This document shows, in pieces, positions 1 to 53,579 of a DNA stretch of 53,579 nt. The notes beneath the pieces were generated by a model that saw only the letters and a list, made by a program, of their open reading frames with translations, had not been told where the DNA came from and searched no databases. The translations under genes and the position numbers were made by a program. Position 1 is the first letter of the stretch. Each line of letters opens with the position of its first letter. The stretch is from a virus, in the IMG/VR virus record IMGVR_UViG_3300032086_004496, positions 1-53,579 of that record, one strand, 5' to 3'.

Positions 1-827
1 TCTTGTATTAATCTATTTGAACTTACTTGCCCTAAAACTCCAAAACGACCAAAGTAAAAGTCATAATCATCGTTGACCACATCGACACCAGAGTGGGGGC
101 CAGTCATAACTGGTAATTTGTTTCTCTGTAGAAAGTTTCTTAGTTTATGAACAGACCCAGATCGTCTAACACCTGAACCTACAACAACCATTGGCTTTTT
201 TGCTGATTTGATAGCTTCTTTCAGTTTTGCTAGTTTTTTGGAGGAGAGTCCTTTTGTTTTATTTTGTTTTGGCTCATAAACTCTAAGCTTGTCTAATTCA
301 ACACTAGCACCTTGGATGTCCAAAGGAACGTCTATCCATACTGGTCCTGGTCGTCCCGTAACACTTTTATGATGGGCTTTTTCTAGGTGAAACAAGATAT
401 CCTGTTTATCAGTCACCATGTGAGCATATTTAGTCATGCCCTTTACAACAGAGACAATATCAAATTCTTGATCTCCTATTTGTCGGCAACCTGTACCATC
501 AGATAGTTGATTAGTTGGAACTTGTCCTGAGATATAAAAAACAGGGACTGAATCAAGCCAGCTTCCTAGAAGTCCTGTTAGGGTATTCGTCCCCCCAGGT
601 CCTGTTGTCACAACAACAGCAGAATGACCTTTAATCCTTGAGTGTGCTTCGGCAGCCATGGCAGCCGATTGCTCGTGGTGTGTGCAAAAATATCCTATCT
701 CCGATTTTCCTATAGAGTCGATCAAGTGCATACATCCGCCACCAGACACGGTGTAGACATTGTCAATTCCCTTTTCTAGTAAAAAATTGATAATAAGATC
801 AGATACTTTTACTTGTTTAGTTCCCAA
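1..827 (-). CDS. ThDP-dependent enzyme, acetolactate synthase-like (partial)
   Basis: The reading frame runs from a TTG at 827 through the window edge, so about 275 N-terminal residues are seen. It matches the pyrimidine-binding N-terminal domain and the start of the central domain of acetolactate synthase/pyruvate oxidase-type enzymes: SGGGCMHLIDS, the cofactor-activating Glu in THHEQSAAMAAE, TTGPGGTNTLTGL and GRPGPVWIDVPLD. The TTG follows a G-rich Shine-Dalgarno-like stretch and overlaps the end of the upstream glycosyltransferase gene by 19 bases. Family members make acetolactate or, in sugar clusters (YerE type), add two-carbon branches to nucleotide sugars. Its place in a glycosyltransferase operon makes a sugar role possible. 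The substrate cannot be read from the sequence. Confidence 0.85.
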   Translation of the reverse strand, partial: MGTKQVKVSDLIINFLLEKGIDNVYTVSGGGCMHLIDSIGKSEIGYFCTHHEQSAAMAAEAHSRIKGHSAVVVTTGPGGTNTLTGLLGSWLDSVPVFYISGQVPTNQLSDGTGCRQIGDQEFDIVSVVKGMTKYAHMVTDKQDILFHLEKAHHKSVTGRPGPVWIDVPLDIQGASVELDKLRVYEPKQNKTKGLSSKKLAKLKEAIKSAKKPMVVVGSGVRRSGSVHKLRNFLQRNKLPVMTGPHSGVDVVNDDYDFYFGRFGVLGQVSSNRLIQ

Positions 828-1567
828 GTTTCCCCCCAAAATTCTTGGATCATCTTATCATAGTCGTATATCTGTTTTTCGCTATGTACACTCCAAGTAC
901 ATTGACCCTCATGAAGTTGATAATTATACCCTAGTGTTGTTGGACAAGGGTAAATAAAGATATCATTCTCTGCTAAGTTACAAAACATATCATAATCTTC
1001 TGCTCCTCGCAACTCTTTTCTTTTTTCAATATGGGCAACTGGCTTCAAGTACTGATACAGGTCCTTGTGATAGAATACAGAGGGAGTATTAACAGGCGAT
1101 CTCTCTAGACACATTCTCTTGAATTCATCAATGTTTCGATACTTATAGACCTGATCCGCTTGTTTGAAATTATCCATCATAATTGAGATGCCTGATTGTA
1201 GACATTTTACCATTTCTTTTCTAGGCGAAATTATTTTTGAAACGCTTGATAAATACGTACTATCAATGTAATCATCAGAAGCAATAAACGTTATATACTC
1301 GGTGTCGCAATTTTCAAAAGCGTGCTCAAAAGCCTCTCTATAAGAATTCTTATAGATATTTGGTATATCAATAACTGTGATTTTTTTGCTAAACTTGTTT
1401 TGGTATCTGGTGAGAATCTCGGCAGTGGAATCAGTGCTTTCGTTATTATAGGCTACAATCTTGTAGTTATCATAATCTTGATTAATAACAGATTCCAAAC
1501 ACCTCTCTAATAGCTTTTCAGAATTATAACAAGGGACAACAATGGTTATTGATATGGGACTACTCAT
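809..1567 (-). CDS. Family 2 glycosyltransferase
   Basis: This 252-residue protein has a GT-A fold N-terminus: ITIVVPCYNSEKLLERCLES at residues 7-26, then NNESTDST and the metal-binding region FIASDD near residue 95. Such enzymes move a sugar from a nucleotide donor to a glycan or protein acceptor. Its start overlaps the stop of the upstream HAD-like gene by 4 bases, indicating translational coupling within the glycan operon. Donor and acceptor are unknown. The C-terminal half has no motif I recognise. Confidence 0.88.
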   Translation of the reverse strand: MSSPISITIVVPCYNSEKLLERCLESVINQDYDNYKIVAYNNESTDSTAEILTRYQNKFSKKITVIDIPNIYKNSYREAFEHAFENCDTEYITFIASDDYIDSTYLSSVSKIISPRKEMVKCLQSGISIMMDNFKQADQVYKYRNIDEFKRMCLERSPVNTPSVFYHKDLYQYLKPVAHIEKRKELRGAEDYDMFCNLAENDIFIYPCPTTLGYNYQLHEGQCTWSVHSEKQIYDYDKMIQEFWGETWELNK

Positions 1568-1872
1568 TTCCAGTCGCTCACATTCATGTTCTTATCATCT
1601 ATAAACAAATCATAATATGGCTTTCCGAATTTTAAGTCATGGTATTTTACACCCCAGTTTTTAAACTGCTCCTCCGTTAGTTCTCGCCAATCAAGACCCG
1701 TAGTTGTACCTCTTGCGGTCCAATATACAATTGTATGCCCCTCATCAAACAAGGAGTTACCTTTTTCAATGTTTTCATACAATGGTTCTGCTCTAGTATA
1801 GTCTCTATCTGTTGTTTCATCTTCATATGGATGATAACATATTGTCTCATCAATATCAATATAAATAATCAT
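1564..1872 (-). CDS. Small HAD-like phosphatase or capsule-type hydrolase
   Basis: The protein has 102 residues. HAD motif I is at the N-terminus (DIDETIC, residues 6-12), a motif II-like YWTARGT is near residue 51, and a C-terminal FGKPYYDLFIDDKN carries the motif III/IV residues. This arrangement resembles small HAD proteins found in capsule and LPS clusters. It overlaps both neighbours by 4 bases. A role in dephosphorylating a sugar phosphate within the glycan pathway is inferred from context. Confidence 0.75.
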   Translation of the reverse strand: MIIYIDIDETICYHPYEDETTDRDYTRAEPLYENIEKGNSLFDEGHTIVYWTARGTTTGLDWRELTEEQFKNWGVKYHDLKFGKPYYDLFIDDKNMNVSDWK

Positions 1873-2780
1873 AATTTTTCCATTTGCTCTACACGCTTTA
1901 TATACGTGTGATTGTTTAGTATATTTTGTATGTTTTCCTGTTTATACTCTAAAAGTTCAGATTTAGTTTTTGACAATAGTTTCTTAACTTCTTCAACCAT
2001 CATCTCTGGGTCACTGGAGGTAGGAACCTCTGGGAAAAGTCTATTGAGTTGTGTGATTTCATCACTAACTAAAGCACCATTTAGCCCCAGTGTTTTAAAT
2101 GTTCTCTCGTTTGTATCAAGCCCTAAGACCCTTTGGTATTTATCATGTATATTGATACAAATTTTACTACAAGAGATAACCTTTTGTTCTTGCTCATGAG
2201 ATAGATTTTGTCCGATGAAAAAACCACATCTCATTCCGCTTTTATCATGTTCTTTCTTGAAAGCTTTTAGATGATTAATCATTATGGCTAATTTTTCATT
2301 GAAGCCGTTATTTGCTACGCCACCAACAAAACAAACATCAAATAATTCTTCTCCATTTTGTTTTTTGTAATTGACGCTATCAAAAGCCAAAGGTATAGTA
2401 ACAGGATTATTCCAAAACTTATGATGTTCTGTAACATCTCCATAAGTCCATTGTACCACACTGTCTATTTTATTAAGTTCGTCTCTTACGCTCTCTGGAC
2501 AAAGAGACTGAAAGTTTGGATGTTGTCCCCACGGGTCAGGAAACGTATTTGGTTGAACATACAGATATGTTTTGTTTGCCTTAGAGATTACATCTAAACT
2601 ATCATGCCCAACAGAACCATCTGTTGTCATAATTGAATAGTTACTATCATTTATATCAGAGATTTTATCAAAAAACTCTACTTCATACCCTTTATCTTGC
2701 CAGGCAGCGGCATATCCCCTATAGATCCAAAAACCAGCCCCATATTCTGGTGGGTGATTTTTGATATAAATTTTACTCAT
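1869..2780 (-). CDS. GT-B glycosyltransferase, CgeB-like
   Basis: The 303-residue protein begins with a GT-B-like N-terminal region (GAGFWIYRGYAAAW). It ends with a family 1-like C-terminal domain: CFVGGVANNGF, then CSKICINIHDKYQRVLG, and NERTFKTLGLNGALVSDEI. That tail is typical of CgeB/Glyco_trans_1_2 proteins. It follows the next glycosyltransferase gene by one base and overlaps the HAD-like gene by four. The sugar is unknown. Confidence 0.78.
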   Translation of the reverse strand: MSKIYIKNHPPEYGAGFWIYRGYAAAWQDKGYEVEFFDKISDINDSNYSIMTTDGSVGHDSLDVISKANKTYLYVQPNTFPDPWGQHPNFQSLCPESVRDELNKIDSVVQWTYGDVTEHHKFWNNPVTIPLAFDSVNYKKQNGEELFDVCFVGGVANNGFNEKLAIMINHLKAFKKEHDKSGMRCGFFIGQNLSHEQEQKVISCSKICINIHDKYQRVLGLDTNERTFKTLGLNGALVSDEITQLNRLFPEVPTSSDPEMMVEEVKKLLSKTKSELLEYKQENIQNILNNHTYIKRVEQMEKL

Positions 2781-2781
2781 T

Positions 2782-3699
2782 CTAAAACTTTTTTATTTGA
2801 TCTAAGACTTTAGCTAATCTAACCTTAGATTCATGCTCCTTCATGAACCTATTGTATCCGTTCTTTGAAATTTCTTTAATGATAGAATCATGTTTTATGA
2901 TTGTCTTATATTTTTCCAGCATTTCGTATTCATTTGTAAAGGTTATTATCTCTTTATCAATTTCGAAATATTCTTCTATACCATCGTGGTACTCTGTTAG
3001 CAATAATGTATTTGCTGCTGGAACCTCAAACATCCTAGCCTTCATTTGAGTTCTTGGTGGTGTTGAATTTGTATTCATACTAAAATTCAAACCTATTTTT
3101 GACTTTGCATGAGTCAGCATCATATCCTCATGAGATAGTCCCGAAAAAAACTTGACATCAAGATTATTATGTTTGAACATATTTTCCATTGTTATGCGTT
3201 GATTATTTTTGTTTCCAATAAAAGACATATCATACGCTTTATCTACACTGGTTGGATAAAGGTCAATATTCGTATGCCACATTCCTACAAAAATATTGTC
3301 GTAACCTATCTTTTTATATTCATCTAGAAATTCTTTTTCAGGAGTAGAACACACTGAGAAATATTTACATGCTATGCTGGAAAAGTTTGCGAATCTCCAA
3401 GTGTCGTCACAAAACCAGTTAAATGTCTTAGTTCTTCCAGATTCAGTTTCCTTTTTTATTTCTTCCCACGGCTCATAAGGTGTAAGATTAGCATCGCCCG
3501 TCATGCAGCAAAAAATAAGATCAGGCTTATAATTTTCTACAATTTTTGAAAAGTCTTTCTCTTTTGGATTCACAGTGTCATAAAAATAAACATCGTGCCC
3601 CATGGATAAAAGGGGCAAATAAACACTCCAATATCCTCCATCTATCCTTGATCCCTCTGGGCGTGGGTATGTTTTATTGATAACAAGTAATATTTTCAT
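2782..3699 (-). CDS. GT-B glycosyltransferase, CgeB-like
   Basis: The 305-residue protein starts KILLVINKTYPRPEGSRIDG and has the CgeB-like C-terminal signature SKIGLNFSMNTNS, RMFEVPAANTLLLTEY and FTNEYEMLEKYK. It is a likely paralogue of the downstream gene at 1869-2780, since both share the order of these motifs. The start overlaps the previous gene by 4 bases. It probably adds one sugar of a phage- or host-directed glycan. Confidence 0.8.
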   Translation of the reverse strand: MKILLVINKTYPRPEGSRIDGGYWSVYLPLLSMGHDVYFYDTVNPKEKDFSKIVENYKPDLIFCCMTGDANLTPYEPWEEIKKETESGRTKTFNWFCDDTWRFANFSSIACKYFSVCSTPEKEFLDEYKKIGYDNIFVGMWHTNIDLYPTSVDKAYDMSFIGNKNNQRITMENMFKHNNLDVKFFSGLSHEDMMLTHAKSKIGLNFSMNTNSTPPRTQMKARMFEVPAANTLLLTEYHDGIEEYFEIDKEIITFTNEYEMLEKYKTIIKHDSIIKEISKNGYNRFMKEHESKVRLAKVLDQIKKF

Positions 3700-4544
3700 A
3701 AGATGATTTCTTCTATTGTTTGTATTATTGTCTCTCTTTTATTTTTCATCTCGTTGATAAGATCTTTTCCCTTAAGAGCAAACCATTCCTCACTAGTAGC
3801 TCCAACTTTCTTGTTTGTAACAACCTTCATGCCACACATTCTAGCTTCTACAACTACCCTACAAAGAGTTTCTAGGGTTTTTGGCAGAAAAATAAAAGTA
3901 TCATTCTCTGAAAGTTTGTCCAAAAATTTTTCATATGGTAAATTACCCACAAGGTCATATGGTATTTTTTTATTATAGCAAAAAGCGATTGTTTCTGAAG
4001 TCGCTTTGATTGGGTTTAGTGACTCCCAAATAGAATATCTGCTTCTCTTATTTTTCCTAGACATAATATCAATCTTGGACAATATTTCCTCACTCCACAG
4101 ATTCCCACCCAAACTAAGTACGTTATCAATTTTTAGATTCTTTTCCACAACATGTTTGTGTAATTTACTCTGGCAAAATACACCAAGAGCGCCTTTGTAA
4201 AAATTGTAATTTATAATCTGATCTTCAGGGGCTGAATAATCTTTAAAATAAGAAGGATCACGAGTTTTTAGATATTTATGATCATGTTCGTAAATCGCAT
4301 ACTTACATCCATCCTCAGCAAAAGATCTTTTACACTCTTCACTAAGCCCAATGAAGTTAGCAATCAAAAAACGATTATCTTTATTCTGTTGGATGTATTC
4401 TGGAGTGACTCTTTGAGAATGCACCCTCTCCACATGGTGTCCCCTCTTTGACAATAAGAGAATGGCTTCTTCGTTGTTTAGTTCTCCACCACCATTTACT
4501 TGATCAGCAAAAAAGTCAGCTATAAAAGATATTTTTTTAGTCAT
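3696..4544 (-). CDS. GT-B glycosyltransferase
   Basis: At 282 residues this is shorter than a usual two-domain GT-B enzyme. A donor-site motif of the E-x7-E type is visible in the C-terminal third (ETLCRVVVEARMCGMKVV), and DFFADQVNGGGELNN lies near the N-terminus. It overlaps the upstream glycosyltransferase by 8 bases and the downstream one by 4. Assignment to a precise family is uncertain. Confidence 0.75.
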   Translation of the reverse strand: MTKKISFIADFFADQVNGGGELNNEEAILLLSKRGHHVERVHSQRVTPEYIQQNKDNRFLIANFIGLSEECKRSFAEDGCKYAIYEHDHKYLKTRDPSYFKDYSAPEDQIINYNFYKGALGVFCQSKLHKHVVEKNLKIDNVLSLGGNLWSEEILSKIDIMSRKNKRSRYSIWESLNPIKATSETIAFCYNKKIPYDLVGNLPYEKFLDKLSENDTFIFLPKTLETLCRVVVEARMCGMKVVTNKKVGATSEEWFALKGKDLINEMKNKRETIIQTIEEIIL

Positions 4545-5820
4545 AGATATCTAAGTTGTTATTTATTTCTTCTAGCCAACTTTCAATCTCTATCATTTCA
4601 TCTGGAGCTACCGATGCGATAGACTCTTGAAATTTATTAGCTATGTTATCATGAGTGTGTTCTTTTCTTAGATACTCTTGAAGTTGAAGTGCGTTGCTTT
4701 TGTGCATCTTATACGAGTCATACATGGACTTCAAATTTTTCTTGAATGACTTCTCGTCTGAAAAAGCCCATTGTGCATCTGCATCGACGACATTTTCCCA
4801 GACAGAATCTTCATTTACTGTTTGGAGATTGTATTTTGTCTTCAAAAACATTGGAGTCGATTTTACTCTTTTTGACTTTTCATTTTTTACAGGCATGTAT
4901 AGGAAATCAATGTGACCAGACCAAGCTGGTGCAATAACTGGCATACCACTATAAGCTGCTTCGTATATGGGCAATCCAAAACCCTCTCCACGAGTTGTTG
5001 TTACATAAGCATTTATTTTGTCGTTTTTAAACAAGGAGTGCATTTCATCTTCCAGGAGATTTCCATGCAAAAGATATATTTTACATTTTCTATCCTTTAT
5101 TGGCGACAACATCTGCTCAATGCTTTGAACCATATATTTTCTGTCCATGACAGAATTATTCACTTGGTTTGCTTTGATTACTAATCCAACATTTTCATCA
5201 TCTTTGAATTGTTCAGCGAACCAAACTATAGTCTCGTGAAGAGCTTTTCTTGGTCCCGCTTGAGCAATTGTAAGAAAGTTAAAATCTGTGTCTAATTCAA
5301 TACCAAGATCTGTTTCTGTTTTTAGCAACTCTTCTTTCACAGGGTAACCAATAATATCCATTGGCACTGTACATTTTAGTTTGCCTCGGAGTCCGCCTTG
5401 TTCATCTACAATATCATAGGTCGGATTGGTGAATGAATCTTTCGAGTGTTTCGAGATAACAATAACTTTATCCATTGCATTACAGAACTGAATCCATTGA
5501 GCACTGGCTTTATTTGTCTCTATGCCCGCAGTGACTCCAATATTCACTTTTGCTAGATTGGTCCACTCATTTGGAATAAGAACTTGCATTGAGACATCAT
5601 ATGACCCCTGGTAAACTTGTTGCTTTTGAACGCAATGTTCCATAAAAGATTGTAGTTCATCTTTTGCGTTATATGTCCAACTGGTCTTACCCCAACCTGT
5701 TGGTCTAATATAGATATCGTATTTATCTGGGAATTTTGCTAATGATCTAAATACACACCTAGTGTGTTCTCCATAACCACTTCTGCTAAAAATAGGTCCA
5801 ACTATAATTACTTTTTTCAT
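4537..5820 (-). CDS. Family 4-like glycosyltransferase
   Basis: The start is the ATG at 5820, which overlaps the previous stop as ATGA. The upstream alternative at 5838 would add six residues and overlap more. The protein has 427 residues with KKVIIVGPIFSRSGYGEHTR at the N-terminus. The classic donor site EGFGLPIYEAAYSGMPVIAP (E-x7-E) sits in the C-terminal domain, and VVISKHSKDSF is mid-protein. It belongs to the GT1/GT4 retaining superfamily. Part of the six-enzyme glycan operon. Confidence 0.87.
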   Translation of the reverse strand: MKKVIIVGPIFSRSGYGEHTRCVFRSLAKFPDKYDIYIRPTGWGKTSWTYNAKDELQSFMEHCVQKQQVYQGSYDVSMQVLIPNEWTNLAKVNIGVTAGIETNKASAQWIQFCNAMDKVIVISKHSKDSFTNPTYDIVDEQGGLRGKLKCTVPMDIIGYPVKEELLKTETDLGIELDTDFNFLTIAQAGPRKALHETIVWFAEQFKDDENVGLVIKANQVNNSVMDRKYMVQSIEQMLSPIKDRKCKIYLLHGNLLEDEMHSLFKNDKINAYVTTTRGEGFGLPIYEAAYSGMPVIAPAWSGHIDFLYMPVKNEKSKRVKSTPMFLKTKYNLQTVNEDSVWENVVDADAQWAFSDEKSFKKNLKSMYDSYKMHKSNALQLQEYLRKEHTHDNIANKFQESIASVAPDEMIEIESWLEEINNNLDIYD

Positions 5821-7085
5821 ATCTTGACAAACTCCCATCGATTCTTGTGATTTTTCCTAGTCTCCCAAGATCCATTTTCCTTATGTACATTTTCTAAAAT
5901 CTCAACCCATGAATTTCTCATATTTTCAAAATTGTAATTTTTATCAATATGCTTCATACCAAGCTCGCCTAGCTTTTCTCTTTCGTCTGTTGACATTTCA
6001 TACATCTTCACCATTGCATCAACAACATCGTCTTTATTCAATCTATCTTCATAAATCCAAGGCACTTGAAGCGAACCAATAACTGCTTGTGAACTTGGTT
6101 CAATCACCACCCCAAATTCAGTCTCGCCATCCGATACTTGTTCTTGGAGTCCGCCTGTTTTTGTGGCGATAACAGGGGTACCGCAAGCCAAAGACTCATT
6201 AGCAGAAAGACCAAATCCTTCGGCATCTGAAATACAAATTGTACAATCAGCTAGGTTATATAAACCCCTCATTTGTTCTGGTGGCAACTTCTGCTTACTA
6301 AACATCACTTGCCCAGTTGTTAGTCCTAAATGTTGAGTCAAAAATTCAAGAGGCTGACCATGTGGATCATTTACATCTGTATGCATCAACAAACATGTTT
6401 TATCACTCCCAACCTTATCAACAAACTCCTTGTACCAAAACAAAAGACTTCCAGTCTGTTTTCTTCGGGCGTTCCTACTATTGAAAAACAGAACAAACTT
6501 TCCCTCTAGGTTTTGAGTTTTTCTTATCTCTTTAATCATAGCTTTTTCTGCGGGTGTTTTCATTTTGAAAAACATATTTGGTGGGACCGCATGAGGAAGA
6601 TATACCTCTTTTACCTCAGGAGCTACTGTTTGAACAATATCGCTAGTAACTTTTGAAATAGTAACTACAACATCATTTGAATTGTAGTATCTGTCATTAA
6701 AAGTTGGATACGGATAGTTGTCCCAAACGTGATAATAGACTAGTGGAACATTTTCTCGAATCTCATCTTCCATTTGCCATAACCACTCATAAAAACGTGG
6801 ATCAGTCATAAACCAAACTATGTCTGGCTTATAACCAATTACATGACCTCTCAGTTGTTCTGGATTGGAATATCCATCAACTGGAACTATAATCCAGTCA
6901 TCACCATATTCTGGTGTCTTAGTAGGTGTGTAGTCTGGATGCTTAACTGCTCCGCCAAGCGATAAGACTTGAAACTTACTGGATTGTAAAAGCGCCTCAA
7001 TCATATACTTAGTTTGTGTACCAACCCCAGATGGTAAAAGCGGATGGTCACTAATTGTTAGTATTTTTATTTTCTTATCTGTCAA
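5817..7085 (-). CDS. Family 4-like glycosyltransferase
   Basis: This 422-residue GT-B enzyme has an N-terminal acceptor domain (ISDHPLLPSGVGTQTKYMIE). Its C-terminal domain holds LFFNSRNARRKQ and the E-x7-E donor site EGFGLSANESLACGTPVIAT. It is the first glycosyltransferase of the operon and lies 12 bases after the nuclease gene. The RBS is GAGGAAA-like just before the ATG at 7085. It is likely cytoplasmic. Confidence 0.88.
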   Translation of the reverse strand: MTDKKIKILTISDHPLLPSGVGTQTKYMIEALLQSSKFQVLSLGGAVKHPDYTPTKTPEYGDDWIIVPVDGYSNPEQLRGHVIGYKPDIVWFMTDPRFYEWLWQMEDEIRENVPLVYYHVWDNYPYPTFNDRYYNSNDVVVTISKVTSDIVQTVAPEVKEVYLPHAVPPNMFFKMKTPAEKAMIKEIRKTQNLEGKFVLFFNSRNARRKQTGSLLFWYKEFVDKVGSDKTCLLMHTDVNDPHGQPLEFLTQHLGLTTGQVMFSKQKLPPEQMRGLYNLADCTICISDAEGFGLSANESLACGTPVIATKTGGLQEQVSDGETEFGVVIEPSSQAVIGSLQVPWIYEDRLNKDDVVDAMVKMYEMSTDEREKLGELGMKHIDKNYNFENMRNSWVEILENVHKENGSWETRKNHKNRWEFVKI

Positions 7086-7097
7086 AAAATTTTCCTC

Positions 7098-7937
7098 CTA
7101 CGAACAATACTCCGTCTGGTAAAACTCGCAGGTGCCAAATCGGTCTTTGCAGTTTGTACAAGCAGTCCGGTTCTTGATATAATTCTGTTTATTGATATTA
7201 TGCAACGCTTTTGTCAAGGCGTTAAGTGCATCTGTTGTTCTTTTTTTCGCTGCCGTCACCCGCACGAACTCAGCTTTTTTACCAACCTTCGCAGTTCGTT
7301 TGAGTAAGACAAAATGGCAGTCAACATCTTTCGGGTCAACTTCGTACTTCTGGGCGTAAAAGTGTTTATAGAATACGAGTTGATAGGCGAGGATTTTGTC
7401 GCTCTTCTTTTCACGACGCCATCCCCACGAGCAGGTCTTCCAGTCAATAAGGTGTATTTTCTCATCCTTCTTGGAATAAACTACAAGGTCGATAAAGCCT
7501 TTGAACTTTTTTTCTGCTTCCGTGAATTCTGTGATGGGCTCGTAGAGTTGCTCTTCGGCTGCCAGCACTTCCCAGTCCTCACCGAGTTTACCGAACTTGT
7601 CGGCAAGGCAGCGATAAAGATCAGGGATGATTTGAACGCCATTTAGCAGCCACTCTTTGAGGGCAAAATCCCTTTTGGCTTCTAGTTGGGCATCATCGGG
7701 CAGGGCGTTGAGTTCGGCGATGAATTGCTCTTTAACTAGCGCCTCAATCGTGCCAGGCTCTCTATACTTTTCGGGAGAAGTCAAAGTAAATTCACAAACA
7801 GTGTGAATAGCTTTCCCAAAAGCAGTATAAATGTTGCCCTCAAACTGAGCAATCTTGTCAATGTAAGTAAGTTTGTGGTAGTGAGGGCAGATGTGCCAAT
7901 TCTTCCACTCGGAATACGAAATGTGTTTACCGGCCAA
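7098..7937 (-). CDS. RecB/Cas4-like PD-(D/E)XK nuclease with Fe-S cysteines
   Basis: The 279-residue protein matches the PDDEXK_1 family. The catalytic core is GFIDLVVYS followed by HLIDWKT (D...DxK) near residues 144-170, with LAYQLVFYKHFY (QxxxY) after it. One Cys lies at residue 17 (HICPHYH), and three or more follow in the C-terminus (CTNCKDRFGTCEFYQTEYC). This is the Cys arrangement of the 4Fe-4S cluster in Cas4/AddB-type nucleases. It probably trims or degrades DNA during phage replication or recombination. No CRISPR is nearby, so a phage replication role is more likely than adaptation. Confidence 0.85.
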   Translation of the reverse strand: MAGKHISYSEWKNWHICPHYHKLTYIDKIAQFEGNIYTAFGKAIHTVCEFTLTSPEKYREPGTIEALVKEQFIAELNALPDDAQLEAKRDFALKEWLLNGVQIIPDLYRCLADKFGKLGEDWEVLAAEEQLYEPITEFTEAEKKFKGFIDLVVYSKKDEKIHLIDWKTCSWGWRREKKSDKILAYQLVFYKHFYAQKYEVDPKDVDCHFVLLKRTAKVGKKAEFVRVTAAKKRTTDALNALTKALHNINKQNYIKNRTACTNCKDRFGTCEFYQTEYCS

Positions 7938-7948
7938 GATATCACTTT

Positions 7949-8617
7949 CTAGAAAAAGTTTAGGTTATGCAATTCATCAATCTTGTCATAAAGTCTAGGA
8001 CTTATTTTTTCAAGAATGTCTTTCTTCCCTAAGTAGTAGTATTCAAATCCAGTGGCAAAATATTCTCTCAAAGAAACTGCTGCATAAGGTCTGACAAAGC
8101 TGCCATATGTCATCATTTTCAAAGTATTTTTACCAATTCTGTTGTACAAAAAATTGTCAAATCTTTCATCATACTTTAGATTATCAAAATCATAATCATC
8201 TGTCCAATATCCATCTGATCTGATTTCAAATTTAAGCTCACTTCTTTTCTTGATGAATTCATCAATAATAGATCGGTCACCATATATTTCTTCTGGGTAT
8301 AAAGTTTCTACATGGTGTGCCATCTCATGTACTAAATCATCTAGCAGATCATTAGCATTATCTTGGTCGTTTGTAATGAAAAGCGTATTATCTCTATAAA
8401 GAGCATTTATTTTTCTTGTTTGAAACTCTTCGAAATCGCCGATCATAACTTTTTCAAGATCTTTGTAATAATGAGAGGGCATATTATTCTCAACTGCCTT
8501 CAGAACAGCATTGATATCGACTCCATTCATCATTGGGTCCATTTCTACAACATCAATCCCACCAAACCTGAAGTGTTTAGTTGTGTTCTTTGTCTTATTC
8601 TTGATGTATTCTTTCAT
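7949..8617 (-). CDS. Zinc metallopeptidase-like protein (HExxH)
   Basis: The 222-residue protein carries LVHEMAHHVETLY near residue 95 (HExxH) and a downstream SLREYFATGFEYYYLG, which could supply the third zinc ligand (Glu). This pairing resembles the anthrax-lethal-factor/ImmA-like gluzincin fold. There is no signal peptide, so it would act in the cytoplasm or be packaged. It overlaps PhoH by 4 bases. Substrate unknown. Confidence 0.65.
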   Translation of the reverse strand: MKEYIKNKTKNTTKHFRFGGIDVVEMDPMMNGVDINAVLKAVENNMPSHYYKDLEKVMIGDFEEFQTRKINALYRDNTLFITNDQDNANDLLDDLVHEMAHHVETLYPEEIYGDRSIIDEFIKKRSELKFEIRSDGYWTDDYDFDNLKYDERFDNFLYNRIGKNTLKMMTYGSFVRPYAAVSLREYFATGFEYYYLGKKDILEKISPRLYDKIDELHNLNFF

Positions 8618-9927
8618 AATATTTCGGCAGCTAGAGTTGCCAATTTTGACCTTTCACCTTTATAGAGAGTAACGTGACCAGAAATGTCATATTTCTTAAA
8701 TTTTTCCACAGCATGAGCCAAACCATTCGAAACAGAATCAACATATGAGTTATCTATTTGCTGGATATCTCCTGTTAGAACCAACTTAGTTCCATGACCT
8801 ACTCTAGTTATTATAGTCTTAAGTTCATGTGCTGTTAAGTTCTGAGCCTCGTCTACAATCATAAAAGCGTTTGAAATAGAACGACCACGAATATAAGTCA
8901 TAGCTTCTATTTCGATAACACCTTGTTCCATGTGCATATCAAGCGCTGATTTATCCCCAAAGAGATATTCTAGATTGTCCCTGAGAGGGGCAATCCAGGG
9001 CATCATTTTTTCTTCTAATGTACCAGGTAAAAATCCTATATCACGACCCATAGGTTGAACTGGTCGAGTTATAATTAGCTTGTCATATCCACCTTGGGAT
9101 CTCGTAGTATTCAAGACTTGTTCCAGTCCACATGCAGCAGCAATAAGTGTCTTGCCAGTACCAGCTTGCCCAGTAAGAGACATGATGTGTATATCTTTAT
9201 CAAACAGTAAATCCATGGCATACTTCTGCTCTTTATTGTTAGCAGACAACCCCCATATATCCTTATATGTGTAGACTTTCCTAAGTTCGGTTGACTCATT
9301 CTTATACCTACACATAGCTGTTTTTTTAGGATCTGCCTCAGACTTCAATAAAAGATATTGATTTGGAAACAATTTCTTCTTATGTTCTGGTAAAAATAAA
9401 GAACCATCATCAGATGCATAGAATTCATCTACGAAACTATCTGGGACTTCTATCTCTTCTGTCCCATCGAACATTTTCTCAACAGATGTGATAGCCTGTT
9501 GTGGCTGGTAATCGTAACATTCTAGTCCAAAAGAGTCACACTTGACTCTCATGTTTAAGTCACGGGACACAACCGCCACATGGTGACCTTCAATTTTTAG
9601 TCTGAGTGCTATAGCAATTATTTTATTGTCTGAATCATTGGGATCCATTCCAGATGGCATATACCTTGGATCATATTGTGCTGCAAAAAGTTTACCTTTT
9701 CCTCTGCCCAGAGGAACTCCCATCAGTAAACTTCCTTTTGACCTTAGTTGATCTAAAGTTCTATTGACAATTCTAGCATTCAGACCAGCAGTATCCTGTC
9801 TGTGTTTATGTCTGTCAATCTCATCTAAAACTATTGTTGGGACAGCTATATTATTCTTTCCAAACGAGAATAAAGAATTATTTTCTGTCAAATATACGTT
9901 GGTATCTAGTATTATTGTTTTTATCAT
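8614..9927 (-). CDS. phoH: PIN-PhoH fusion ATPase
   Basis: The 437-residue protein has two parts. An N-terminal PIN ribonuclease domain (residues about 1-140) shows IILDTNVYLTE, VLDEIDRHK, DSDNKIIAIA and VVSRDLNMRVK. A PhoH P-loop domain follows, with Walker A GQAGTGKTLIAAA, RPVQPMGRDIGFLPG and Walker B FMIVDEAQNLT. PIN-PhoH proteins (PhoH2 type) are sequence-specific RNA helicase/nucleases, and PhoH is a frequent phage marker. The gene lies just downstream of the tmRNA in the same direction. Confidence 0.93.
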   Translation of the reverse strand: MIKTIILDTNVYLTENNSLFSFGKNNIAVPTIVLDEIDRHKHRQDTAGLNARIVNRTLDQLRSKGSLLMGVPLGRGKGKLFAAQYDPRYMPSGMDPNDSDNKIIAIALRLKIEGHHVAVVSRDLNMRVKCDSFGLECYDYQPQQAITSVEKMFDGTEEIEVPDSFVDEFYASDDGSLFLPEHKKKLFPNQYLLLKSEADPKKTAMCRYKNESTELRKVYTYKDIWGLSANNKEQKYAMDLLFDKDIHIMSLTGQAGTGKTLIAAACGLEQVLNTTRSQGGYDKLIITRPVQPMGRDIGFLPGTLEEKMMPWIAPLRDNLEYLFGDKSALDMHMEQGVIEIEAMTYIRGRSISNAFMIVDEAQNLTAHELKTIITRVGHGTKLVLTGDIQQIDNSYVDSVSNGLAHAVEKFKKYDISGHVTLYKGERSKLATLAAEIL

Positions 9928-9971
9928 GATAACCTCATAAATCCTTGTTCTTTAAATAGTTTTCATGAAAC

Positions 9972-9993
9972 AAAAAAGCCGCCCGAAGGCGGC
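9972..9993 (-). terminator. Rho-independent terminator of tmRNA
   Basis: On the minus strand a GCCGCC/GGCGGC stem with a TTCG tetraloop is followed by six Ts. It starts directly after the tmRNA CCA end, so it ends the tmRNA transcript before phoH. Confidence 0.92.
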
Positions 9994-10317
9994 TGGTGGA
10001 GGTAGGGAGAATCGAACTCCCGTCTTGCCTAGTTCCATAGAGAGGTCGTTCACAAGGTTAGGTCTGTTTTTATCGTCAGACAGCCCACTTGACTAGAGAG
10101 TTTTGTTATGGTCAAAACAATCAAAAACACATAAGGGACAAATATACGGCTTTCTGTTTTTTGGCTGCCGTCGCCTCAAGTCAAGTCAGGTTATTAAGCT
10201 GCTTGTGCTAGTTGAAAATCGTCGTTTGCGATTAGAAGTTAAGCGTTTTTAGTGAGCCACGCTTCCCTCACCCTTGCACCTTTTCTACTTTCCTATCAAT
10301 CGATACCGTTTACCCCC
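9994..10317 (-). ncRNA. ssrA: tmRNA (transfer-messenger RNA)
   Basis: The 324-base RNA has a tRNA-like acceptor stem formed by its 5' GGGGGTA and 3' TACCTCC, followed by an encoded CCA. A T-arm is present (GGGAG TTCGATT CTCCC). The resume frame starts with GCA at 10229, preceded by the usual A-rich context, and reads ANDDFQLAQAA before two stops (TAA TAA at 10196-10191). The tag resembles bacterial AND...AA tags. tmRNA rescues stalled ribosomes with SmpB and marks the product for proteolysis. No SmpB gene is seen here, so host SmpB is presumably used. Confidence 0.95.
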
Positions 10318-10327
10318 TTATGAATAA

Positions 10328-10356
10328 ACTATACAATAGTTTAGAATACTTGTCAA
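10328..10356 (-). promoter_or_regulatory. Sigma70-type promoter of tmRNA
   Basis: A consensus -35 TTGACA (10351-10356) is separated by 17 bases from the -10 TATAGT (10328-10333). The mature 5' end of the tmRNA lies 10 bases downstream, so the primary transcript would carry a very short leader. The gene-free stretch 9928-10441 holds only this promoter, the tmRNA and its terminator. Confidence 0.88.
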
Positions 10357-10441
10357 GTTATTTAGTTCTAAAAGTTTTGATAGCTTTTAACTGCTGGCAA
10401 TAGCAGTATAATAGTAATAAAAGAAGTGTTAAGTTAAAAGT

Positions 10442-11248
10442 TTAAAGTTCTAATTCTTCTGAATCTTCTTCGGCGCTGGCTTCTGCGCCAATCTCTTGTT
10501 CTTCCTCTTCATCTTTATCTTGGAGTTCTTCTTTTTCTTTTTCATACTCTGGGGTCGAAGAGGCTGGAAGGGTAGATTGTAATTCATCTTCAAACTTATC
10601 AAAATAAAGCATCATGTTGGTTAGCAGATAATCATAAAAAAGCTTTTCGTCTTCTTCGTCCGCTAACATATCATAGGCATCAACGATTTGTTTTTCGACC
10701 CTCTTGAAAGAGTCATGCGCAAAGTTCCTGCCTGTTTCATTTTGATCTTCAAGTCCTGCGCCAAAACTACCTTTTTCATCTTGCTGATCTTCTATATCAA
10801 TAAACTCACCGCTTACTGTTTCTTTATCGTCACCAGCATCGAGGTCAATCTTTAGTGCTTCAAGAAGTTCATTTTTATCAACTTCAAACTCATAACTTTC
10901 ACCAACTCTTTCAGCATCTGAAACAGCCTGGACTGGGTTCAGAGCATTCTTGATGGCGTGAATCATATGATTTCTAAAAGACTCTCTCTGTTGTGCAGAG
11001 GTTGTCAGCATTTTATAATCATCTTCGATCGTAGGAATGATATTCTTTAATAAATCAGCTAATACGTTTATACCAGTATAAACACTTGGTTCTTCAGTAC
11101 CAGTTTCAGCTTCTAAAAGTTTACGAATATGCTTTCTTAGCTTATCCTCAACTAGTCTTTGATAATTAAGTTTTTCTTCAATTCTTTTACGAACGTGTTC
11201 ACGAATTAAAGTTTCGGCTATTAGTTTTTCTCGGTTGATAGATTTCAT
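10442..11248 (-). CDS. Acidic virion-associated or prohead-core-like protein
   Basis: I start at the ATG at 11248 (MKSINREKLIAETLIREHVR). The longer reading frame overlaps the previous gene and lacks an RBS. The 268-residue protein begins with a charged amphipathic helix similar to the leaders of the 29-32 kb proteins. It has predicted coiled-coil stretches and ends in a very acidic tail rich in Glu and Asp. That composition resembles scaffold or core proteins of phage capsids. The function is an inference. Confidence 0.6.
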   Translation of the reverse strand: MKSINREKLIAETLIREHVRKRIEEKLNYQRLVEDKLRKHIRKLLEAETGTEEPSVYTGINVLADLLKNIIPTIEDDYKMLTTSAQQRESFRNHMIHAIKNALNPVQAVSDAERVGESYEFEVDKNELLEALKIDLDAGDDKETVSGEFIDIEDQQDEKGSFGAGLEDQNETGRNFAHDSFKRVEKQIVDAYDMLADEEDEKLFYDYLLTNMMLYFDKFEDELQSTLPASSTPEYEKEKEELQDKDEEEEQEIGAEASAEEDSEELEL

Positions 11249-11258
11249 GGTGTAATAA

Positions 11259-13235
11259 TTATCTCCGTCTTTGACGTTTTGCTCTTTTAACCTTTGGTTT
11301 TTTGGTTCTTCTTTTATAAGGGTTGAATGTATTTGGACGACCAGATCCAAAACCTCCAGGAGCACCCTCTATAGCTCCAGCAGCCATTGTAGACATTTCT
11401 TCAATGGTGTCATCAATCATTCTGTCTATAAATTCTTGTTGGTTTGTCAATATACTATAAGCTAACTCTTTCTCTTCCGCTGATAAATGGTTTGGCAGAT
11501 TAGACTTGAACTCAACCTTTCCCTCATCGCCAGAAACCAGCAAGTTGCGCATATGTGTACCACTGACTCCACCGGCAAATAAAGGTGTAACAACAGGCTC
11601 TACTTTAACTCCAGGGTTGTTTCTCTCAGCATAGGATTGCGCTCTATCAAAACGTGCATCGTCAGCATCTTTTTCACTTTTTCCAAGCAAAGCAACATCG
11701 CCAGATTTAAAAACAGAATTATCAGCTATTAATTCATATACATCTCCAACAGGGGATGGGGTTGTTCCAGCACGAACCTTAATTTTTGGAAAATCTTTGG
11801 TATAAAGTTCCCACAACTTGACTGCCATATCTACATTTACGGGAGGTCTTGGTTTTGTAGAAACTATCACTATAACTTCATCAATATTTTTCTTATTTGC
11901 AAAATGTTTTGCCAACATAAAGTGTCCCGCATGAGGAGGTTTGAAACCACCAGGAACTAGAGCTATACGTTTGCCTTCGTTTTCTGAGATCACACTTGCA
12001 TCACGGACCATACTTTCGCTTGCTAATTTTTTATCACCTTTCTCATAACGAAACATACCTAGAATTTGATTGAGGGGTGCGTAATTGCCAGCAAATTTAT
12101 AAGTATGTCCATCATAATCGAAAACAATACCTTCAACAGGTGTAGTGATGTTTCCCATATCCTTGATCTTATTTAATTCCTTCTGCATGACTTCCATGGC
12201 TTTAGGATTGTCAGGGGCTAGTTCAATGATTCTATTGACCTGTTTTGAAAGTTCGTTTCTAAGTCTTTCAACTTCTTTTCCAGTGTCTAAGATAAATGAA
12301 GACTCTAGACCTTTTAGGATTTCAACAGTGAAATCGTGAATTATCATCTCTATTGGGAGGATTGCCTCTTTTAATAACATTTGTTTTGAATTTATGATGT
12401 TGTTTAGGTCTTCTAAATCAGAAGGTGGTACTTTCTTTTTTAGTTCTCTAAGTCCAATGTTCCCTTCAAGCTTCATGATATATTTTACTATCTCTTGTTT
12501 TATCATGTTAGGGAGTTTAGTATCAATACCATTCATCAATCGACTAATAACGTAATCTTGCACTGTTGATTTATCTGATAAACCTTCCTCTGATAAAGCT
12601 TTATCTAATTTTGAAGAAGCCATTCTAAGTGGTTGATCACTATCAAGTTTTCTAAGCTGTATAACAGCACGTCTTGCTAATGAATATTCGTTGTTTTCAA
12701 GTCTTTTTTGCATTCTTTGTAATGCATTGTCTAAGGTACCAAGACTATCCTCTGGAATTACATCTTTTTCGCCAGACTCACGATCAAAAACAAAGTGTCC
12801 AACGTCATGTATCTTAAGGGTCTTACCATCATAAAGGATTACATTCTTAGAACCTGGGTCCATTATTTCGGCGTTGTACCAAATATTTGTGTCTGGTCCA
12901 AAGACTCTTTTCTTCTCTTCAAATGAAAGACCTTCAACAGCATCTTCAAAAGCTTTGAAGCCTTCTGTGAAAGATTTTTCAATATTACCCCTACCAGCAA
13001 ACTTTTGTGCTAAACCTGTGGCGTCTAATCCACCTGATTTTAGGTTTCCCTTGTTCCGAGCGCCTTTAGCTTTTCCTTCTGGGATGGAGTAGGATAAAAA
13101 AATGTTTTGACCATCTGTCTTTTCTTCTACATCTAATTCCGCATTTGATGCAGCAGTCATGATTTCTTTCATTTTTCTGAAAGTTAAGTCATGATTATCA
13201 TATAAATGGTCCATGTGACCAGCGACACCACCCAT
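11259..13235 (-). CDS. Ligase-like nucleotidyltransferase fused to NMNAT-like domain
   Basis: The protein has 658 residues and two enzyme-like parts. The first shows nucleic-acid-ligase motifs: K39-TDG (motif I), NIWYNAEIMDP near 123, EGIVFDYDG at 368 and YKFAG at 379. The second, from about residue 423, is an HxGH nucleotidyltransferase: VPGGFKPPHAGH at 427-438 and SGTHMR at 558-563, the motifs of NMN/cytidylyl-type transferases. The C-terminus is strongly basic (KRRTKKPKVKRAKRQRRR). Neighbours are virion-like genes, so it may be packaged. Whether it makes NAD, adenylates RNA or is structural is unknown. Confidence 0.75.
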   Translation of the reverse strand: MGGVAGHMDHLYDNHDLTFRKMKEIMTAASNAELDVEEKTDGQNIFLSYSIPEGKAKGARNKGNLKSGGLDATGLAQKFAGRGNIEKSFTEGFKAFEDAVEGLSFEEKKRVFGPDTNIWYNAEIMDPGSKNVILYDGKTLKIHDVGHFVFDRESGEKDVIPEDSLGTLDNALQRMQKRLENNEYSLARRAVIQLRKLDSDQPLRMASSKLDKALSEEGLSDKSTVQDYVISRLMNGIDTKLPNMIKQEIVKYIMKLEGNIGLRELKKKVPPSDLEDLNNIINSKQMLLKEAILPIEMIIHDFTVEILKGLESSFILDTGKEVERLRNELSKQVNRIIELAPDNPKAMEVMQKELNKIKDMGNITTPVEGIVFDYDGHTYKFAGNYAPLNQILGMFRYEKGDKKLASESMVRDASVISENEGKRIALVPGGFKPPHAGHFMLAKHFANKKNIDEVIVIVSTKPRPPVNVDMAVKLWELYTKDFPKIKVRAGTTPSPVGDVYELIADNSVFKSGDVALLGKSEKDADDARFDRAQSYAERNNPGVKVEPVVTPLFAGGVSGTHMRNLLVSGDEGKVEFKSNLPNHLSAEEKELAYSILTNQQEFIDRMIDDTIEEMSTMAAGAIEGAPGGFGSGRPNTFNPYKRRTKKPKVKRAKRQRRR

Positions 13236-13484
13236 TTACTTTTCCTCTTTTAGTAAATTAAGTTCTTCTTCTAGTGAAGTTATTCTTTCATTCAAACCTC
13301 TGAGATGTCTCTTTATACCACGAACATGTTCTTTTGCCAAGGAAATTCTGTTAGAATCTCTCTTATTGGTTACTTTTATGCTTTCGATTATGTCTTGCAG
13401 TGCCTGTAAAGAAGCACCTGCATCTAATTTGAACCCTTCGTTCATCAAAAACGATTTAGTGATTCTGTAAAGTCTGTCTTTCAT
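13236..13484 (-). CDS. Small coiled-coil protein
   Basis: The start is the ATG at 13484, preceded by GGAGAAAAC. The longer frame has no RBS. The 82-residue product begins MKDRLYRITKSFLMNEGF, an amphipathic leader like those at 29-32 kb. It continues as a coiled coil ending in ERITSLEEELNLLKEEK. It lies directly upstream of the ligase-like gene. Function unknown, possibly virion-associated. Confidence 0.6.
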   Translation of the reverse strand: MKDRLYRITKSFLMNEGFKLDAGASLQALQDIIESIKVTNKRDSNRISLAKEHVRGIKRHLRGLNERITSLEEELNLLKEEK

Positions 13485-13545
13485 GTTTTCTCCAATGTGA
13501 ACGGGAATCGTAAACATATATAAGTAGTTTATAATCAGCAAAGAT

Positions 13546-13866
13546 TTACAAACTACTCGAAACTAAACTAAGCATCCCGCCTCTAATCTCTAGTTTATAC
13601 AAAACGCTTATACCAGATGCATTTGTGCCTTCGAATGCAAAGCTTTGAGCTTTTATTTGTCCAGATCCTGACACCACGTTGGACGAGTTAATCGTAAAAG
13701 TATCTAAACCTGTTATTGTGGAGCCATCGCCAGTTGCTTTAAGTATGTTTCCATCAGTATTGCCATTAATGGTTATGCCACCACCGCCACCACCGCTAAC
13801 AACACTTCCAGAGACTGGAAACTGGTTTATTGGACCAAGGATCCTTCTGTTATTTAATACTGACAT
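13546..13866 (-). CDS. Virion fibre-like protein with shared C-terminal module
   Basis: The 106-residue protein has a Gly run (SGGGGGGITINGN) and a low-complexity beta-rich centre. The tail SGSGQIKAQSF...GTNASG...GGMLSLVSSSL aligns with the C-terminus of the 407-residue fibre-like protein at 18166-19389. The start codon overlaps the stop of the upstream structural gene (TAATG). A tail or fibre component is likely. Confidence 0.65.
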   Translation of the reverse strand: MSVLNNRRILGPINQFPVSGSVVSGGGGGGITINGNTDGNILKATGDGSTITGLDTFTINSSNVVSGSGQIKAQSFAFEGTNASGISVLYKLEIRGGMLSLVSSSL

Positions 13867-14300
13867 TATGATCCACCATCATATCCTGCGAGAGCGTTTG
13901 ATGGATCCTCTCTAAAACGTCTAACAACAAAACCAACCACATTGATTCTACTGTTAGAACCCGCCTTAACAAATATTGGCGTTCCAAGGTGAGGTATACC
14001 TGGGTATATCAAAGTAAGTCCCGCTTGCCCACCCACTGTTACAATAATTGAATCACTATCGCCAGTAGTAGAGTTACCAAAACTCATTGTCAGAGGCGTA
14101 TCTGTTGAATTATAATTGGATGCCCATAGGTAGACCTCATCCATAGCTTGAGTAGCAGCCGTGTGAACTAAAGTACCAGCAGTTGTAATAGCTATTGGAT
14201 TACCGTTAGGACTTTCTGAGAGCGGATATCTTGCTGCCCCAGATGCTTTAGGGGATACAGCCCCAGCGGGTATATTACTTCTTGTAGAAAAGCCAGACAT
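13866..14300 (-). CDS. Probable virion structural protein
   Basis: The 144-residue protein is rich in Ser, Thr, Gly and Asn and lacks a signal peptide or cysteines. It reads like a compact beta-sandwich (TPLTMSFGNSTTGDSDSIIV). The RBS TAGGAGG precedes the ATG. It sits directly before the fibre-like gene, so a tail or decoration role is inferred. Confidence 0.55.
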   Translation of the reverse strand: MSGFSTRSNIPAGAVSPKASGAARYPLSESPNGNPIAITTAGTLVHTAATQAMDEVYLWASNYNSTDTPLTMSFGNSTTGDSDSIIVTVGGQAGLTLIYPGIPHLGTPIFVKAGSNSRINVVGFVVRRFREDPSNALAGYDGGS

Positions 14301-14334
14301 ATTTTCCTCCTAAAATATTACTCTAACTATATAT

Positions 14335-15225
14335 CTACTTTCCGAATGTTTCTTGGAGTTTTGCCTTCATTTTTTGAATCCAGATACGATCAACCTGATT
14401 ATTGAAAGCTGGAACATTATCTCTTTCAAAAAGTGCCATCTCCCCTATAGCGATAGATTTTTTCAAAAAAACCTTAATGGCAACTAATGGAGCAGATAAG
14501 CCAACATTTTCTATTGTTGAGTATCCAGCAAAGATCACACCAACTAATTTGTTGTCTTTATTTATTATTGGAGATCCACTTGATCCAGGTTTTGTAGGTA
14601 TTGTATAAACTGAAAACCCTTTGTTGTGAAATCCAGAAAATTGTCCTTTGAATATTAAGACAGTGCCCGGCCAAAACAATCCGTGAGGTGCCGCCATATT
14701 TATAACAGACTCTCCTCTTTTAGGTTCTTTATCAGCCAGCTTAAGAGTTGGTGGATTCGTTATTACATTTGAGGCACGCAATAAACAAAGATCAAATCTT
14801 TTATTTATCATAACAACTTCAGCGTCGTGTTTGAATCCATTAAGATCAACTACTTTAAATTTTGATCCTTTATTTTCTACACGAAAACCTTCAATCATTT
14901 GTTTTTTAGGGAATTTTGCTTCGCAAGAATGTCCAGCAGAAAGAACGTAAGAATATCCTTGTGATACTTCACTATGGAAAACATATGCACCAGACGAGGC
15001 ATAACGCATCACAGCTTTTTGGCATCTTTCTAATCCAGTCTTTTTGTCGATTCCACAACCTTCAACTTCAACTGAATGTTGAATTTGAACAAAAGCGTGT
15101 CTTGGATAAATCTCCTCTTCGCTATTTGATCGATCACTAATTGTTACGCATCCGCTAACACAACTTGTTAGTAAAAGTAACGATAATGTAAGAAACTTGA
15201 CGTAAATGGATGTTTTTTTTATCAT
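14335..15225 (-). CDS. Exported trypsin-like serine protease lipoprotein
   Basis: The 296-residue protein has a lipoprotein signal peptide with lipobox LLTSC near residue 22. It shows a chymotrypsin-fold triad: His in VLSAGHSCE, Asp in KRFDLCLLRA and Ser in PGSSGSPIINKDNK, followed by LVGVIFAGYS. It would be anchored in the host envelope. It is divergent from the plus-strand exported gene at 15269, and the 43-base gap between them must hold both promoters. It could act on host surface proteins or mature a partner from the islet. Confidence 0.83.
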   Translation of the reverse strand: MIKKTSIYVKFLTLSLLLLTSCVSGCVTISDRSNSEEEIYPRHAFVQIQHSVEVEGCGIDKKTGLERCQKAVMRYASSGAYVFHSEVSQGYSYVLSAGHSCEAKFPKKQMIEGFRVENKGSKFKVVDLNGFKHDAEVVMINKRFDLCLLRASNVITNPPTLKLADKEPKRGESVINMAAPHGLFWPGTVLIFKGQFSGFHNKGFSVYTIPTKPGSSGSPIINKDNKLVGVIFAGYSTIENVGLSAPLVAIKVFLKKSIAIGEMALFERDNVPAFNNQVDRIWIQKMKAKLQETFGK

Positions 15226-15268
15226 AGTAAAGTAACTAGATTGAAAAGGGACTAATTATCCGTAGTAA

Positions 15269-15562
15269 ATGAAATACGATATTCATTACGAAGGAAAATA
15301 TAACAATATGGTTAGTAACATAGTATTATCAGCATTTTTAATGCTTTCTAGTCAAAATACTGAATTTCCAGATGTTTGGAAAAAAATTGAAGGCAAATGG
15401 TCTTATGTGGGGCAAGTAAAAGAAAAACCTCAAATTCTTGTTTGGATTGAAAACAAATCCAAAAGCAATCCCGAAAACATAGTTACTAAAGAGATCAAAA
15501 AGATGCCGTTTATCATTTTGTCTCCAAAAGGAGAGGTACTGGACTTACAACCTCTCCAATAA
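15269..15562 (+). CDS. Small protein, possibly exported, unknown function
   Basis: This is the first gene of the plus-strand islet. As drawn it has 97 residues. An inner ATG at 15308 is preceded by AAGGA, although 12 bases away, and would give a signal-like N-terminus (MVSNIVLSAFLMLSS). The rest is FPDVWKKIEGKWSYVGQVKE and GEVLDLQPLQ, with no family I recognise. Confidence 0.6.
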   Translation: MKYDIHYEGKYNNMVSNIVLSAFLMLSSQNTEFPDVWKKIEGKWSYVGQVKEKPQILVWIENKSKSNPENIVTKEIKKMPFIILSPKGEVLDLQPLQ

Positions 15563-15571
15563 GGAGGGGCT

Positions 15572-16042
15572 ATGTCAAATATTCTAAAAATTAGAGTTAC
15601 TCTGTTAAGTATTTTAGCACTTGTTGGTGCAATATCTATACATTATTATGTCAAGGCAGAAAACTTATATAAAGTTATAGTACCAAAACAAACAACATAT
15701 TATACTCCTGGGCAGCACGACAACTGCAAATGGGTTGTTCATATAAGTAATGATGTCACCACAGAGCCGGGATCTAATTCTCCAATACAAATTGGAATAC
15801 CCGAAGTTTCAAAGGATGGGTACATAGCGGGAATATTACAAAATAGTCCAGGTGACGCCTTGTTATTGGCATTTAAGTTACCATCTCAATCAAGTAGTAG
15901 CCCGCCAGTTGTTATGACACATGTTTATGACAAGAGTAAATTACCAATTAGACAAGGCAGATTCCGTGTGTATGGAAGTTCACTGCTAACAATGGTTCTT
16001 TATAATAGCTATGAATCCTGCATAGAGGCTTCTATGAAATGA
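15572..16042 (+). CDS. Membrane-anchored or exported protein, unknown function
   Basis: The 156-residue protein has a strong RBS (AAGGAGGGG) and one hydrophobic N-terminal segment (LLSILALVGAISIHYYV, residues 11-27), so it is secreted or anchored. Two later Cys residues (DNCKWVV and YESCIEA) could form a disulfide. It overlaps the MopE-like lipoprotein gene by 4 bases. Confidence 0.7.
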   Translation: MSNILKIRVTLLSILALVGAISIHYYVKAENLYKVIVPKQTTYYTPGQHDNCKWVVHISNDVTTEPGSNSPIQIGIPEVSKDGYIAGILQNSPGDALLLAFKLPSQSSSSPPVVMTHVYDKSKLPIRQGRFRVYGSSLLTMVLYNSYESCIEASMK

Positions 16043-17289
16043 AAAGTTTATTTGTCTTCTTACTCCTACTTTTTGCTGTAGGTTGTGAAGAAGATAGACT
16101 TGTAAAGCTAGAATGCGTTCTTGGCGACAAACTCGTTTGTAATGAGTTTGGACAGAATTTTCCAGCCGTTGATCCAGCCGACATTCCAGAGAGAACAGGT
16201 CAATGTTCTTATGGAACGAGAACCTGCACAATAAACGGTTGGGGAGAATGCAAGGGAGCAAAAGGACCAGAAGAAGAGGTTTGTGATGGGATTGATAATG
16301 ATTGTGATATGACAATCGATGAAACCTATCCAGAAGAACATCAACTTTGTGGGTTCCAAGAAAATATAGATTATGGAGTTGGCATCTGCAAACCAGGTGT
16401 TATGACCTGTTATAATGGTGTCTTATATTGCGACGGGCATACAGGACCCGCTGATGAAATCTGTGATGGTGTTGATAATAACTGCAATGGAACTGTTGAT
16501 GAGGGGATTGCCAATGCTACAGCGGTTGCCTGCTATGAAGGACCTGAAGGAACTCTAGCAGTTGGTGAGTGCCGAGCAGGTATTCGCTATTGCACTGACG
16601 GCAACTTTGGTGGACCTTGTGATGGCCAGGTTTTGCCAACTGCTGAAAGATGTGATGACCTTGATAATGATTGCGACGGAGAAGTCGATGAAGGCTTTGA
16701 TACTCGTGGTGTAGATTTGGTTTTTGTCCTCGATATTTCTGGTTCCTTTGATGACGAGATAGAGTCAATGATTTTGGGCATAACTCCGCTTTTAGACGAC
16801 CCGATAACGAGCAGATTTCGATTTGGACTAGTTGTTGTAGGTGCTAGGCAGGGTGAAGACATAAGACCACATAATCTATACTCTAGAATGGTCTCTGATT
16901 TTGTTCCCGCTGATGAGTTCGTGGCGATACTGGAAGCAGGCAGAATGATTGATAGTGCTGGGCAAGAGCCAACCATTGATACGATGTATTGGACAATGAA
17001 CAGGTACCCATTTTCGTGGAGACCAGAAGCACAAAAAGTTGTTATCACAATGACTGACGAAATAGCCCAGACAATCACTTCAATGACCTGTCTAGAAGTA
17101 GCAACCCATGCTGACAATTATGGATATGAGTTATTTGTATTTGCTCTACAAGAGCATCATAGGAGTTTCTTAGATTGTGTCAGCGGAGACAGGGACAGGC
17201 TCTATACGCCAACTGCTAATTCAGAGACTATCTTTTCCCAGATCAGGCAAATCTTTGACGACCTCTGTGTTAGCGGTAGAGGCAACTGA
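16039..17289 (+). CDS. MopE-repeat and von Willebrand A domain lipoprotein
   Basis: The 416-residue protein has a lipoprotein signal (LLLLFAVGC, Cys16). Three MopE-type repeats follow (CDGIDNDCDMTIDE, CDGVDNNCNGTVDE, CDDLDNDCDGEVDE), each preceded by Cys-rich spacers. A C-terminal vWA domain begins near residue 225 with a MIDAS motif (VFVLDISGSFDDE). MopE repeats are typical of surface proteins in Myxococcota and relatives. It would sit on the host envelope and bind a ligand or metal. It ends inside the convergent gene at 17221-17529. Confidence 0.88.
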   Translation: MKSLFVFLLLLFAVGCEEDRLVKLECVLGDKLVCNEFGQNFPAVDPADIPERTGQCSYGTRTCTINGWGECKGAKGPEEEVCDGIDNDCDMTIDETYPEEHQLCGFQENIDYGVGICKPGVMTCYNGVLYCDGHTGPADEICDGVDNNCNGTVDEGIANATAVACYEGPEGTLAVGECRAGIRYCTDGNFGGPCDGQVLPTAERCDDLDNDCDGEVDEGFDTRGVDLVFVLDISGSFDDEIESMILGITPLLDDPITSRFRFGLVVVGARQGEDIRPHNLYSRMVSDFVPADEFVAILEAGRMIDSAGQEPTIDTMYWTMNRYPFSWRPEAQKVVITMTDEIAQTITSMTCLEVATHADNYGYELFVFALQEHHRSFLDCVSGDRDRLYTPTANSETIFSQIRQIFDDLCVSGRGN

Positions 17290-17529
17290 AGAAACGTAAT
17301 CTTCCAGGGAAAGTATTTCTTCAGTAGTCTTAACAAAAGTTTGAACAAGTGCTGCTAGTTTTTGCTGCATTTCTTCAAACTTTTCATTATTGAATATCTC
17401 ACTTATTTCTTTGACACAAATATCTCTAGTTTTTTGTTGTCTTATTAGAATTTCGTTTAGGCAGGTTTGGAGAATTTTTTGTTTGTCTATGGGATTTACT
17501 TTTAGTGTTACTTTTTCAATCTGTGACAT
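17221..17529 (-). CDS. Small coiled-coil protein, unknown function
   Basis: The 102-residue helical protein (KILQTCLNEILIRQQKTRD) has no known motif. Its last 23 codons overlap the 3' end of the plus-strand lipoprotein gene, a convergent overlap. Its start overlaps the J-domain gene by 14 bases. The RBS is AGGAGAAC before the ATG. Confidence 0.6.
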   Translation of the reverse strand: MSQIEKVTLKVNPIDKQKILQTCLNEILIRQQKTRDICVKEISEIFNNEKFEEMQQKLAALVQTFVKTTEEILSLEDYVSSVASTANTEVVKDLPDLGKDSL

Positions 17530-18094
17530 GTTGTTCTCCTAATATTGCAGCTAACTTATTAAGTATCATCATCTTTTCATTTTCATCTTTTGCTCTAAAC
17601 CAAGCCCAGGCGACAGTGCCTTTTTTCTTGTCTATTTCTTTAGAAATGAGAAGAATATTGTTCTGTATAATTTCCATGGATTCATCGGAAAGTTTCGGAA
17701 CTTCAATGTCCACTATCCCTGCAACTTCAACGATCTTTGCTAGGTTATTTTCTTCATAAGCAACAATAACTTCAGGGAACATTTTTGCCTGTTCTTCATC
17801 AGAACATATGTCGGGGTGTATCTTAGAAGCAATTTTTCGATACAGCTTTTTTATATCTTTGTTTTTTACTTCCTTATTGACTTCAATTTCTACCTCATCC
17901 TTTTCGGGTATATCTTTTGTTACTTTTGGAGGTTCAGGATTTTTATTGAGTCTTATTTTGTTTTGTTCAGGATAATATTTTTCCATATATTCATTTATTT
18001 CAACTTCAACAGAAGAGCACGCATCAAAAACTTCCTTTTTTTCTAGAGACAAATACCCGTATTGTAATAGAATTTTTTTTAGCTTTGTATTCAT
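17516..18094 (-). CDS. J-domain (DnaJ-like) co-chaperone
   Basis: The 192-residue protein has a central J-domain core: KKLYRKIASKIHPDICSDEE, including the HPD signature, around residues 83-102, followed by MFPEVIVAYEENNLAKI. HPD activates the Hsp70 ATPase. Flanking regions are charged and unrelated to DnaJ zinc or C-terminal domains. It may direct host DnaK to phage assembly or to a host target. Confidence 0.72.
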   Translation of the reverse strand: MNTKLKKILLQYGYLSLEKKEVFDACSSVEVEINEYMEKYYPEQNKIRLNKNPEPPKVTKDIPEKDEVEIEVNKEVKNKDIKKLYRKIASKIHPDICSDEEQAKMFPEVIVAYEENNLAKIVEVAGIVDIEVPKLSDESMEIIQNNILLISKEIDKKKGTVAWAWFRAKDENEKMMILNKLAAILGEQHVTD

Positions 18095-18103
18095 ATCTTA
18101 AAT

Positions 18104-18129
18104 AGAAAACGGAGAGCCGAAGCCCTCCG
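18104..18129 (-). terminator. Rho-independent terminator
   Basis: An 8-bp minus-strand stem (CGGAGGGC/GCTCTCCG) with a TTCG loop is followed by TTTTC. It lies downstream of the fibre-like gene at 18166 and before the J-domain gene. Confidence 0.82.
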
Positions 18130-18165
18130 AATTCACATTATAACTTAAGAACTCTATGCTAAATT

Positions 18166-19389
18166 TTAGCCTAGAGATGCAGATGTAAGCTGGAGCATTC
18201 CGCCGACAACATTCAGTTCGTACAGAGCGGCAACGCCTGATCCGTTCGTACCTGCAAACTTGAAGCTCTGTGCCGTAATCGGTCCCGAACCACTAACAGA
18301 GGTGGTGCAGTTAAGACTATCGACAGAAACAGCGCCCAGTGTTGCTCCAAAGGAGCTAGATATCACGCTGAGAGCGGCGTTACTATTGTAAGTAACAGAG
18401 AACGAGTTATTTGCATCGTCAGAGACACCTGCCAAGAAAGACGAGCCAGAAACCTGAAGCTCCTGACCTGTCGGTCCAATCGACGAAGCGTTGACACCAA
18501 CAGCAGTAATAGACAAATCAGAGCCAGACATTCCAGTCACGCCAATTGTCAATTGTTGCTCTGTGTCATCACTCGATCCAAGCTGAACCGTCGAACCAGA
18601 AAAGGTGTTCATAAGAACAATACCTGTTGCTTCGTCGTTAGTCAGCTTACTCGTGATGTTGTTGATTCCAGAAACATTCTGCGAGGCGTCAAGAGACACA
18701 ACTTTACTAGCAACCGCAGTACCAGCGGTAACACCACTATTGAGGTTCAAGTTGGCAGCCGTAGCCGTAACAACGGTTCCACCAAGCTTAAGTCCATTAG
18801 TTCCATCGTGCGCCGCAATGTCAAAGTCACGGCTTCCATCTTTGATAACAATATCACCATTAGAATCGAACGTGATCAAATCAGAAACAGCAGTGACGCC
18901 AATGGTAGCATCGTTCTTAAGTCTCAGACCAGCACCATGTATTTCAAGAGATGCAGAAAGAGTACCCGAGATAGAAAGCTTATTAGCATCAAGGTTCAAC
19001 AAATCTGTATCATCAGTTGTACCAAGAGTAAAGTCATCACCACCAATAACACCATCAGTTCCACCCACTCTACCTAATCGAACCGAGCCAGTTGCTTCAG
19101 AAAGTGCTTGGTTAACTTCCAAGAACGAAATCTCGTTAGCATCAGTAATGTTAGCCTTCAAAAAGTTAAGAGCTTGAATAACCGAACCAGAAACACCTTC
19201 GAATGATGAACTAAGAGCAAGTCCACCATCTGCTATAACAGATGAGTTTGCTGGGAAACCAGCCTGTCCTGCAACAGGAAGTGCAACAAATCCACCAACA
19301 GAACCAGTAACGGCACCACCAATAGCTTTAAAACTAGCTAGAAACTGTTCTCCATCCATGCTGGAGCCTGTAATAAATCCTACAGCCAT
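18166..19389 (-). CDS. Large tail-fibre-like repetitive structural protein
   Basis: The 407-residue protein has many beta-helix-like segments of the kind seen in phage fibres (DLLNLDANKLSISGTL, GLRLKNDATIGVT, ITFDSNGDIVIKDG, SKVVSLDASQNVSG). The C-terminal tail SGPITAQSFKFAGTNGSG and GGMLQLTSASLG matches that of the 106-residue protein at 13546. The RBS is AAGGAG before the ATG at 19389. It is a likely adhesin or fibre that sets host range. Confidence 0.8.
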   Translation of the reverse strand: MAVGFITGSSMDGEQFLASFKAIGGAVTGSVGGFVALPVAGQAGFPANSSVIADGGLALSSSFEGVSGSVIQALNFLKANITDANEISFLEVNQALSEATGSVRLGRVGGTDGVIGGDDFTLGTTDDTDLLNLDANKLSISGTLSASLEIHGAGLRLKNDATIGVTAVSDLITFDSNGDIVIKDGSRDFDIAAHDGTNGLKLGGTVVTATAANLNLNSGVTAGTAVASKVVSLDASQNVSGINNITSKLTNDEATGIVLMNTFSGSTVQLGSSDDTEQQLTIGVTGMSGSDLSITAVGVNASSIGPTGQELQVSGSSFLAGVSDDANNSFSVTYNSNAALSVISSSFGATLGAVSVDSLNCTTSVSGSGPITAQSFKFAGTNGSGVAALYELNVVGGMLQLTSASLG

Positions 19390-19592
19390 AATAAAATCTC
19401 CTTATTATGTTTTTTTGGTTAACAAAAACCTTTAGATAACCAAGAACTCCTAGTTTGTGTCGGAGGTCTAATAGATTTTTTTGGAACTGGCTGTGCAGTG
19501 TTATACTGCCGGCTTACAATAGATAGTTTGTGCAAGCTTATTATAAACGAAAAAATGTCAACATTATTCAACATTATTTTCTAATAAAAAAA
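19390..19592. other. Intergenic region between fibre gene and tRNA array
   Basis: This AT-rich 203-base stretch has a TATAAT at minus-strand 19540-19545, a GCAGT/ACTGC hairpin near 19496-19510 and two copies of AATGTTGA. A TTGACA lies only 10 bases from the TATAAT, so no clean promoter can be called. A promoter for the fibre gene is expected here. Confidence 0.35.
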
Positions 19593-19680
19593 TGGCAGAG
19601 GGTGTGGGATTCGAACCCACGGTAGGTTGCCCTACACAGCATTTCCAATGCTGCACCTTCGGCCTCTCGGTCAACCCTCT
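19593..19680 (-). tRNA. tRNA-Ser (GGA)
   Basis: This 88-base tRNA has a long variable arm (GTAGG GCAA CCTAC), anticodon loop TTGGAAA, T-loop TTCGAAT and an encoded CCA. It reads TCC and TCT codons. Confidence 0.93.
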
Positions 19681-19685
19681 ATATA

Positions 19686-19760
19686 TGGAGCGGCTACTCG
19701 GGATCGAACCGAGATCATCAGCTTGGAAGGCTGAGGTAATGGCCATTATACGATAGCCGC
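19686..19760 (-). tRNA. tRNA-Gly (TCC)
   Basis: A complete cloverleaf with acceptor GCGGCTA, anticodon loop CTTCCAA (TCC), T-arm CTCGG TTCGATC CCGAG and an encoded CCA. It reads GGA codons. Confidence 0.93.
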
Positions 19761-19763
19761 TTA

Positions 19764-19839
19764 TGGTGCCCAAAGTAGGACTTGAACCTACAACCTTTGG
19801 TTTACAAAACCACTGCTCTGCCAATTGAGCTATTCGGGC
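19764..19839 (-). tRNA. tRNA-Thr (TGT)
   Basis: This 76-base cloverleaf has acceptor GCCCGAA/TTTGGGC, anticodon loop TTTGTAA, T-loop TTCAAGT and an encoded CCA. It reads ACA codons. It sits 3 bases from the tRNA-Gly gene. Confidence 0.92.
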
Positions 19840-19840
19840 A

Positions 19841-19918
19841 TGGTAGGGGACCAGAGACTTGAACTCTGAACCTACCGATTATGAGTCGGTTGCTCTAACC
19901 AATTGAGCTAATCCCCCT
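19841..19918 (-). tRNA. tRNA with CAT anticodon, probably tRNA-Ile2
   Basis: This 78-base tRNA has anticodon loop CTCATAA and an encoded CCA. CAT can mean Met or, after lysidine modification of C34, Ile for ATA codons. The anticodon stem (ACCGA/TCGGT) shares its three loop-side pairs with E. coli tRNA-Ile2 rather than with elongator Met. The TilS-like gene ends exactly at its first base (stop TAA at 19918-19920). Both points favour Ile2. Elongator Met remains possible. Confidence 0.85.
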
Positions 19919-20523
19919 TAGTATAATAAATTATATTCCCTTTCTACCATTTTTTTAAATGTTTTTTCGATACCTTTATTTACCTTGCGTGCATGAGGCA
20001 TCATATCGTTTCTGATAATGCTTCTCATAAACTTTCTGTCTGTGTTCCCTGGATCAACCATGAACGGCACTTCTTTACGATTACACCAATCTTCTAGAGC
20101 ATTCTTAGAAGTAGAGATAAAAGGTCTAATTACGTTTTGATTCCTATAAGGCATAAGTCTGCCATGACCATGTAGGGAAGAAAACAAAAACCACTCAATC
20201 ACGTCGTCTAAGTTATGTCCTGTAATAACTTGCTCATGAAATGTTCGAAAGAACTTATACCGCTCATCTCGCCAATGTTCTTCTAAAGATTTTTCGGAGG
20301 GACAATCAAAATAAATGTTACCCACCACCAAAGGAATGTCACGTTCTTGACAAAAATCTTTTACAAAATATTTACAATCTTCTCCAAACGATGTGCCATG
20401 GTCAAAATAGGCAGCAGTTACTTTGTGGTTGTTAGATAAGAAATCTAAGATCGCCATGGAATCTGGTCCACCGCTGACAGCAACAACCAGTTCTCTTGGT
20501 AGCTTTCCTAAAACTCTCAACAT
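19918..20523 (-). CDS. tilS: tRNA(Ile)-lysidine synthase core, TilS-like
   Basis: The start is the ATG at 20523 with RBS AAGGAG. A longer frame would run into tRNA-Arg. The 201-residue protein has the PP-loop VVAVSGGPDSMAILD (SGGPDS at residues 17-22), then AAYFDHGT and ITGHNLDDVIEWFLF. The later conserved region is RPFISTSKNALEDWC and FMRSIIRND. TilS adds lysine to C34 of tRNA-Ile(CAT) so it reads ATA. Bacterial TilS is usually longer, with extra C-terminal domains, so this is a minimal catalytic core. It lies between tRNA-Arg and the CAT tRNA. Confidence 0.88.
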   Translation of the reverse strand: MLRVLGKLPRELVVAVSGGPDSMAILDFLSNNHKVTAAYFDHGTSFGEDCKYFVKDFCQERDIPLVVGNIYFDCPSEKSLEEHWRDERYKFFRTFHEQVITGHNLDDVIEWFLFSSLHGHGRLMPYRNQNVIRPFISTSKNALEDWCNRKEVPFMVDPGNTDRKFMRSIIRNDMMPHARKVNKGIEKTFKKMVEREYNLLY

Positions 20524-20533
20524 CACAACTCCT

Positions 20534-20610
<77 letters not shown>

Positions 20611-20617
20611 AAAATGT

Positions 20618-20699
20618 GAAGAGTTTTCGCCCAAGTACATCTGGACTCCTATGACGTTGGTATCTAACCCTACAGTCCGTTTTCCACACGCAACTCTTC
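20618..20699 (-). ncRNA. Structured RNA candidate of unknown class
   Basis: An 8-bp closing stem (GAAGAGTT/AACTCTTC) encloses an inner GGACT/AGTCC stem and a small GGT-TAGAT-ACC hairpin. The 82-base element ends 7 bases upstream of tRNA-Arg. It has tRNA size and a tRNA-like outer stem, but no T-arm, CCA or normal anticodon arm. It may be a processed leader of the tRNA transcript or a novel small RNA. Confidence 0.45.
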
Positions 20700-20777
20700 A
20701 AAGGTATGTGGTTACTGAAGGTAGGGACGCTGGCTCTTTGTGCTTCCTGCCAGATCGGTCGGGTTTACCCCTAACAC

Positions 20778-20807
20778 TTATCTTCGTTTATTGTATTTCT
20801 TTTTCAT
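20778..20807 (-). CDS. Putative 9-residue basic peptide
   Basis: Nine bases after the stop of the 104-residue gene, AGAGGAAACT precedes an ATG that encodes MKKKYNKRR and a stop. The RBS spacing is good. The size makes coding doubtful, and it could be a leader of the RNA/tRNA transcript. Confidence 0.25.
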   Translation of the reverse strand: MKKKYNKRR

Positions 20808-20815
20808 AGTTTCCT

Positions 20816-21130
20816 CTAGAGTCCGTAGACGCCGATCACGTCTTTTGCTTTGTCTTCAAGGATGTTTCCACGAGGGAAGTTGCGAGCAGGAGCCTTCCAA
20901 GAAGCAGGCTTCCAGATCAAGCCGTCCTCTTTACTGACGAAGAACCAAACGCTCTTGTGATACTCGCCCTCATCTTTGTACACCTTGTAGAACTTACCAC
21001 CCTCGGACACTTTGACATCGGGCACATTCAAGTTTGAAAACTTGGACTCGTAATGCTCGTTGAGCATAGCGACGCACTCGCTAATAAACTCGGGAAGGTG
21101 AAATTCGACTTCGGGATTTGCAGCAGGCAT
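20816..21130 (-). CDS. Conserved phage protein of unknown function
   Basis: The 104-residue protein has a C-terminal region (KFYKVYKDEGEYHKSVWFFV, then KPASWKAPARN and RGNI) of a kind that recurs in small phage proteins. No catalytic motif is visible. It is driven by its own extended -10 promoter at 21150-21177, with RBS AAGGAGAGAG. Confidence 0.72.
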   Translation of the reverse strand: MPAANPEVEFHLPEFISECVAMLNEHYESKFSNLNVPDVKVSEGGKFYKVYKDEGEYHKSVWFFVSKEDGLIWKPASWKAPARNFPRGNILEDKAKDVIGVYGL

Positions 21131-21149
21131 TTCTCTCTCCTTGTAACTT

Positions 21150-21177
21150 ATATTATCATGACCCTGGAAGGTGTCAA
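21150..21177 (-). promoter_or_regulatory. Early-type promoter (extended -10)
   Basis: TTGACA at 21172-21177, a 16-base spacer ending in TGA, and TAATAT at 21150-21155. It drives the gene at 20816-21130. The -35 lies inside the 3' end of the HNH gene. Confidence 0.85.
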
Positions 21178-21587
21178 GTTTTTTCTAAGATGGGTTTACA
21201 AAAATAACAAATTTTCAACTCACGATGAGGTGCTTTGTGAATAACTCCGTTTTTTTCTACAAAATTTCCAGAGCACAAAGAACAACAATTGCCACGGCTC
21301 ATATCCCCATTGAAGTGAAGGTCACTGCGTCTGAGTTTGTGGATTTTATCGTGACACTGGCGACACAAAACCACTAAATCAGTAAGACAATTTTCTTGTC
21401 CTTTGTTTTTATAAGTGGCGTGGTGAATGTCAATGTCCCCTCTCCAATCGCCCCCAAAACATACCTCACACTTATCACCATTATAAAATAATGTTTCGCT
21501 CCTTTTATTTTTCCAAACATCTGACTTGAGATAGTCTTGATGTTGTTTCTTGTATTCGGCGCTCTTACTTTTAGAAATATTGATCAT
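21174..21587 (-). CDS. HNH endonuclease
   Basis: The 137-residue protein has an HNH core: CEVCFGGD, DIHHATYKNKGQENCLTDLV and LCRQCHDKIH, around residues 44-89. Two further CxxC pairs in the C-terminus (CCSLC, CYFC) could bind a second zinc. It may be a free-standing homing or packaging-associated endonuclease. It overlaps the upstream gene by one base and is cotranscribed from the 22082 promoter. Confidence 0.85.
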   Translation of the reverse strand: MINISKSKSAEYKKQHQDYLKSDVWKNKRSETLFYNGDKCEVCFGGDWRGDIDIHHATYKNKGQENCLTDLVVLCRQCHDKIHKLRRSDLHFNGDMSRGNCCSLCSGNFVEKNGVIHKAPHRELKICYFCKPILEKT

Positions 21588-22060
21588 TATGATACCAACT
21601 CAAGGTCTCGCTGGGAGTAAAAAGGATTGTAGCTCTCGTTGACACCTTCATACTGGAGCCTATAACTACCGCCAGCTTCGGCTTGGATCACCAGGGCAAC
21701 CTTACCTGCCAACTTCCAACGGTTATTGCGCTTATTATCCTTGAAGCGGACTAGCGAGCCGACCGAATACTTAGGAGGAAGCGGAGCAACGTAGTTGAGT
21801 GCTTGCGTAAGATTGTCAAAGAAAGAGCCTGGGAAGTAATCCGTATGAGGATCGGACTCTTCGCCCTGGCGCTTGACGTGAGGAGTGCTGATCGACCCAT
21901 CACTATTTGTCCAAAACGAGATCACCTGATTAGAGTCCTTGAAGGCAATATAGACTTTAGGGCGACCATTGCCGTGGTGGTCTGCCTGATCAATAAGCAC
22001 CTCACGATTGACAGCTTTGGCACGATTGCGAACTTTCTTGAGAGCGGCTTGGAGCTTCAT
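21587..22060 (-). CDS. Unknown protein with SH3-like C-terminus
   Basis: In this 157-residue protein the second half (KYSVGSLVRFKDNKRNNRWK, then GKVALVIQAEAGGSYRLQYE) resembles the small GD/GS-barrel proteins found repeatedly in this window. The N-terminal half is basic and unrecognised. RBS AGGGGGAGAG, directly downstream of an early-type promoter. Confidence 0.68.
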   Translation of the reverse strand: MKLQAALKKVRNRAKAVNREVLIDQADHHGNGRPKVYIAFKDSNQVISFWTNSDGSISTPHVKRQGEESDPHTDYFPGSFFDNLTQALNYVAPLPPKYSVGSLVRFKDNKRNNRWKLAGKVALVIQAEAGGSYRLQYEGVNESYNPFYSQRDLELVS

Positions 22061-22081
22061 ATCTCTCCCCCTTACATTAGT

Positions 22082-22109
22082 ATATTATCATGGATATAAA
22101 GGCAGTCAA
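22082..22109 (-). promoter_or_regulatory. Early-type promoter (extended -10)
   Basis: TTGACT at 22104-22109, a 16-base spacer ending TGA, and TAATAT at 22082-22087. The leader ACTAATGTAAGGGGGAGAG is nearly identical to that of the MoxR gene. Confidence 0.87.
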
Positions 22110-22120
22110 GAAAAAAAGAA

Positions 22121-22288
22121 TTAAAATCCTCCTGGACAATTTTCTGGCATGTAAAAGTCGTTAGACACCGATTCTGTTGGGACTTCAAAGAAGTCCATAT
22201 CAATCATGAAGGTCTCTAGTGCATCCTGTAGAGTAGGAGCCCAAACCTTGAAAGAAACACCACGCACCTGAATTTCAAAGCAGTTCAT
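22121..22288 (-). CDS. Small protein, unknown function (55 aa)
   Basis: The product begins MNCFEIQVRGVSFKVWAPTL and ends with MPENCPGGF. AAAGGA precedes the ATG, which overlaps the stop of the membrane-protein gene as ATGA. No known family. Confidence 0.6.
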   Translation of the reverse strand: MNCFEIQVRGVSFKVWAPTLQDALETFMIDMDFFEVPTESVSNDFYMPENCPGGF

Positions 22289-22503
22289 TTATTTTCCTTT
22301 CTTGAACGCTTACTACGCATATACAGATATTGTTCCTTCTGCAATTTTTGCAGAGTTATCTTTCTTTTGTTGTTTATCTTCTTCAGCAACTCTCTCTGCT
22401 TCTCTGCGTGCCTTGATCGCAGCCACACGATGAACATCAAAGTTCCACCAGGCAAAAGCAGGGCTAACAGAATACCAACCAGTAGAGTAAGGACCGTAAT
22501 CAC
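22285..22503 (-). CDS. Small single-pass membrane protein
   Basis: The 72-residue protein has one transmembrane helix at residues 2-27 (VLTLLVGILLALLLPGGTLM) followed by a very basic, helical cytoplasmic tail (RSKRSRKENK end). It starts directly after the phosphomannomutase stop and overlaps the 55-residue gene by 4 bases. Function unknown. Confidence 0.65.
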   Translation of the reverse strand: MITVLTLLVGILLALLLPGGTLMFIVWLRSRHAEKQRELLKKINNKRKITLQKLQKEQYLYMRSKRSRKENK

Positions 22504-23271
22504 TCATACATACTCCTGTAGTTGAAGAATCAAATCTGCTGGGCTTTCGATCATGTGATATTTTGCGCACTTCATAGCAATATCAAAATCATTACCATCT
22601 TTACAAATCTTATCGCCAAAGAAAACACACTGATCTGGAGTATAATTCAAAGTCTCAAAAGCATATGACTTATCCCAGCCACTCCTTGTGATATCAATCG
22701 AAATTTGACCGCCAAGTCTAAACGATAACCCCCAGCCTTTAAACTCTTCCCTGAGAGTCTTAATAATCCTTTCCCGTTCTCCACTCTTTACATCCCATTT
22801 GACGTAGTCTTCTCTTTGGTCGGTGGAGCAGTTTCTTCCTATAACAGAAAAGTTTATCTGACTATCACGCCACTCAATAAAATTACCTGTTTTAACTTTG
22901 GTGTGCGTGTCCGCAGCAATTCTAAGGAGAGTATTAATAATATGATTTAAGTCTGCCTCAGAATAAAAGTCAGTCAAAGAAACCTTGTGGACCATTTCAG
23001 GATCAATTGGTCTAGTTTCGTCATCCATATCTAATTTGCAGTTATACACTCTTGTGCCATTACAAGAATAAACTGCTTTAAATAATTCTAAGAGATTTTC
23101 TCTTCCAATCTGTTCCTCTACTTTTGACATATCAGAACCAGTAACAATATATAAATCCTTTGAGTTATCAATTTGCCTAAGACACTCAAGGACGTCTTCA
23201 CAGATGGGCTGCCTTGCATCTGTCAAAGTTCCATCCATATCAAATAATAATGCTTTTGGTTCTAAAATCAT
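22504..23271 (-). CDS. Phosphomannomutase-like HAD enzyme
   Basis: The 255-residue protein shows HAD motif I (LLFDMDGTLTDAR), then SVIGRNCSTDQRE, RLGGQISIDITRSGWDKSYA and FFGDKICKDGNDFDI. These are the substrate and motif IV blocks of the eukaryotic-type phosphomannomutase family. PMM converts mannose-6-P to mannose-1-P for GDP-mannose. It fits with the glycosyltransferase operon at 0.8-7.1 kb. It overlaps the upstream unknown gene by 4 bases. Confidence 0.85.
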   Translation of the reverse strand: MILEPKALLFDMDGTLTDARQPICEDVLECLRQIDNSKDLYIVTGSDMSKVEEQIGRENLLELFKAVYSCNGTRVYNCKLDMDDETRPIDPEMVHKVSLTDFYSEADLNHIINTLLRIAADTHTKVKTGNFIEWRDSQINFSVIGRNCSTDQREDYVKWDVKSGERERIIKTLREEFKGWGLSFRLGGQISIDITRSGWDKSYAFETLNYTPDQCVFFGDKICKDGNDFDIAMKCAKYHMIESPADLILQLQEYV

Positions 23272-23639
23272 AATAATGGTTCCTTTAAGAATTTTGCTAA
23301 CCTATTCAAGTCTACTGGCGGGACCATCAAATAGGCATAGATGTCGTATTCATATTCGCTTAGCATCGTTATAGAATCTAGCCTAGTAGGATTGAATCTA
23401 TTTTTACGATAATCTGGTACTAACATTATCGTATAGATAATTATCTTCTTATTATCTAAGTCTGAGTCTCCGTAAAAGGCATCGGTAATAATACCGAGAC
23501 GATCTTCTACAATTGACCTAACAAAAGTACCAGGGTCTAGAGCTTCATCAGGATAATCTCTACTTTTACCCTTGGGTATAATTGAATCTATGGCCTGTTC
23601 TAATTGAGAGATTATCTCATTGTCAAATATACTACTCAT
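23268..23639 (-). CDS. Unknown protein (123 aa)
   Basis: No recognised motif. It has a mixed alpha/beta composition with YDIYAYLMVPPVDLNRLAKF at the C-terminus. It overlaps phosphomannomutase by 4 bases, so a linked role is possible. Confidence 0.6.
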   Translation of the reverse strand: MSSIFDNEIISQLEQAIDSIIPKGKSRDYPDEALDPGTFVRSIVEDRLGIITDAFYGDSDLDNKKIIIYTIMLVPDYRKNRFNPTRLDSITMLSEYEYDIYAYLMVPPVDLNRLAKFLKEPLL

Positions 23640-23677
23640 ACTATATTAAATACCACCCTTTCCTGTGATAGTTAATA

Positions 23678-24586
23678 TTAGTACTGCGACCATTCCGAAA
23701 CTTGGCTGACGAGATTGTTGATCTCTTGTTCAAGCTCGGCGTCAACCAGTCGCTCACCCGAGCCTTCATCTTTGTTGGTATCCCATTGGTAAACCTTGCC
23801 AGCATCGGGACTGATGAGCGTTACATTGTCACCTTTCCAGCCGCTATCTTTGTTGACAGGTCCGCCGACCACGCCACTTACCAGACCGAAGCCATTTGGC
23901 TCATCATCATAGTAGCCGTAGTGGCTTTGCTGTTTGATGTTTTGAGGGATAGGGAGCCGACCCTCTTTGCCATCAGGCATCCGAACCTTGATGATTGCTC
24001 CCTTGAACCACCGATCAAAATTACGAGGCATACCCTGCTGTTCATCGTAGCCTGGTTCGGCGACCCTTTCCCAATCAATGCCAACAACCATGCACATCCG
24101 TTGTTCATAATCATTCAAGTCCCAACTCCAATCCCGACTGCGCATCAGGGCTCCAGGGACAATGCCAGCCTTGCTTAGGCAAGCAGCGAGAACTCGGTGA
24201 GCCAGACCTTGCATGGCGTCAGCATCCTTGCGGTGCTGTTTCTTAGCAGAGCAGGTCCGAGCGTTGTGACCAGACAGACCACAGAAACCGCAGTGACGAA
24301 CACGCTTGTTTTTGGCAGCCTGGGCGATCTTGCGATCGGCAATCTCTTCCCAAAGCCAGCGGTCACGCCAGGAGATTTCATCCTCGGCATTGCCAGCGGC
24401 ACTGGCAGCCTCGTTGATTCTCCCGATCCAAGAAGTGGAAGCGTAAGCACGCTCTTCTTCCGAACGCTCGATGCCATACTTCTTGGCAAGGTCCTCGACT
24501 CTGGCGTAGACGGCTTTGATATCTGGGCAGCCACGGCGATTATGTCCGAACTGACCACAGTGTTGACATTGAACAGAACGACCCAT
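23678..24586 (-). CDS. Protein with two CCHC zinc knuckles
   Basis: The start is the second ATG (24586), because GAGAGAGGGAG lies just upstream; the first ATG would precede that RBS. The 302-residue protein has two zinc knuckles, CQHCGQFGHNRRGC and CGFCGLSGHNARTC. Helical segments lie between them, and a basic, aromatic-rich C-terminal half follows. CCHC knuckles bind single-stranded RNA or DNA and are unusual outside eukaryotes and retroviruses. Base composition is higher in GC than in its neighbours. Function unknown. Confidence 0.72.
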   Translation of the reverse strand: MGRSVQCQHCGQFGHNRRGCPDIKAVYARVEDLAKKYGIERSEEERAYASTSWIGRINEAASAAGNAEDEISWRDRWLWEEIADRKIAQAAKNKRVRHCGFCGLSGHNARTCSAKKQHRKDADAMQGLAHRVLAACLSKAGIVPGALMRSRDWSWDLNDYEQRMCMVVGIDWERVAEPGYDEQQGMPRNFDRWFKGAIIKVRMPDGKEGRLPIPQNIKQQSHYGYYDDEPNGFGLVSGVVGGPVNKDSGWKGDNVTLISPDAGKVYQWDTNKDEGSGERLVDAELEQEINNLVSQVSEWSQY

Positions 24587-24611
24587 AGGTTTTCTCCCTC
24601 TCTCCATAGTG

Positions 24612-24639
24612 ATATTACCATGGATAAGGGACTGGTCAA
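24612..24639 (-). promoter_or_regulatory. Early-type promoter (extended -10)
   Basis: TTGACC at 24634-24639, a 16-base spacer ending TGG, and TAATAT at 24612-24617. It drives the zinc-knuckle gene. Between it and PrkA a TTTAGAG/CTCTAAA hairpin (about 24673-24694) may be a weak terminator. Confidence 0.85.
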
Positions 24640-24719
24640 GAAAAAACGATCATTTTTTGTTAAAATTGATGTTTTTAGAGGTAAAATACTCTAAATTATT
24701 GAAAAAACTAGTTTTTTTA

Positions 24720-26660
24720 TCAACTATCACGCCATAGATTGTTAGCAGCGAACTTTATGACCTCTTCTGCTGAATTTTCATCATATTCATACTCATCGAT
24801 CAGCGTTTTAACCATTTCATTGTATTTTACTTGTTGTTTTTTGTCTCTAGACTTAGATTTGGTCACAATTCGTGAAATTTGCTTGACTGAAGAGGTCAAT
24901 TTGCTCTCAATTGCCTCTTTGAGTGGTGCATATGACTGCCAATCCACTTTTTCGCCTCTTCGGAGCTTAGAAAACATAAAAGCAGTGATGTCAACTCTAA
25001 AATTCTCCTTCGAAGTGCCCGTAATCCCAATTTGTTCCTCGATAGATGCCATAAAAGCTTCATCTGGCTGTATTTCTTCGTTTGTAACAGCATCTTTCAC
25101 TGTTGACATGTTGACATACGCCTCAGCATGGTCCAAATAGTTATTAAAAAGGGCTTCGGCTTGCTCTTCATAAGCAGACACAAAAGCTTTTGTTATTTCT
25201 TTCTCTAAAATGTTCAAATATTCGTCATGAAGTGTCTTTCCAAGGAAATCTAAGTAGCGATTTCTGTCATCTTCGACAACTATCTGTTCTTTTACTTGCT
25301 TTATCAATGCATCACGTATCGAAATTGGAGTTACCATGTTCTTATCACTATCAGACATAGCAGAATCAATGGCTTTCATAATAAAGCGAGTAGAGATACC
25401 TGTCATACCTTCATCTCTAGCCTCATCTCTTAGATCGTTGATGTCTATTTTCTTTACTGTCCCTTTTTCTATGACGTCTTTACCATCATAGAGCTTCATT
25501 TTAGTAAGCGGGTCAACTTTATTTGAAGGATGAAGCCTACTTAGGACCGCAAACATAGAAGCGATCTCCAGAGTATGAGGTGCTATGTGACCATCAAAAT
25601 CAGATAAGCCCAACATCTTCTCATAAATCTTCTGCTCTTGAGAAACCTCTAGACAATAGGGCACGTTAACCCTAACGATTCTATCAAGAATAGCTTCATT
25701 GGTATTTTCAGATTTAAATTTATTCCACTCAGCCTCATTGCAGTGTGCCAAGATGACGCCATCAAAATATATCATGGGTCCTTTGCCTGGAGAGGGTACA
25801 GCTTTTTCCTGTGTTGCAGTAATCATTGTGTGCAAGAACTCAATCTCGTTTTTGAACACCTCCACAAACTCAACAATTCCACGATTACCAACATTAAAAG
25901 CACCATTTAGAGAAAGTACTCTGGGGTCGTCCTCAGAATACATGTCTAATTTTGAAATGTCCTCACTGCCAACTAATATTGTAACATCTTGGCTATTTGC
26001 GTCCATTGGAGGAACGACACCAACTCCTCGCCTACCTCTTACAGAAAAGGAAGATTGTGCGATAGGAAATTTTGTATAGTCATTGTCGAATTCTTCTTTC
26101 AATCTAAATCGACATACAGGACAAAGATCACCTTCAATCTTGATATTATAAATATCTTGAAATTCCTCCCTTAGCGATCTAGGGATCAGGTGCAAAGGCT
26201 CCTCATTTATTGGGCAGCCATCAATATGATACATCGGTTCGCAATCTTCAAGAGCCGACTTGATGTGTTCCAGGAGTGCAGATTTTCCAGCGCCAACTGG
26301 ACCCAGCAAAAGAAGAACCTGACGGCTTTCTTCGCCCTTGAGGGAGGCAGATCTCAAAAATCTCATGACCTTTGCCAGAGATCTTTCCATGCCAAAAAAC
26401 TTGCTTTGGAAATAATCGTAAGTTCTTAATTCATCTCCAGAAAATAATTTATTACATCTTTCTTCTGACTTGTTCATTCTAGTCATACCTTTTGAAGATA
26501 TAACGTCAAACAATCTTTTGTGAGCCAACTTAGGTATTGTTGGGTCTTTTTCAATTAGTTTCAAATATTCTTGCAGAGTTCCAGAAAACTTAGGCTTCTT
26601 TTTTTGCTCTCTATGTTTTCCTACTAGTTTTAGGAACTTATCTGACTTATTGTTCGACAT
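24720..26660 (-). CDS. prkA: PrkA-type AAA+ serine kinase
   Basis: The 646-residue protein is close to the length of E. coli YeaG. It carries the PrkA AAA domain with Walker A LLLGPVGAGKSALLEHIK, SLREEFQDIYNIKIEGDLCP and the family signature NRGIVEFVEVFKNEIEFLHT, plus a C-terminal helical region. PrkA is a stress- and sporulation-linked kinase or AAA+ protease partner. It follows SpoVR-like with a 3-base gap and forms the last gene of the three-gene module. Confidence 0.94.
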   Translation of the reverse strand: MSNNKSDKFLKLVGKHREQKKKPKFSGTLQEYLKLIEKDPTIPKLAHKRLFDVISSKGMTRMNKSEERCNKLFSGDELRTYDYFQSKFFGMERSLAKVMRFLRSASLKGEESRQVLLLLGPVGAGKSALLEHIKSALEDCEPMYHIDGCPINEEPLHLIPRSLREEFQDIYNIKIEGDLCPVCRFRLKEEFDNDYTKFPIAQSSFSVRGRRGVGVVPPMDANSQDVTILVGSEDISKLDMYSEDDPRVLSLNGAFNVGNRGIVEFVEVFKNEIEFLHTMITATQEKAVPSPGKGPMIYFDGVILAHCNEAEWNKFKSENTNEAILDRIVRVNVPYCLEVSQEQKIYEKMLGLSDFDGHIAPHTLEIASMFAVLSRLHPSNKVDPLTKMKLYDGKDVIEKGTVKKIDINDLRDEARDEGMTGISTRFIMKAIDSAMSDSDKNMVTPISIRDALIKQVKEQIVVEDDRNRYLDFLGKTLHDEYLNILEKEITKAFVSAYEEQAEALFNNYLDHAEAYVNMSTVKDAVTNEEIQPDEAFMASIEEQIGITGTSKENFRVDITAFMFSKLRRGEKVDWQSYAPLKEAIESKLTSSVKQISRIVTKSKSRDKKQQVKYNEMVKTLIDEYEYDENSAEEVIKFAANNLWRDS

Positions 26661-26663
26661 AAC

Positions 26664-27980
26664 TTAAAACTCCCAAGATTCGTCTTCTATTATTGTAGTA
26701 AATCTTACCTCACCTACCCATAAATCGTTAATGTGTTCAAAGACTTTATTAGCTTCTGAAAGTTCTAAGTCTCTGCCATCGTGTTCATGTTCAAGTATTA
26801 GCGTTCCGTCTTTTTTCATTTCCTTTACCAAAACAACTGGAACGCCATTAAGACCCACATTCTTAATTAGGTCGTCCCGAACTGTTTGCCATCCAGAGTC
26901 GTCAGAAATATTTTTTATCGTATTGTAGCCATCTTTTGTATTGAAAGAATAACTAAACAAATTTAGCTCTTTACACAATTCTTCGTTGAGGTAAGTTTTT
27001 ATAAACGTTTCATCGTTATGTGTCTCTCTGACTCTGAGACACTCATTAAAACCCATGTGCTCTTCGATATACTTAAATATCTTAAACCCCAAGTGATATG
27101 GGTTTACTCTTCCCAAATGCGGTCTGACAACTTGATTGTGCAAGCGTATGAATGAAAGAAAATAATCATCTGGGATACCGAGAGAGTTTACAATTTTTTC
27201 ATGTATCATACAAGCCCAGCCCTCATTCATTATTTTGGTGTTAGCTTGTGGGACAAGATACAGAGATTCATGTTCTACAATCCTTATTAGATCCCTCTCC
27301 CATTCCTCTAGAAATCTGTTATTGTCAGCAATGAATCTAAGAAGGTTAGAATCTGGCTCCAGTGGTATTTTGTTTAGGTCAAAGTCATCATACTTTCCAG
27401 TAGTGTCGTTGACCATAAGTTGTTTGTAATACTCTTTAAGTTTTTTATGGTCCCTTCGTTTTATGCCAGGCGATCTTGGGACCTGAAATTTGATTGAATG
27501 GCAAGCATCCAAAATTCTTTCTACGTTCTCAACTCCAATGTTCGGGTCTTCCATATATTTCTTGACCCTTTTAGCAGCAGACTTAAATCTATCAATAACA
27601 GTGTCTGCACCAGTCTCAGCGAACATCCTGTTGTTCTTAAAGAAGTCACTATGACCCACACAATGTGCCATTGTCAATATGTGTGTTGGCATTGGATTTT
27701 CGGTCATAAGATATGAGATACTGGGGTTTGAATTTATGATCATTTCATACGGCAAACCAGACATACCAAGATTGTACTCAGTTTGTATACGATCAAAAGA
27801 TTTACCATAGGACCAGTGTCTATAATGAGTCGGCAAGCCAGTATATGCCATGTGACCAATCATCTCCTTATAGTCACATATTTCATAATCAATTGGATAC
27901 CAATCTAATCCTAGAGCTTCTCCAATATTACAAATTTTTTCATCCCACTCTTGGAGTTCTTCCATCGACCAATCAGACAT
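26664..27980 (-). CDS. spoVR: SpoVR family protein
   Basis: The 438-residue protein has the SpoVR/YcgB signature: WYPIDYEICDYKEMIGHMAY near the N-terminus, PTHYRHWSYGKSF, GMSGLPYEMIINSNPSISYL, MTMAHCVGHSDFFKNN-type text and NPYHLGFKIFKYIEE. SpoVR proteins are tied to spore cortex and to stress survival, with unknown biochemistry. Its start shares one base with the YhbH stop. It forms a module with PrkA and YhbH, as in bacterial chromosomes. Confidence 0.94.
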   Translation of the reverse strand: MSDWSMEELQEWDEKICNIGEALGLDWYPIDYEICDYKEMIGHMAYTGLPTHYRHWSYGKSFDRIQTEYNLGMSGLPYEMIINSNPSISYLMTENPMPTHILTMAHCVGHSDFFKNNRMFAETGADTVIDRFKSAAKRVKKYMEDPNIGVENVERILDACHSIKFQVPRSPGIKRRDHKKLKEYYKQLMVNDTTGKYDDFDLNKIPLEPDSNLLRFIADNNRFLEEWERDLIRIVEHESLYLVPQANTKIMNEGWACMIHEKIVNSLGIPDDYFLSFIRLHNQVVRPHLGRVNPYHLGFKIFKYIEEHMGFNECLRVRETHNDETFIKTYLNEELCKELNLFSYSFNTKDGYNTIKNISDDSGWQTVRDDLIKNVGLNGVPVVLVKEMKKDGTLILEHEHDGRDLELSEANKVFEHINDLWVGEVRFTTIIEDESWEF

Positions 27981-29170
27981 CAGGTTTTACCTCCAAACAA
28001 TTTCTTAAATGCTGGCCAAATATGATTATGTTCTTCTAAGCGAATGCGTTTGAAGTTTTTATCCTCAACTAGTTTTGTCCAGTCCCACAATCTTTTTTCC
28101 GAGCTTCCACCAAACAACGAGTACTCGCTGTATTTGTGAAGTCTTCCTATCTCAGTGTAACACATAACTTGATTCACTTCTTTCAGTCTTCTAAAGGCGG
28201 CTAGTGCCTCCTTGTTATCGATTGACCAGTTATCGCCATCGCCGCAGTAAAAAGTATATATGTTCCAGTTGTTTGGGTGATAACGTTTCTCAATAATCTC
28301 TTCTACTTTTTTCAAACCAGTAGAAACCAAAGTGCCTCCATTTGGAACCTTAGTAAAGAATTGCTCTTCGTTGACCTCACTAGCATCAGCGGTATGAGAA
28401 ACAAAGATAACATCAACAGAAGAATATTTGTGATTTATAAATTGGTACAAGAGAAAGAAGAAACTTCTTGCAAGAAACTTTTTTGACTTTGTCATAGAGC
28501 CAGAAACATCCATCACAAAAAATACAACTGCTGCTGTATTCTCTTTTACTACTGGCGCAATGTGCTTATACCGTAGATCACTCTCGTGAAAAGTAAAGCG
28601 ATCCCCACTTTCAGGATCATAGGCACCAGATTTTATAGCTGCCTTTTTTCTTCTAATCTTTTGCTTTATAGTTTCTTTTTTAGAAAGGCGAGGTCTAATT
28701 CCATAAGGTCTCTTACCTTTGCGTTTCATTTTTTCTTGAGTTGTAAACTTGAAGTTTTTCTTTTCTAATTCTGGAAGTTCTAAATCATTGAATAGGTAGC
28801 CAGCCAACTCTTCAAGGGACATCTCAATTTCATACATTTCCTCACCTGGCTTATTGCCAGCTTTTTCTGGATCTCCTTGTCCCGTTCTTGGCTTTCGCCT
28901 GTGACCTATTCTTTGCCCTTCTCTGACCTGCTTTCCTTCAGCAGATCCTACTCTTTTATTATTTTCGTTTTGACCATAAACAAACTGGTGCTCTTTGATT
29001 CCTTTTACAGGAATCCTTATTTTCTTTTTTCCGCTTTGTCCGATAATACTTTCTTCGGCGACAACGTCCCGAATACTTTCTTTTATTGCTTTTTCAATTT
29101 TTTCTCGGTGACGAGATCTGTCACTCGCCGCTCGATCTGCAATAGTTTTATGTTCTCGGAAAATACTCAT
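27980..29170 (-). CDS. yhbH: YhbH/YeaH (DUF444) vWA protein
   Basis: The 396-residue protein is similar in length to B. subtilis YhbH. The N-terminus has SDRSRHREKIEKAIKESIRD and IPVKGIKEHQFVYG. The C-terminal vWA domain has MIDAS VVFFVMDVSGSMTKSKK, then VISFVSHTADA-like, GGTLVSTGLKKVEEII and YTFYCGDGDNW. YhbH is the usual partner of PrkA. This is the first gene of the module and lies 28 bases after the leader-peptide genes. Confidence 0.93.
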   Translation of the reverse strand: MSIFREHKTIADRAASDRSRHREKIEKAIKESIRDVVAEESIIGQSGKKKIRIPVKGIKEHQFVYGQNENNKRVGSAEGKQVREGQRIGHRRKPRTGQGDPEKAGNKPGEEMYEIEMSLEELAGYLFNDLELPELEKKNFKFTTQEKMKRKGKRPYGIRPRLSKKETIKQKIRRKKAAIKSGAYDPESGDRFTFHESDLRYKHIAPVVKENTAAVVFFVMDVSGSMTKSKKFLARSFFFLLYQFINHKYSSVDVIFVSHTADASEVNEEQFFTKVPNGGTLVSTGLKKVEEIIEKRYHPNNWNIYTFYCGDGDNWSIDNKEALAAFRRLKEVNQVMCYTEIGRLHKYSEYSLFGGSSEKRLWDWTKLVEDKNFKRIRLEEHNHIWPAFKKLFGGKT

Positions 29171-29198
29171 ATTAATATAAGTAGTTTCTACGAGCTAC

Positions 29199-29498
29199 TT
29201 ACGCTAACGTAAGTTCGCTAAGATCAACTTCAGCGGGTGTGTCTGTTCCATCAACATCCACAACAGCGTAGCCTGGCTCAGTAGAAAATCTGTCCATCTC
29301 TACTTTCATAATAACACCAGACATTGGCATTCTTTCATAGTCTACTTTTTGTCTTCCACTTGGAGTCGTCTTGACGATTTTCTTCAGTTCGCTCCATTCA
29401 ACTCTTTTACCAGGTTTGAAATCCTGCTCCATGCGGTATTCCTTAAGGATCTCTTCCTTGATAATCTTTCGTAGCAGTTGTTTTGTAATTTTAGTCAT
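29199..29498 (-). CDS. Small protein with capsid-targeting-like leader
   Basis: The 99-residue protein begins MTKITKQLLRKIIKEEILKE, an amphipathic helix shared with neighbouring proteins. The rest is a beta-rich domain (MSGVIMKVEMDRFS, YAVVDVDGTDTPAEVDLSEL) that may be an SH3-like barrel. It overlaps the upstream gene by 4 bases. Possibly a packaged protein. Confidence 0.65.
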   Translation of the reverse strand: MTKITKQLLRKIIKEEILKEYRMEQDFKPGKRVEWSELKKIVKTTPSGRQKVDYERMPMSGVIMKVEMDRFSTEPGYAVVDVDGTDTPAEVDLSELTLA

Positions 29499-29929
29499 CT
29501 ATTTACTGCTCCCTTACCACCTGGTCTTCCCAAACCTCCATAGTTGTATTTAAAGGGCTTCGTGGCTTTAGCCTTCGACACCTTCCTTTCTATACCCCGT
29601 GTTTTATCCATTTCATCATGAGTTGGACGGCGGAGCTTCCCATCGGCACCCAACAAAGGTTCGCCGAGTCGGGTCTCCCACCGTTTCAGTTTTGTATTAT
29701 AATCAACTTGCTCAGGGTACCCATGGCGATAGCCAACATTTTTTTCGTTAGGCTCTGCCCCAGGAGGCAATTTATATAAGTTGCTTTTCTCTGGGTCATT
29801 GATGTAGGATAAACTTGACAGAGAGCCATCGCCCTTTAGTTCTGGTCTAGCAGATGCAAATCTTTCAGAGACAAAATTTTGGACCTCTTCTTTGATGATC
29901 TGTCGTAGTTGTGTTTTTGTGATTTTCAT
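29495..29929 (-). CDS. Protein with capsid-targeting-like leader, unknown function
   Basis: The 144-residue protein starts MKITKTQLRQIIKEEVQNFV, then a largely unstructured, Pro-, Gly- and Lys-rich body ending YNYGGLGRPGGKGAVNR. No domain is recognised. It directly follows the ART-like gene. The conserved leader suggests delivery into the capsid. Confidence 0.62.
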   Translation of the reverse strand: MKITKTQLRQIIKEEVQNFVSERFASARPELKGDGSLSSLSYINDPEKSNLYKLPPGAEPNEKNVGYRHGYPEQVDYNTKLKRWETRLGEPLLGADGKLRRPTHDEMDKTRGIERKVSKAKATKPFKYNYGGLGRPGGKGAVNR

Positions 29930-31033
29930 TTATTGATCCCCGTGGTTTTGCTTGTAAACCTGATTTAAATAGGCTTCAAAATCTGCTAGTGTCTTTTTCT
30001 TTGTACTCCGCATAAGTGAGGCGAGCAACTCCAGAGTGTCACGAGCCCCAGGGTTAGAACTGATAGTATGAAGGTCGCTATCAATACCCCTATGATAACG
30101 ACCAGCAGGAGTAGGTATTCCCTGAGTTATGTTTCTGAAGACTTCCGCAGCATATCTTCTGCGCTCATCCTCATCTCTGTATTTTATTTTGCCCTTTACA
30201 TTTGCTCCCTCAAAACTCTTCTTGCCAGCAAGAATATCCTGAGCGGCTTGGACATAAAGGAACACTTCGTCCTCGCCAATCTCACCTCTTGGTCCTTGAT
30301 CCGCTGACTTGTACATACTTCTGTCAATCGGTTCACCAACCTCTTTGCCAACTTTTTGCAGGAGTTCTTTGAAATCAGATAGACTAGTCAGTGCTTTCTT
30401 TTTGCCGACCTCAACAAGAGGCCAAGTTTCTTTACTGGTGTGAATGTAGTAAGGAATGTTTCTTTGTTCTGCTACCGCTACTGCTTCTTCCAAGGCAGTC
30501 ATTTCACCTGCTCTTATTTCACCAGAGGTTACTCTTTTCGTTGGCTTGTCGTCAAACATTCCCTTCCTAATCTCAAACACTGGAATAGCAAAATGTATTT
30601 CGTCAATGTATCGGTCAGCATCTTCAATATAAGGTTCGTCTAGAAGCAGTCTATCTTCTGCCTCAAAACCTTCGGACGCTCCTGGGTCACTCGGAACGTT
30701 GGCTGCTCTTTTTGATGACCGCTTTGACGTTGCCCAATAATCCAGGGGAACTGCCTTATATTTTTGACCCAAAGCACGACCATCTAATTTGAAGATGACG
30801 CCTTGCGGGTAAGTACCCGTAAAAGAATTTGATGGTGTTCTTGCGGTAGAAAAATAATAAAGTTTACCCTTACCAAGTTCTGACTCAACTTCTTTAGAAA
30901 AGCCACCTGACGCTAGGAACCTATTATCTTCAAGAATCTTGGCACCTTTTTCCATGCCACCTGTGTAGTGATACACGACATCGGTGATGCCTTCCTTCAG
31001 AAACTTACGCCATTGCTCAAATAAAAGTTTCAT
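29930..31033 (-). CDS. ADP-ribosyltransferase-like protein with leader peptide
   Basis: The 367-residue protein has leader MKLLFEQWRKFLKEG. An ART-like domain follows: VVYHYTGGMEKGAKIL (His22-Tyr-Thr), LYYFSTARTP (61-65), GVIFKLDGRAL, and EGFEAEDRLL (Glu124-Glu126-Asp127) before RYIDEIHFAIP. This HYT, Ser-turn and EAEDRL pattern fits the H-Y-E clade of NAD-dependent transferases or RNA phosphotransferase-like proteins. About 200 further residues are unassigned. T4 Alt is a known injected ART, so an effector role is plausible. Confidence 0.7.
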   Translation of the reverse strand: MKLLFEQWRKFLKEGITDVVYHYTGGMEKGAKILEDNRFLASGGFSKEVESELGKGKLYYFSTARTPSNSFTGTYPQGVIFKLDGRALGQKYKAVPLDYWATSKRSSKRAANVPSDPGASEGFEAEDRLLLDEPYIEDADRYIDEIHFAIPVFEIRKGMFDDKPTKRVTSGEIRAGEMTALEEAVAVAEQRNIPYYIHTSKETWPLVEVGKKKALTSLSDFKELLQKVGKEVGEPIDRSMYKSADQGPRGEIGEDEVFLYVQAAQDILAGKKSFEGANVKGKIKYRDEDERRRYAAEVFRNITQGIPTPAGRYHRGIDSDLHTISSNPGARDTLELLASLMRSTKKKTLADFEAYLNQVYKQNHGDQ

Positions 31034-31045
31034 ATCTTATTTAGT

Positions 31046-31870
31046 TCACCTGTCGGATATATCTAATATTTCTATAGGGGTTACAATAAATTCATTCCAT
31101 AGTGACGTTCTTAGTTCTCCATTGCAATCATTTTCTAGGTCGGTGCATAGATTATCTTTGTCATCTCCTGGATAACCTAGTCTGTGTAGGTTTACACATT
31201 TTCTGTTATTACTAACAGAATAAGATTTTACATCACTACGAAACCCTGCTCGCACATTACCTCTAAATTCCATTATCTTATTTGACTTCGATCGAAAGAA
31301 TGGACGCTCAGCAACTGTGTAGGCAGATATATCAAAAGGATCACCAGAGTCTATAGCTCTCTGTATGCGATCAATTCCCTCTTGGTGGGTGTAGTGGTAT
31401 AAAATCTTTGGATTATCAACAGAGCCATAAACCTGCATTGTAAATGCATCATCAATTAAAACATATGGCTCAAGATCACCACGAGAATAAAAGTAAGCAA
31501 AACGCAGTTCGGACATGTCTTCAAAGAATTGTCCAAACTGCTTTTCTAAAGACCAGTATCGATGATTAGCAAAATCCTCAATGTGGTCAAGAACATTTTT
31601 ACTTGTAAGTAGATCATATCGTTCTACATCGACAGACAATTGAAAACCATAGAACTCTTCTACAAGATCTACCAACTCTTGTGGTCCTATTAGTTTTCCG
31701 TGGCTGTGGCTAACGTAGTGTCCGTTTTTTTGGAAAGCCAAAATCTTGTTCACGAACTCTTCCCATTCGGACAGAGTATGAAACGCATTTTCTGGTTTTA
31801 TGTATCCATGTACATATATCTTTTTTATCTCTTCACTTAGGAAGTTCTTCCATCGTCTAATGTACGACAT
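31046..31870 (-). CDS. Second ART-like protein with leader peptide
   Basis: The 274-residue protein begins MSYIRRWKNFLSEEIKK, a leader like that of its neighbour. The C-terminal half reads ILYHYTHQEGIDRIQRAI (158-170), then FRSKSNKIMEFRGNVRAGF and TSLWNEFIVTPIEIL (256-269), a putative H-Y-T and Glu pair. The N-terminal half is helical and unrecognised. NAD binding is a guess from the HYT start. Confidence 0.55.
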   Translation of the reverse strand: MSYIRRWKNFLSEEIKKIYVHGYIKPENAFHTLSEWEEFVNKILAFQKNGHYVSHSHGKLIGPQELVDLVEEFYGFQLSVDVERYDLLTSKNVLDHIEDFANHRYWSLEKQFGQFFEDMSELRFAYFYSRGDLEPYVLIDDAFTMQVYGSVDNPKILYHYTHQEGIDRIQRAIDSGDPFDISAYTVAERPFFRSKSNKIMEFRGNVRAGFRSDVKSYSVSNNRKCVNLHRLGYPGDDKDNLCTDLENDCNGELRTSLWNEFIVTPIEILDISDR

Positions 31871-31872
31871 AC

Positions 31873-32076
31873 TCAGTCAGTCCCTGGTGGTGCAGACTTT
31901 CCAGGCTTAGAAGCCTTGTTAGAAAAAGGCGGCGTGTTTTTATTTCCGCCAGAGCTTACCTTCTTAATCATAGAGGTAAACGTTCCTCGTGCATATTTTT
32001 GAAACTGCCCTTCGGCAGCAGCCTCTATGATGACATCACGAATTATTTGTCGCAGATGTTCCATTTTGATTTTCAT
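31873..32076 (-). CDS. Small basic protein with leader peptide
   Basis: The 67-residue protein starts MKIKMEHLRQIIRDVIIEAA and ends in a disordered basic tail (NKNTPPFSNKASKPGKSAPP). The leader matches the KIIKEE-type helix. It overlaps the start of the small GTG gene by 41 bases. Confidence 0.6.
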   Translation of the reverse strand: MKIKMEHLRQIIRDVIIEAAAEGQFQKYARGTFTSMIKKVSSGGNKNTPPFSNKASKPGKSAPPGTD

Positions 32077-32188
32077 CTTGTGGCATTTCCTTAATACGCT
32101 TCATGAGTTCTTTCGTAAATTTTTTTGCCCGATTGTATTCTACAAGTTCTTCTTTGATCTTTTTCCAGATATTAGATTTTGTAATCAC
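32036..32188 (-). CDS. Small helical protein, GTG start (50 aa)
   Basis: A GTG at 32188 with GGAGG upstream opens a frame that begins MITKSNIWKKIKEELVEYNR and continues LMKRIKEMPQDEN. It is basic and helical, with a leader like its neighbours. Confidence 0.55.
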   Translation of the reverse strand: MITKSNIWKKIKEELVEYNRAKKFTKELMKRIKEMPQDENQNGTSATNNS

Positions 32189-32225
32189 CAGACAACCTCC
32201 GAGGATACACTAACTAGTTTTGTTT

Positions 32226-32627
32226 TTATTGTCCCGACTCAAACAGTGCTTTTATTGGATGAGTTGCAAGAATTTTTTCTGCTCTTGTATAGTAGCCGAT
32301 ACTTTCGACCACATACTGCCCCGCACTTAGACGGGGAGAAAAATAAACTTTTACCTCGTAGGATGTTTTATCCGACAAACGGGTCATCGGCAAGATCTGC
32401 AAAGTTTGCAGACCGCCAGCCCGCTCTCTAAGTGTATCGTAATCTAAGCCAAGAGCGGTGAAATGATTGAGCCCGCTCGTCGCCGAAATTTTTGCTTGAT
32501 TCATTCGGCGAACATTGCTTGCGATTTGCATTTCCATGTTGGCGGAGTTAAATAATAAGATTGCACTAGCACCAATAAGAGCAGCCATGACCAAAGTCAA
32601 TACAAGTGTCATACCCTTACGGCTCAA
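32226..32627 (-). CDS. PilX-like type IV pilin-like protein
   Basis: The 133-residue protein has a prepilin-type N-terminus: basic, then Gly-Met before a hydrophobic helix (KGMTLVLTLVMAALIGASA). SANMEMQIASNVRRMNQAKI follows, resembling the PilX N-terminal domain. No Glu5 is present, as in PilX relatives. The C-terminal half is beta-rich. It could be processed by host prepilin peptidase and enter or block the host pilus. Confidence 0.65.
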   Translation of the reverse strand: MSRKGMTLVLTLVMAALIGASAILLFNSANMEMQIASNVRRMNQAKISATSGLNHFTALGLDYDTLRERAGGLQTLQILPMTRLSDKTSYEVKVYFSPRLSAGQYVVESIGYYTRAEKILATHPIKALFESGQ

Positions 32628-32967
32628 CGTTCATCATCCTATCTCTTTGAGGTGGAGCATTGGGAGATTGTGCCCGCCTAAAATTTTCTCTCAACAGCAG
32701 ATTGTCCTCAACCCATGCAGCCGTGCGAGCCTTACAGAGGTTCCTCGGGATGTTGTTAGCAATACATCCACGCTCTTGTGGCAACACAACCTCACAGTAA
32801 CATCGAACCCGATTCCTCAACTCTAGTTCAGGCGACAACGTAACCCCTGCGGGCAGAATTTGATTGGTTTCAGGCACCCAGCGAGGGCAACGAATCTCTT
32901 GCATTTGGTACGCTTGATTGAACATATTAGCAAACACAAGGAAAAACAATGACTTATACAACATCAT
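32617..32967 (-). CDS. Exported Cys-containing protein, unknown function
   Basis: The 116-residue protein has a signal-like N-terminus (MMLYKSLFFLVFANMFNQAY) and several Cys residues (IRCPRW, RVRCYCEVV, RGCIANN, NLCKAR). It overlaps the pilin-like gene by 11 bases, so they may act together at the envelope. Confidence 0.6.
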   Translation of the reverse strand: MMLYKSLFFLVFANMFNQAYQMQEIRCPRWVPETNQILPAGVTLSPELELRNRVRCYCEVVLPQERGCIANNIPRNLCKARTAAWVEDNLLLRENFRRAQSPNAPPQRDRMMNVEP

Positions 32968-32985
32968 AAAACTCCAAATTTTTTT

Positions 32986-33216
32986 CTAGAAATTTTTTTC
33001 GCCATCAGCCTTTGATAAGAGGAAAAAGCTGTCGTAGCTAAACAAGTGTTTCTCCCCAGTACCGCAGACAATGCCATAAAAAAATGTTGAACTATCCTCA
33101 ACCTTGTCAGCCACCATCACAAGGCTAGCATCAGCAGGCAATGATCTGAAGGCCAGAGAAGCGGGCTTCATCTGGAGAAGATCTCCAACTTCGAAACTAG
33201 CAGGCACGGCTGGCAA
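32986..33216 (-). CDS. Small SH3-like barrel protein
   Basis: The 76-residue protein has the barrel start FEVGDLLQMKPASLAF, followed by SLVMVADKVEDSST and beta-strand-rich text. It belongs to a set of small GD-type proteins in this window. Function unknown. Confidence 0.58.
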   Translation of the reverse strand: MPAVPASFEVGDLLQMKPASLAFRSLPADASLVMVADKVEDSSTFFYGIVCGTGEKHLFSYDSFFLLSKADGEKNF

Positions 33217-33379
33217 CCTCCTCCAGCATAGTATACAACTTATCGAGCTTCTTGTTTACCTCTTGTGCATATGCTGAATTCCCTTCTCTGCTAGCGTACT
33301 CTAGGTCTACAGAAAGGTCGAGGATTTGTTCCCGCAGTTTCTTTACCGATGGTTTCATGCTAATTGTCTTGTACGTCAT
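33197..33379 (-). CDS. Small helical protein (60 aa)
   Basis: The frame reads KLREQILDLSVDLEYASREG and NKKLDKLYTMLEEVASRAC, a two-helix coiled coil. The start at 33379 has AAAGGG upstream. A second ATG at 33358 would give a 53-residue form. Confidence 0.5.
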   Translation of the reverse strand: MTYKTISMKPSVKKLREQILDLSVDLEYASREGNSAYAQEVNKKLDKLYTMLEEVASRAC

Positions 33380-33560
33380 TTACAGCACCCTTTCGTTTGA
33401 TGCAGATTGGTTTGATTAGGGATTCGAACACCCAGTAGCCTTTTCCCATAAACAATACTTTATGCTTACCATTATTTCCTAGTTCTGCTAGCAGCCCTAT
33501 GCCGCCAATCTGTCCACCTACTCTACCGTAGGCGAACTCTACTAGGTCTCCAACTTTCAT
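33360..33560 (-). CDS. Small SH3-like barrel protein
   Basis: The 66-residue protein begins MKVGDLVEFAYGRVGGQIG, then KVLFMGKGYWVFESLIKPI, a typical small beta-barrel. It is one of the GDLV family of this window. Confidence 0.62.
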   Translation of the reverse strand: MKVGDLVEFAYGRVGGQIGGIGLLAELGNNGKHKVLFMGKGYWVFESLIKPICIKRKGAVNDVQDN

Positions 33561-33582
33561 TTATTTTTCTTTCTACGATTGG

Positions 33583-33831
33583 CTAGTGAATCGTTTTCAA
33601 GTCTTCGTCTGCAATTGACATCATCGTTTCAATAGCGATGGCAGCCAAGCTTAGGCGCTCGTGGTCAAGTACGGGCACATCTCTTGCTAGCAGGGCAGCG
33701 TAGAAGGTGTTGGCAGTGAGTCCTGGATAGTTGCCTAGACTTTCCAAGATTTTGGATGCCTCTAGCAGCGAAGCATTCTCTTGATCAAGAATTGCGATAT
33801 CTGTCTTTAGTTCAAACATTGTCTTACTCAT
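33583..33831 (-). CDS. Small unknown protein (82 aa)
   Basis: The start chosen is the ATG at 33831, preceded by AAAGG and directly after the previous gene. A longer frame would overlap that gene fully. The protein is helical (ASLLEASKILESLGNY, RLSLAAIAIETMMSIADED). Confidence 0.5.
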   Translation of the reverse strand: MSKTMFELKTDIAILDQENASLLEASKILESLGNYPGLTANTFYAALLARDVPVLDHERLSLAAIAIETMMSIADEDLKTIH

Positions 33832-33838
33832 ACCTTTC

Positions 33839-34021
33839 TTATTTAATTCTTCCCTCAACGAGAAGTCGATTTGCAAATCTTCCATAGTGACCTTGGAGAT
33901 CCCAAACCAATCCGATGTCATAGAGTTCCTGAAAAAGCTCAATAGTTTCTTTTTCGTCCAATTCTTCACGTTCGTACTCTGTTATCTTGAGTAGTAACTT
34001 TGCAAAATCTTTTGTTTTCAT
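33839..34021 (-). CDS. Small unknown protein (60 aa)
   Basis: GAAGGAAGAA precedes the ATG at 34021, which overlaps the upstream stop by 4 bases. It reads MKTKDFAKLLLKITEYEREE and FANRLLVEGRIK. No known family. Confidence 0.5.
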   Translation of the reverse strand: MKTKDFAKLLLKITEYEREELDEKETIELFQELYDIGLVWDLQGHYGRFANRLLVEGRIK

Positions 34022-34233
34022 TTCTTCCTTCCGTAGTCAACTCTGAAAAGATCATGTTGCCAATACCACTTTCCTGTCTCTTCTAGTCCAAACCGAACTT
34101 GGTACTGATTGACTGAAAGAGGGTCGTCAGTTCCGTGTTCTCTAATAACTAGTCCAATCACTGATTCATCAGGCTGGTTATTTCTTATTCCTCCATGGTA
34201 TTTTCTGAAAACAATATCTCCGACTTTTATCAT
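34018..34233 (-). CDS. Small SH3-like barrel protein
   Basis: The ATG at 34233 (MIKVGDIVFRKYHGG) is chosen over an upstream frame made of a Pro- and Gly-rich stretch. The 71-residue product has VIGLVIREHG and QYQVRFGLEETGKWYWQHDLF, another GD-barrel. Confidence 0.6.
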   Translation of the reverse strand: MIKVGDIVFRKYHGGIRNNQPDESVIGLVIREHGTDDPLSVNQYQVRFGLEETGKWYWQHDLFRVDYGRKK

Positions 34234-34352
34234 AGTAACCCTTAAATCTGGAAAAATTACCCATCCGTTGTGAACGTACTTAGCACATAGTATGCCACTA
34301 CCCCGCCCCCTGGGACATACATTAGGGGGGCAGGCAGGGGCTGGCATCCCCT
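34234..34352 (-). promoter_or_regulatory. GC-rich 5' leader, possible RNA regulator
   Basis: About 120 bases lie between the -10 and the ATG. A GCCCCC/GGGGGC hairpin sits near 34311-34340. A frame opening at 34347 (MPAPACPP...) reads into the barrel gene and would be nearly leaderless. It may be a leader rather than a real N-terminus. Confidence 0.4.
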
Positions 34353-34381
34353 AGTATACTCTAACAATTATTAGCTGTCAA
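34353..34381 (-). promoter_or_regulatory. Sigma70-type promoter
   Basis: TTGACA at 34376-34381, a 17-base spacer and TATACT at 34353-34358, upstream of the 34018-34233 gene and the genes that follow it. Confidence 0.8.
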
Positions 34382-34454
34382 CAATAAAGCAGTCAATGTT
34401 GGCAGTTGTTACTCTCTCCTATGTTTTATAGTTTATTATTTTGTTCCCGCAAAA

Positions 34455-35684
34455 TCAAGCGTCGATTGCGATCACCTTCTCGTTGGTCTTGAAGTAAGGA
34501 CGGCTGGCACCACGCTGGTCAGTCATCCACATCCGTTGAGCCTTGCAAGCCTTAGGCTTGGGAGCTTCCATATCCGTCAGGATAATGACGCCGTCAAAGT
34601 TATTATCATTGACGTACTTGGTGGGAGCATCAAAGCAGGTTCCCCCGCAGAGAACTCGCTCAGCCTTCTGGCTCTTGCCCTTCTTCCAAATGTAGATCTT
34701 GCTTTCATCAACGCTGGTATCGAAGGGAACCACCGTGAACTCTGCAAGCTTAGCAAGGCTATTCAGTTCGCTGAAGAAAGCTGACAGCATCTCATCACTC
34801 ACGCTACCAGACTGGTCAATAGCAATGGCAATCTTTGCTTGTCGCTGAACCTTCTTGCCTGGGTGAATGTAGGCATACCGCTTGTTGATCCGCTTGACAC
34901 TGGATCGACGGCTAGCACGCTGGCTGGTCTTGATGAAGTACCTGAGCACTTTGCGCCAGTCTACCTTACTCTCTAGCTTACTTAGAATATCTTTCTTTAG
35001 TTCCCCAGAGATCGAGCCCCAGCCCTTAGGAGACTGGCTAGCTTCTTTGGCAGCATCCTTCATTGCATTCTTCAGGCGTTCCTTTGCCATCTGGTTGGCA
35101 GCCTGCTGTTGAGGATCATCACCACCGCCTGCATCGTTGTGACCACTGTGATCATCAAACTGACCAGGCAGGTTCTCACCCTCACCATCACCAGACTCAT
35201 CGCCGTCACCCTCTTTACCAGAAGGTTGCTTTTTCTTTTCCAGCTTGCCCTGCCGCTTGAGTTCTTTCAAGTACCACTCAGCCGTTTGGAACAAGGGCAG
35301 GTCTTCGTAAGGAGTATCCTTCTGACCTGGCATACAGACCCAATCAGGAAGCTCACCTTGGAGGTGGCTGTTGATAGCCAGGTCCTGACAGATGTTCCAG
35401 ACCAAGTGGCTAACACCCTCAGCCTTATTACGGCTGGTAACGTGATCGAAGATCAAGTGGTAGAACTCGTGCTTGAGCACACCACGGATCTGCTCATCAG
35501 GCAGTGTAGCCAGGTTCTCTGGATTGTAGAACATTTCGAACTGAGCAGTGTCAGGGTTGACACCGACAGCAGCCCACTTGATGCTGCGATCCTCACGCTT
35601 CTCTACTCGACGGCTGAGAGCCGCAAAGAACGGCTCGTCCATCAGCAAGCGATAAGCATGGAGTTTCAGGTCAAAGCTCATCAT
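34455..35684 (-). CDS. DUF2201-type vWA protein with HExxH-like motif
   Basis: The 409-residue protein has an N-terminal metallopeptidase-like region with HEFYH at residues 72-76. A low-complexity acidic linker follows (about 155-200). A C-terminal vWA-like domain contains KIAIAIDQSGSVSDEM, a MIDAS-type DxSGS. This fits the DUF2201 family, which pairs with MoxR ATPases. The MoxR gene lies at 36088. RBS GAGGGAGAG before ATGATG. It has its own early-type promoter. Confidence 0.85.
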   Translation of the reverse strand: MMSFDLKLHAYRLLMDEPFFAALSRRVEKREDRSIKWAAVGVNPDTAQFEMFYNPENLATLPDEQIRGVLKHEFYHLIFDHVTSRNKAEGVSHLVWNICQDLAINSHLQGELPDWVCMPGQKDTPYEDLPLFQTAEWYLKELKRQGKLEKKKQPSGKEGDGDESGDGEGENLPGQFDDHSGHNDAGGGDDPQQQAANQMAKERLKNAMKDAAKEASQSPKGWGSISGELKKDILSKLESKVDWRKVLRYFIKTSQRASRRSSVKRINKRYAYIHPGKKVQRQAKIAIAIDQSGSVSDEMLSAFFSELNSLAKLAEFTVVPFDTSVDESKIYIWKKGKSQKAERVLCGGTCFDAPTKYVNDNNFDGVIILTDMEAPKPKACKAQRMWMTDQRGASRPYFKTNEKVIAIDA

Positions 35685-35699
35685 CTCTCCCTCATAAGT

Positions 35700-35727
35700 A
35701 TATTACCATACTCATGGTGGCTGTCAA
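35700..35727 (-). promoter_or_regulatory. Early-type promoter (extended -10)
   Basis: TTGACA at 35722-35727, a 16-base spacer ending TGG, and TAATAT at 35700-35705. It drives the vWA/DUF2201 gene. Confidence 0.87.
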
Positions 35728-35731
35728 GTTT

Positions 35732-35950
35732 TTAGTCAAACATCGGGTAGTTGTTCCAGAAGGACTGCTCATTCTTAACACGCACTAGGCTTTTCTCATC
35801 AACCTTGAGCAGCATACGCTTCACACCTGGGGAAGGCTTGCCAAGAGCTTTGGCACGTTTCATAGCCTCACGCTTATTATCAGCACGACACTGGTTGTAG
35901 CCTCCACCAACCCAGTTCCACTTGTAAAGATATTTGCCTTGGTACATCAT
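35732..35950 (-). CDS. Small basic protein, unknown function
   Basis: The 72-residue protein is rich in Lys and Arg (NKREAMKRAKALGKPS) with Trp and Tyr at both ends. It has its own promoter and lies between the MoxR gene and DUF2201. No family recognised. Confidence 0.6.
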   Translation of the reverse strand: MMYQGKYLYKWNWVGGGYNQCRADNKREAMKRAKALGKPSPGVKRMLLKVDEKSLVRVKNEQSFWNNYPMFD

Positions 35951-35970
35951 ATCTGTCTCCCTCTATAAGT

Positions 35971-35998
35971 ATACTATCACAGGATACTACTCTGTCAA
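35971..35998 (-). promoter_or_regulatory. Early-type promoter (extended -10)
   Basis: TTGACA at 35993-35998, a 16-base spacer ending TGA, and TAGTAT at 35971-35976, just upstream of the 72-residue gene. Confidence 0.82.
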
Positions 35999-36021
35999 CT
36001 TTTTATTTGCTCCCTTAAAAC

Positions 36022-36062
36022 AAAAAGCCCAGCCCCCAAAGGAAAGGAGACGGGACTGAGCT
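36022..36062 (-). terminator. Rho-independent terminator after MoxR
   Basis: An 11-bp minus-strand stem (with three G-T pairs) between 36052-36062 and 36026-36036 is followed by TTTTTG. It separates the MoxR gene from the downstream 72-residue gene and its promoter. Confidence 0.88.
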
Positions 36063-36087
36063 TCTTGACCTGGGATGTGAGAGAGAG

Positions 36088-37128
36088 TTAGGCTCCCAGG
36101 ATTTTGGAGAGGTGGCTGCCGACAGCCCCTTCGTTAGCGCCGTGGAACCGCACGACGTTTTCTTGGACACCAGACTGGCTGATGACTCCCCAGAGCTTCA
36201 TGGCAGCTTCTGAGGGCAGCATGACGAAGTAGTTAGCCAGGTTGCTCAGGTGCTCATCACTGATCTCAGCCTTGAGAACTTCTTCAGCCTCGACCTTCTC
36301 GATCAGAGCGCAGTGTTCATTCAGGGAGAAGGCAGCCAGAGCTTCTTGACGTTCCCCGTTGAGGAGTTGCTCAACCGTTACTACCCGCTCGTAGTTCTGA
36401 GCGAAGTCATTGAGAGCAACCGCAGCTTCAAAGCCGACGAAGCTCTGAGCAAGGTTGAACATCGGAGCACCAGCCTCCAAAGCTTCAGCTTGCTTGAGAA
36501 CCTTGTCAAGGCGATCCCAGCTACGACGGCTAGGGTAGCGCTTGTTCGGCTCGATATCACCAGCATGTTCGAGGTGGTTGCGATTCTGGTTGATGAAATC
36601 CCAGATGAGACCATCAACATTTTGCTTAGCCCATGAGAGCCAGTCTTCTACCGTAGGCTCGATGTCCCAGACTGACCAGCGGTCAAGCTCAGCAGGATCC
36701 ATCTCATTCACTTGGTACTGCTCACCATGCTCACCGCCGTTGACGGCAGCGAAGATCAGCGTATCTTCATGAAGGTGGTGACCATTCAGCTTGCGGCTGT
36801 CGGTCAACTCAAAGATTCCTTGCCGAACTTCTAGGGTAGCTCGGTCAACCTCATCCAGGAAAAGCACAACAGGCTCTTCACATGCCTGCTTGAACCAGTC
36901 TGGCGGATTGAAGCTGGTACGATTGCCTTCCACACTGGGAAGACCAACAAGGTCACCCTCAGTCATTTGGCTGGCACGACGCTCAACTACGGGCAAGCCC
37001 GCATTGGCAGCCAATTGATAAACAACCTGGCTCTTCCCAATCCCGTGGCGACCACGGAGAAGAACAGGCAAACGAGCAGCACTAACAGCAGGTGCTAAGC
37101 TGACAAAGGTTTTGAAGTCTACCGACAT
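36088..37128 (-). CDS. MoxR-family AAA+ ATPase
   Basis: The 346-residue protein has Walker A RGRHGIGKSQVVYQ, GDLVGLPSVEG, Walker B VVLFLDEVDRA and ELTDSRKLNGH. That is the MoxR pattern of a chaperone AAA+. MoxR proteins work with vWA partners to activate or remodel metal-binding targets, and the partner here is DUF2201 downstream. It has its own promoter with a leader identical to that at 22082. Confidence 0.9.
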   Translation of the reverse strand: MSVDFKTFVSLAPAVSAARLPVLLRGRHGIGKSQVVYQLAANAGLPVVERRASQMTEGDLVGLPSVEGNRTSFNPPDWFKQACEEPVVLFLDEVDRATLEVRQGIFELTDSRKLNGHHLHEDTLIFAAVNGGEHGEQYQVNEMDPAELDRWSVWDIEPTVEDWLSWAKQNVDGLIWDFINQNRNHLEHAGDIEPNKRYPSRRSWDRLDKVLKQAEALEAGAPMFNLAQSFVGFEAAVALNDFAQNYERVVTVEQLLNGERQEALAAFSLNEHCALIEKVEAEEVLKAEISDEHLSNLANYFVMLPSEAAMKLWGVISQSGVQENVVRFHGANEGAVGSHLSKILGA

Positions 37129-37151
37129 TATCTCTCTCCCCTTACATTAGT

Positions 37152-37179
37152 ATATTACCACCTTTCCATAGTCTGTCAA
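37152..37179 (-). promoter_or_regulatory. Early-type promoter (extended -10)
   Basis: TTGACA at 37174-37179, a 16-base spacer ending TGG, and TAATAT at 37152-37157. The leader ACTAATGTAAGGGGAGAGAG repeats that at 22060-22081. Confidence 0.88.
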
Positions 37180-37301
37180 CTTTTTATGTCGTTTTTTATC
37201 AGTTTTTTCTGCCCTTGACGGCTATCTCTTACTCATGTATTAGGCCTGATAGGGACAATCTCTGACAATAGCACACAAAAGCTGCCACCCGCTAACAGGC
37301 T

Positions 37302-37436
37302 CTAAAACGTTGATAACACTGCATAGTAGGAATTTCTAATTGATAATAGTTCGTCATAACAATCACTTAGAAATCGTGCAACTTTTGCAGTCATTGTGCA
37401 ATATTTGCTGAACAAGAGGCTGAACACTTTATTCAT
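37302..37436 (-). CDS. Very small protein, uncertain (44 aa)
   Basis: The ATG at 37436 overlaps the previous stop as ATGA and gives MNKVFSLLFSKYCTMTAKVA. No RBS of strength is seen. The longer frame is unlikely. The intergenic stretch 37180-37301 holds nothing else that I recognise. Confidence 0.35.
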   Translation of the reverse strand: MNKVFSLLFSKYCTMTAKVARFLSDCYDELLSIRNSYYAVLSTF

Positions 37437-37525
37437 AGGAAAGCCAACCCGTAGGCAAGAGCAACCAGAGAGGCAGCAATGCTCACAAGAGCTACCCACT
37501 CTACTACACTATCCCAATCAATCAT
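37433..37525 (-). CDS. Tiny membrane protein (30 aa)
   Basis: The product has one hydrophobic segment (EWVALVSIAASLVALAYGLA). Its ATG overlaps the upstream stop as ATGA, with AGGAG 10 bases before. It could be a holin-like or spanin-accessory peptide. Confidence 0.5.
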   Translation of the reverse strand: MIDWDSVVEWVALVSIAASLVALAYGLAFL

Positions 37526-37755
37526 AGTATTACTACTCCTAATAGTATACACATAAAGAGTTGTAGTATTATCATTATGTCTGTTCTTATATTATTATTC
37601 TTTTGTGCCCTTAGGATCGAGTCATATCGGCTCTCAGTTCGCAGCCATCTCTCAGTCATGATAGACATGTCGTAGCGAAGGACACGGACGTTCTGCTCAG
37701 TCTTCTCAGATGAGAATTTCATGTCGGGCACAGTAGCTTCTTCAGTCAGTTTCAT
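37522..37755 (-). CDS. Small protein with C-terminal membrane helix
   Basis: The 77-residue protein is helical and charged, then ends with IMIILQLFMCILLGVVIL, a C-terminal anchor. It is part of a run of four overlapping tiny membrane genes and a lipoprotein. A lysis-module role is possible. Confidence 0.55.
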   Translation of the reverse strand: MKLTEEATVPDMKFSSEKTEQNVRVLRYDMSIMTERWLRTESRYDSILRAQKNNNIRTDIMIILQLFMCILLGVVIL

Positions 37756-37882
37756 CCATATCCTCCAGCTTATCTAAGAACCAATCATAAAATCTAAACA
37801 GGGCTCGGTGAAGAACAATACCAGTGATCATTCCTACTACACCAATGCCTACTCCTTGTAAGAACATTTCTAATGCGCTCAT
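37742..37882 (-). CDS. Tiny membrane protein (46 aa)
   Basis: One transmembrane segment (VGIGVVGMITGIVLHRALF) follows the N-terminus and is succeeded by an acidic tail (DKLEDMDETD). It overlaps the next gene by 14 bases. A possible i-spanin-like partner of the lipoprotein. Confidence 0.5.
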   Translation of the reverse strand: MSALEMFLQGVGIGVVGMITGIVLHRALFRFYDWFLDKLEDMDETD

Positions 37883-38262
37883 CAAAATTCCTCACAGGTT
37901 GGATGCTCAGGATCACAAGGCAAATTCTCTCTCCAGAAGTCATTCTCAGCAGGGTTTAGAAGAATATAACTTTGAACTCTTTGGTACTCTTGTTCGTCCC
38001 CAGCGATAACCAAATCTTGGTCAGAAACGACACCAAAAACATATTTGCAGACATCCACAGCAGTGGCTGCATTCTTCTGTACTTGCTTAGAAATCATACC
38101 AGGTCGAGAGCGTTTCAAGAACAGAGCAACCTTACAATAACGATTGAACTGAGTCATCTGTTTCTGATGTAAGCTTACACGCTCGCAACACTTTCTAGGG
38201 TCTGGATTAGTGGTAGCACATGCCATCCCCAGTGTTAGTAAAGGTAATAGTAACTTATACAA
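37882..38262 (-). CDS. Small lipoprotein, possible o-spanin
   Basis: The 126-residue protein has a lipobox (LLTLGMAC, Cys15) and several Cys later (RKCCERV, RYCKVAL). It is exported to the envelope. Spanin partners are usually neighbouring genes, which fits the tiny membrane genes beside it. Confidence 0.6.
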   Translation of the reverse strand: MYKLLLPLLTLGMACATTNPDPRKCCERVSLHQKQMTQFNRYCKVALFLKRSRPGMISKQVQKNAATAVDVCKYVFGVVSDQDLVIAGDEQEYQRVQSYILLNPAENDFWRENLPCDPEHPTCEEF

Positions 38263-38983
38263 ATTTATCTCCTAGTTTCTTATTCTCAAGATAATTGCGA
38301 ATCTGATCGTTTGATCGTTTGATTTTCTTATTATAATTGAAGATGAAACAATCAATGTTTTGCTTCAGATGTTGGATAAATTCTTTTCCTTTTGCGCCGC
38401 CATGAGCACCCATCACAAACATGTTTTTCTTCTTGCGGTATTCATAGGTCAAGTATTGTTTTCCTTTGATGTCACCCTTTAGGCGGCCAGTATCTAGAAG
38501 CCTCCATTCAGTCTCATTGCAGATGTAATCGATGACGTCCCCAGTCTTGAAGAAGGAATACTCTCCGTTGTCATCATCATAACAAATAACATCTCCCTTG
38601 CGAAGGTATTTGTCCCAAAACTGAGTGTCTCGAAGTGTATCTACTTGCTCTTGAAGAGTATAACCATGGTCAACCTTTGTGCATCCGTATGAGGTCTCCG
38701 AAACAACATAATCGCTAACGGTCAACTCAGGGAGGTTGCCTAGGTGAATCTGAATAGTGTTACCACCTTTCAGTGACACTCCGCCGTTGATATCTTCGCC
38801 AACCCATTCTCTAAGATCCTGCGGCAGACGGCTTTCATTGAACTGGCAATCCGCAGAGGAACCACTCCAGTTTACATCTGCTTGGACGTAGCCAAGCCTG
38901 GCATTGAAGTCAACCTCCCTTTGGTGACCTTTGCGCTTTACCTGTGATGCCTTCTTAGAACTCATTGCGTGAATGCTCATCAT
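38255..38983 (-). CDS. Putative restriction endonuclease
   Basis: The 242-residue protein begins GHQREVDFNARLG and has GVSLKGGNTIQIHLGNL near residues 85-105, a (D/E)xK-like core (SLK) of PD-(D/E)XK endonucleases, with acidic residues before it. It overlaps the Dam-like methylase by 4 bases. Gene order is as in type II restriction-modification pairs. No recognition site can be read. Confidence 0.6.
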   Translation of the reverse strand: MMSIHAMSSKKASQVKRKGHQREVDFNARLGYVQADVNWSGSSADCQFNESRLPQDLREWVGEDINGGVSLKGGNTIQIHLGNLPELTVSDYVVSETSYGCTKVDHGYTLQEQVDTLRDTQFWDKYLRKGDVICYDDDNGEYSFFKTGDVIDYICNETEWRLLDTGRLKGDIKGKQYLTYEYRKKKNMFVMGAHGGAKGKEFIQHLKQNIDCFIFNYNKKIKRSNDQIRNYLENKKLGDKFV

Positions 38984-39891
38984 CGTTTGTTCCCTTTCTT
39001 AACGATTAGTATTTCATGTGAGTCTTTGACGTGCTTTTTGTTTTCTTCTTTGTCCACTCCTTCTCTATTCTTTCCGATACGAGTCTCTCCTTGTCCCATA
39101 GAATAGAACCACTCTGGATAGTAGAAGTCGAAGTCAGAATAGTAATCTCTGATAGTCTCACAATTATTGTAGGACAACACAAAGTCACCATCATGGCTCA
39201 GCAAAAGATCCCTAAGCTTTTCATGGTCAAACGCAGCATGGTGTACTGGGATGTTTCGCATCGGATAGATGCCAGCGAACATCTTGTTATCCTCTTCCTT
39301 CTTATCCAAGTAGTAAGGAGGATCAAGATACAGGAATTCTCCCTTGGCATCCTTGATGGTGGTTTCAAAATCTTGGTGGAGCACCTGTAGTGAAGGGCAG
39401 CTAAAGTTCTCCACATTCTGGATCATCTTGTTCCAAGGCTTATCTTTCATATAAATCTTAGACGCCCAGCCCAGGAAGCCTGGACCATAGGAACAATTGT
39501 GGTTGAAGTAATAGTATGCCGCAAGTGTCAGGTCATCCAGAGGGATAGGATCTCGCTTGTAGAAGTCAGTCTTCCAGTGTTCTAGCATACTCTGGACTTG
39601 TGGAGTACACATCAACTCTTCTTTGATTCTTTTATATTCTTCCGTTGTTGGTTGGATCTCTCGCATCTTTGCTGCAACACCCGAAGGATCATCGAGGATC
39701 TTTTGCCAGAAAGTGACCAAGATATCAAAGATGTCAGCACCGATCACTTTGTGTCCGTTGGAAGCCCAGTGGACCTCCAGTGAGCCACCACCGATAAAGG
39801 GCGACACAATAGTCTCGTAGTCCTCAACAAAGGGTGTAATCTTTTTGATTGCACGGCTTTTACCGCCAGCATAACGAAGTACTGTCTTCAT
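38980..39891 (-). CDS. Dam-like N6-adenine DNA methylase
   Basis: The 303-residue protein has motif X YAGGKSRAIKKI at the N-terminus, motif I VSPFIGGGSLEVHW and catalytic YLDPPYYLDKK. This is the D12-class (alpha) methylase. It probably protects phage DNA or is the modification partner of the adjacent gene. It has its own promoter. Confidence 0.9.
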   Translation of the reverse strand: MKTVLRYAGGKSRAIKKITPFVEDYETIVSPFIGGGSLEVHWASNGHKVIGADIFDILVTFWQKILDDPSGVAAKMREIQPTTEEYKRIKEELMCTPQVQSMLEHWKTDFYKRDPIPLDDLTLAAYYYFNHNCSYGPGFLGWASKIYMKDKPWNKMIQNVENFSCPSLQVLHQDFETTIKDAKGEFLYLDPPYYLDKKEEDNKMFAGIYPMRNIPVHHAAFDHEKLRDLLLSHDGDFVLSYNNCETIRDYYSDFDFYYPEWFYSMGQGETRIGKNREGVDKEENKKHVKDSHEILIVKKGNKR

Positions 39892-39908
39892 CTCTTTTCC
39901 TCATAGGT

Positions 39909-39937
39909 ATGTTACCACGGAGACCCGTGTACGTCAA
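39909..39937 (-). promoter_or_regulatory. Promoter with hairpin in the spacer
   Basis: TTGACG at 39932-39937, a 17-base spacer containing a perfect CACGG/CCGTG palindrome, and TAACAT at 39909-39914 preceded by TGG. The palindrome could be an operator. Confidence 0.7.
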
Positions 39938-39960
39938 ATTATTTGTATATAAAAATTGAT

Positions 39961-40308
39961 TCAGGACTTCTTCTTCGGCAGATTTGGTCTGATCCAGCGG
40001 GAGAAGATAAAGTAGCCAGCATCCACGAAATTCCTAACCACAGGGAGTCGTGAGAATGCTACTGCTCGTTTGAATCCCATCTTCTCATATAGCCTTCTAA
40101 ATGTTTCAGCGCCGACTGTGATGTCCTCGGAGAACTCACCGACCATCTCTGTCTCAAAGTCATTCCATACTTTGTTTTTACTCTGCTTGAATTCTTCTGA
40201 GCTAATATCTACGAACTCAATCCCACAGGCTTCACCACGTTTTCTAATTGTGTTGATCTCTAGAGAGCAAACGTAGCAACTCTCGTCGTAGTATACTTTG
40301 TCTTTCAT
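39961..40308 (-). CDS. DCC-type thiol-disulfide oxidoreductase-like (DUF393)
   Basis: The 115-residue protein has the N-terminal DESCYVCSLE motif (DxxCxxC) in the position usual for the DCC family. The rest follows the family outline (EIEFVDIS-like, ETFRRLYEKMGFKRA). Function of the family is poorly known. Confidence 0.75.
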   Translation of the reverse strand: MKDKVYYDESCYVCSLEINTIRKRGEACGIEFVDISSEEFKQSKNKVWNDFETEMVGEFSEDITVGAETFRRLYEKMGFKRAVAFSRLPVVRNFVDAGYFIFSRWIRPNLPKKKS

Positions 40309-40674
40309 TTATTCTTCTTCTACCACTGGAACATAGCCAACAACAACTGGGCACTGGTCAGAGTCGTTCTCCCAAACAATGCCGTCATCATTCCAACTCT
40401 CGTCAATGTCGAAGTGCTCTTCAAAATAGACCTCATCGGCTTCGTCTTCGTCGGTGATCTGCCAAGCATCCACTAGGAAATCCTTAGCGCTGGTGTCTGT
40501 CCATTCTAGCCGCCAGAACCTTCCGCCTTCAGGGTATTCACCTCCGTTGGAAATATCTTTCAACTCTCCGTTATCAATCATCTCCTGAAGTCTTGGGTAC
40601 TCTTCTGTATCCAGTACAATAGTTCTTGCTTCTACGATGTGTTTGTCTGTACAGACTTTTACTTTAATTTTCAT
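40309..40674 (-). CDS. Acidic protein, unknown function
   Basis: The start at 40674 is preceded by GGAGGAAC. The 121-residue protein is acidic and beta-rich (MKIKVKVCTDKHIVEARTIV start, PVVVGYVPVVEEE end) and is not recognised. It overlaps the upstream gene by 11 bases. Confidence 0.62.
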   Translation of the reverse strand: MKIKVKVCTDKHIVEARTIVLDTEEYPRLQEMIDNGELKDISNGGEYPEGGRFWRLEWTDTSAKDFLVDAWQITDEDEADEVYFEEHFDIDESWNDDGIVWENDSDQCPVVVGYVPVVEEE

Positions 40675-41083
40675 TTTGTTCCTCCGCTGATTGGAAAGCG
40701 TCTTCTGTATGTTGGTCAAGCTTGATCCCAAGGGACACACGAAAGGGCACGTCTACCTCTGTACCCTTGAAGTTAGATGATTCAATGACCACATCAATAA
40801 ACTCATCGGTTAGTCCTACGATCTCTCCAATAACATCGCCTGGTTCAAAGCGGTGCTCTCCATAGCATTGAAGGTCTTGCCCAAAGAAAGCTCCGTAGGG
40901 ATATTTTTGTGCTGACTCCCAACTGTTTCCACCATGAAGATATTTATTTCTTCGCCAACCTCCTGCTCTCCTGGTGTGCAAGCCTGGGCGTCCTCTCTTG
41001 GCTATTTGGGCGCTTCCACCTCCCTTGTGAAAGTGAAAGATAAATGCGTGTTTCTTTGTTGTTAGCTTGTCGCCGACTTTCAT
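40664..41083 (-). CDS. GD-barrel-like protein, unknown function
   Basis: The ATG at 41083 (MKVGDKLTTKKHAFIF) is preceded by GGAGAAT. The 139-residue protein has a basic, Gly-rich stretch (RRAGGWRRNKYLHGGNSW) and a later beta region. Function unknown. Confidence 0.6.
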   Translation of the reverse strand: MKVGDKLTTKKHAFIFHFHKGGGSAQIAKRGRPGLHTRRAGGWRRNKYLHGGNSWESAQKYPYGAFFGQDLQCYGEHRFEPGDVIGEIVGLTDEFIDVVIESSNFKGTEVDVPFRVSLGIKLDQHTEDAFQSAEEQNEN

Positions 41084-41084
41084 T

Positions 41085-41756
41085 TTATTCTCCTTCAATA
41101 AAGTCTTTGGCTAGTGGAAAAATTTCAGCAATCACTTTCGCACAAGCGTGAGCGATTTCCATATGTTCTTTTTGGGTGCCGTTGGCTGCTCGCAGTTCAA
41201 TGTAGTGAATCCAAGAGCGGAGTGTTCCATTCATATACAATCGTGTTTTAGTATTGCCTTCAGGTAGCACAACTCTTGCTTGCTCTTTGGCAATCCCGTT
41301 CTCAATCGCCCAGTCATATGTTTCTTTAGCTAGGTCGATCACAGCAGTCTGCCTTGTATTCCACTCTTCTTTGAGAGTATCGTCGTCAATATCGATTGAG
41401 TTCTGTCTGTTCTTTTTATCTTGTAGCCTTGCTTCCCGCAAGATAAACATATCACCCATCTCTTTTGGGTTGGCATACCGCTGACTGAACTCCTGAAAAG
41501 CAAAAGAGCGGTGCCGAACAATCTGGTGGGCGATGTCTCTGGTCGTATTGATTTCCAGGCAAGCATTCACCATCTCAAGTGGCGACCAGTGAGCATGTTT
41601 GATCAGGTATTTGATCAAACGCTCAGAGGTTTCCTTGTTCATTTGGTTGCTGGGGTTACTTACCCTTGCACAATACGCAATCAGTTCCTGAACATCATTA
41701 AGATCAAGCTCAGATCCGTCGGGAACCTGCGAGTATGAAATAAGTCTTACTGTCAA
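41085..41756 (-). CDS. thyX: Flavin-dependent thymidylate synthase ThyX
   Basis: The 223-residue protein has the ThyX motif RHRSFAFQEFSQRYANP near residues 83-99, with TRLYMNGTLRSWIHY and the C-terminal region HMEIAHACAKVIAE. ThyX makes dTMP with FAD and methylene-THF. It supports phage DNA synthesis independently of host ThyA. It overlaps the DUF3310 gene by 4 bases. Confidence 0.94.
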   Translation of the reverse strand: MTVRLISYSQVPDGSELDLNDVQELIAYCARVSNPSNQMNKETSERLIKYLIKHAHWSPLEMVNACLEINTTRDIAHQIVRHRSFAFQEFSQRYANPKEMGDMFILREARLQDKKNRQNSIDIDDDTLKEEWNTRQTAVIDLAKETYDWAIENGIAKEQARVVLPEGNTKTRLYMNGTLRSWIHYIELRAANGTQKEHMEIAHACAKVIAEIFPLAKDFIEGE

Positions 41757-41962
41757 GTTTGTGATTTCCTAATATTTTCTATGTGTCGATCGAGGTACCA
41801 CTTAGCCTTTTCCAAGTCCTGGATATGTTCTCCCTTGTATGGGGCACGAAGCATGTACTTAATGACATTGCCTACGTGGAAGTTGAGATCCCAGCTTTCG
41901 ATCACATCGATGGCTTCGATTCCCTCATTGTAGTGAACAGGGTGATCAACATTTTTATTCAT
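41753..41962 (-). CDS. DUF3310 family protein
   Basis: The 69-residue protein shows the DUF3310 pattern: DHPVHYNEGIEAIDVIESW, NVIKYMLRAPYKG and DLEKAKWYLDRHIE. It is common in phage nucleotide-metabolism clusters, and here it lies next to ThyX. Its biochemical role is not established. Confidence 0.85.
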   Translation of the reverse strand: MNKNVDHPVHYNEGIEAIDVIESWDLNFHVGNVIKYMLRAPYKGEHIQDLEKAKWYLDRHIENIRKSQT

Positions 41963-42086
41963 TGTTTACCTTCGTACCAGCCAAGAGGAGGATGCCCTTG
42001 TTCTGGAACCATTGTCCCAGGAGCATCCCCCTCTTTAGAAAAACTCTGGCAAGAAGAAACAATGTTCGTGCCAGAATCATCTTCAT
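41955..42086 (-). CDS. Small protein, unknown function (43 aa)
   Basis: The ATG at 42086 overlaps the FKBP stop as ATGA. The frame reads MKMILARTLFLLARVFLKRG and ends LLLAGTKVNNE. It is hydrophobic in the middle. Coding is likely from coupling alone. Confidence 0.42.
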   Translation of the reverse strand: MKMILARTLFLLARVFLKRGMLLGQWFQNKGILLLAGTKVNNE

Positions 42087-42532
42087 TCTTCTGTGCTCTC
42101 AGCGATCGATAGAACTTCGATATCAAAGTTCAGTTCTTTGCCAGCCATTGGGTGGTTCAGATCGAAAGTAACAACATCATCATTGCTCTCCGTGATCGTT
42201 GCCAAGAACTGCTGTCCTCCTGGTCCCATAAGGGGCACGACTCGACCTTCAGTAAACTCAAAATCCTCTGGGAATAGATTTTTCTCAAGGTCCGTTGTGT
42301 TTTCAGGGTTAGCATCTCCATAAGCCTCATCTGGCGTCAAAGAGATCGACTTTGTCTCACCCTCCTCCATACCATCGAGCGCCTTGTCAAAGCCACTGAT
42401 AAGTTGTCCCGTCCCAACGGTGACGGTCATCGGCTCGCCCTTTGAATAAGAGCTATCAAACTCGGTACCATCATTGAAAGTACCTTTGTAATGGATAGTA
42501 ACAGTGTCCCCACTTTTTACGACGTTAGTCAT
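42083..42532 (-). CDS. FKBP-type peptidyl-prolyl isomerase (SlyD/FkpB-like)
   Basis: The start at 42532 is preceded by GAGGAGGAAG. The 149-residue protein has VKSGDTVTIHYKGTFNDGT, QLISGFDKALDGMEEGETKS and DEAYGDANPE, then a flap-like insertion typical of SlyD/FkpB, and an acidic tail. It may assist folding of virion or lysis proteins. Confidence 0.9.
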   Translation of the reverse strand: MTNVVKSGDTVTIHYKGTFNDGTEFDSSYSKGEPMTVTVGTGQLISGFDKALDGMEEGETKSISLTPDEAYGDANPENTTDLEKNLFPEDFEFTEGRVVPLMGPGGQQFLATITESNDDVVTFDLNHPMAGKELNFDIEVLSIAESTEE

Positions 42533-43043
42533 TTTCTTCCTCCTCGTCAAGGTAAAATTGTTCACAGACATCCACAAATTTACTAATGGAATCCCAAATT
42601 TGATTATCTAGATTGTCTAGATCATATTCTTCAAAACTATCATCATAATGCTTGCCAACATCCTCTGAAGACATGCTGAAGATCGGCTTGTTTTGCAAAA
42701 CCTCACCATCCATAACAGCCACTCCAGTTACAAGAGTTTCATCCTTCTGAATGGTTGTCATAGTGATCAACCTATTCTCAAAGTAAGGGATTCTTTTGCT
42801 AGCTTCTTGGAGCCACTGGATAGGTGCAGCCCATTTCGTTTCCAGAATGATATTTGCTACTTGGTTCCGCTCGTCATACTCATATTCTTCAAGCTCCATC
42901 CAGCCAATGTCGCCCCACATGTCGTAGTTGGGCACAAGCTCAGACAGCAAGTCGCTATCATTTGTCGAGTAGTCAAACCGAAAGAACTCGTCAGCGTCTA
43001 CGCCAAAGTTATGCACCTTAATGAAACTCTTAGTTGTATCCAT
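42525..43043 (-). CDS. Api92/YubB-like ferredoxin-fold protein
   Basis: The 172-residue protein has WAAPIQWLQEASKRIPYFEN and VTGVAVMDGEVL, which resemble the Api92/YubB (DUF1281-like) pattern of phage and plasmid proteins. The C-terminus is very acidic. Function unknown. Confidence 0.55.
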   Translation of the reverse strand: MDTTKSFIKVHNFGVDADEFFRFDYSTNDSDLLSELVPNYDMWGDIGWMELEEYEYDERNQVANIILETKWAAPIQWLQEASKRIPYFENRLITMTTIQKDETLVTGVAVMDGEVLQNKPIFSMSSEDVGKHYDDSFEEYDLDNLDNQIWDSISKFVDVCEQFYLDEEEEND

Positions 43044-43351
43044 TATTCTTCGTCCTCCGTCAGCACAAGTGAGCCAATTTCATCACTGACCATATGCACC
43101 TGAGACGCCTCAAACTTGTCATGATCATATGGACCAAACATTTCGAAAATGGTCTCGCCTCCTTCTGGTTGAACTTGGTGCATCTTGTATTCCAAAGCAT
43201 CGAGCGCTTGTTCACGCTCAGGAGCACTGCCAGCATTATGTACTTGAAGCATTTCTAGTTCAAGCTCGGGAAAGTCCTTAGTGTCCAACTCAAAAGATGG
43301 GTACTCTCGGATGACCTCATATTTCTCTGCCCAATGGAACTTGAGTTTCAT
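43043..43351 (-). CDS. Acidic protein, unknown function
   Basis: The 102-residue protein is acidic (KYEVIREYPSFELDTKDFPE, ending LTEDEE). It shares one base with the start of the downstream gene. No family recognised. Confidence 0.6.
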   Translation of the reverse strand: MKLKFHWAEKYEVIREYPSFELDTKDFPELELEMLQVHNAGSAPEREQALDALEYKMHQVQPEGGETIFEMFGPYDHDKFEASQVHMVSDEIGSLVLTEDEE

Positions 43352-43352
43352 G

Positions 43353-43532
43353 TTATTCCTTTCCTAGGGTCAATTTGACCAGTTCAGCAGCAGTTGCCTT
43401 CAGGGTTCGCAAACCCTTGCGAGCACGAGTCCCAGCAGCCTTATTGCCAGTGGCATTCTTCTGGACATCTTCCTCCAAAGATTCGACCAGAGCCTTCAAC
43501 TCTTCCCATTTGTTTGTTACATTGTTAGTCAT
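43353..43532 (-). CDS. Histone H1-like (Hc1-type) small protein
   Basis: The ATG at 43532 has AAGGAG upstream. The 59-residue product reads KALVESLEEDVQKNATGNKA then TRARKGLRTLKATAAELVK. That matches the start of Hc1-like histone H1 proteins (a GNKAAxTRxR signature). It could bind and organise DNA. Confidence 0.65.
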   Translation of the reverse strand: MTNNVTNKWEELKALVESLEEDVQKNATGNKAAGTRARKGLRTLKATAAELVKLTLGKE

Positions 43533-43542
43533 TGTTTTCTCC

Positions 43543-44286
43543 TTACCTAACAACTGAGAGGGTTTCAAGTCTCTCTAAAGATTTATCACAATACTCTTGG
43601 TCTGTTTCACACCCCATAAAAGACCTGCCCAAGTTATTGGCAGCGATCATGGTTGATCCAGACCCGCTAAAGCAGTCTAGCACAATTTCCCCAGGCTGTG
43701 TATGCGCTTTTATAATTCTTTCCAATAATTTAATTGGTTTTTGTGTTGAGTGCCAGCCAGCGTACTCTTTGCTTGTGGTGTGGTTGTTCTTGATCCACAC
43801 GTCAGTGGGGATTTTACCCAGGGCATTTAGTTCTTTTCCCTTGCGAACGCTCTTTGCCATCTTGTATGGCACACGTACCTCATCAGCATAAAATGGGAAC
43901 TCTTTTCCCTTAGAGTACATCAAGAGGTCCTCATGCTTACGTGGGAATTTCTTTTTAGTTCTACCGCCCCAATCATACGCCCAAATGATCCAGTTTTGAT
44001 AATGAGCATCAGGCATACTGTTCAGAACATTCAGCTTGTAACGCAGGAAAGTATCTTGTTTAGTCGTACCCCAAACGTAGAAGCATTTGCCTGGCTTGAG
44101 CACTCGGAAGCATTCTGCTGTCCACTGGCGGCACCAATTAAGATAATCCTCTTCGGAGTCCCATTGATTATCCCAAGCATCTTTGATAATTTCAAAGTAA
44201 GGGGGATCAACAATAACCAGATCAACAGAATTATCTTCAATTCCGCTCAGGTATTCTAAACAATCACGAACCTGTAGATCAATCAT
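43543..44286 (-). CDS. Beta-class DNA methyltransferase
   Basis: The 247-residue protein has catalytic VIVDPPYFEI near residue 29 and FSGSGSTMIAANNLG near residue 211, so the catalytic motif precedes the AdoMet-binding motif. Also seen are KHEDLLMYSKG and WHSTQKPIKLLERII. It is an N4-cytosine or N6-adenine type. It is an additional methylase, separate from the Dam-like gene. Confidence 0.92.
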   Translation of the reverse strand: MIDLQVRDCLEYLSGIEDNSVDLVIVDPPYFEIIKDAWDNQWDSEEDYLNWCRQWTAECFRVLKPGKCFYVWGTTKQDTFLRYKLNVLNSMPDAHYQNWIIWAYDWGGRTKKKFPRKHEDLLMYSKGKEFPFYADEVRVPYKMAKSVRKGKELNALGKIPTDVWIKNNHTTSKEYAGWHSTQKPIKLLERIIKAHTQPGEIVLDCFSGSGSTMIAANNLGRSFMGCETDQEYCDKSLERLETLSVVR

Positions 44287-44539
44287 CTTGTTCTCTCACT
44301 ACAAGCTCAACATCTGTCGTGTCAGTATCAGTTTCCATCCACACCCTGGCACCACAACTTAGCGGCTTATGGGGACTATAAATAACACGAGCTAGCTCAA
44401 CTCCGTCCTTGGTCCTTACGATAGCCTCGTGAGCATAATCATTCTGCTTATAAGTCTTAACAGTCAGCACGGGTTTGTCAGTCCCGTGCTTCGTGTTAGA
44501 CCTAATCACATGCTGATTCACATGAATAATCTTTTTCAT
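44279..44539 (-). CDS. Unknown protein (86 aa)
   Basis: A beta-rich, small protein (IIHVNQHVIRSNTKHGTDKP, VTDVELVV-like end). It overlaps the methyltransferase by 8 bases and is directly preceded by the ParB-like gene. Confidence 0.55.
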   Translation of the reverse strand: MKKIIHVNQHVIRSNTKHGTDKPVLTVKTYKQNDYAHEAIVRTKDGVELARVIYSPHKPLSCGARVWMETDTDTTDVELVVREQDD

Positions 44540-45910
44540 TTAGTTTTCCTTGGTGCCGTACAGGGGTTCCTCTGGTAGACCCAAAAGCGCCTCACGCAAG
44601 GTGCTGGATCGCTTTTGGATGTCATTCTTGGCAGCTAGTTTCGATGCCTTCTTTCCAGAGTAGCGAGCGATCTTCTCGACCTTTGCAACATCATTCTTGT
44701 CAGTCAACTGATCAGGGAACAAGACCTGAGTGACTTGGAAGGGGACACCAGCCTTGTACAGAATTTCGTTGATGTTCTTGACCGCTTCCAGAGCCTGCTT
44801 GCGATCAGCTTTGAGCGACGGAAGGTTTGCTGTGAAGCCTTTTCGCTTGGTATAGATGTCGATGTAGAGGTTGATCTCAGTGCAGCCCTCCTTCTGGTAC
44901 TCACGCAGCTTATCGTAACGACTATTGCTTTCCCAGTTTAGATCCTTGACAAGCCAGTTTGAGATTAGCTCCATGAATTTTGCCGTCATAGGCTCATTCT
45001 TTTCTCGCCAACCTACCTTGCCCATGATAACCTTGCGGTCGCTATCATACCAATCGAGCCAAGTCTTATCCTTCTTCTCGCCAGGCTTCTTGAACTCAGT
45101 ATCCCAACCAGCCTTAGCAAGGCGTCCGATGATGGCATTTTCATCATTCGACTTCTTGACCTTCGTAGAAGCGTCACCTTCCTTATACTTGTTAAGGATC
45201 TTCGTGTGAGTGCCCCCATTATTATTTGGGTACTGGACTGGGTGCCAGATCTTCATCCAGTCCGACAAGACATCAAGAGTCATGGCATCCGATGCGCCCT
45301 TGAGTCCGCCCAAAGTTGGATCAAGCTTGACAGCTTGTCCTAACTGGTTAGCAACGTCATCCATGTTGTACTGCAAGTTCTTGTTAGGCGGATTAGGAGC
45401 AACGGTGCTGCGCAGGCGGCGATAAGCAACCTTATCAGCTTGTACGTAGGACCCGTCGTCAAGCTCTTCCAGCATTTCAGCGTCCAGAACGTAACGAGGA
45501 ATATCCTTCTTGGGGAAAGCTAACTTCCAAGCTTCCAGTCGGTGGTGACCATGGAGAGTCTTTTCCGACTTGTCCGAGATTCGCAGGGTAATGATTGGCT
45601 GGAACAACTTGCCGCAGGACAAAAGGCTATCCTTAAGTACCTGCACCTGCTGCTCATCAACTTCATACTTGCGAACTTGGCTTTCAGTCAACTTATTGGG
45701 ATCGACCTTACCATATTCATTAAAGAACTGACAAAAGATTCCTCGGTCGTCTTCCATCTTGAAGCGCAGCATACAGCCAACTTGTTCACGATTCTCCGCT
45801 AGCGTTGGATCATCGTGTCCTGCCTTGATGGCATCGGCAATTGCCTTCTTGTGATTAGAAAAAAGCTCTCGCCAATCGACGATAGCTGTAGAAAGATTTG
45901 CACCACTCAT
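44540..45910 (-). CDS. ParB-like nuclease-domain protein
   Basis: The 456-residue protein has a ParB/Srx-like region, VDEQQVQVLKDSLLSCGKLF then ITLRISDKSEKTLHGHHRLE (residues about 85-130). A long unassigned C-terminal part follows (GTHTKILNKYKEG, HPVQYPNNNG). In phages such proteins regulate or modify DNA. Base composition is higher in GC. It has its own early-type promoter. Confidence 0.78.
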   Translation of the reverse strand: MSGANLSTAIVDWRELFSNHKKAIADAIKAGHDDPTLAENREQVGCMLRFKMEDDRGIFCQFFNEYGKVDPNKLTESQVRKYEVDEQQVQVLKDSLLSCGKLFQPIITLRISDKSEKTLHGHHRLEAWKLAFPKKDIPRYVLDAEMLEELDDGSYVQADKVAYRRLRSTVAPNPPNKNLQYNMDDVANQLGQAVKLDPTLGGLKGASDAMTLDVLSDWMKIWHPVQYPNNNGGTHTKILNKYKEGDASTKVKKSNDENAIIGRLAKAGWDTEFKKPGEKKDKTWLDWYDSDRKVIMGKVGWREKNEPMTAKFMELISNWLVKDLNWESNSRYDKLREYQKEGCTEINLYIDIYTKRKGFTANLPSLKADRKQALEAVKNINEILYKAGVPFQVTQVLFPDQLTDKNDVAKVEKIARYSGKKASKLAAKNDIQKRSSTLREALLGLPEEPLYGTKEN

Positions 45911-45940
45911 ATTTTCTCCTTTACTGAGAGGTTATGTGCT

Positions 45941-45968
45941 ATATTATCAGATTAACACAAGCTGTCAA
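45941..45968 (-). promoter_or_regulatory. Early-type promoter (extended -10)
   Basis: TTGACA at 45963-45968, a 16-base spacer ending TGA, and TAATAT at 45941-45946. It drives the ParB-like gene and those that follow it. Confidence 0.87.
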
Positions 45969-45974
45969 ATTATT

Positions 45975-46118
45975 TTAACAACTTTCGTCTTCTTTTTTCA
46001 GAGCCTCTTCAAGCTCAGAGATTCTGTAATTGTGCTGTAGGACAAGCTCATACATCATGCCGCAAGCTTCTTCCAGCTTTTCAAAGGCAGCATAAAGCGC
46101 ATCAAATTTTTCATTCAT
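45975..46118 (-). CDS. Small coiled-coil protein (47 aa)
   Basis: The ATG at 46118 overlaps the upstream stop by 8 bases. It reads MNEKFDALYAAFEKLEEACG and ISELEEALKKEDESC, a helical, acidic peptide. Confidence 0.5.
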   Translation of the reverse strand: MNEKFDALYAAFEKLEEACGMMYELVLQHNYRISELEEALKKEDESC

Positions 46119-46425
46119 AGTTCACATCCTTCGGATCTAGATTAAGAAGTTCTTCCTCGTCGATCTTGCCGTCCTCAATCAGATCGTAGATAGAGATTTT
46201 ACTTTCTTTGGGTTTATGATATTTCTCCGTCAGAATGTAGTGAACCATCGTTGGAGAACATTTATAAATGTAGTGTGTTTCTCTGGCAAACCACTTGGAG
46301 ATCTCTCGAACAGACATCTTGCCTTTTTGAGAGCGTATCATCTCAATATGTCGCTTAGTTAGCTTGTGGTTTTTCTTTTTAGCCCGCCTGCGATCTTTGC
46401 GCAGGGGTTTTTTATTTTCGCTCAA
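46111..46425 (-). CDS. Helix-turn-helix-like DNA-binding protein (TTG start)
   Basis: A TTG at 46425 gives a 104-residue protein. A longer frame would run into the zinc-ribbon gene. It has basic KKPLRKDRRRAKKKNHKLT and a helix-turn-helix-like stretch HIEMIRSQKGKMSVREISKW, then CSPTMVHYILTEKYHK. It likely binds DNA. Confidence 0.6.
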   Translation of the reverse strand: MSENKKPLRKDRRRAKKKNHKLTKRHIEMIRSQKGKMSVREISKWFARETHYIYKCSPTMVHYILTEKYHKPKESKISIYDLIEDGKIDEEELLNLDPKDVNYE

Positions 46426-46624
46426 AATCTTTGAGACCTTTCTGGAGCAACTGAGAAACCGAAAGACCAGTCGAGACCCAGTCCATCCGAGAGCCACACT
46501 TCGGGCAGTGCGGGCTCGAAAAAACACTGGGATCAAAATAATATTCAAACCCACAAGCTTCTAGCAGTCCATTATTCTGTGGACCCTCTGCACTACACTT
46601 CCAATTTGGTTTTATTTCACTCAT
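46412..46624 (-). CDS. Zinc-ribbon-like protein
   Basis: The 70-residue protein has two Cys groups (WKCSAEG / LEACGFEYY, and PHCPKCGSRMDW), a zinc-ribbon or rubredoxin-like site. It is at the head of the following small-gene run. Function unknown. Confidence 0.62.
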   Translation of the reverse strand: MSEIKPNWKCSAEGPQNNGLLEACGFEYYFDPSVFSSPHCPKCGSRMDWVSTGLSVSQLLQKGLKDFERK

Positions 46625-46920
46625 AACTTAAACATATACCTCTCTGCCAGTTTGGCTCTACATTTATATTTCTGACCATTGATGATCAGTCCATAATCTA
46701 CTGCTTGCCCTAATTCATTCCTTGTCACTGATTCGATCAGACACCAACAATATCCCATGCTTATTGAATAAGGATTGTAGCGTCTCTCCTCAAGCCTAAA
46801 CTCATGATACCTTTCTTTGAGATAATCTTCTGAATCGTATTTAGAATCGTACTTGACGAGAGTCATGCCACTTTTCAAAACCGAAATATACAGCAGGTCT
46901 CCTGGGGAAAAATCAGCCAT
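46621..46920 (-). CDS. Small SH3-like barrel protein
   Basis: The 99-residue protein starts MADFSPGDLLYISVLKSGMT, with SISMGYCWCLIESVTR and YGLIINGQKYKCRAKL. This is a barrel of the GDLL type. It overlaps both neighbours by a few bases. Confidence 0.58.
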   Translation of the reverse strand: MADFSPGDLLYISVLKSGMTLVKYDSKYDSEDYLKERYHEFRLEERRYNPYSISMGYCWCLIESVTRNELGQAVDYGLIINGQKYKCRAKLAERYMFKL

Positions 46921-47206
46921 CGTCAGACGGCATTACCGTATGTCCATGACTACGAATCATATTAGCAAACTGATAAAGCTGTGTGCCCATGTCCGCTGCT
47001 AGCTCCGCCGTGGACTCCATCACCTCAGGATCCAGTACTGCTTCAACAGCCTGCTTAGCGCCATAGTCAACTAACTCCTCAACAAACCGCTTCATCTCGG
47101 GAGTAAGATCAGCATACAACCTAGGCATCTCCAGCCCATCCTTCGCCGCATCTGTCACGTACTCTTCATAAATCAAAGTATAATTCACAAGTTGTTTGTT
47201 TGTCAT
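46913..47206 (-). CDS. Unknown helical protein
   Basis: The 97-residue protein is alpha-helical (YEEYVTDAAKDGLEMPRLYA, KQAVEAVLDPEVMEST). RBS AGGAGGG and a possible weak promoter (TTAAGC, then TATATA at 47240-47245) lie upstream. Confidence 0.55.
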   Translation of the reverse strand: MTNKQLVNYTLIYEEYVTDAAKDGLEMPRLYADLTPEMKRFVEELVDYGAKQAVEAVLDPEVMESTAELAADMGTQLYQFANMIRSHGHTVMPSDDG

Positions 47207-47280
47207 TGGGTAGCACCCTCCTTATAACATTTATATTAATATATATCACAAAAGATGTTTAGCTTAATCCGAACATTTTT

Positions 47281-47505
47281 TTACAAATGCGGCTCAATCT
47301 CGGCGTAATTTACCCACCATGGCTCGCCCAAACCCGTGAACTGCACTTGACAATGGTTTCTATAGTTTACTTTTGGACCACACAACACAAGCCCTACTGT
47401 ACCTTCGGCAATAACTTGCGGTGGATCCGCCGAGTAGATCTGCTTCCTCGTCTTGACCAGCGAGCCAGGAGCATACAGAAAGGATTCTTTAGTTTTTGTC
47501 GGCAT
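47281..47505 (-). CDS. Small SH3-like barrel protein
   Basis: The 74-residue protein reads FLYAPGSLVKTRKQIYSADP and GTVGLVLCGPKVNYRNHCQV, then WWVNYAEIEPHL. It is a short barrel of the GS/GD family. It overlaps the NlpC-like gene by 17 bases. Confidence 0.62.
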   Translation of the reverse strand: MPTKTKESFLYAPGSLVKTRKQIYSADPPQVIAEGTVGLVLCGPKVNYRNHCQVQFTGLGEPWWVNYAEIEPHL

Positions 47506-47845
47506 ATTTTTCGAGAATCTCGTAGAGCCTTTGCGGCGTCAGATCGGCATAGTGATAAAGGTTGTCAACGGCTCCACACAAGCGGAGCGCATAGGCTATC
47601 CATTCAGAACAATACCAGCGTCCTGTCCGCTTTACGAAAAATGGTGTGAACTTCGAGAGGATCATTCCCGGCCAGTCATAGCTGTCGCCTTTTGTATCTT
47701 CGAAGAATTTTTCTATGGTTTCCAGTTGCTCGTCGGATACGGGTACACAGATCATGTCGTAGTCTTTGCCAAGTTCTTCTACAGGTTTGCGGCGGATGCC
47801 TGCTTGTCCGAAAGGGGTTATGCTTATGGCGGTATTGTCAGGCAT
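47489..47845 (-). CDS. NlpC/P60-like amidase, permuted type
   Basis: The 118-residue frame from the first ATG has GDSYDWPGMILSKFTP and GRWYCSEWIAYALRLCG, the catalytic Cys motif of permuted NlpC/P60 amidases. The matching His region lies upstream of this ATG (see 47846-47970). The substrate could be peptidoglycan or another peptide bond. Confidence 0.72.
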   Translation of the reverse strand: MPDNTAISITPFGQAGIRRKPVEELGKDYDMICVPVSDEQLETIEKFFEDTKGDSYDWPGMILSKFTPFFVKRTGRWYCSEWIAYALRLCGAVDNLYHYADLTPQRLYEILEKYADKN

Positions 47846-47970
47846 GATCAGTTCTGCGTGCGAGTATTTGCTTTGGGTTGTCCAGCGGACTATTCGGTTG
47901 TGCCAGCGTCCTTCACCCTTGTAAAAGGCTACGCAAAGTTGATGTGGTTTTGCCGGCTTAGTTACCCCAT
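47846..47970 (-). other. Upstream in-frame extension of NlpC-like gene, possible frameshift
   Basis: The same frame continues upstream with HQLCVAFYKGEGRWHNRIV then TTQSKYSHAELI, which supplies the expected N-terminal strand and His. There is no ATG, GTG or TTG in frame. A nearby ATG at 47968-47970 would join it if the GGGG run (47965-47968) had one more G. Either an indel in the run or a non-canonical start is possible. Confidence 0.5.
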
Positions 47971-48005
47971 AGTATAATAACTATGTCCCAGTGCTTACAA
48001 AACAG

Positions 48006-48030
48006 AAAAAAATTTGGCGAAGGCTTCGCC
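48006..48030 (-). terminator. Rho-independent terminator
   Basis: A GGCGAA/TTCGCC stem with a GCC loop on the minus strand is followed by AAATTTTTTTC. It ends the transcript of the 83-residue gene. Confidence 0.8.
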
Positions 48031-48053
48031 TACCTTTGCCTGCTGAAATATAT

Positions 48054-48305
48054 CTATGGGGTGCCCTCGGTGTCGCCGAAAACCTCGTCGGCGAGTTGGG
48101 CGGACGCCTTGTCCAATTCCTTGTGCGCTTTTTCGAGGACCTTGCCCAACAGGTGGAGCGTGACCTCTGCCTTGCAGCCAGGCTCGAACTCGTGAGCGAA
48201 TGCCTCCGCAGCCGTGACCCAATTGATCGTATCTTCAAGCCGGCCGCTAGCCTCGGTGAAAGAGGTGAATGTTTTGTCGAGAAGTCGTCCAGGTCGTGTA
48301 GCCAT
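48054..48305 (-). CDS. Unknown GC-richer protein (83 aa)
   Basis: The 83-residue protein reads RLLDKTFTSFTEASGRLEDT and HLLGKVLEKAHKELDKASAQ, mostly helical. Its composition is richer in GC than its neighbours. It directly follows the barrel gene at 48306 and is followed by a terminator. Other frames here are also open, but this one fits the RBS and helix pattern best. Confidence 0.6.
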   Translation of the reverse strand: MATRPGRLLDKTFTSFTEASGRLEDTINWVTAAEAFAHEFEPGCKAEVTLHLLGKVLEKAHKELDKASAQLADEVFGDTEGTP

Positions 48306-48476
48306 CTAAGCCTCCATTTTCTTAAGGGAATTATAGGGCACAAACTCCTCTTTGTCAAATAAAACTTTTACAAACGTCGCTCCATAAGTTGGAGTCTCAA
48401 CGACAACCCCAACCCTCTCGGGAACGTCACCCGCCATCAAGGGTACACCTTCTTTTACTAGATCGCCTGCTTTCAT
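48306..48476 (-). CDS. Small SH3-like barrel protein (56 aa)
   Basis: GGAGGACAA precedes the ATG at 48476. The protein begins MKAGDLVKEGVPLMAGDVPE and has VGVVVETPTYGATFVKVLF, again the GDLV-barrel type. Confidence 0.62.
   Translation of the reverse strand: MKAGDLVKEGVPLMAGDVPERVGVVVETPTYGATFVKVLFDKEEFVPYNSLKKMEA
48330..48358 (-). promoter_or_regulatory. Possible internal sigma70 promoter
   Basis: TTGACA at 48353-48358, a 17-base spacer and TATAAT at 48330-48335 match consensus fully but lie inside the 56-residue coding sequence. It may be a real internal start for the 83-residue gene, or chance. Confidence 0.5.
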
Positions 48477-48484
48477 TTGTCCTC

Positions 48485-48679
48485 CTAAGTGAGAGCGTAA
48501 GCAGTAAGGAACCCTGCCAAGTAAAACAGGGGATGAAGCATTATGTGCAAGCGCATTCTATCATGATAATACGACATTGCAAACATAAATTTAGCGGTTA
48601 GTTCTGCCGCTTGAGCAGGTGAACCGTTTTCAGTGAAGTGCTTTCGCCAGTCACCAATAGACTTCTTTTCGTTATCCAT
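48485..48679 (-). CDS. Small membrane-associated protein
   Basis: The 64-residue protein has a charged N-terminus and a hydrophobic C-terminus (HPLFYLAGFLTAYALT). It overlaps the next gene by 8 bases. Function unknown. Confidence 0.5.
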   Translation of the reverse strand: MDNEKKSIGDWRKHFTENGSPAQAAELTAKFMFAMSYYHDRMRLHIMLHPLFYLAGFLTAYALT

Positions 48680-49031
48680 CTTCTCTTAGCCACGTAGGGT
48701 CCTTGACCTTAGCAGCGCCCTTCTTGATCTTTAGAAGCTTAGCAACGGGGGGAATATTCATCCACTCAAGATCATAGGATGCTTCAAAGTCTCCAAGTTG
48801 AGTTGGGATGCACCCCATTTTGATCAGCTTCTTATTCAAATAAGTAAATTGTCTTTGTGTGTCTCTCGTGACATAAACTCCAATGCTACCTTCCTTGAAG
48901 TTGCAGAAGAACTGATCAGCCTTGAACTTTCCAATCGCCCGAGCAACTGGCAAGCCGTCGCCGTCCTCCCTAAGCCGAAGCCTATTGTTCTTGCAAAAGG
49001 TTTTGAATACTTCGATGTGTTTGTCTGCCAC
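48672..49031 (-). CDS. Unknown protein (119 aa, GTG start)
   Basis: The start at 49031 is a GTG with AGGAGGA upstream. The protein reads FKTFCKNNRLRLREDGDGLP and FFCNFKEGSIGVYVTRDTQR. No motif recognised. Confidence 0.6.
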   Translation of the reverse strand: MADKHIEVFKTFCKNNRLRLREDGDGLPVARAIGKFKADQFFCNFKEGSIGVYVTRDTQRQFTYLNKKLIKMGCIPTQLGDFEASYDLEWMNIPPVAKLLKIKKGAAKVKDPTWLREDG

Positions 49032-49039
49032 AGATCCTC

Positions 49040-49501
49040 CTATCTTGTGTACATGTCTGCGATGTCAGCAGCCCAGGCGTCAGGCTTTACCTTGATTGGA
49101 AAACCCATACCTTGGACCATGCCCATTATAACATTGAGCATACGATTGCTTAAGGCTGTCTCCTTTGAATTGACGTCAGCGTGGATGGTAGGGGGAGCGC
49201 CCGTAATTTCATGGACCATCTTGGCTGCCTCAAGGGAGACAATTGTTTCATGTAGAAGTCTTTCAGTTATATTATTAAAATTGTTTATCTTATTCCTCTG
49301 GTAAGCAACCAAAGCGCCACGTTGGTCCTCACGAAAACAAACCGTTGTTGTTATGATTGTATGATCTTTGTAGGATTTGCTGTCCGTCCCAACATGGAAA
49401 GTAAACTTACCAGAAAGGTGCCTCTTCTTTATCCTATCACGTATGTCGGAGATTGGAGAGCCTCCGAGAGATACCCAGTTACTCGTTGTCAAATGGTCCA
49501 A
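49040..49501 (-). CDS. RNase H-like YkuK (DUF458) family protein
   Basis: The 153-residue protein has FHVGTDSKSYKDHTIITT, RLLHETIVSLEAAKMVHE, TIHADVNSKETALSN and GMGFPIKVKPDAWAADIADM. This is the DUF458/YkuK outline, an RNase H-like fold with Asp residues at the active-site positions. Function is not established. Confidence 0.75.
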   Translation of the reverse strand: MDHLTTSNWVSLGGSPISDIRDRIKKRHLSGKFTFHVGTDSKSYKDHTIITTTVCFREDQRGALVAYQRNKINNFNNITERLLHETIVSLEAAKMVHEITGAPPTIHADVNSKETALSNRMLNVIMGMVQGMGFPIKVKPDAWAADIADMYTR

Positions 49502-49607
49502 CGTCTAAACCTTTCAGCCTCTCTTTGATCATAGATATTGTGATCAAGCCGAGGAAAGCTAATCCTGTTACAGCAGATAAAATAGTTTCTCTTGCGTCTC
49601 TAAACAT
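49479..49607 (-). CDS. Tiny membrane protein (42 aa)
   Basis: The ATG at 49607 overlaps the upstream stop as TGATG. One transmembrane helix is visible (ILSAVTGLAFLGLITISMI), with a charged tail KERLKGLDVGPFDNE. Confidence 0.5.
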   Translation of the reverse strand: MFRDARETILSAVTGLAFLGLITISMIKERLKGLDVGPFDNE

Positions 49608-49834
49608 CAATCGTACTTAATTCTGTGTCCACCACGATGATAGTGCATATGGATCGCTGACTCCAACAACTTTGCCATTTGCAAAGAGATCTGGTCAGCA
49701 GACATATCTTTTGCGCCGCAGATATCTTCAACCATCTGTATCGCTTTTTCGTCTACAGCAATTGTAAACCGCAATACCTGAGAGAGTTTTGAATACCCTA
49801 CATCTCCAACTTCAATCTTGGGATTCGTGATCAT
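49607..49834 (-). CDS. Unknown protein (75 aa)
   Basis: The ATG at 49834 (MITNPKIEVGDVGYSK) is chosen because GGAGGATAGCT precedes it. The protein is helical in the middle (QMVEDICGAKDMSADQISL) and basic at the end. Confidence 0.55.
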   Translation of the reverse strand: MITNPKIEVGDVGYSKLSQVLRFTIAVDEKAIQMVEDICGAKDMSADQISLQMAKLLESAIHMHYHRGGHRIKYD

Positions 49835-50024
49835 AGCTATCCTCCATAAGTCGTAAAACCTGCCTAGTCCTAGCAATCATATAAAACAAGGCAAACACAT
49901 ATCCAAAAGTAAATCCTGTAATAGAGTCTGAAACTAGATCGTACAAAACACAAGACACCAAGAATATAATTGAGAAGTAATAAAAACTCATATACATCAG
50001 TTGTTTTTTAGTGAAATCCCGCAT
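49812..50024 (-). CDS. Membrane protein with two helices
   Basis: The 70-residue protein has two hydrophobic segments (SFYYFSIIFLVSCVLYDLV and FTFGYVFALFYMIA). Orientation and role are unknown. Confidence 0.6.
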   Translation of the reverse strand: MRDFTKKQLMYMSFYYFSIIFLVSCVLYDLVSDSITGFTFGYVFALFYMIARTRQVLRLMEDSYDHESQD

Positions 50025-50335
50025 ACTTCCTCCAGATCTTTTATTGTTTCCTCTGTCACATCGTTGTATGTGCTCAACATCATGACCTCGTCCTCTGATA
50101 GTATAACATGGTCGCCATCATCACTTAAGTCGTTTGAAGATAAGTCCACTGAAATAAACTCAAGTTGATTGCTGATAGCCACCAACGCACGAGAGTAAAC
50201 CAAAGCATCCGATATTACAAACTCAGCGTCAGGATGCTCAACCAGAGAACACAAATACTCAAGCTCAGCCGAAAGTTTGTCAGCGGCGTGCAAAATAGTT
50301 TGAAGCCTCATCCCGTAAGTCTGCTTTTTAGTCAT
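49997..50335 (-). CDS. Unknown helical protein
   Basis: The 112-residue protein is helical and acidic (LHAADKLSAELEYLCSLVEH, DEVMMLSTYNDVTEE). It overlaps the membrane-protein gene by 28 bases and the SLT-like gene by 8. Confidence 0.55.
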   Translation of the reverse strand: MTKKQTYGMRLQTILHAADKLSAELEYLCSLVEHPDAEFVISDALVYSRALVAISNQLEFISVDLSSNDLSDDGDHVILSEDEVMMLSTYNDVTEETIKDLEEVCGISLKNN

Positions 50336-50816
50336 CAGAAACCCACCCAGGGAACTTATTCTTGAAGACCCTTCTCATGTGGTGAACTTTTGCAGCGTAC
50401 TCTAATATATTTTCTTTATTCTTTGATTTTTGCCAGTTTGGTCCACCATTGTAGCACGCAGGAAGATTCAGACCACGACAAGAGTTATATCTCCTCATCT
50501 CATTTAGGACAACAGCCGCAGCGACCACCGAATGTCTTGGGTTCGACATGTCCACTAAAAACTTCTGCTTGTTTTTATAGCCCCACTTCTTTCCCCAGAA
50601 ATTATAATTTATCTGGAATAGTCCGTAGTCACCCGTATGAGATATCCTGCCACTTTTCACTCTAGATTCAACCCAGGCAAGACTAACCATAAAGTAGGGA
50701 TCCTCCTTTAGAGTTATTGCTTGATCGATGATAATAGCAGCATTGGTTTCCTGCTCCGCATCAAAATACGAAGGAAAATTATAAGCCAAGAATGTAACTA
50801 ATACAAACTCGATCAT
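50328..50816 (-). CDS. Lytic transglycosylase-like (SLT) protein
   Basis: The 162-residue protein has an N-terminal signal-like segment (FVLVTFLAYNFPSYF), catalytic Glu in SLAWVESRVKSG, GDYGLFQINYNFWG, and NLPACYNGGPNW. This matches the SLT lysozyme-like fold. It is probably an exported peptidoglycan-cleaving enzyme for lysis or entry. Confidence 0.85.
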   Translation of the reverse strand: MIEFVLVTFLAYNFPSYFDAEQETNAAIIIDQAITLKEDPYFMVSLAWVESRVKSGRISHTGDYGLFQINYNFWGKKWGYKNKQKFLVDMSNPRHSVVAAAVVLNEMRRYNSCRGLNLPACYNGGPNWQKSKNKENILEYAAKVHHMRRVFKNKFPGWVSDD

Positions 50817-51418
50817 CAGTCGAAGTCAATGTCTACATCTACCCTAATGTTAAGCTTGGGCACTCGGAGGTGATTGACAAGTCCATGTTTCTTTGCTTCC
50901 TCGGCATCCATAAACCAGTCAGCATGTTTTCTATTGAAGACCTTTTTCTTGAAGTAGTCGTCTTTCTTCCCGCAGTTGCGAGCCATCATCGTGAAGATCT
51001 TTTCGTCGAGGCGCTCGGCTTCTGCCACGTCTGCTTTGAGTTCTTCAATCTTTCCGTAACCTCCACTGCTCACATCATGAATCATAACGGTAGCGTTTGG
51101 ATCTGCAAACCTCATACCCTGCTCCCCGAAGGTTAGAAGCACCGCTCCGCAGGACATTGCCTTGCCCTCTACGATAGTAGCAACAGGCAGTTCAGCGGCT
51201 TGGATCGCTGAGATCATCGACATAAGTGAATAAACTTGCCCGCCGTAAGAGTCGATAACGATGGGAATAACTTTTTGCCCGCTGTTGTGAGCCATAGCCA
51301 TGTCTTGATGAAACCTCTTTGCAGAGTCCTCTGTAAACTTATTGACTTTCACAATAATGGGCGGCTTTCGCAGTTCCACGTCTTTAATAAGTGGAGAGAT
51401 TTTTGATGTCCAAATCAT
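50816..51418 (-). CDS. ClpP-like serine protease
   Basis: The 200-residue protein has GQVYSLMSMISAIQA, the catalytic Ser in GKAMSCGAVLL, His in TVMIHDVSSGGYG and Asp in ADWFMDAEEAKKHGLV. It resembles ClpP or phage prohead proteases of that fold. It could process host regulators or capsid proteins. It overlaps the SLT gene by one base. Confidence 0.9.
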   Translation of the reverse strand: MIWTSKISPLIKDVELRKPPIIVKVNKFTEDSAKRFHQDMAMAHNSGQKVIPIVIDSYGGQVYSLMSMISAIQAAELPVATIVEGKAMSCGAVLLTFGEQGMRFADPNATVMIHDVSSGGYGKIEELKADVAEAERLDEKIFTMMARNCGKKDDYFKKKVFNRKHADWFMDAEEAKKHGLVNHLRVPKLNIRVDVDIDFD

Positions 51419-51422
51419 TTTT

Positions 51423-51680
51423 TTATCCTTTTAGTAATTGCTTTCCTGTACTCAGATACTCTTTCAAATCTGTGTACCCACCTATAAACTTCTCCTGTCC
51501 CTCTGTTATCTCAATAACAAGGGGAACAGTTTCCCATCTGTAAGTGTTTTTTATCTCTGAGAGAAGTTCTGGTTGTTTATCCAAAGCGTAACATTCAAAG
51601 TCCTTTTGCTCTTGTGCGAGCAACTGCACTGCCATGTGACAATAGGGGCAACTACTTTTTGTGTATAGCCTAAATTTCAT
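51423..51680 (-). CDS. Glutaredoxin
   Basis: The 85-residue protein has the redox-active CPYC motif (LYTKSSCPYCHMAVQLLAQE), cis-Pro region WETVPLVIEI and the GGYTDLKEYL end. It may supply reducing power to ribonucleotide reductase. Confidence 0.93.
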   Translation of the reverse strand: MKFRLYTKSSCPYCHMAVQLLAQEQKDFECYALDKQPELLSEIKNTYRWETVPLVIEITEGQEKFIGGYTDLKEYLSTGKQLLKG

Positions 51681-52398
51681 TTATAACCTCCAATTGAACA
51701 GGATGAACCTTTTCATAAGTAGTTTCCGCAAACCTAACTTGGTAAAACTCTTTAGCTACGTAATCTGATGGGGCAGTCCTGCTAATGATGACTCCTACTG
51801 GATGCTCTGTAGTGTCTTTTATTTTATAATCTCGATCTTTACCGATACCCAGATAAGGGTAAAAGTAACCTACCTTAGGAACAACCAAAGAGCCAACTTT
51901 GTAAGGGCTATCTTGTTGTACTTTTTCAACAAACGACTCATAAGATAGCTCGCTGTTCTTTGCCATCATCTTGAGAGCATTCTTATAAGAAAACACCGTC
52001 GAGAAAGAAGTAAAGGTCGAGTTTCTTCTAGACAAGTAGCTGCTATTTGTGACCCATGTTTTTGATGGAAGACACATCATCTTGTCCTCAGAAACTTGGA
52101 ACCTCTTTGACCCCTTGTCTACTGAAAAAGATATCTCTCTATAGCCCTGTGTGTTCTTACCTTCGTAAGCCAGATCCTTACACCAGATAAAGCGACCATC
52201 CCGAACAAGAGTTGCGTTCTTTCTATGGCTACCCTCTAGCACAGATTTAAGAAATATAAGCCTGCACTGATCTTTGTCGTTAGATACTGCATAGTTGTAT
52301 CTGCGATTTGCAAACTTCTCACGATAAGGATTGGGGTGGTGGTGACTCGACCCATCACAATAATATCTGATTAGGTCGCTCCAACTAGGGAGATTCAT
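51670..52398 (-). CDS. Unknown protein with SH3-like C-terminus
   Basis: The 242-residue protein has an unassigned N-terminal half with many His and Tyr near the start (DGSSHHHPNPYREKFANRRY). The C-terminal barrel reads YKVGSLVVPKVGYFYPYLG then HPVGVIISRT. It overlaps glutaredoxin by 11 bases. Confidence 0.58.
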   Translation of the reverse strand: MNLPSWSDLIRYYCDGSSHHHPNPYREKFANRRYNYAVSNDKDQCRLIFLKSVLEGSHRKNATLVRDGRFIWCKDLAYEGKNTQGYREISFSVDKGSKRFQVSEDKMMCLPSKTWVTNSSYLSRRNSTFTSFSTVFSYKNALKMMAKNSELSYESFVEKVQQDSPYKVGSLVVPKVGYFYPYLGIGKDRDYKIKDTTEHPVGVIISRTAPSDYVAKEFYQVRFAETTYEKVHPVQLEVINEI

Positions 52399-52706
52399 GA
52401 ATTGTTATCTCGCAAAATTCTACAAAACTTATCAAAGGATCCTTCGACAATCATTTCAGAAGTTCTGAAAGAGTTGCCATCAAGAACAAGCAAGCTAAAC
52501 TTTGTTCCTTCGGGAAATCTCCCCTCTAACTTTTTCGCATGAACTGATGACGAAAACTCATATGGCTGCACCGAAACCACATAATCAGTATTTATTAGAA
52601 CACTGCGAGTGTCGTAGACTTTCTCAAAGGCAACAAATTCAGAGCCGTCAGGTCGCTCCTCGGTTACTCTAATTTGTTTTTCATAGACTTCTGAAATCTT
52701 AAGCAC
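52395..52706 (-). CDS. Unknown protein (103 aa)
   Basis: The protein is beta-rich in the first half (VYEKQIRVTEERPDGSEFVA) and mixed later. It has no recognised motif. It overlaps both neighbours. Confidence 0.55.
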   Translation of the reverse strand: MLKISEVYEKQIRVTEERPDGSEFVAFEKVYDTRSVLINTDYVVSVQPYEFSSSVHAKKLEGRFPEGTKFSLLVLDGNSFRTSEMIVEGSFDKFCRILRDNNS

Positions 52707-52923
52707 GGGACATTACCTCCAATGTATCAATTGTTCGTACTAGCCAGTCACTTCCTTTGACGTGGACTTTATGATAGATATCTTCTTTGTTTATTAGGGG
52801 CTCGACCATCACCGCTAGAGTGGGCTCTTCAAGTTTAATCCACTTCTTGACAGTATGATTATCAATCAACATAACATCAGAAGGGAGATAAACTAAATCA
52901 CCCTTCTTCAGGTTCGGAATCAT
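52699..52923 (-). CDS. Small SH3-like barrel protein
   Basis: The ATG at 52923 (MIPNLKKGDLVYLPSD) is chosen over a longer frame overlapping the upstream gene. It has EEPTLAVMVEPL and a final KGSDWLVRTID, the same barrel type. Confidence 0.6.
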   Translation of the reverse strand: MIPNLKKGDLVYLPSDVMLIDNHTVKKWIKLEEPTLAVMVEPLINKEDIYHKVHVKGSDWLVRTIDTLEVMSRA

Positions 52924-53290
52924 TTTGTCCTTCCTTGTCTTGATCCGCAATCTCACTCACGAATCCGTCAAACTGCTTCATTGCATCGATAGTATTTCTT
53001 AGTTCCCCAAGATTGTGTACGGGCTGACCAGCAGGCTGCGGCAAAATTGTATCAAACCTAGCCCTTTCAAAGCCTGCCACCATTTGCTGATATTGTCTAA
53101 GCTGTGCAGCAGATGCCTCCACTAAGCGCAGAACTTCTGTGATACGACCCAGCAACTCTCCGTCCAGGATGGTGTAGTTAGACAGGATGTCAGCAGCAGC
53201 ACGAAGATTGTGCTCTTCTGCACAAGCTAGGATAGCCATGGTGCCCTCAACTTGATCCAGATCAGTTTCAAAGCTAATTGTTGCTCGCAT
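52898..53290 (-). CDS. Unknown helical protein (130 aa)
   Basis: The protein is helical (AILACAEEHNLRAAADILSN) and ends with an acidic low-complexity tail (DKEGQNDSEPEEG). RBS TAAGGAGG. Confidence 0.58.
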   Translation of the reverse strand: MRATISFETDLDQVEGTMAILACAEEHNLRAAADILSNYTILDGELLGRITEVLRLVEASAAQLRQYQQMVAGFERARFDTILPQPAGQPVHNLGELRNTIDAMKQFDGFVSEIADQDKEGQNDSEPEEG

Positions 53291-53312
53291 ATACGAAATC
53301 CTCCTTACTAGG

Positions 53313-53341
53313 ATTATGTCTCAGGATTGAGATATTGTTAA
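53313..53341 (-). promoter_or_regulatory. Weak sigma70-like promoter
   Basis: TTAACA at 53336-53341, a 17-base spacer and CATAAT at 53313-53318, upstream of the 130-residue gene. One mismatch in each box. Confidence 0.5.
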
Positions 53342-53342
53342 G

Positions 53343-53579
53343 TTATTTCTTTTTCTTGCCCGCAGATTTCAGGCATCGGTCTTCGAGTTTGACTTGCTCG
53401 CCGTTTACAAGGATGGTTGAGGAAGCGTAAAGCCCCTTAGCGTGGTTAGCGACCACCAGCCCGATCTGGTTGTGAAGGTGGCTGCGCTGGACCAAGTTGT
53501 AGTTGGCACGGACCTTACAGAGCGAGCCGACAGGGAAGGCAGGCGGCTCAGTCGCAGCAGCGATAGCCTTCTTGGCATA
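53343..53579 (-). CDS. Partial SH3-like protein at window edge
   Basis: The reading frame has no start in the window. The 78 visible residues read FPVGSLCKVRANYNLVQRSH and GLVVANHAKGLYASSTILV, then end in basic KSAGKKKK. This is the GS-barrel type, with a GC-richer composition. Confidence 0.6.
   Translation of the reverse strand, partial: YAKKAIAAATEPPAFPVGSLCKVRANYNLVQRSHLHNQIGLVVANHAKGLYASSTILVNGEQVKLEDRCLKSAGKKKK

Follow-up and report, generated by a model that had tools for sequence, protein, structure and literature searches.

An intact YhbH-SpoVR-PrkA gene trio in T4-type phages neighbours head genes and a GroEL-like gene

PrkA, YhbH and SpoVR are encoded by a widespread bacterial operon whose molecular job is unsettled, and the literature on bacterial PrkA is in conflict, with sporulation, stress, kinase and protease claims. 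What would an intact set of the three genes do in a phage? The question is raised by a linear virus contig of 53,579 bases (IMG/VR record IMGVR_UViG_3300032086_004496), analysed at its full length and called the window below, whose initial annotation, made from the sequence alone, proposed that the trio may reprogramme dormancy, the envelope or other features of the host. We find the trio to be an intact, rearranged phage unit near capsid and chaperonin genes, a testable lead that points to protein remodelling or folding. The literature covered, outside of which most subscription papers lie, gave no earlier account of the three genes as a unit close to capsid genes.

The three genes and their protein families

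All three genes lie on the minus strand of the window and run in the transcription order YhbH>SpoVR>PrkA: a YhbH/YeaH-type protein (DUF444; positions 27980 to 29170, 396 aa) with a von Willebrand A (VWA) domain; a SpoVR family protein (26664 to 27980, 438 aa); and a PrkA-type AAA+ protein (24720 to 26660, 646 aa) with an AAA_PrkA and a PrkA C-terminal domain. The lengths, the coordinates and the near absence of spacing given in the initial annotation were exact, with a 1-bp overlap between YhbH and SpoVR and a 3-bp gap between SpoVR and PrkA. Its family assignments were borne out by Pfam, where every domain scored above its gathering cut-off: DUF444 with 347.9 bits (E=1e-103, cut-off 27), SpoVR with 406 bits (E=2e-121, cut-off 27), SpoVR_C with 32.8 bits (E=7e-8, cut-off 27.6), AAA_PrkA (PF08298) with 475.6 bits (E=1e-142) and the PrkA C-terminal domain (PF06798) with 265.1 bits (E=9e-79, cut-off 25). 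Alignments agreed for all three proteins, PrkA has one solved relative (9xip), and PHROGs already has phage families for each of the three, without function. Against the NCBIfam equivalogs, PrkA scored 403 bits with PRK15455 (YeaG; cut-off 576), SpoVR 283 bits with PRK11767 (YcgB; cut-off 679) and YhbH 369.9 bits with TIGR02877 (spore_yhbH; cut-off 467.95), each below the cut-off. Judged by its sequence scores, the window PrkA is thus a member of the family and no YeaG ortholog.

The Walker A motif of PrkA, GPVGAGKS, is invariant save for one A/S position in an alignment of 11 diverse phage proteins. In YhbH the MIDAS is intact, its residues D221, S223, S225, T280 and D311 being invariant among 49 aligned phage and Clostridia sequences, and in SpoVR the same holds for H55, E79, H106, H110, E253, H260 and H281 among 48; from the HxxxH motif of SpoVR the Glu that is usually catalytic is missing. 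Purifying selection on the trio is strong (pN 0.04-0.15 versus pS 0.58-0.90, the pS values being mostly saturated). The VWA domain is present in the AF2 model of YhbH (pLDDT 72), and its fold matches include the MIDAS of Rea1/MDN1 and NorD, two proteins that belong to AAA+ machines. The SpoVR model (pLDDT 86) had no significant match among PDB folds, and we therefore assign no enzyme class to SpoVR.

Phage nature of the contig

The window had been called a phage-like genome, and its phage nature stands: it comes from a virus record, the same trio is found in many phage contigs of up to 293 kb, and its gene content is of phage type, with ThyX, PhoH, a phage-type exonuclease, DNA methyltransferases, glycosyltransferases, a TilS-type enzyme, a tmRNA and five tRNAs. 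A host-chromosome fragment or a misassembly is ruled out on these grounds. The flanking DNA did not prove to be bacterial, nor is the trio absent elsewhere and identical to a host copy, the two outcomes that the initial annotation had set against its own reading.

Within the 53.6-kb window fragment we recognised neither a capsid nor a terminase gene. A Gp23-type major capsid protein is encoded by 19 of the 37 large trio-bearing relatives, and its nearest cultured kin are those of Flavobacterium phage immuto, Microcystis phage Mel-JY01 and Rhodothermus phage RM378. With the trio proteins as queries, immuto, Mel-JY01 and RM378 gave no match; as the Flavobacterium immuto phages have no detectable trio, it must be dispensable for T4-type heads generally.

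Distribution and gene order

Scans of viral contigs returned 152 relatives with PrkA as the query and 122 with SpoVR, or 421 with a SpoVR alignment. The loci retrieved include 153 with the trio, which reduce to 107 distinct phage loci and show the co-occurrence in other phages for which the initial annotation had proposed a search; L001, entered in reverse, is the window. The order is YhbH-SpoVR-PrkA on a single strand in all 153. Bacterial operons, by contrast, had the order PrkA-YhbH-SpoVR wherever sampled (76 Clostridia loci and loci from Bdellovibrionota, Pseudomonadota and Thermomicrobium), which the window trio does not match. Phage trio and bacterial operon (that of Clostridia; yeaG-yeaH and ycgB in E. 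coli) are alike in having all three proteins with full domains, Walker A, MIDAS and SpoVR histidines; the phage version differs in its permuted order, its separate monophyletic lineage and its virion-gene and chaperonin context. In two loci (L128 and L133) the YhbH ORF has only 245 aa, possibly through a frameshift or sequencing error, and SpoVR and PrkA are full length. The record of Enterobacter phage LAU1 (L164) opens with a complete host-type yeaG-yeaH, apparently flanking chromosome.

Other phages carry the system too. Thermus phages (phiYS40, TMA, MN1, Lalka8 and phiLo) share the order YhbH(VWA)-SpoVR-PrkA with the T4-type clade but are of separate origin, with PrkA ~32% identical and SpoVR highly diverged, and in phiYS40, unlike in the T4-type trio, a further ORF separates SpoVR from PrkA. 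In Lalka8 the trio has a minor head gene on one side and, beyond two small genes, that of the terminase large subunit (TerL) on the other. Uncultured huge phages (LR745206, LR756504 and others; 595-642 kb) and the Ralstonia jumbo phage RsoM2USA, for which SpoVR and PrkA have been listed (PMC8504454), likewise encode PrkA with SpoVR and/or YhbH; they differ in having the bacterial order where checked, that is, in three huge-phage loci with all three genes, and a PrkA that falls within Pseudomonadota or with Bdellovibrionota.

Phylogeny and origin

The T4-type phages group as a single clade in the trees of all three proteins, with support of 99 in a wide tree and 100/99 in a careful tree for PrkA, 100 for SpoVR and 96 for YhbH; the trees therefore contain what the initial annotation had named as support, an independent clade of phages with the intact trio. 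The sister group of the T4-type PrkA is Clostridia. The nearest non-phage PrkA are those of Clostridia at just 57-59% identity, which rules out recent host capture, followed by Bdellovibrionota (34-38%) and Pseudomonadota (32-36%). Three PrkA from MAGs, nominally bacterial and 64-65% identical, were rejected as host copies, having the phage gene order, PhoH nearby and a position nested in the phage clade; their contigs (L167, NHDW01000006.1, of 305,838 bases; L166; L168) probably come from phages and were binned with bacteria, in MAGs named Methylococcaceae, Legionellales and Halobacteriovorax.

Huge-phage PrkA were found nested within Pseudomonadota in three cases and beside Bdellovibrionota in one. 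Approximately unbiased (AU) tests rejected grouping of the T4-type clade (working label 'marine', taken from MAG matches and published viromes) with Thermus phages (p=1e-7, the Thermus group having long branches) or with huge phages (p=7e-12). These rejections and the PrkA tree placements together indicate at least four acquisitions of the system by phages, and the YhbH-SpoVR-PrkA order apparently arose twice. Since bacteria other than Bacillota, Pseudomonadota and Bdellovibrionota are thinly sampled in the trees, the donor may be other than Clostridia.

Head genes and a GroEL-like gene next to the trio

ORFs within 9 kb of the trio were clustered over the 107 distinct loci. In 23 of these a head-gene array lies directly upstream, in the order scaffold-like protein (328 aa, weak match to phrog_206), major head protein (phrog_138, E=8e-71), 422-aa connector-like protein matching the head-tail adaptor phrog_211, a protein of 289 aa and one of 275-309 aa, and then YhbH-SpoVR-PrkA. 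Where gene calls resolve the array, ~100 bp follow the capsid gene and later gaps are mostly of 11 bp or less.

The strongest neighbour cluster, at face value plain GroEL, resolved into a true GroEL near the trio on the opposite strand (8 loci) and a diverged GroEL-like gene less than 2 kb downstream of PrkA (43 loci other than those with the array). The GroEL-like proteins, of ~440-460 aa (for example L048:11942-13306 and L071:12242-13591), match GroEL structures as a profile (E=4e-38), and all 20 of the 20 compared have lost the ATPase motifs DGTTT, D52 and D398. The clade thus resembles phages that encode GroEL, most of its large contigs also having a true GroEL elsewhere, full or partial, with matches to GroEL or GroEL-like proteins in 31 of 36; it differs from them in that the gene next to the trio is diverged and without the ATPase residues.

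Neither head nor GroEL neighbours are present in the DNA available for 33 of the 107 loci, among them 12 that bear the motif described below; contigs of the capsid relatives are nearly all short. Because each context is inherited within one clade, the independent context events are few, ~4.

Leader genes and a promoter-like motif in the window subgroup

Virion-like leader genes had been noted directly upstream of the trio, and they are there: a run of genes at 29199 to 32076 encodes proteins with similar N-terminal leaders, such as MKITKTQLRQIIKEE and MSYIRRWKNFLSEE, of the pattern MKITKxxLRxIIKEE / WRKFLxE, which resemble the head-targeting sequences of T4-type internal proteins. On the minus strand and directly upstream of YhbH is the gene of a 99-aa protein with the head-targeting-like leader MTKITKQLLRKIIKEEI (29199 to 29498), whose family is upstream in 11 loci. 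Further from YhbH, on the same strand, come genes for proteins of 144 aa (29495 to 29929, leader MKITKTQLRQIIKEEV), 367 aa (29930 to 31033, leader MKLLFEQWRKFLKE), 274 aa (31046 to 31870, leader MSYIRRWKNFLSEE) and 67 aa (31873 to 32076, leader MKIKMEHLRQIIRDVIIE); a relative (G003) has a homologue of the 367-aa protein at the same place and also one of the 274-aa protein. Those of the leader proteins that were compared with Pfam and PHROGs had no match for their bodies.

Between this run and YhbH, 14 bp upstream of the YhbH start, lies the promoter-like motif AAACTACTTATA (29176 to 29187, minus strand). In the 12 loci of the window subgroup the motif AACTAYTTA stands just before YhbH, usually with a small leader-protein gene directly upstream. 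Two relatives of 190 and 172 kb contain 26 copies, of which the coding strand has 25, where ~2-3 per strand would be expected, and in relatives the motif precedes tail-tube, connector-like, spanin-like and leader-protein genes. A looser form precedes 18 of 103 YhbH starts, compared with 2.4 in shuffles, and none of the 103 SpoVR starts. From this pattern of occurrence we propose AACTAYTTA-type motifs as putative late promoters. The T4 consensus late promoter TATAAATA was ruled out as a common signal, as it precedes just 2 of the 103 YhbH genes.

Proposed role in virion assembly and alternatives

Head genes, a chaperonin relative, a motif common to virion genes and the Lalka8 neighbourhood all point to virion production. 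The head-array, GroEL-like and motif contexts therefore indicate a late role in virion assembly or proteostasis, which we take to be the better reading, at about an even chance, and leave a dormancy or sporulation reading, and with it the host reprogramming of the initial annotation, unsupported. The T4 capsid depends on GroEL for its folding, and a role in proteostasis is therefore plausible in phages that also carry GroEL. In its general form, to which we incline slightly, our proposal is that the trio would be a phage-owned, late-expressed AAA+ remodelling machine for folding, quality control or assembly of virion proteins, most likely those of head or neck; in this, whatever goes beyond genome context, mechanism and late expression included, we infer from sequence.

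By analogy, PrkA may form an ATP-driven ring, and YhbH, through its MIDAS/VWA domain, could be its adaptor or substrate handler, as are the VWA partners in NorQ-NorD and Rea1/Midasin. The likeness to these systems is an AAA+ ATPase paired with a MIDAS/VWA protein, here drawn from operon linkage and fold resemblance; PrkA differs in belonging to another AAA+ family with its own C-terminal domain, and SpoVR has no counterpart there. SpoVR might be a metal-binding client or enzyme that is loaded or activated by PrkA and YhbH. The machine would act on fresh structural proteins along with the GroEL that the phage itself encodes, and the ATPase-dead GroEL-like protein could be a further partner in one subgroup. 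A narrower version, possible but distinctly more tentative, has the trio (with that partner in the one subgroup) as a dedicated machine for capsid and neck assembly and quality control, which T4-type and Thermus phages would have acquired independently of each other. If true, this would be the first biochemical job assigned to SpoVR-YhbH-PrkA, and a virion-assembly chaperone unlike the known phage chaperonins.

Host reprogramming, in which the phage would boost or mimic the stress, stationary-phase or sporulation programme of its host so that the infected cell stays alive or dormant, is the weaker reading and seems rather unlikely to us. It sits badly with a trio found in head-gene arrays (23 loci), next to a GroEL-like gene (43) or, in the window subgroup, behind leader genes and a motif common to virion genes. 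Moreover, the phage copy is Clostridia-like, yet the capsid kin infect Flavobacterium, Microcystis and Rhodothermus, which to our knowledge form no endospores. Its appeal comes from bacterial homologues that act in sporulation and stress, namely B. anthracis PrkA (PMC13001217) and E. coli YeaG, the latter in nitrogen starvation (PMC4664914), and from an oxygen-minimum-zone virome study that reported viral spoVR as a 'sporulation' auxiliary gene (PMC8940887); viral spoVR so counted in ocean viromes may instead be a virion-assembly gene. Late-type placement would also fit proteolysis or remodelling directed at host proteins or envelope, dismantled to free resources or aid lysis, as would the AACTAYTTA motif before a spanin-like gene in one relative (G016) and the ATP-dependent protease activity reported for B. 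subtilis PrkA, according to its citation in PMC13001217. We nevertheless consider this improbable, because purified B. anthracis PrkA was found to have no protease activity (PMC13001217) and the linkage is to head and chaperonin-like genes, with no consistent lysis-gene linkage.

The head-targeting-like leaders of the immediate window neighbours might suggest that the trio proteins, too, travel inside the virion and come into play when the next infection starts; however, YhbH, SpoVR and PrkA have no such leader and their N-termini align with bacterial homologues, and we give the idea very little weight. AAA+ proteins occur in defence and counter-defence, but a role of the trio against a bacterial anti-phage system is hardly to be believed, as YhbH, SpoVR and PrkA had no PADLOC match, and neither their conservation over a wide phage clade nor their late-type placement suits a host-specific arms race.

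Other genes in the window

A second AAA+/VWA pair is encoded on the minus strand of the window, by a MoxR-type AAA_5 ATPase gene (34455 to 35684) and one for a DUF2201 metallopeptidase-VWA protein (36088 to 37128), and this pair is also kept in the relative G003 (L330). On the plus strand, opposite to most genes, positions 16039 to 17289 encode a secreted lipoprotein-like protein that has a VWA domain as well as MopE metal-binding repeats; MopE repeats are common in Myxococcota-like bacteria, and the protein may be a hint at the host. A minus-strand tRNA with anticodon CAT (19841 to 19917) adjoins a gene for a TilS-like lysidine synthetase (19918 to 20568, minus strand), and for that reason this 'tRNA-Met' may be a TilS-modified tRNA-Ile. 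The phage tmRNA (9994 to 10317, minus strand) has the tag peptide ANDDFQLAQAA.
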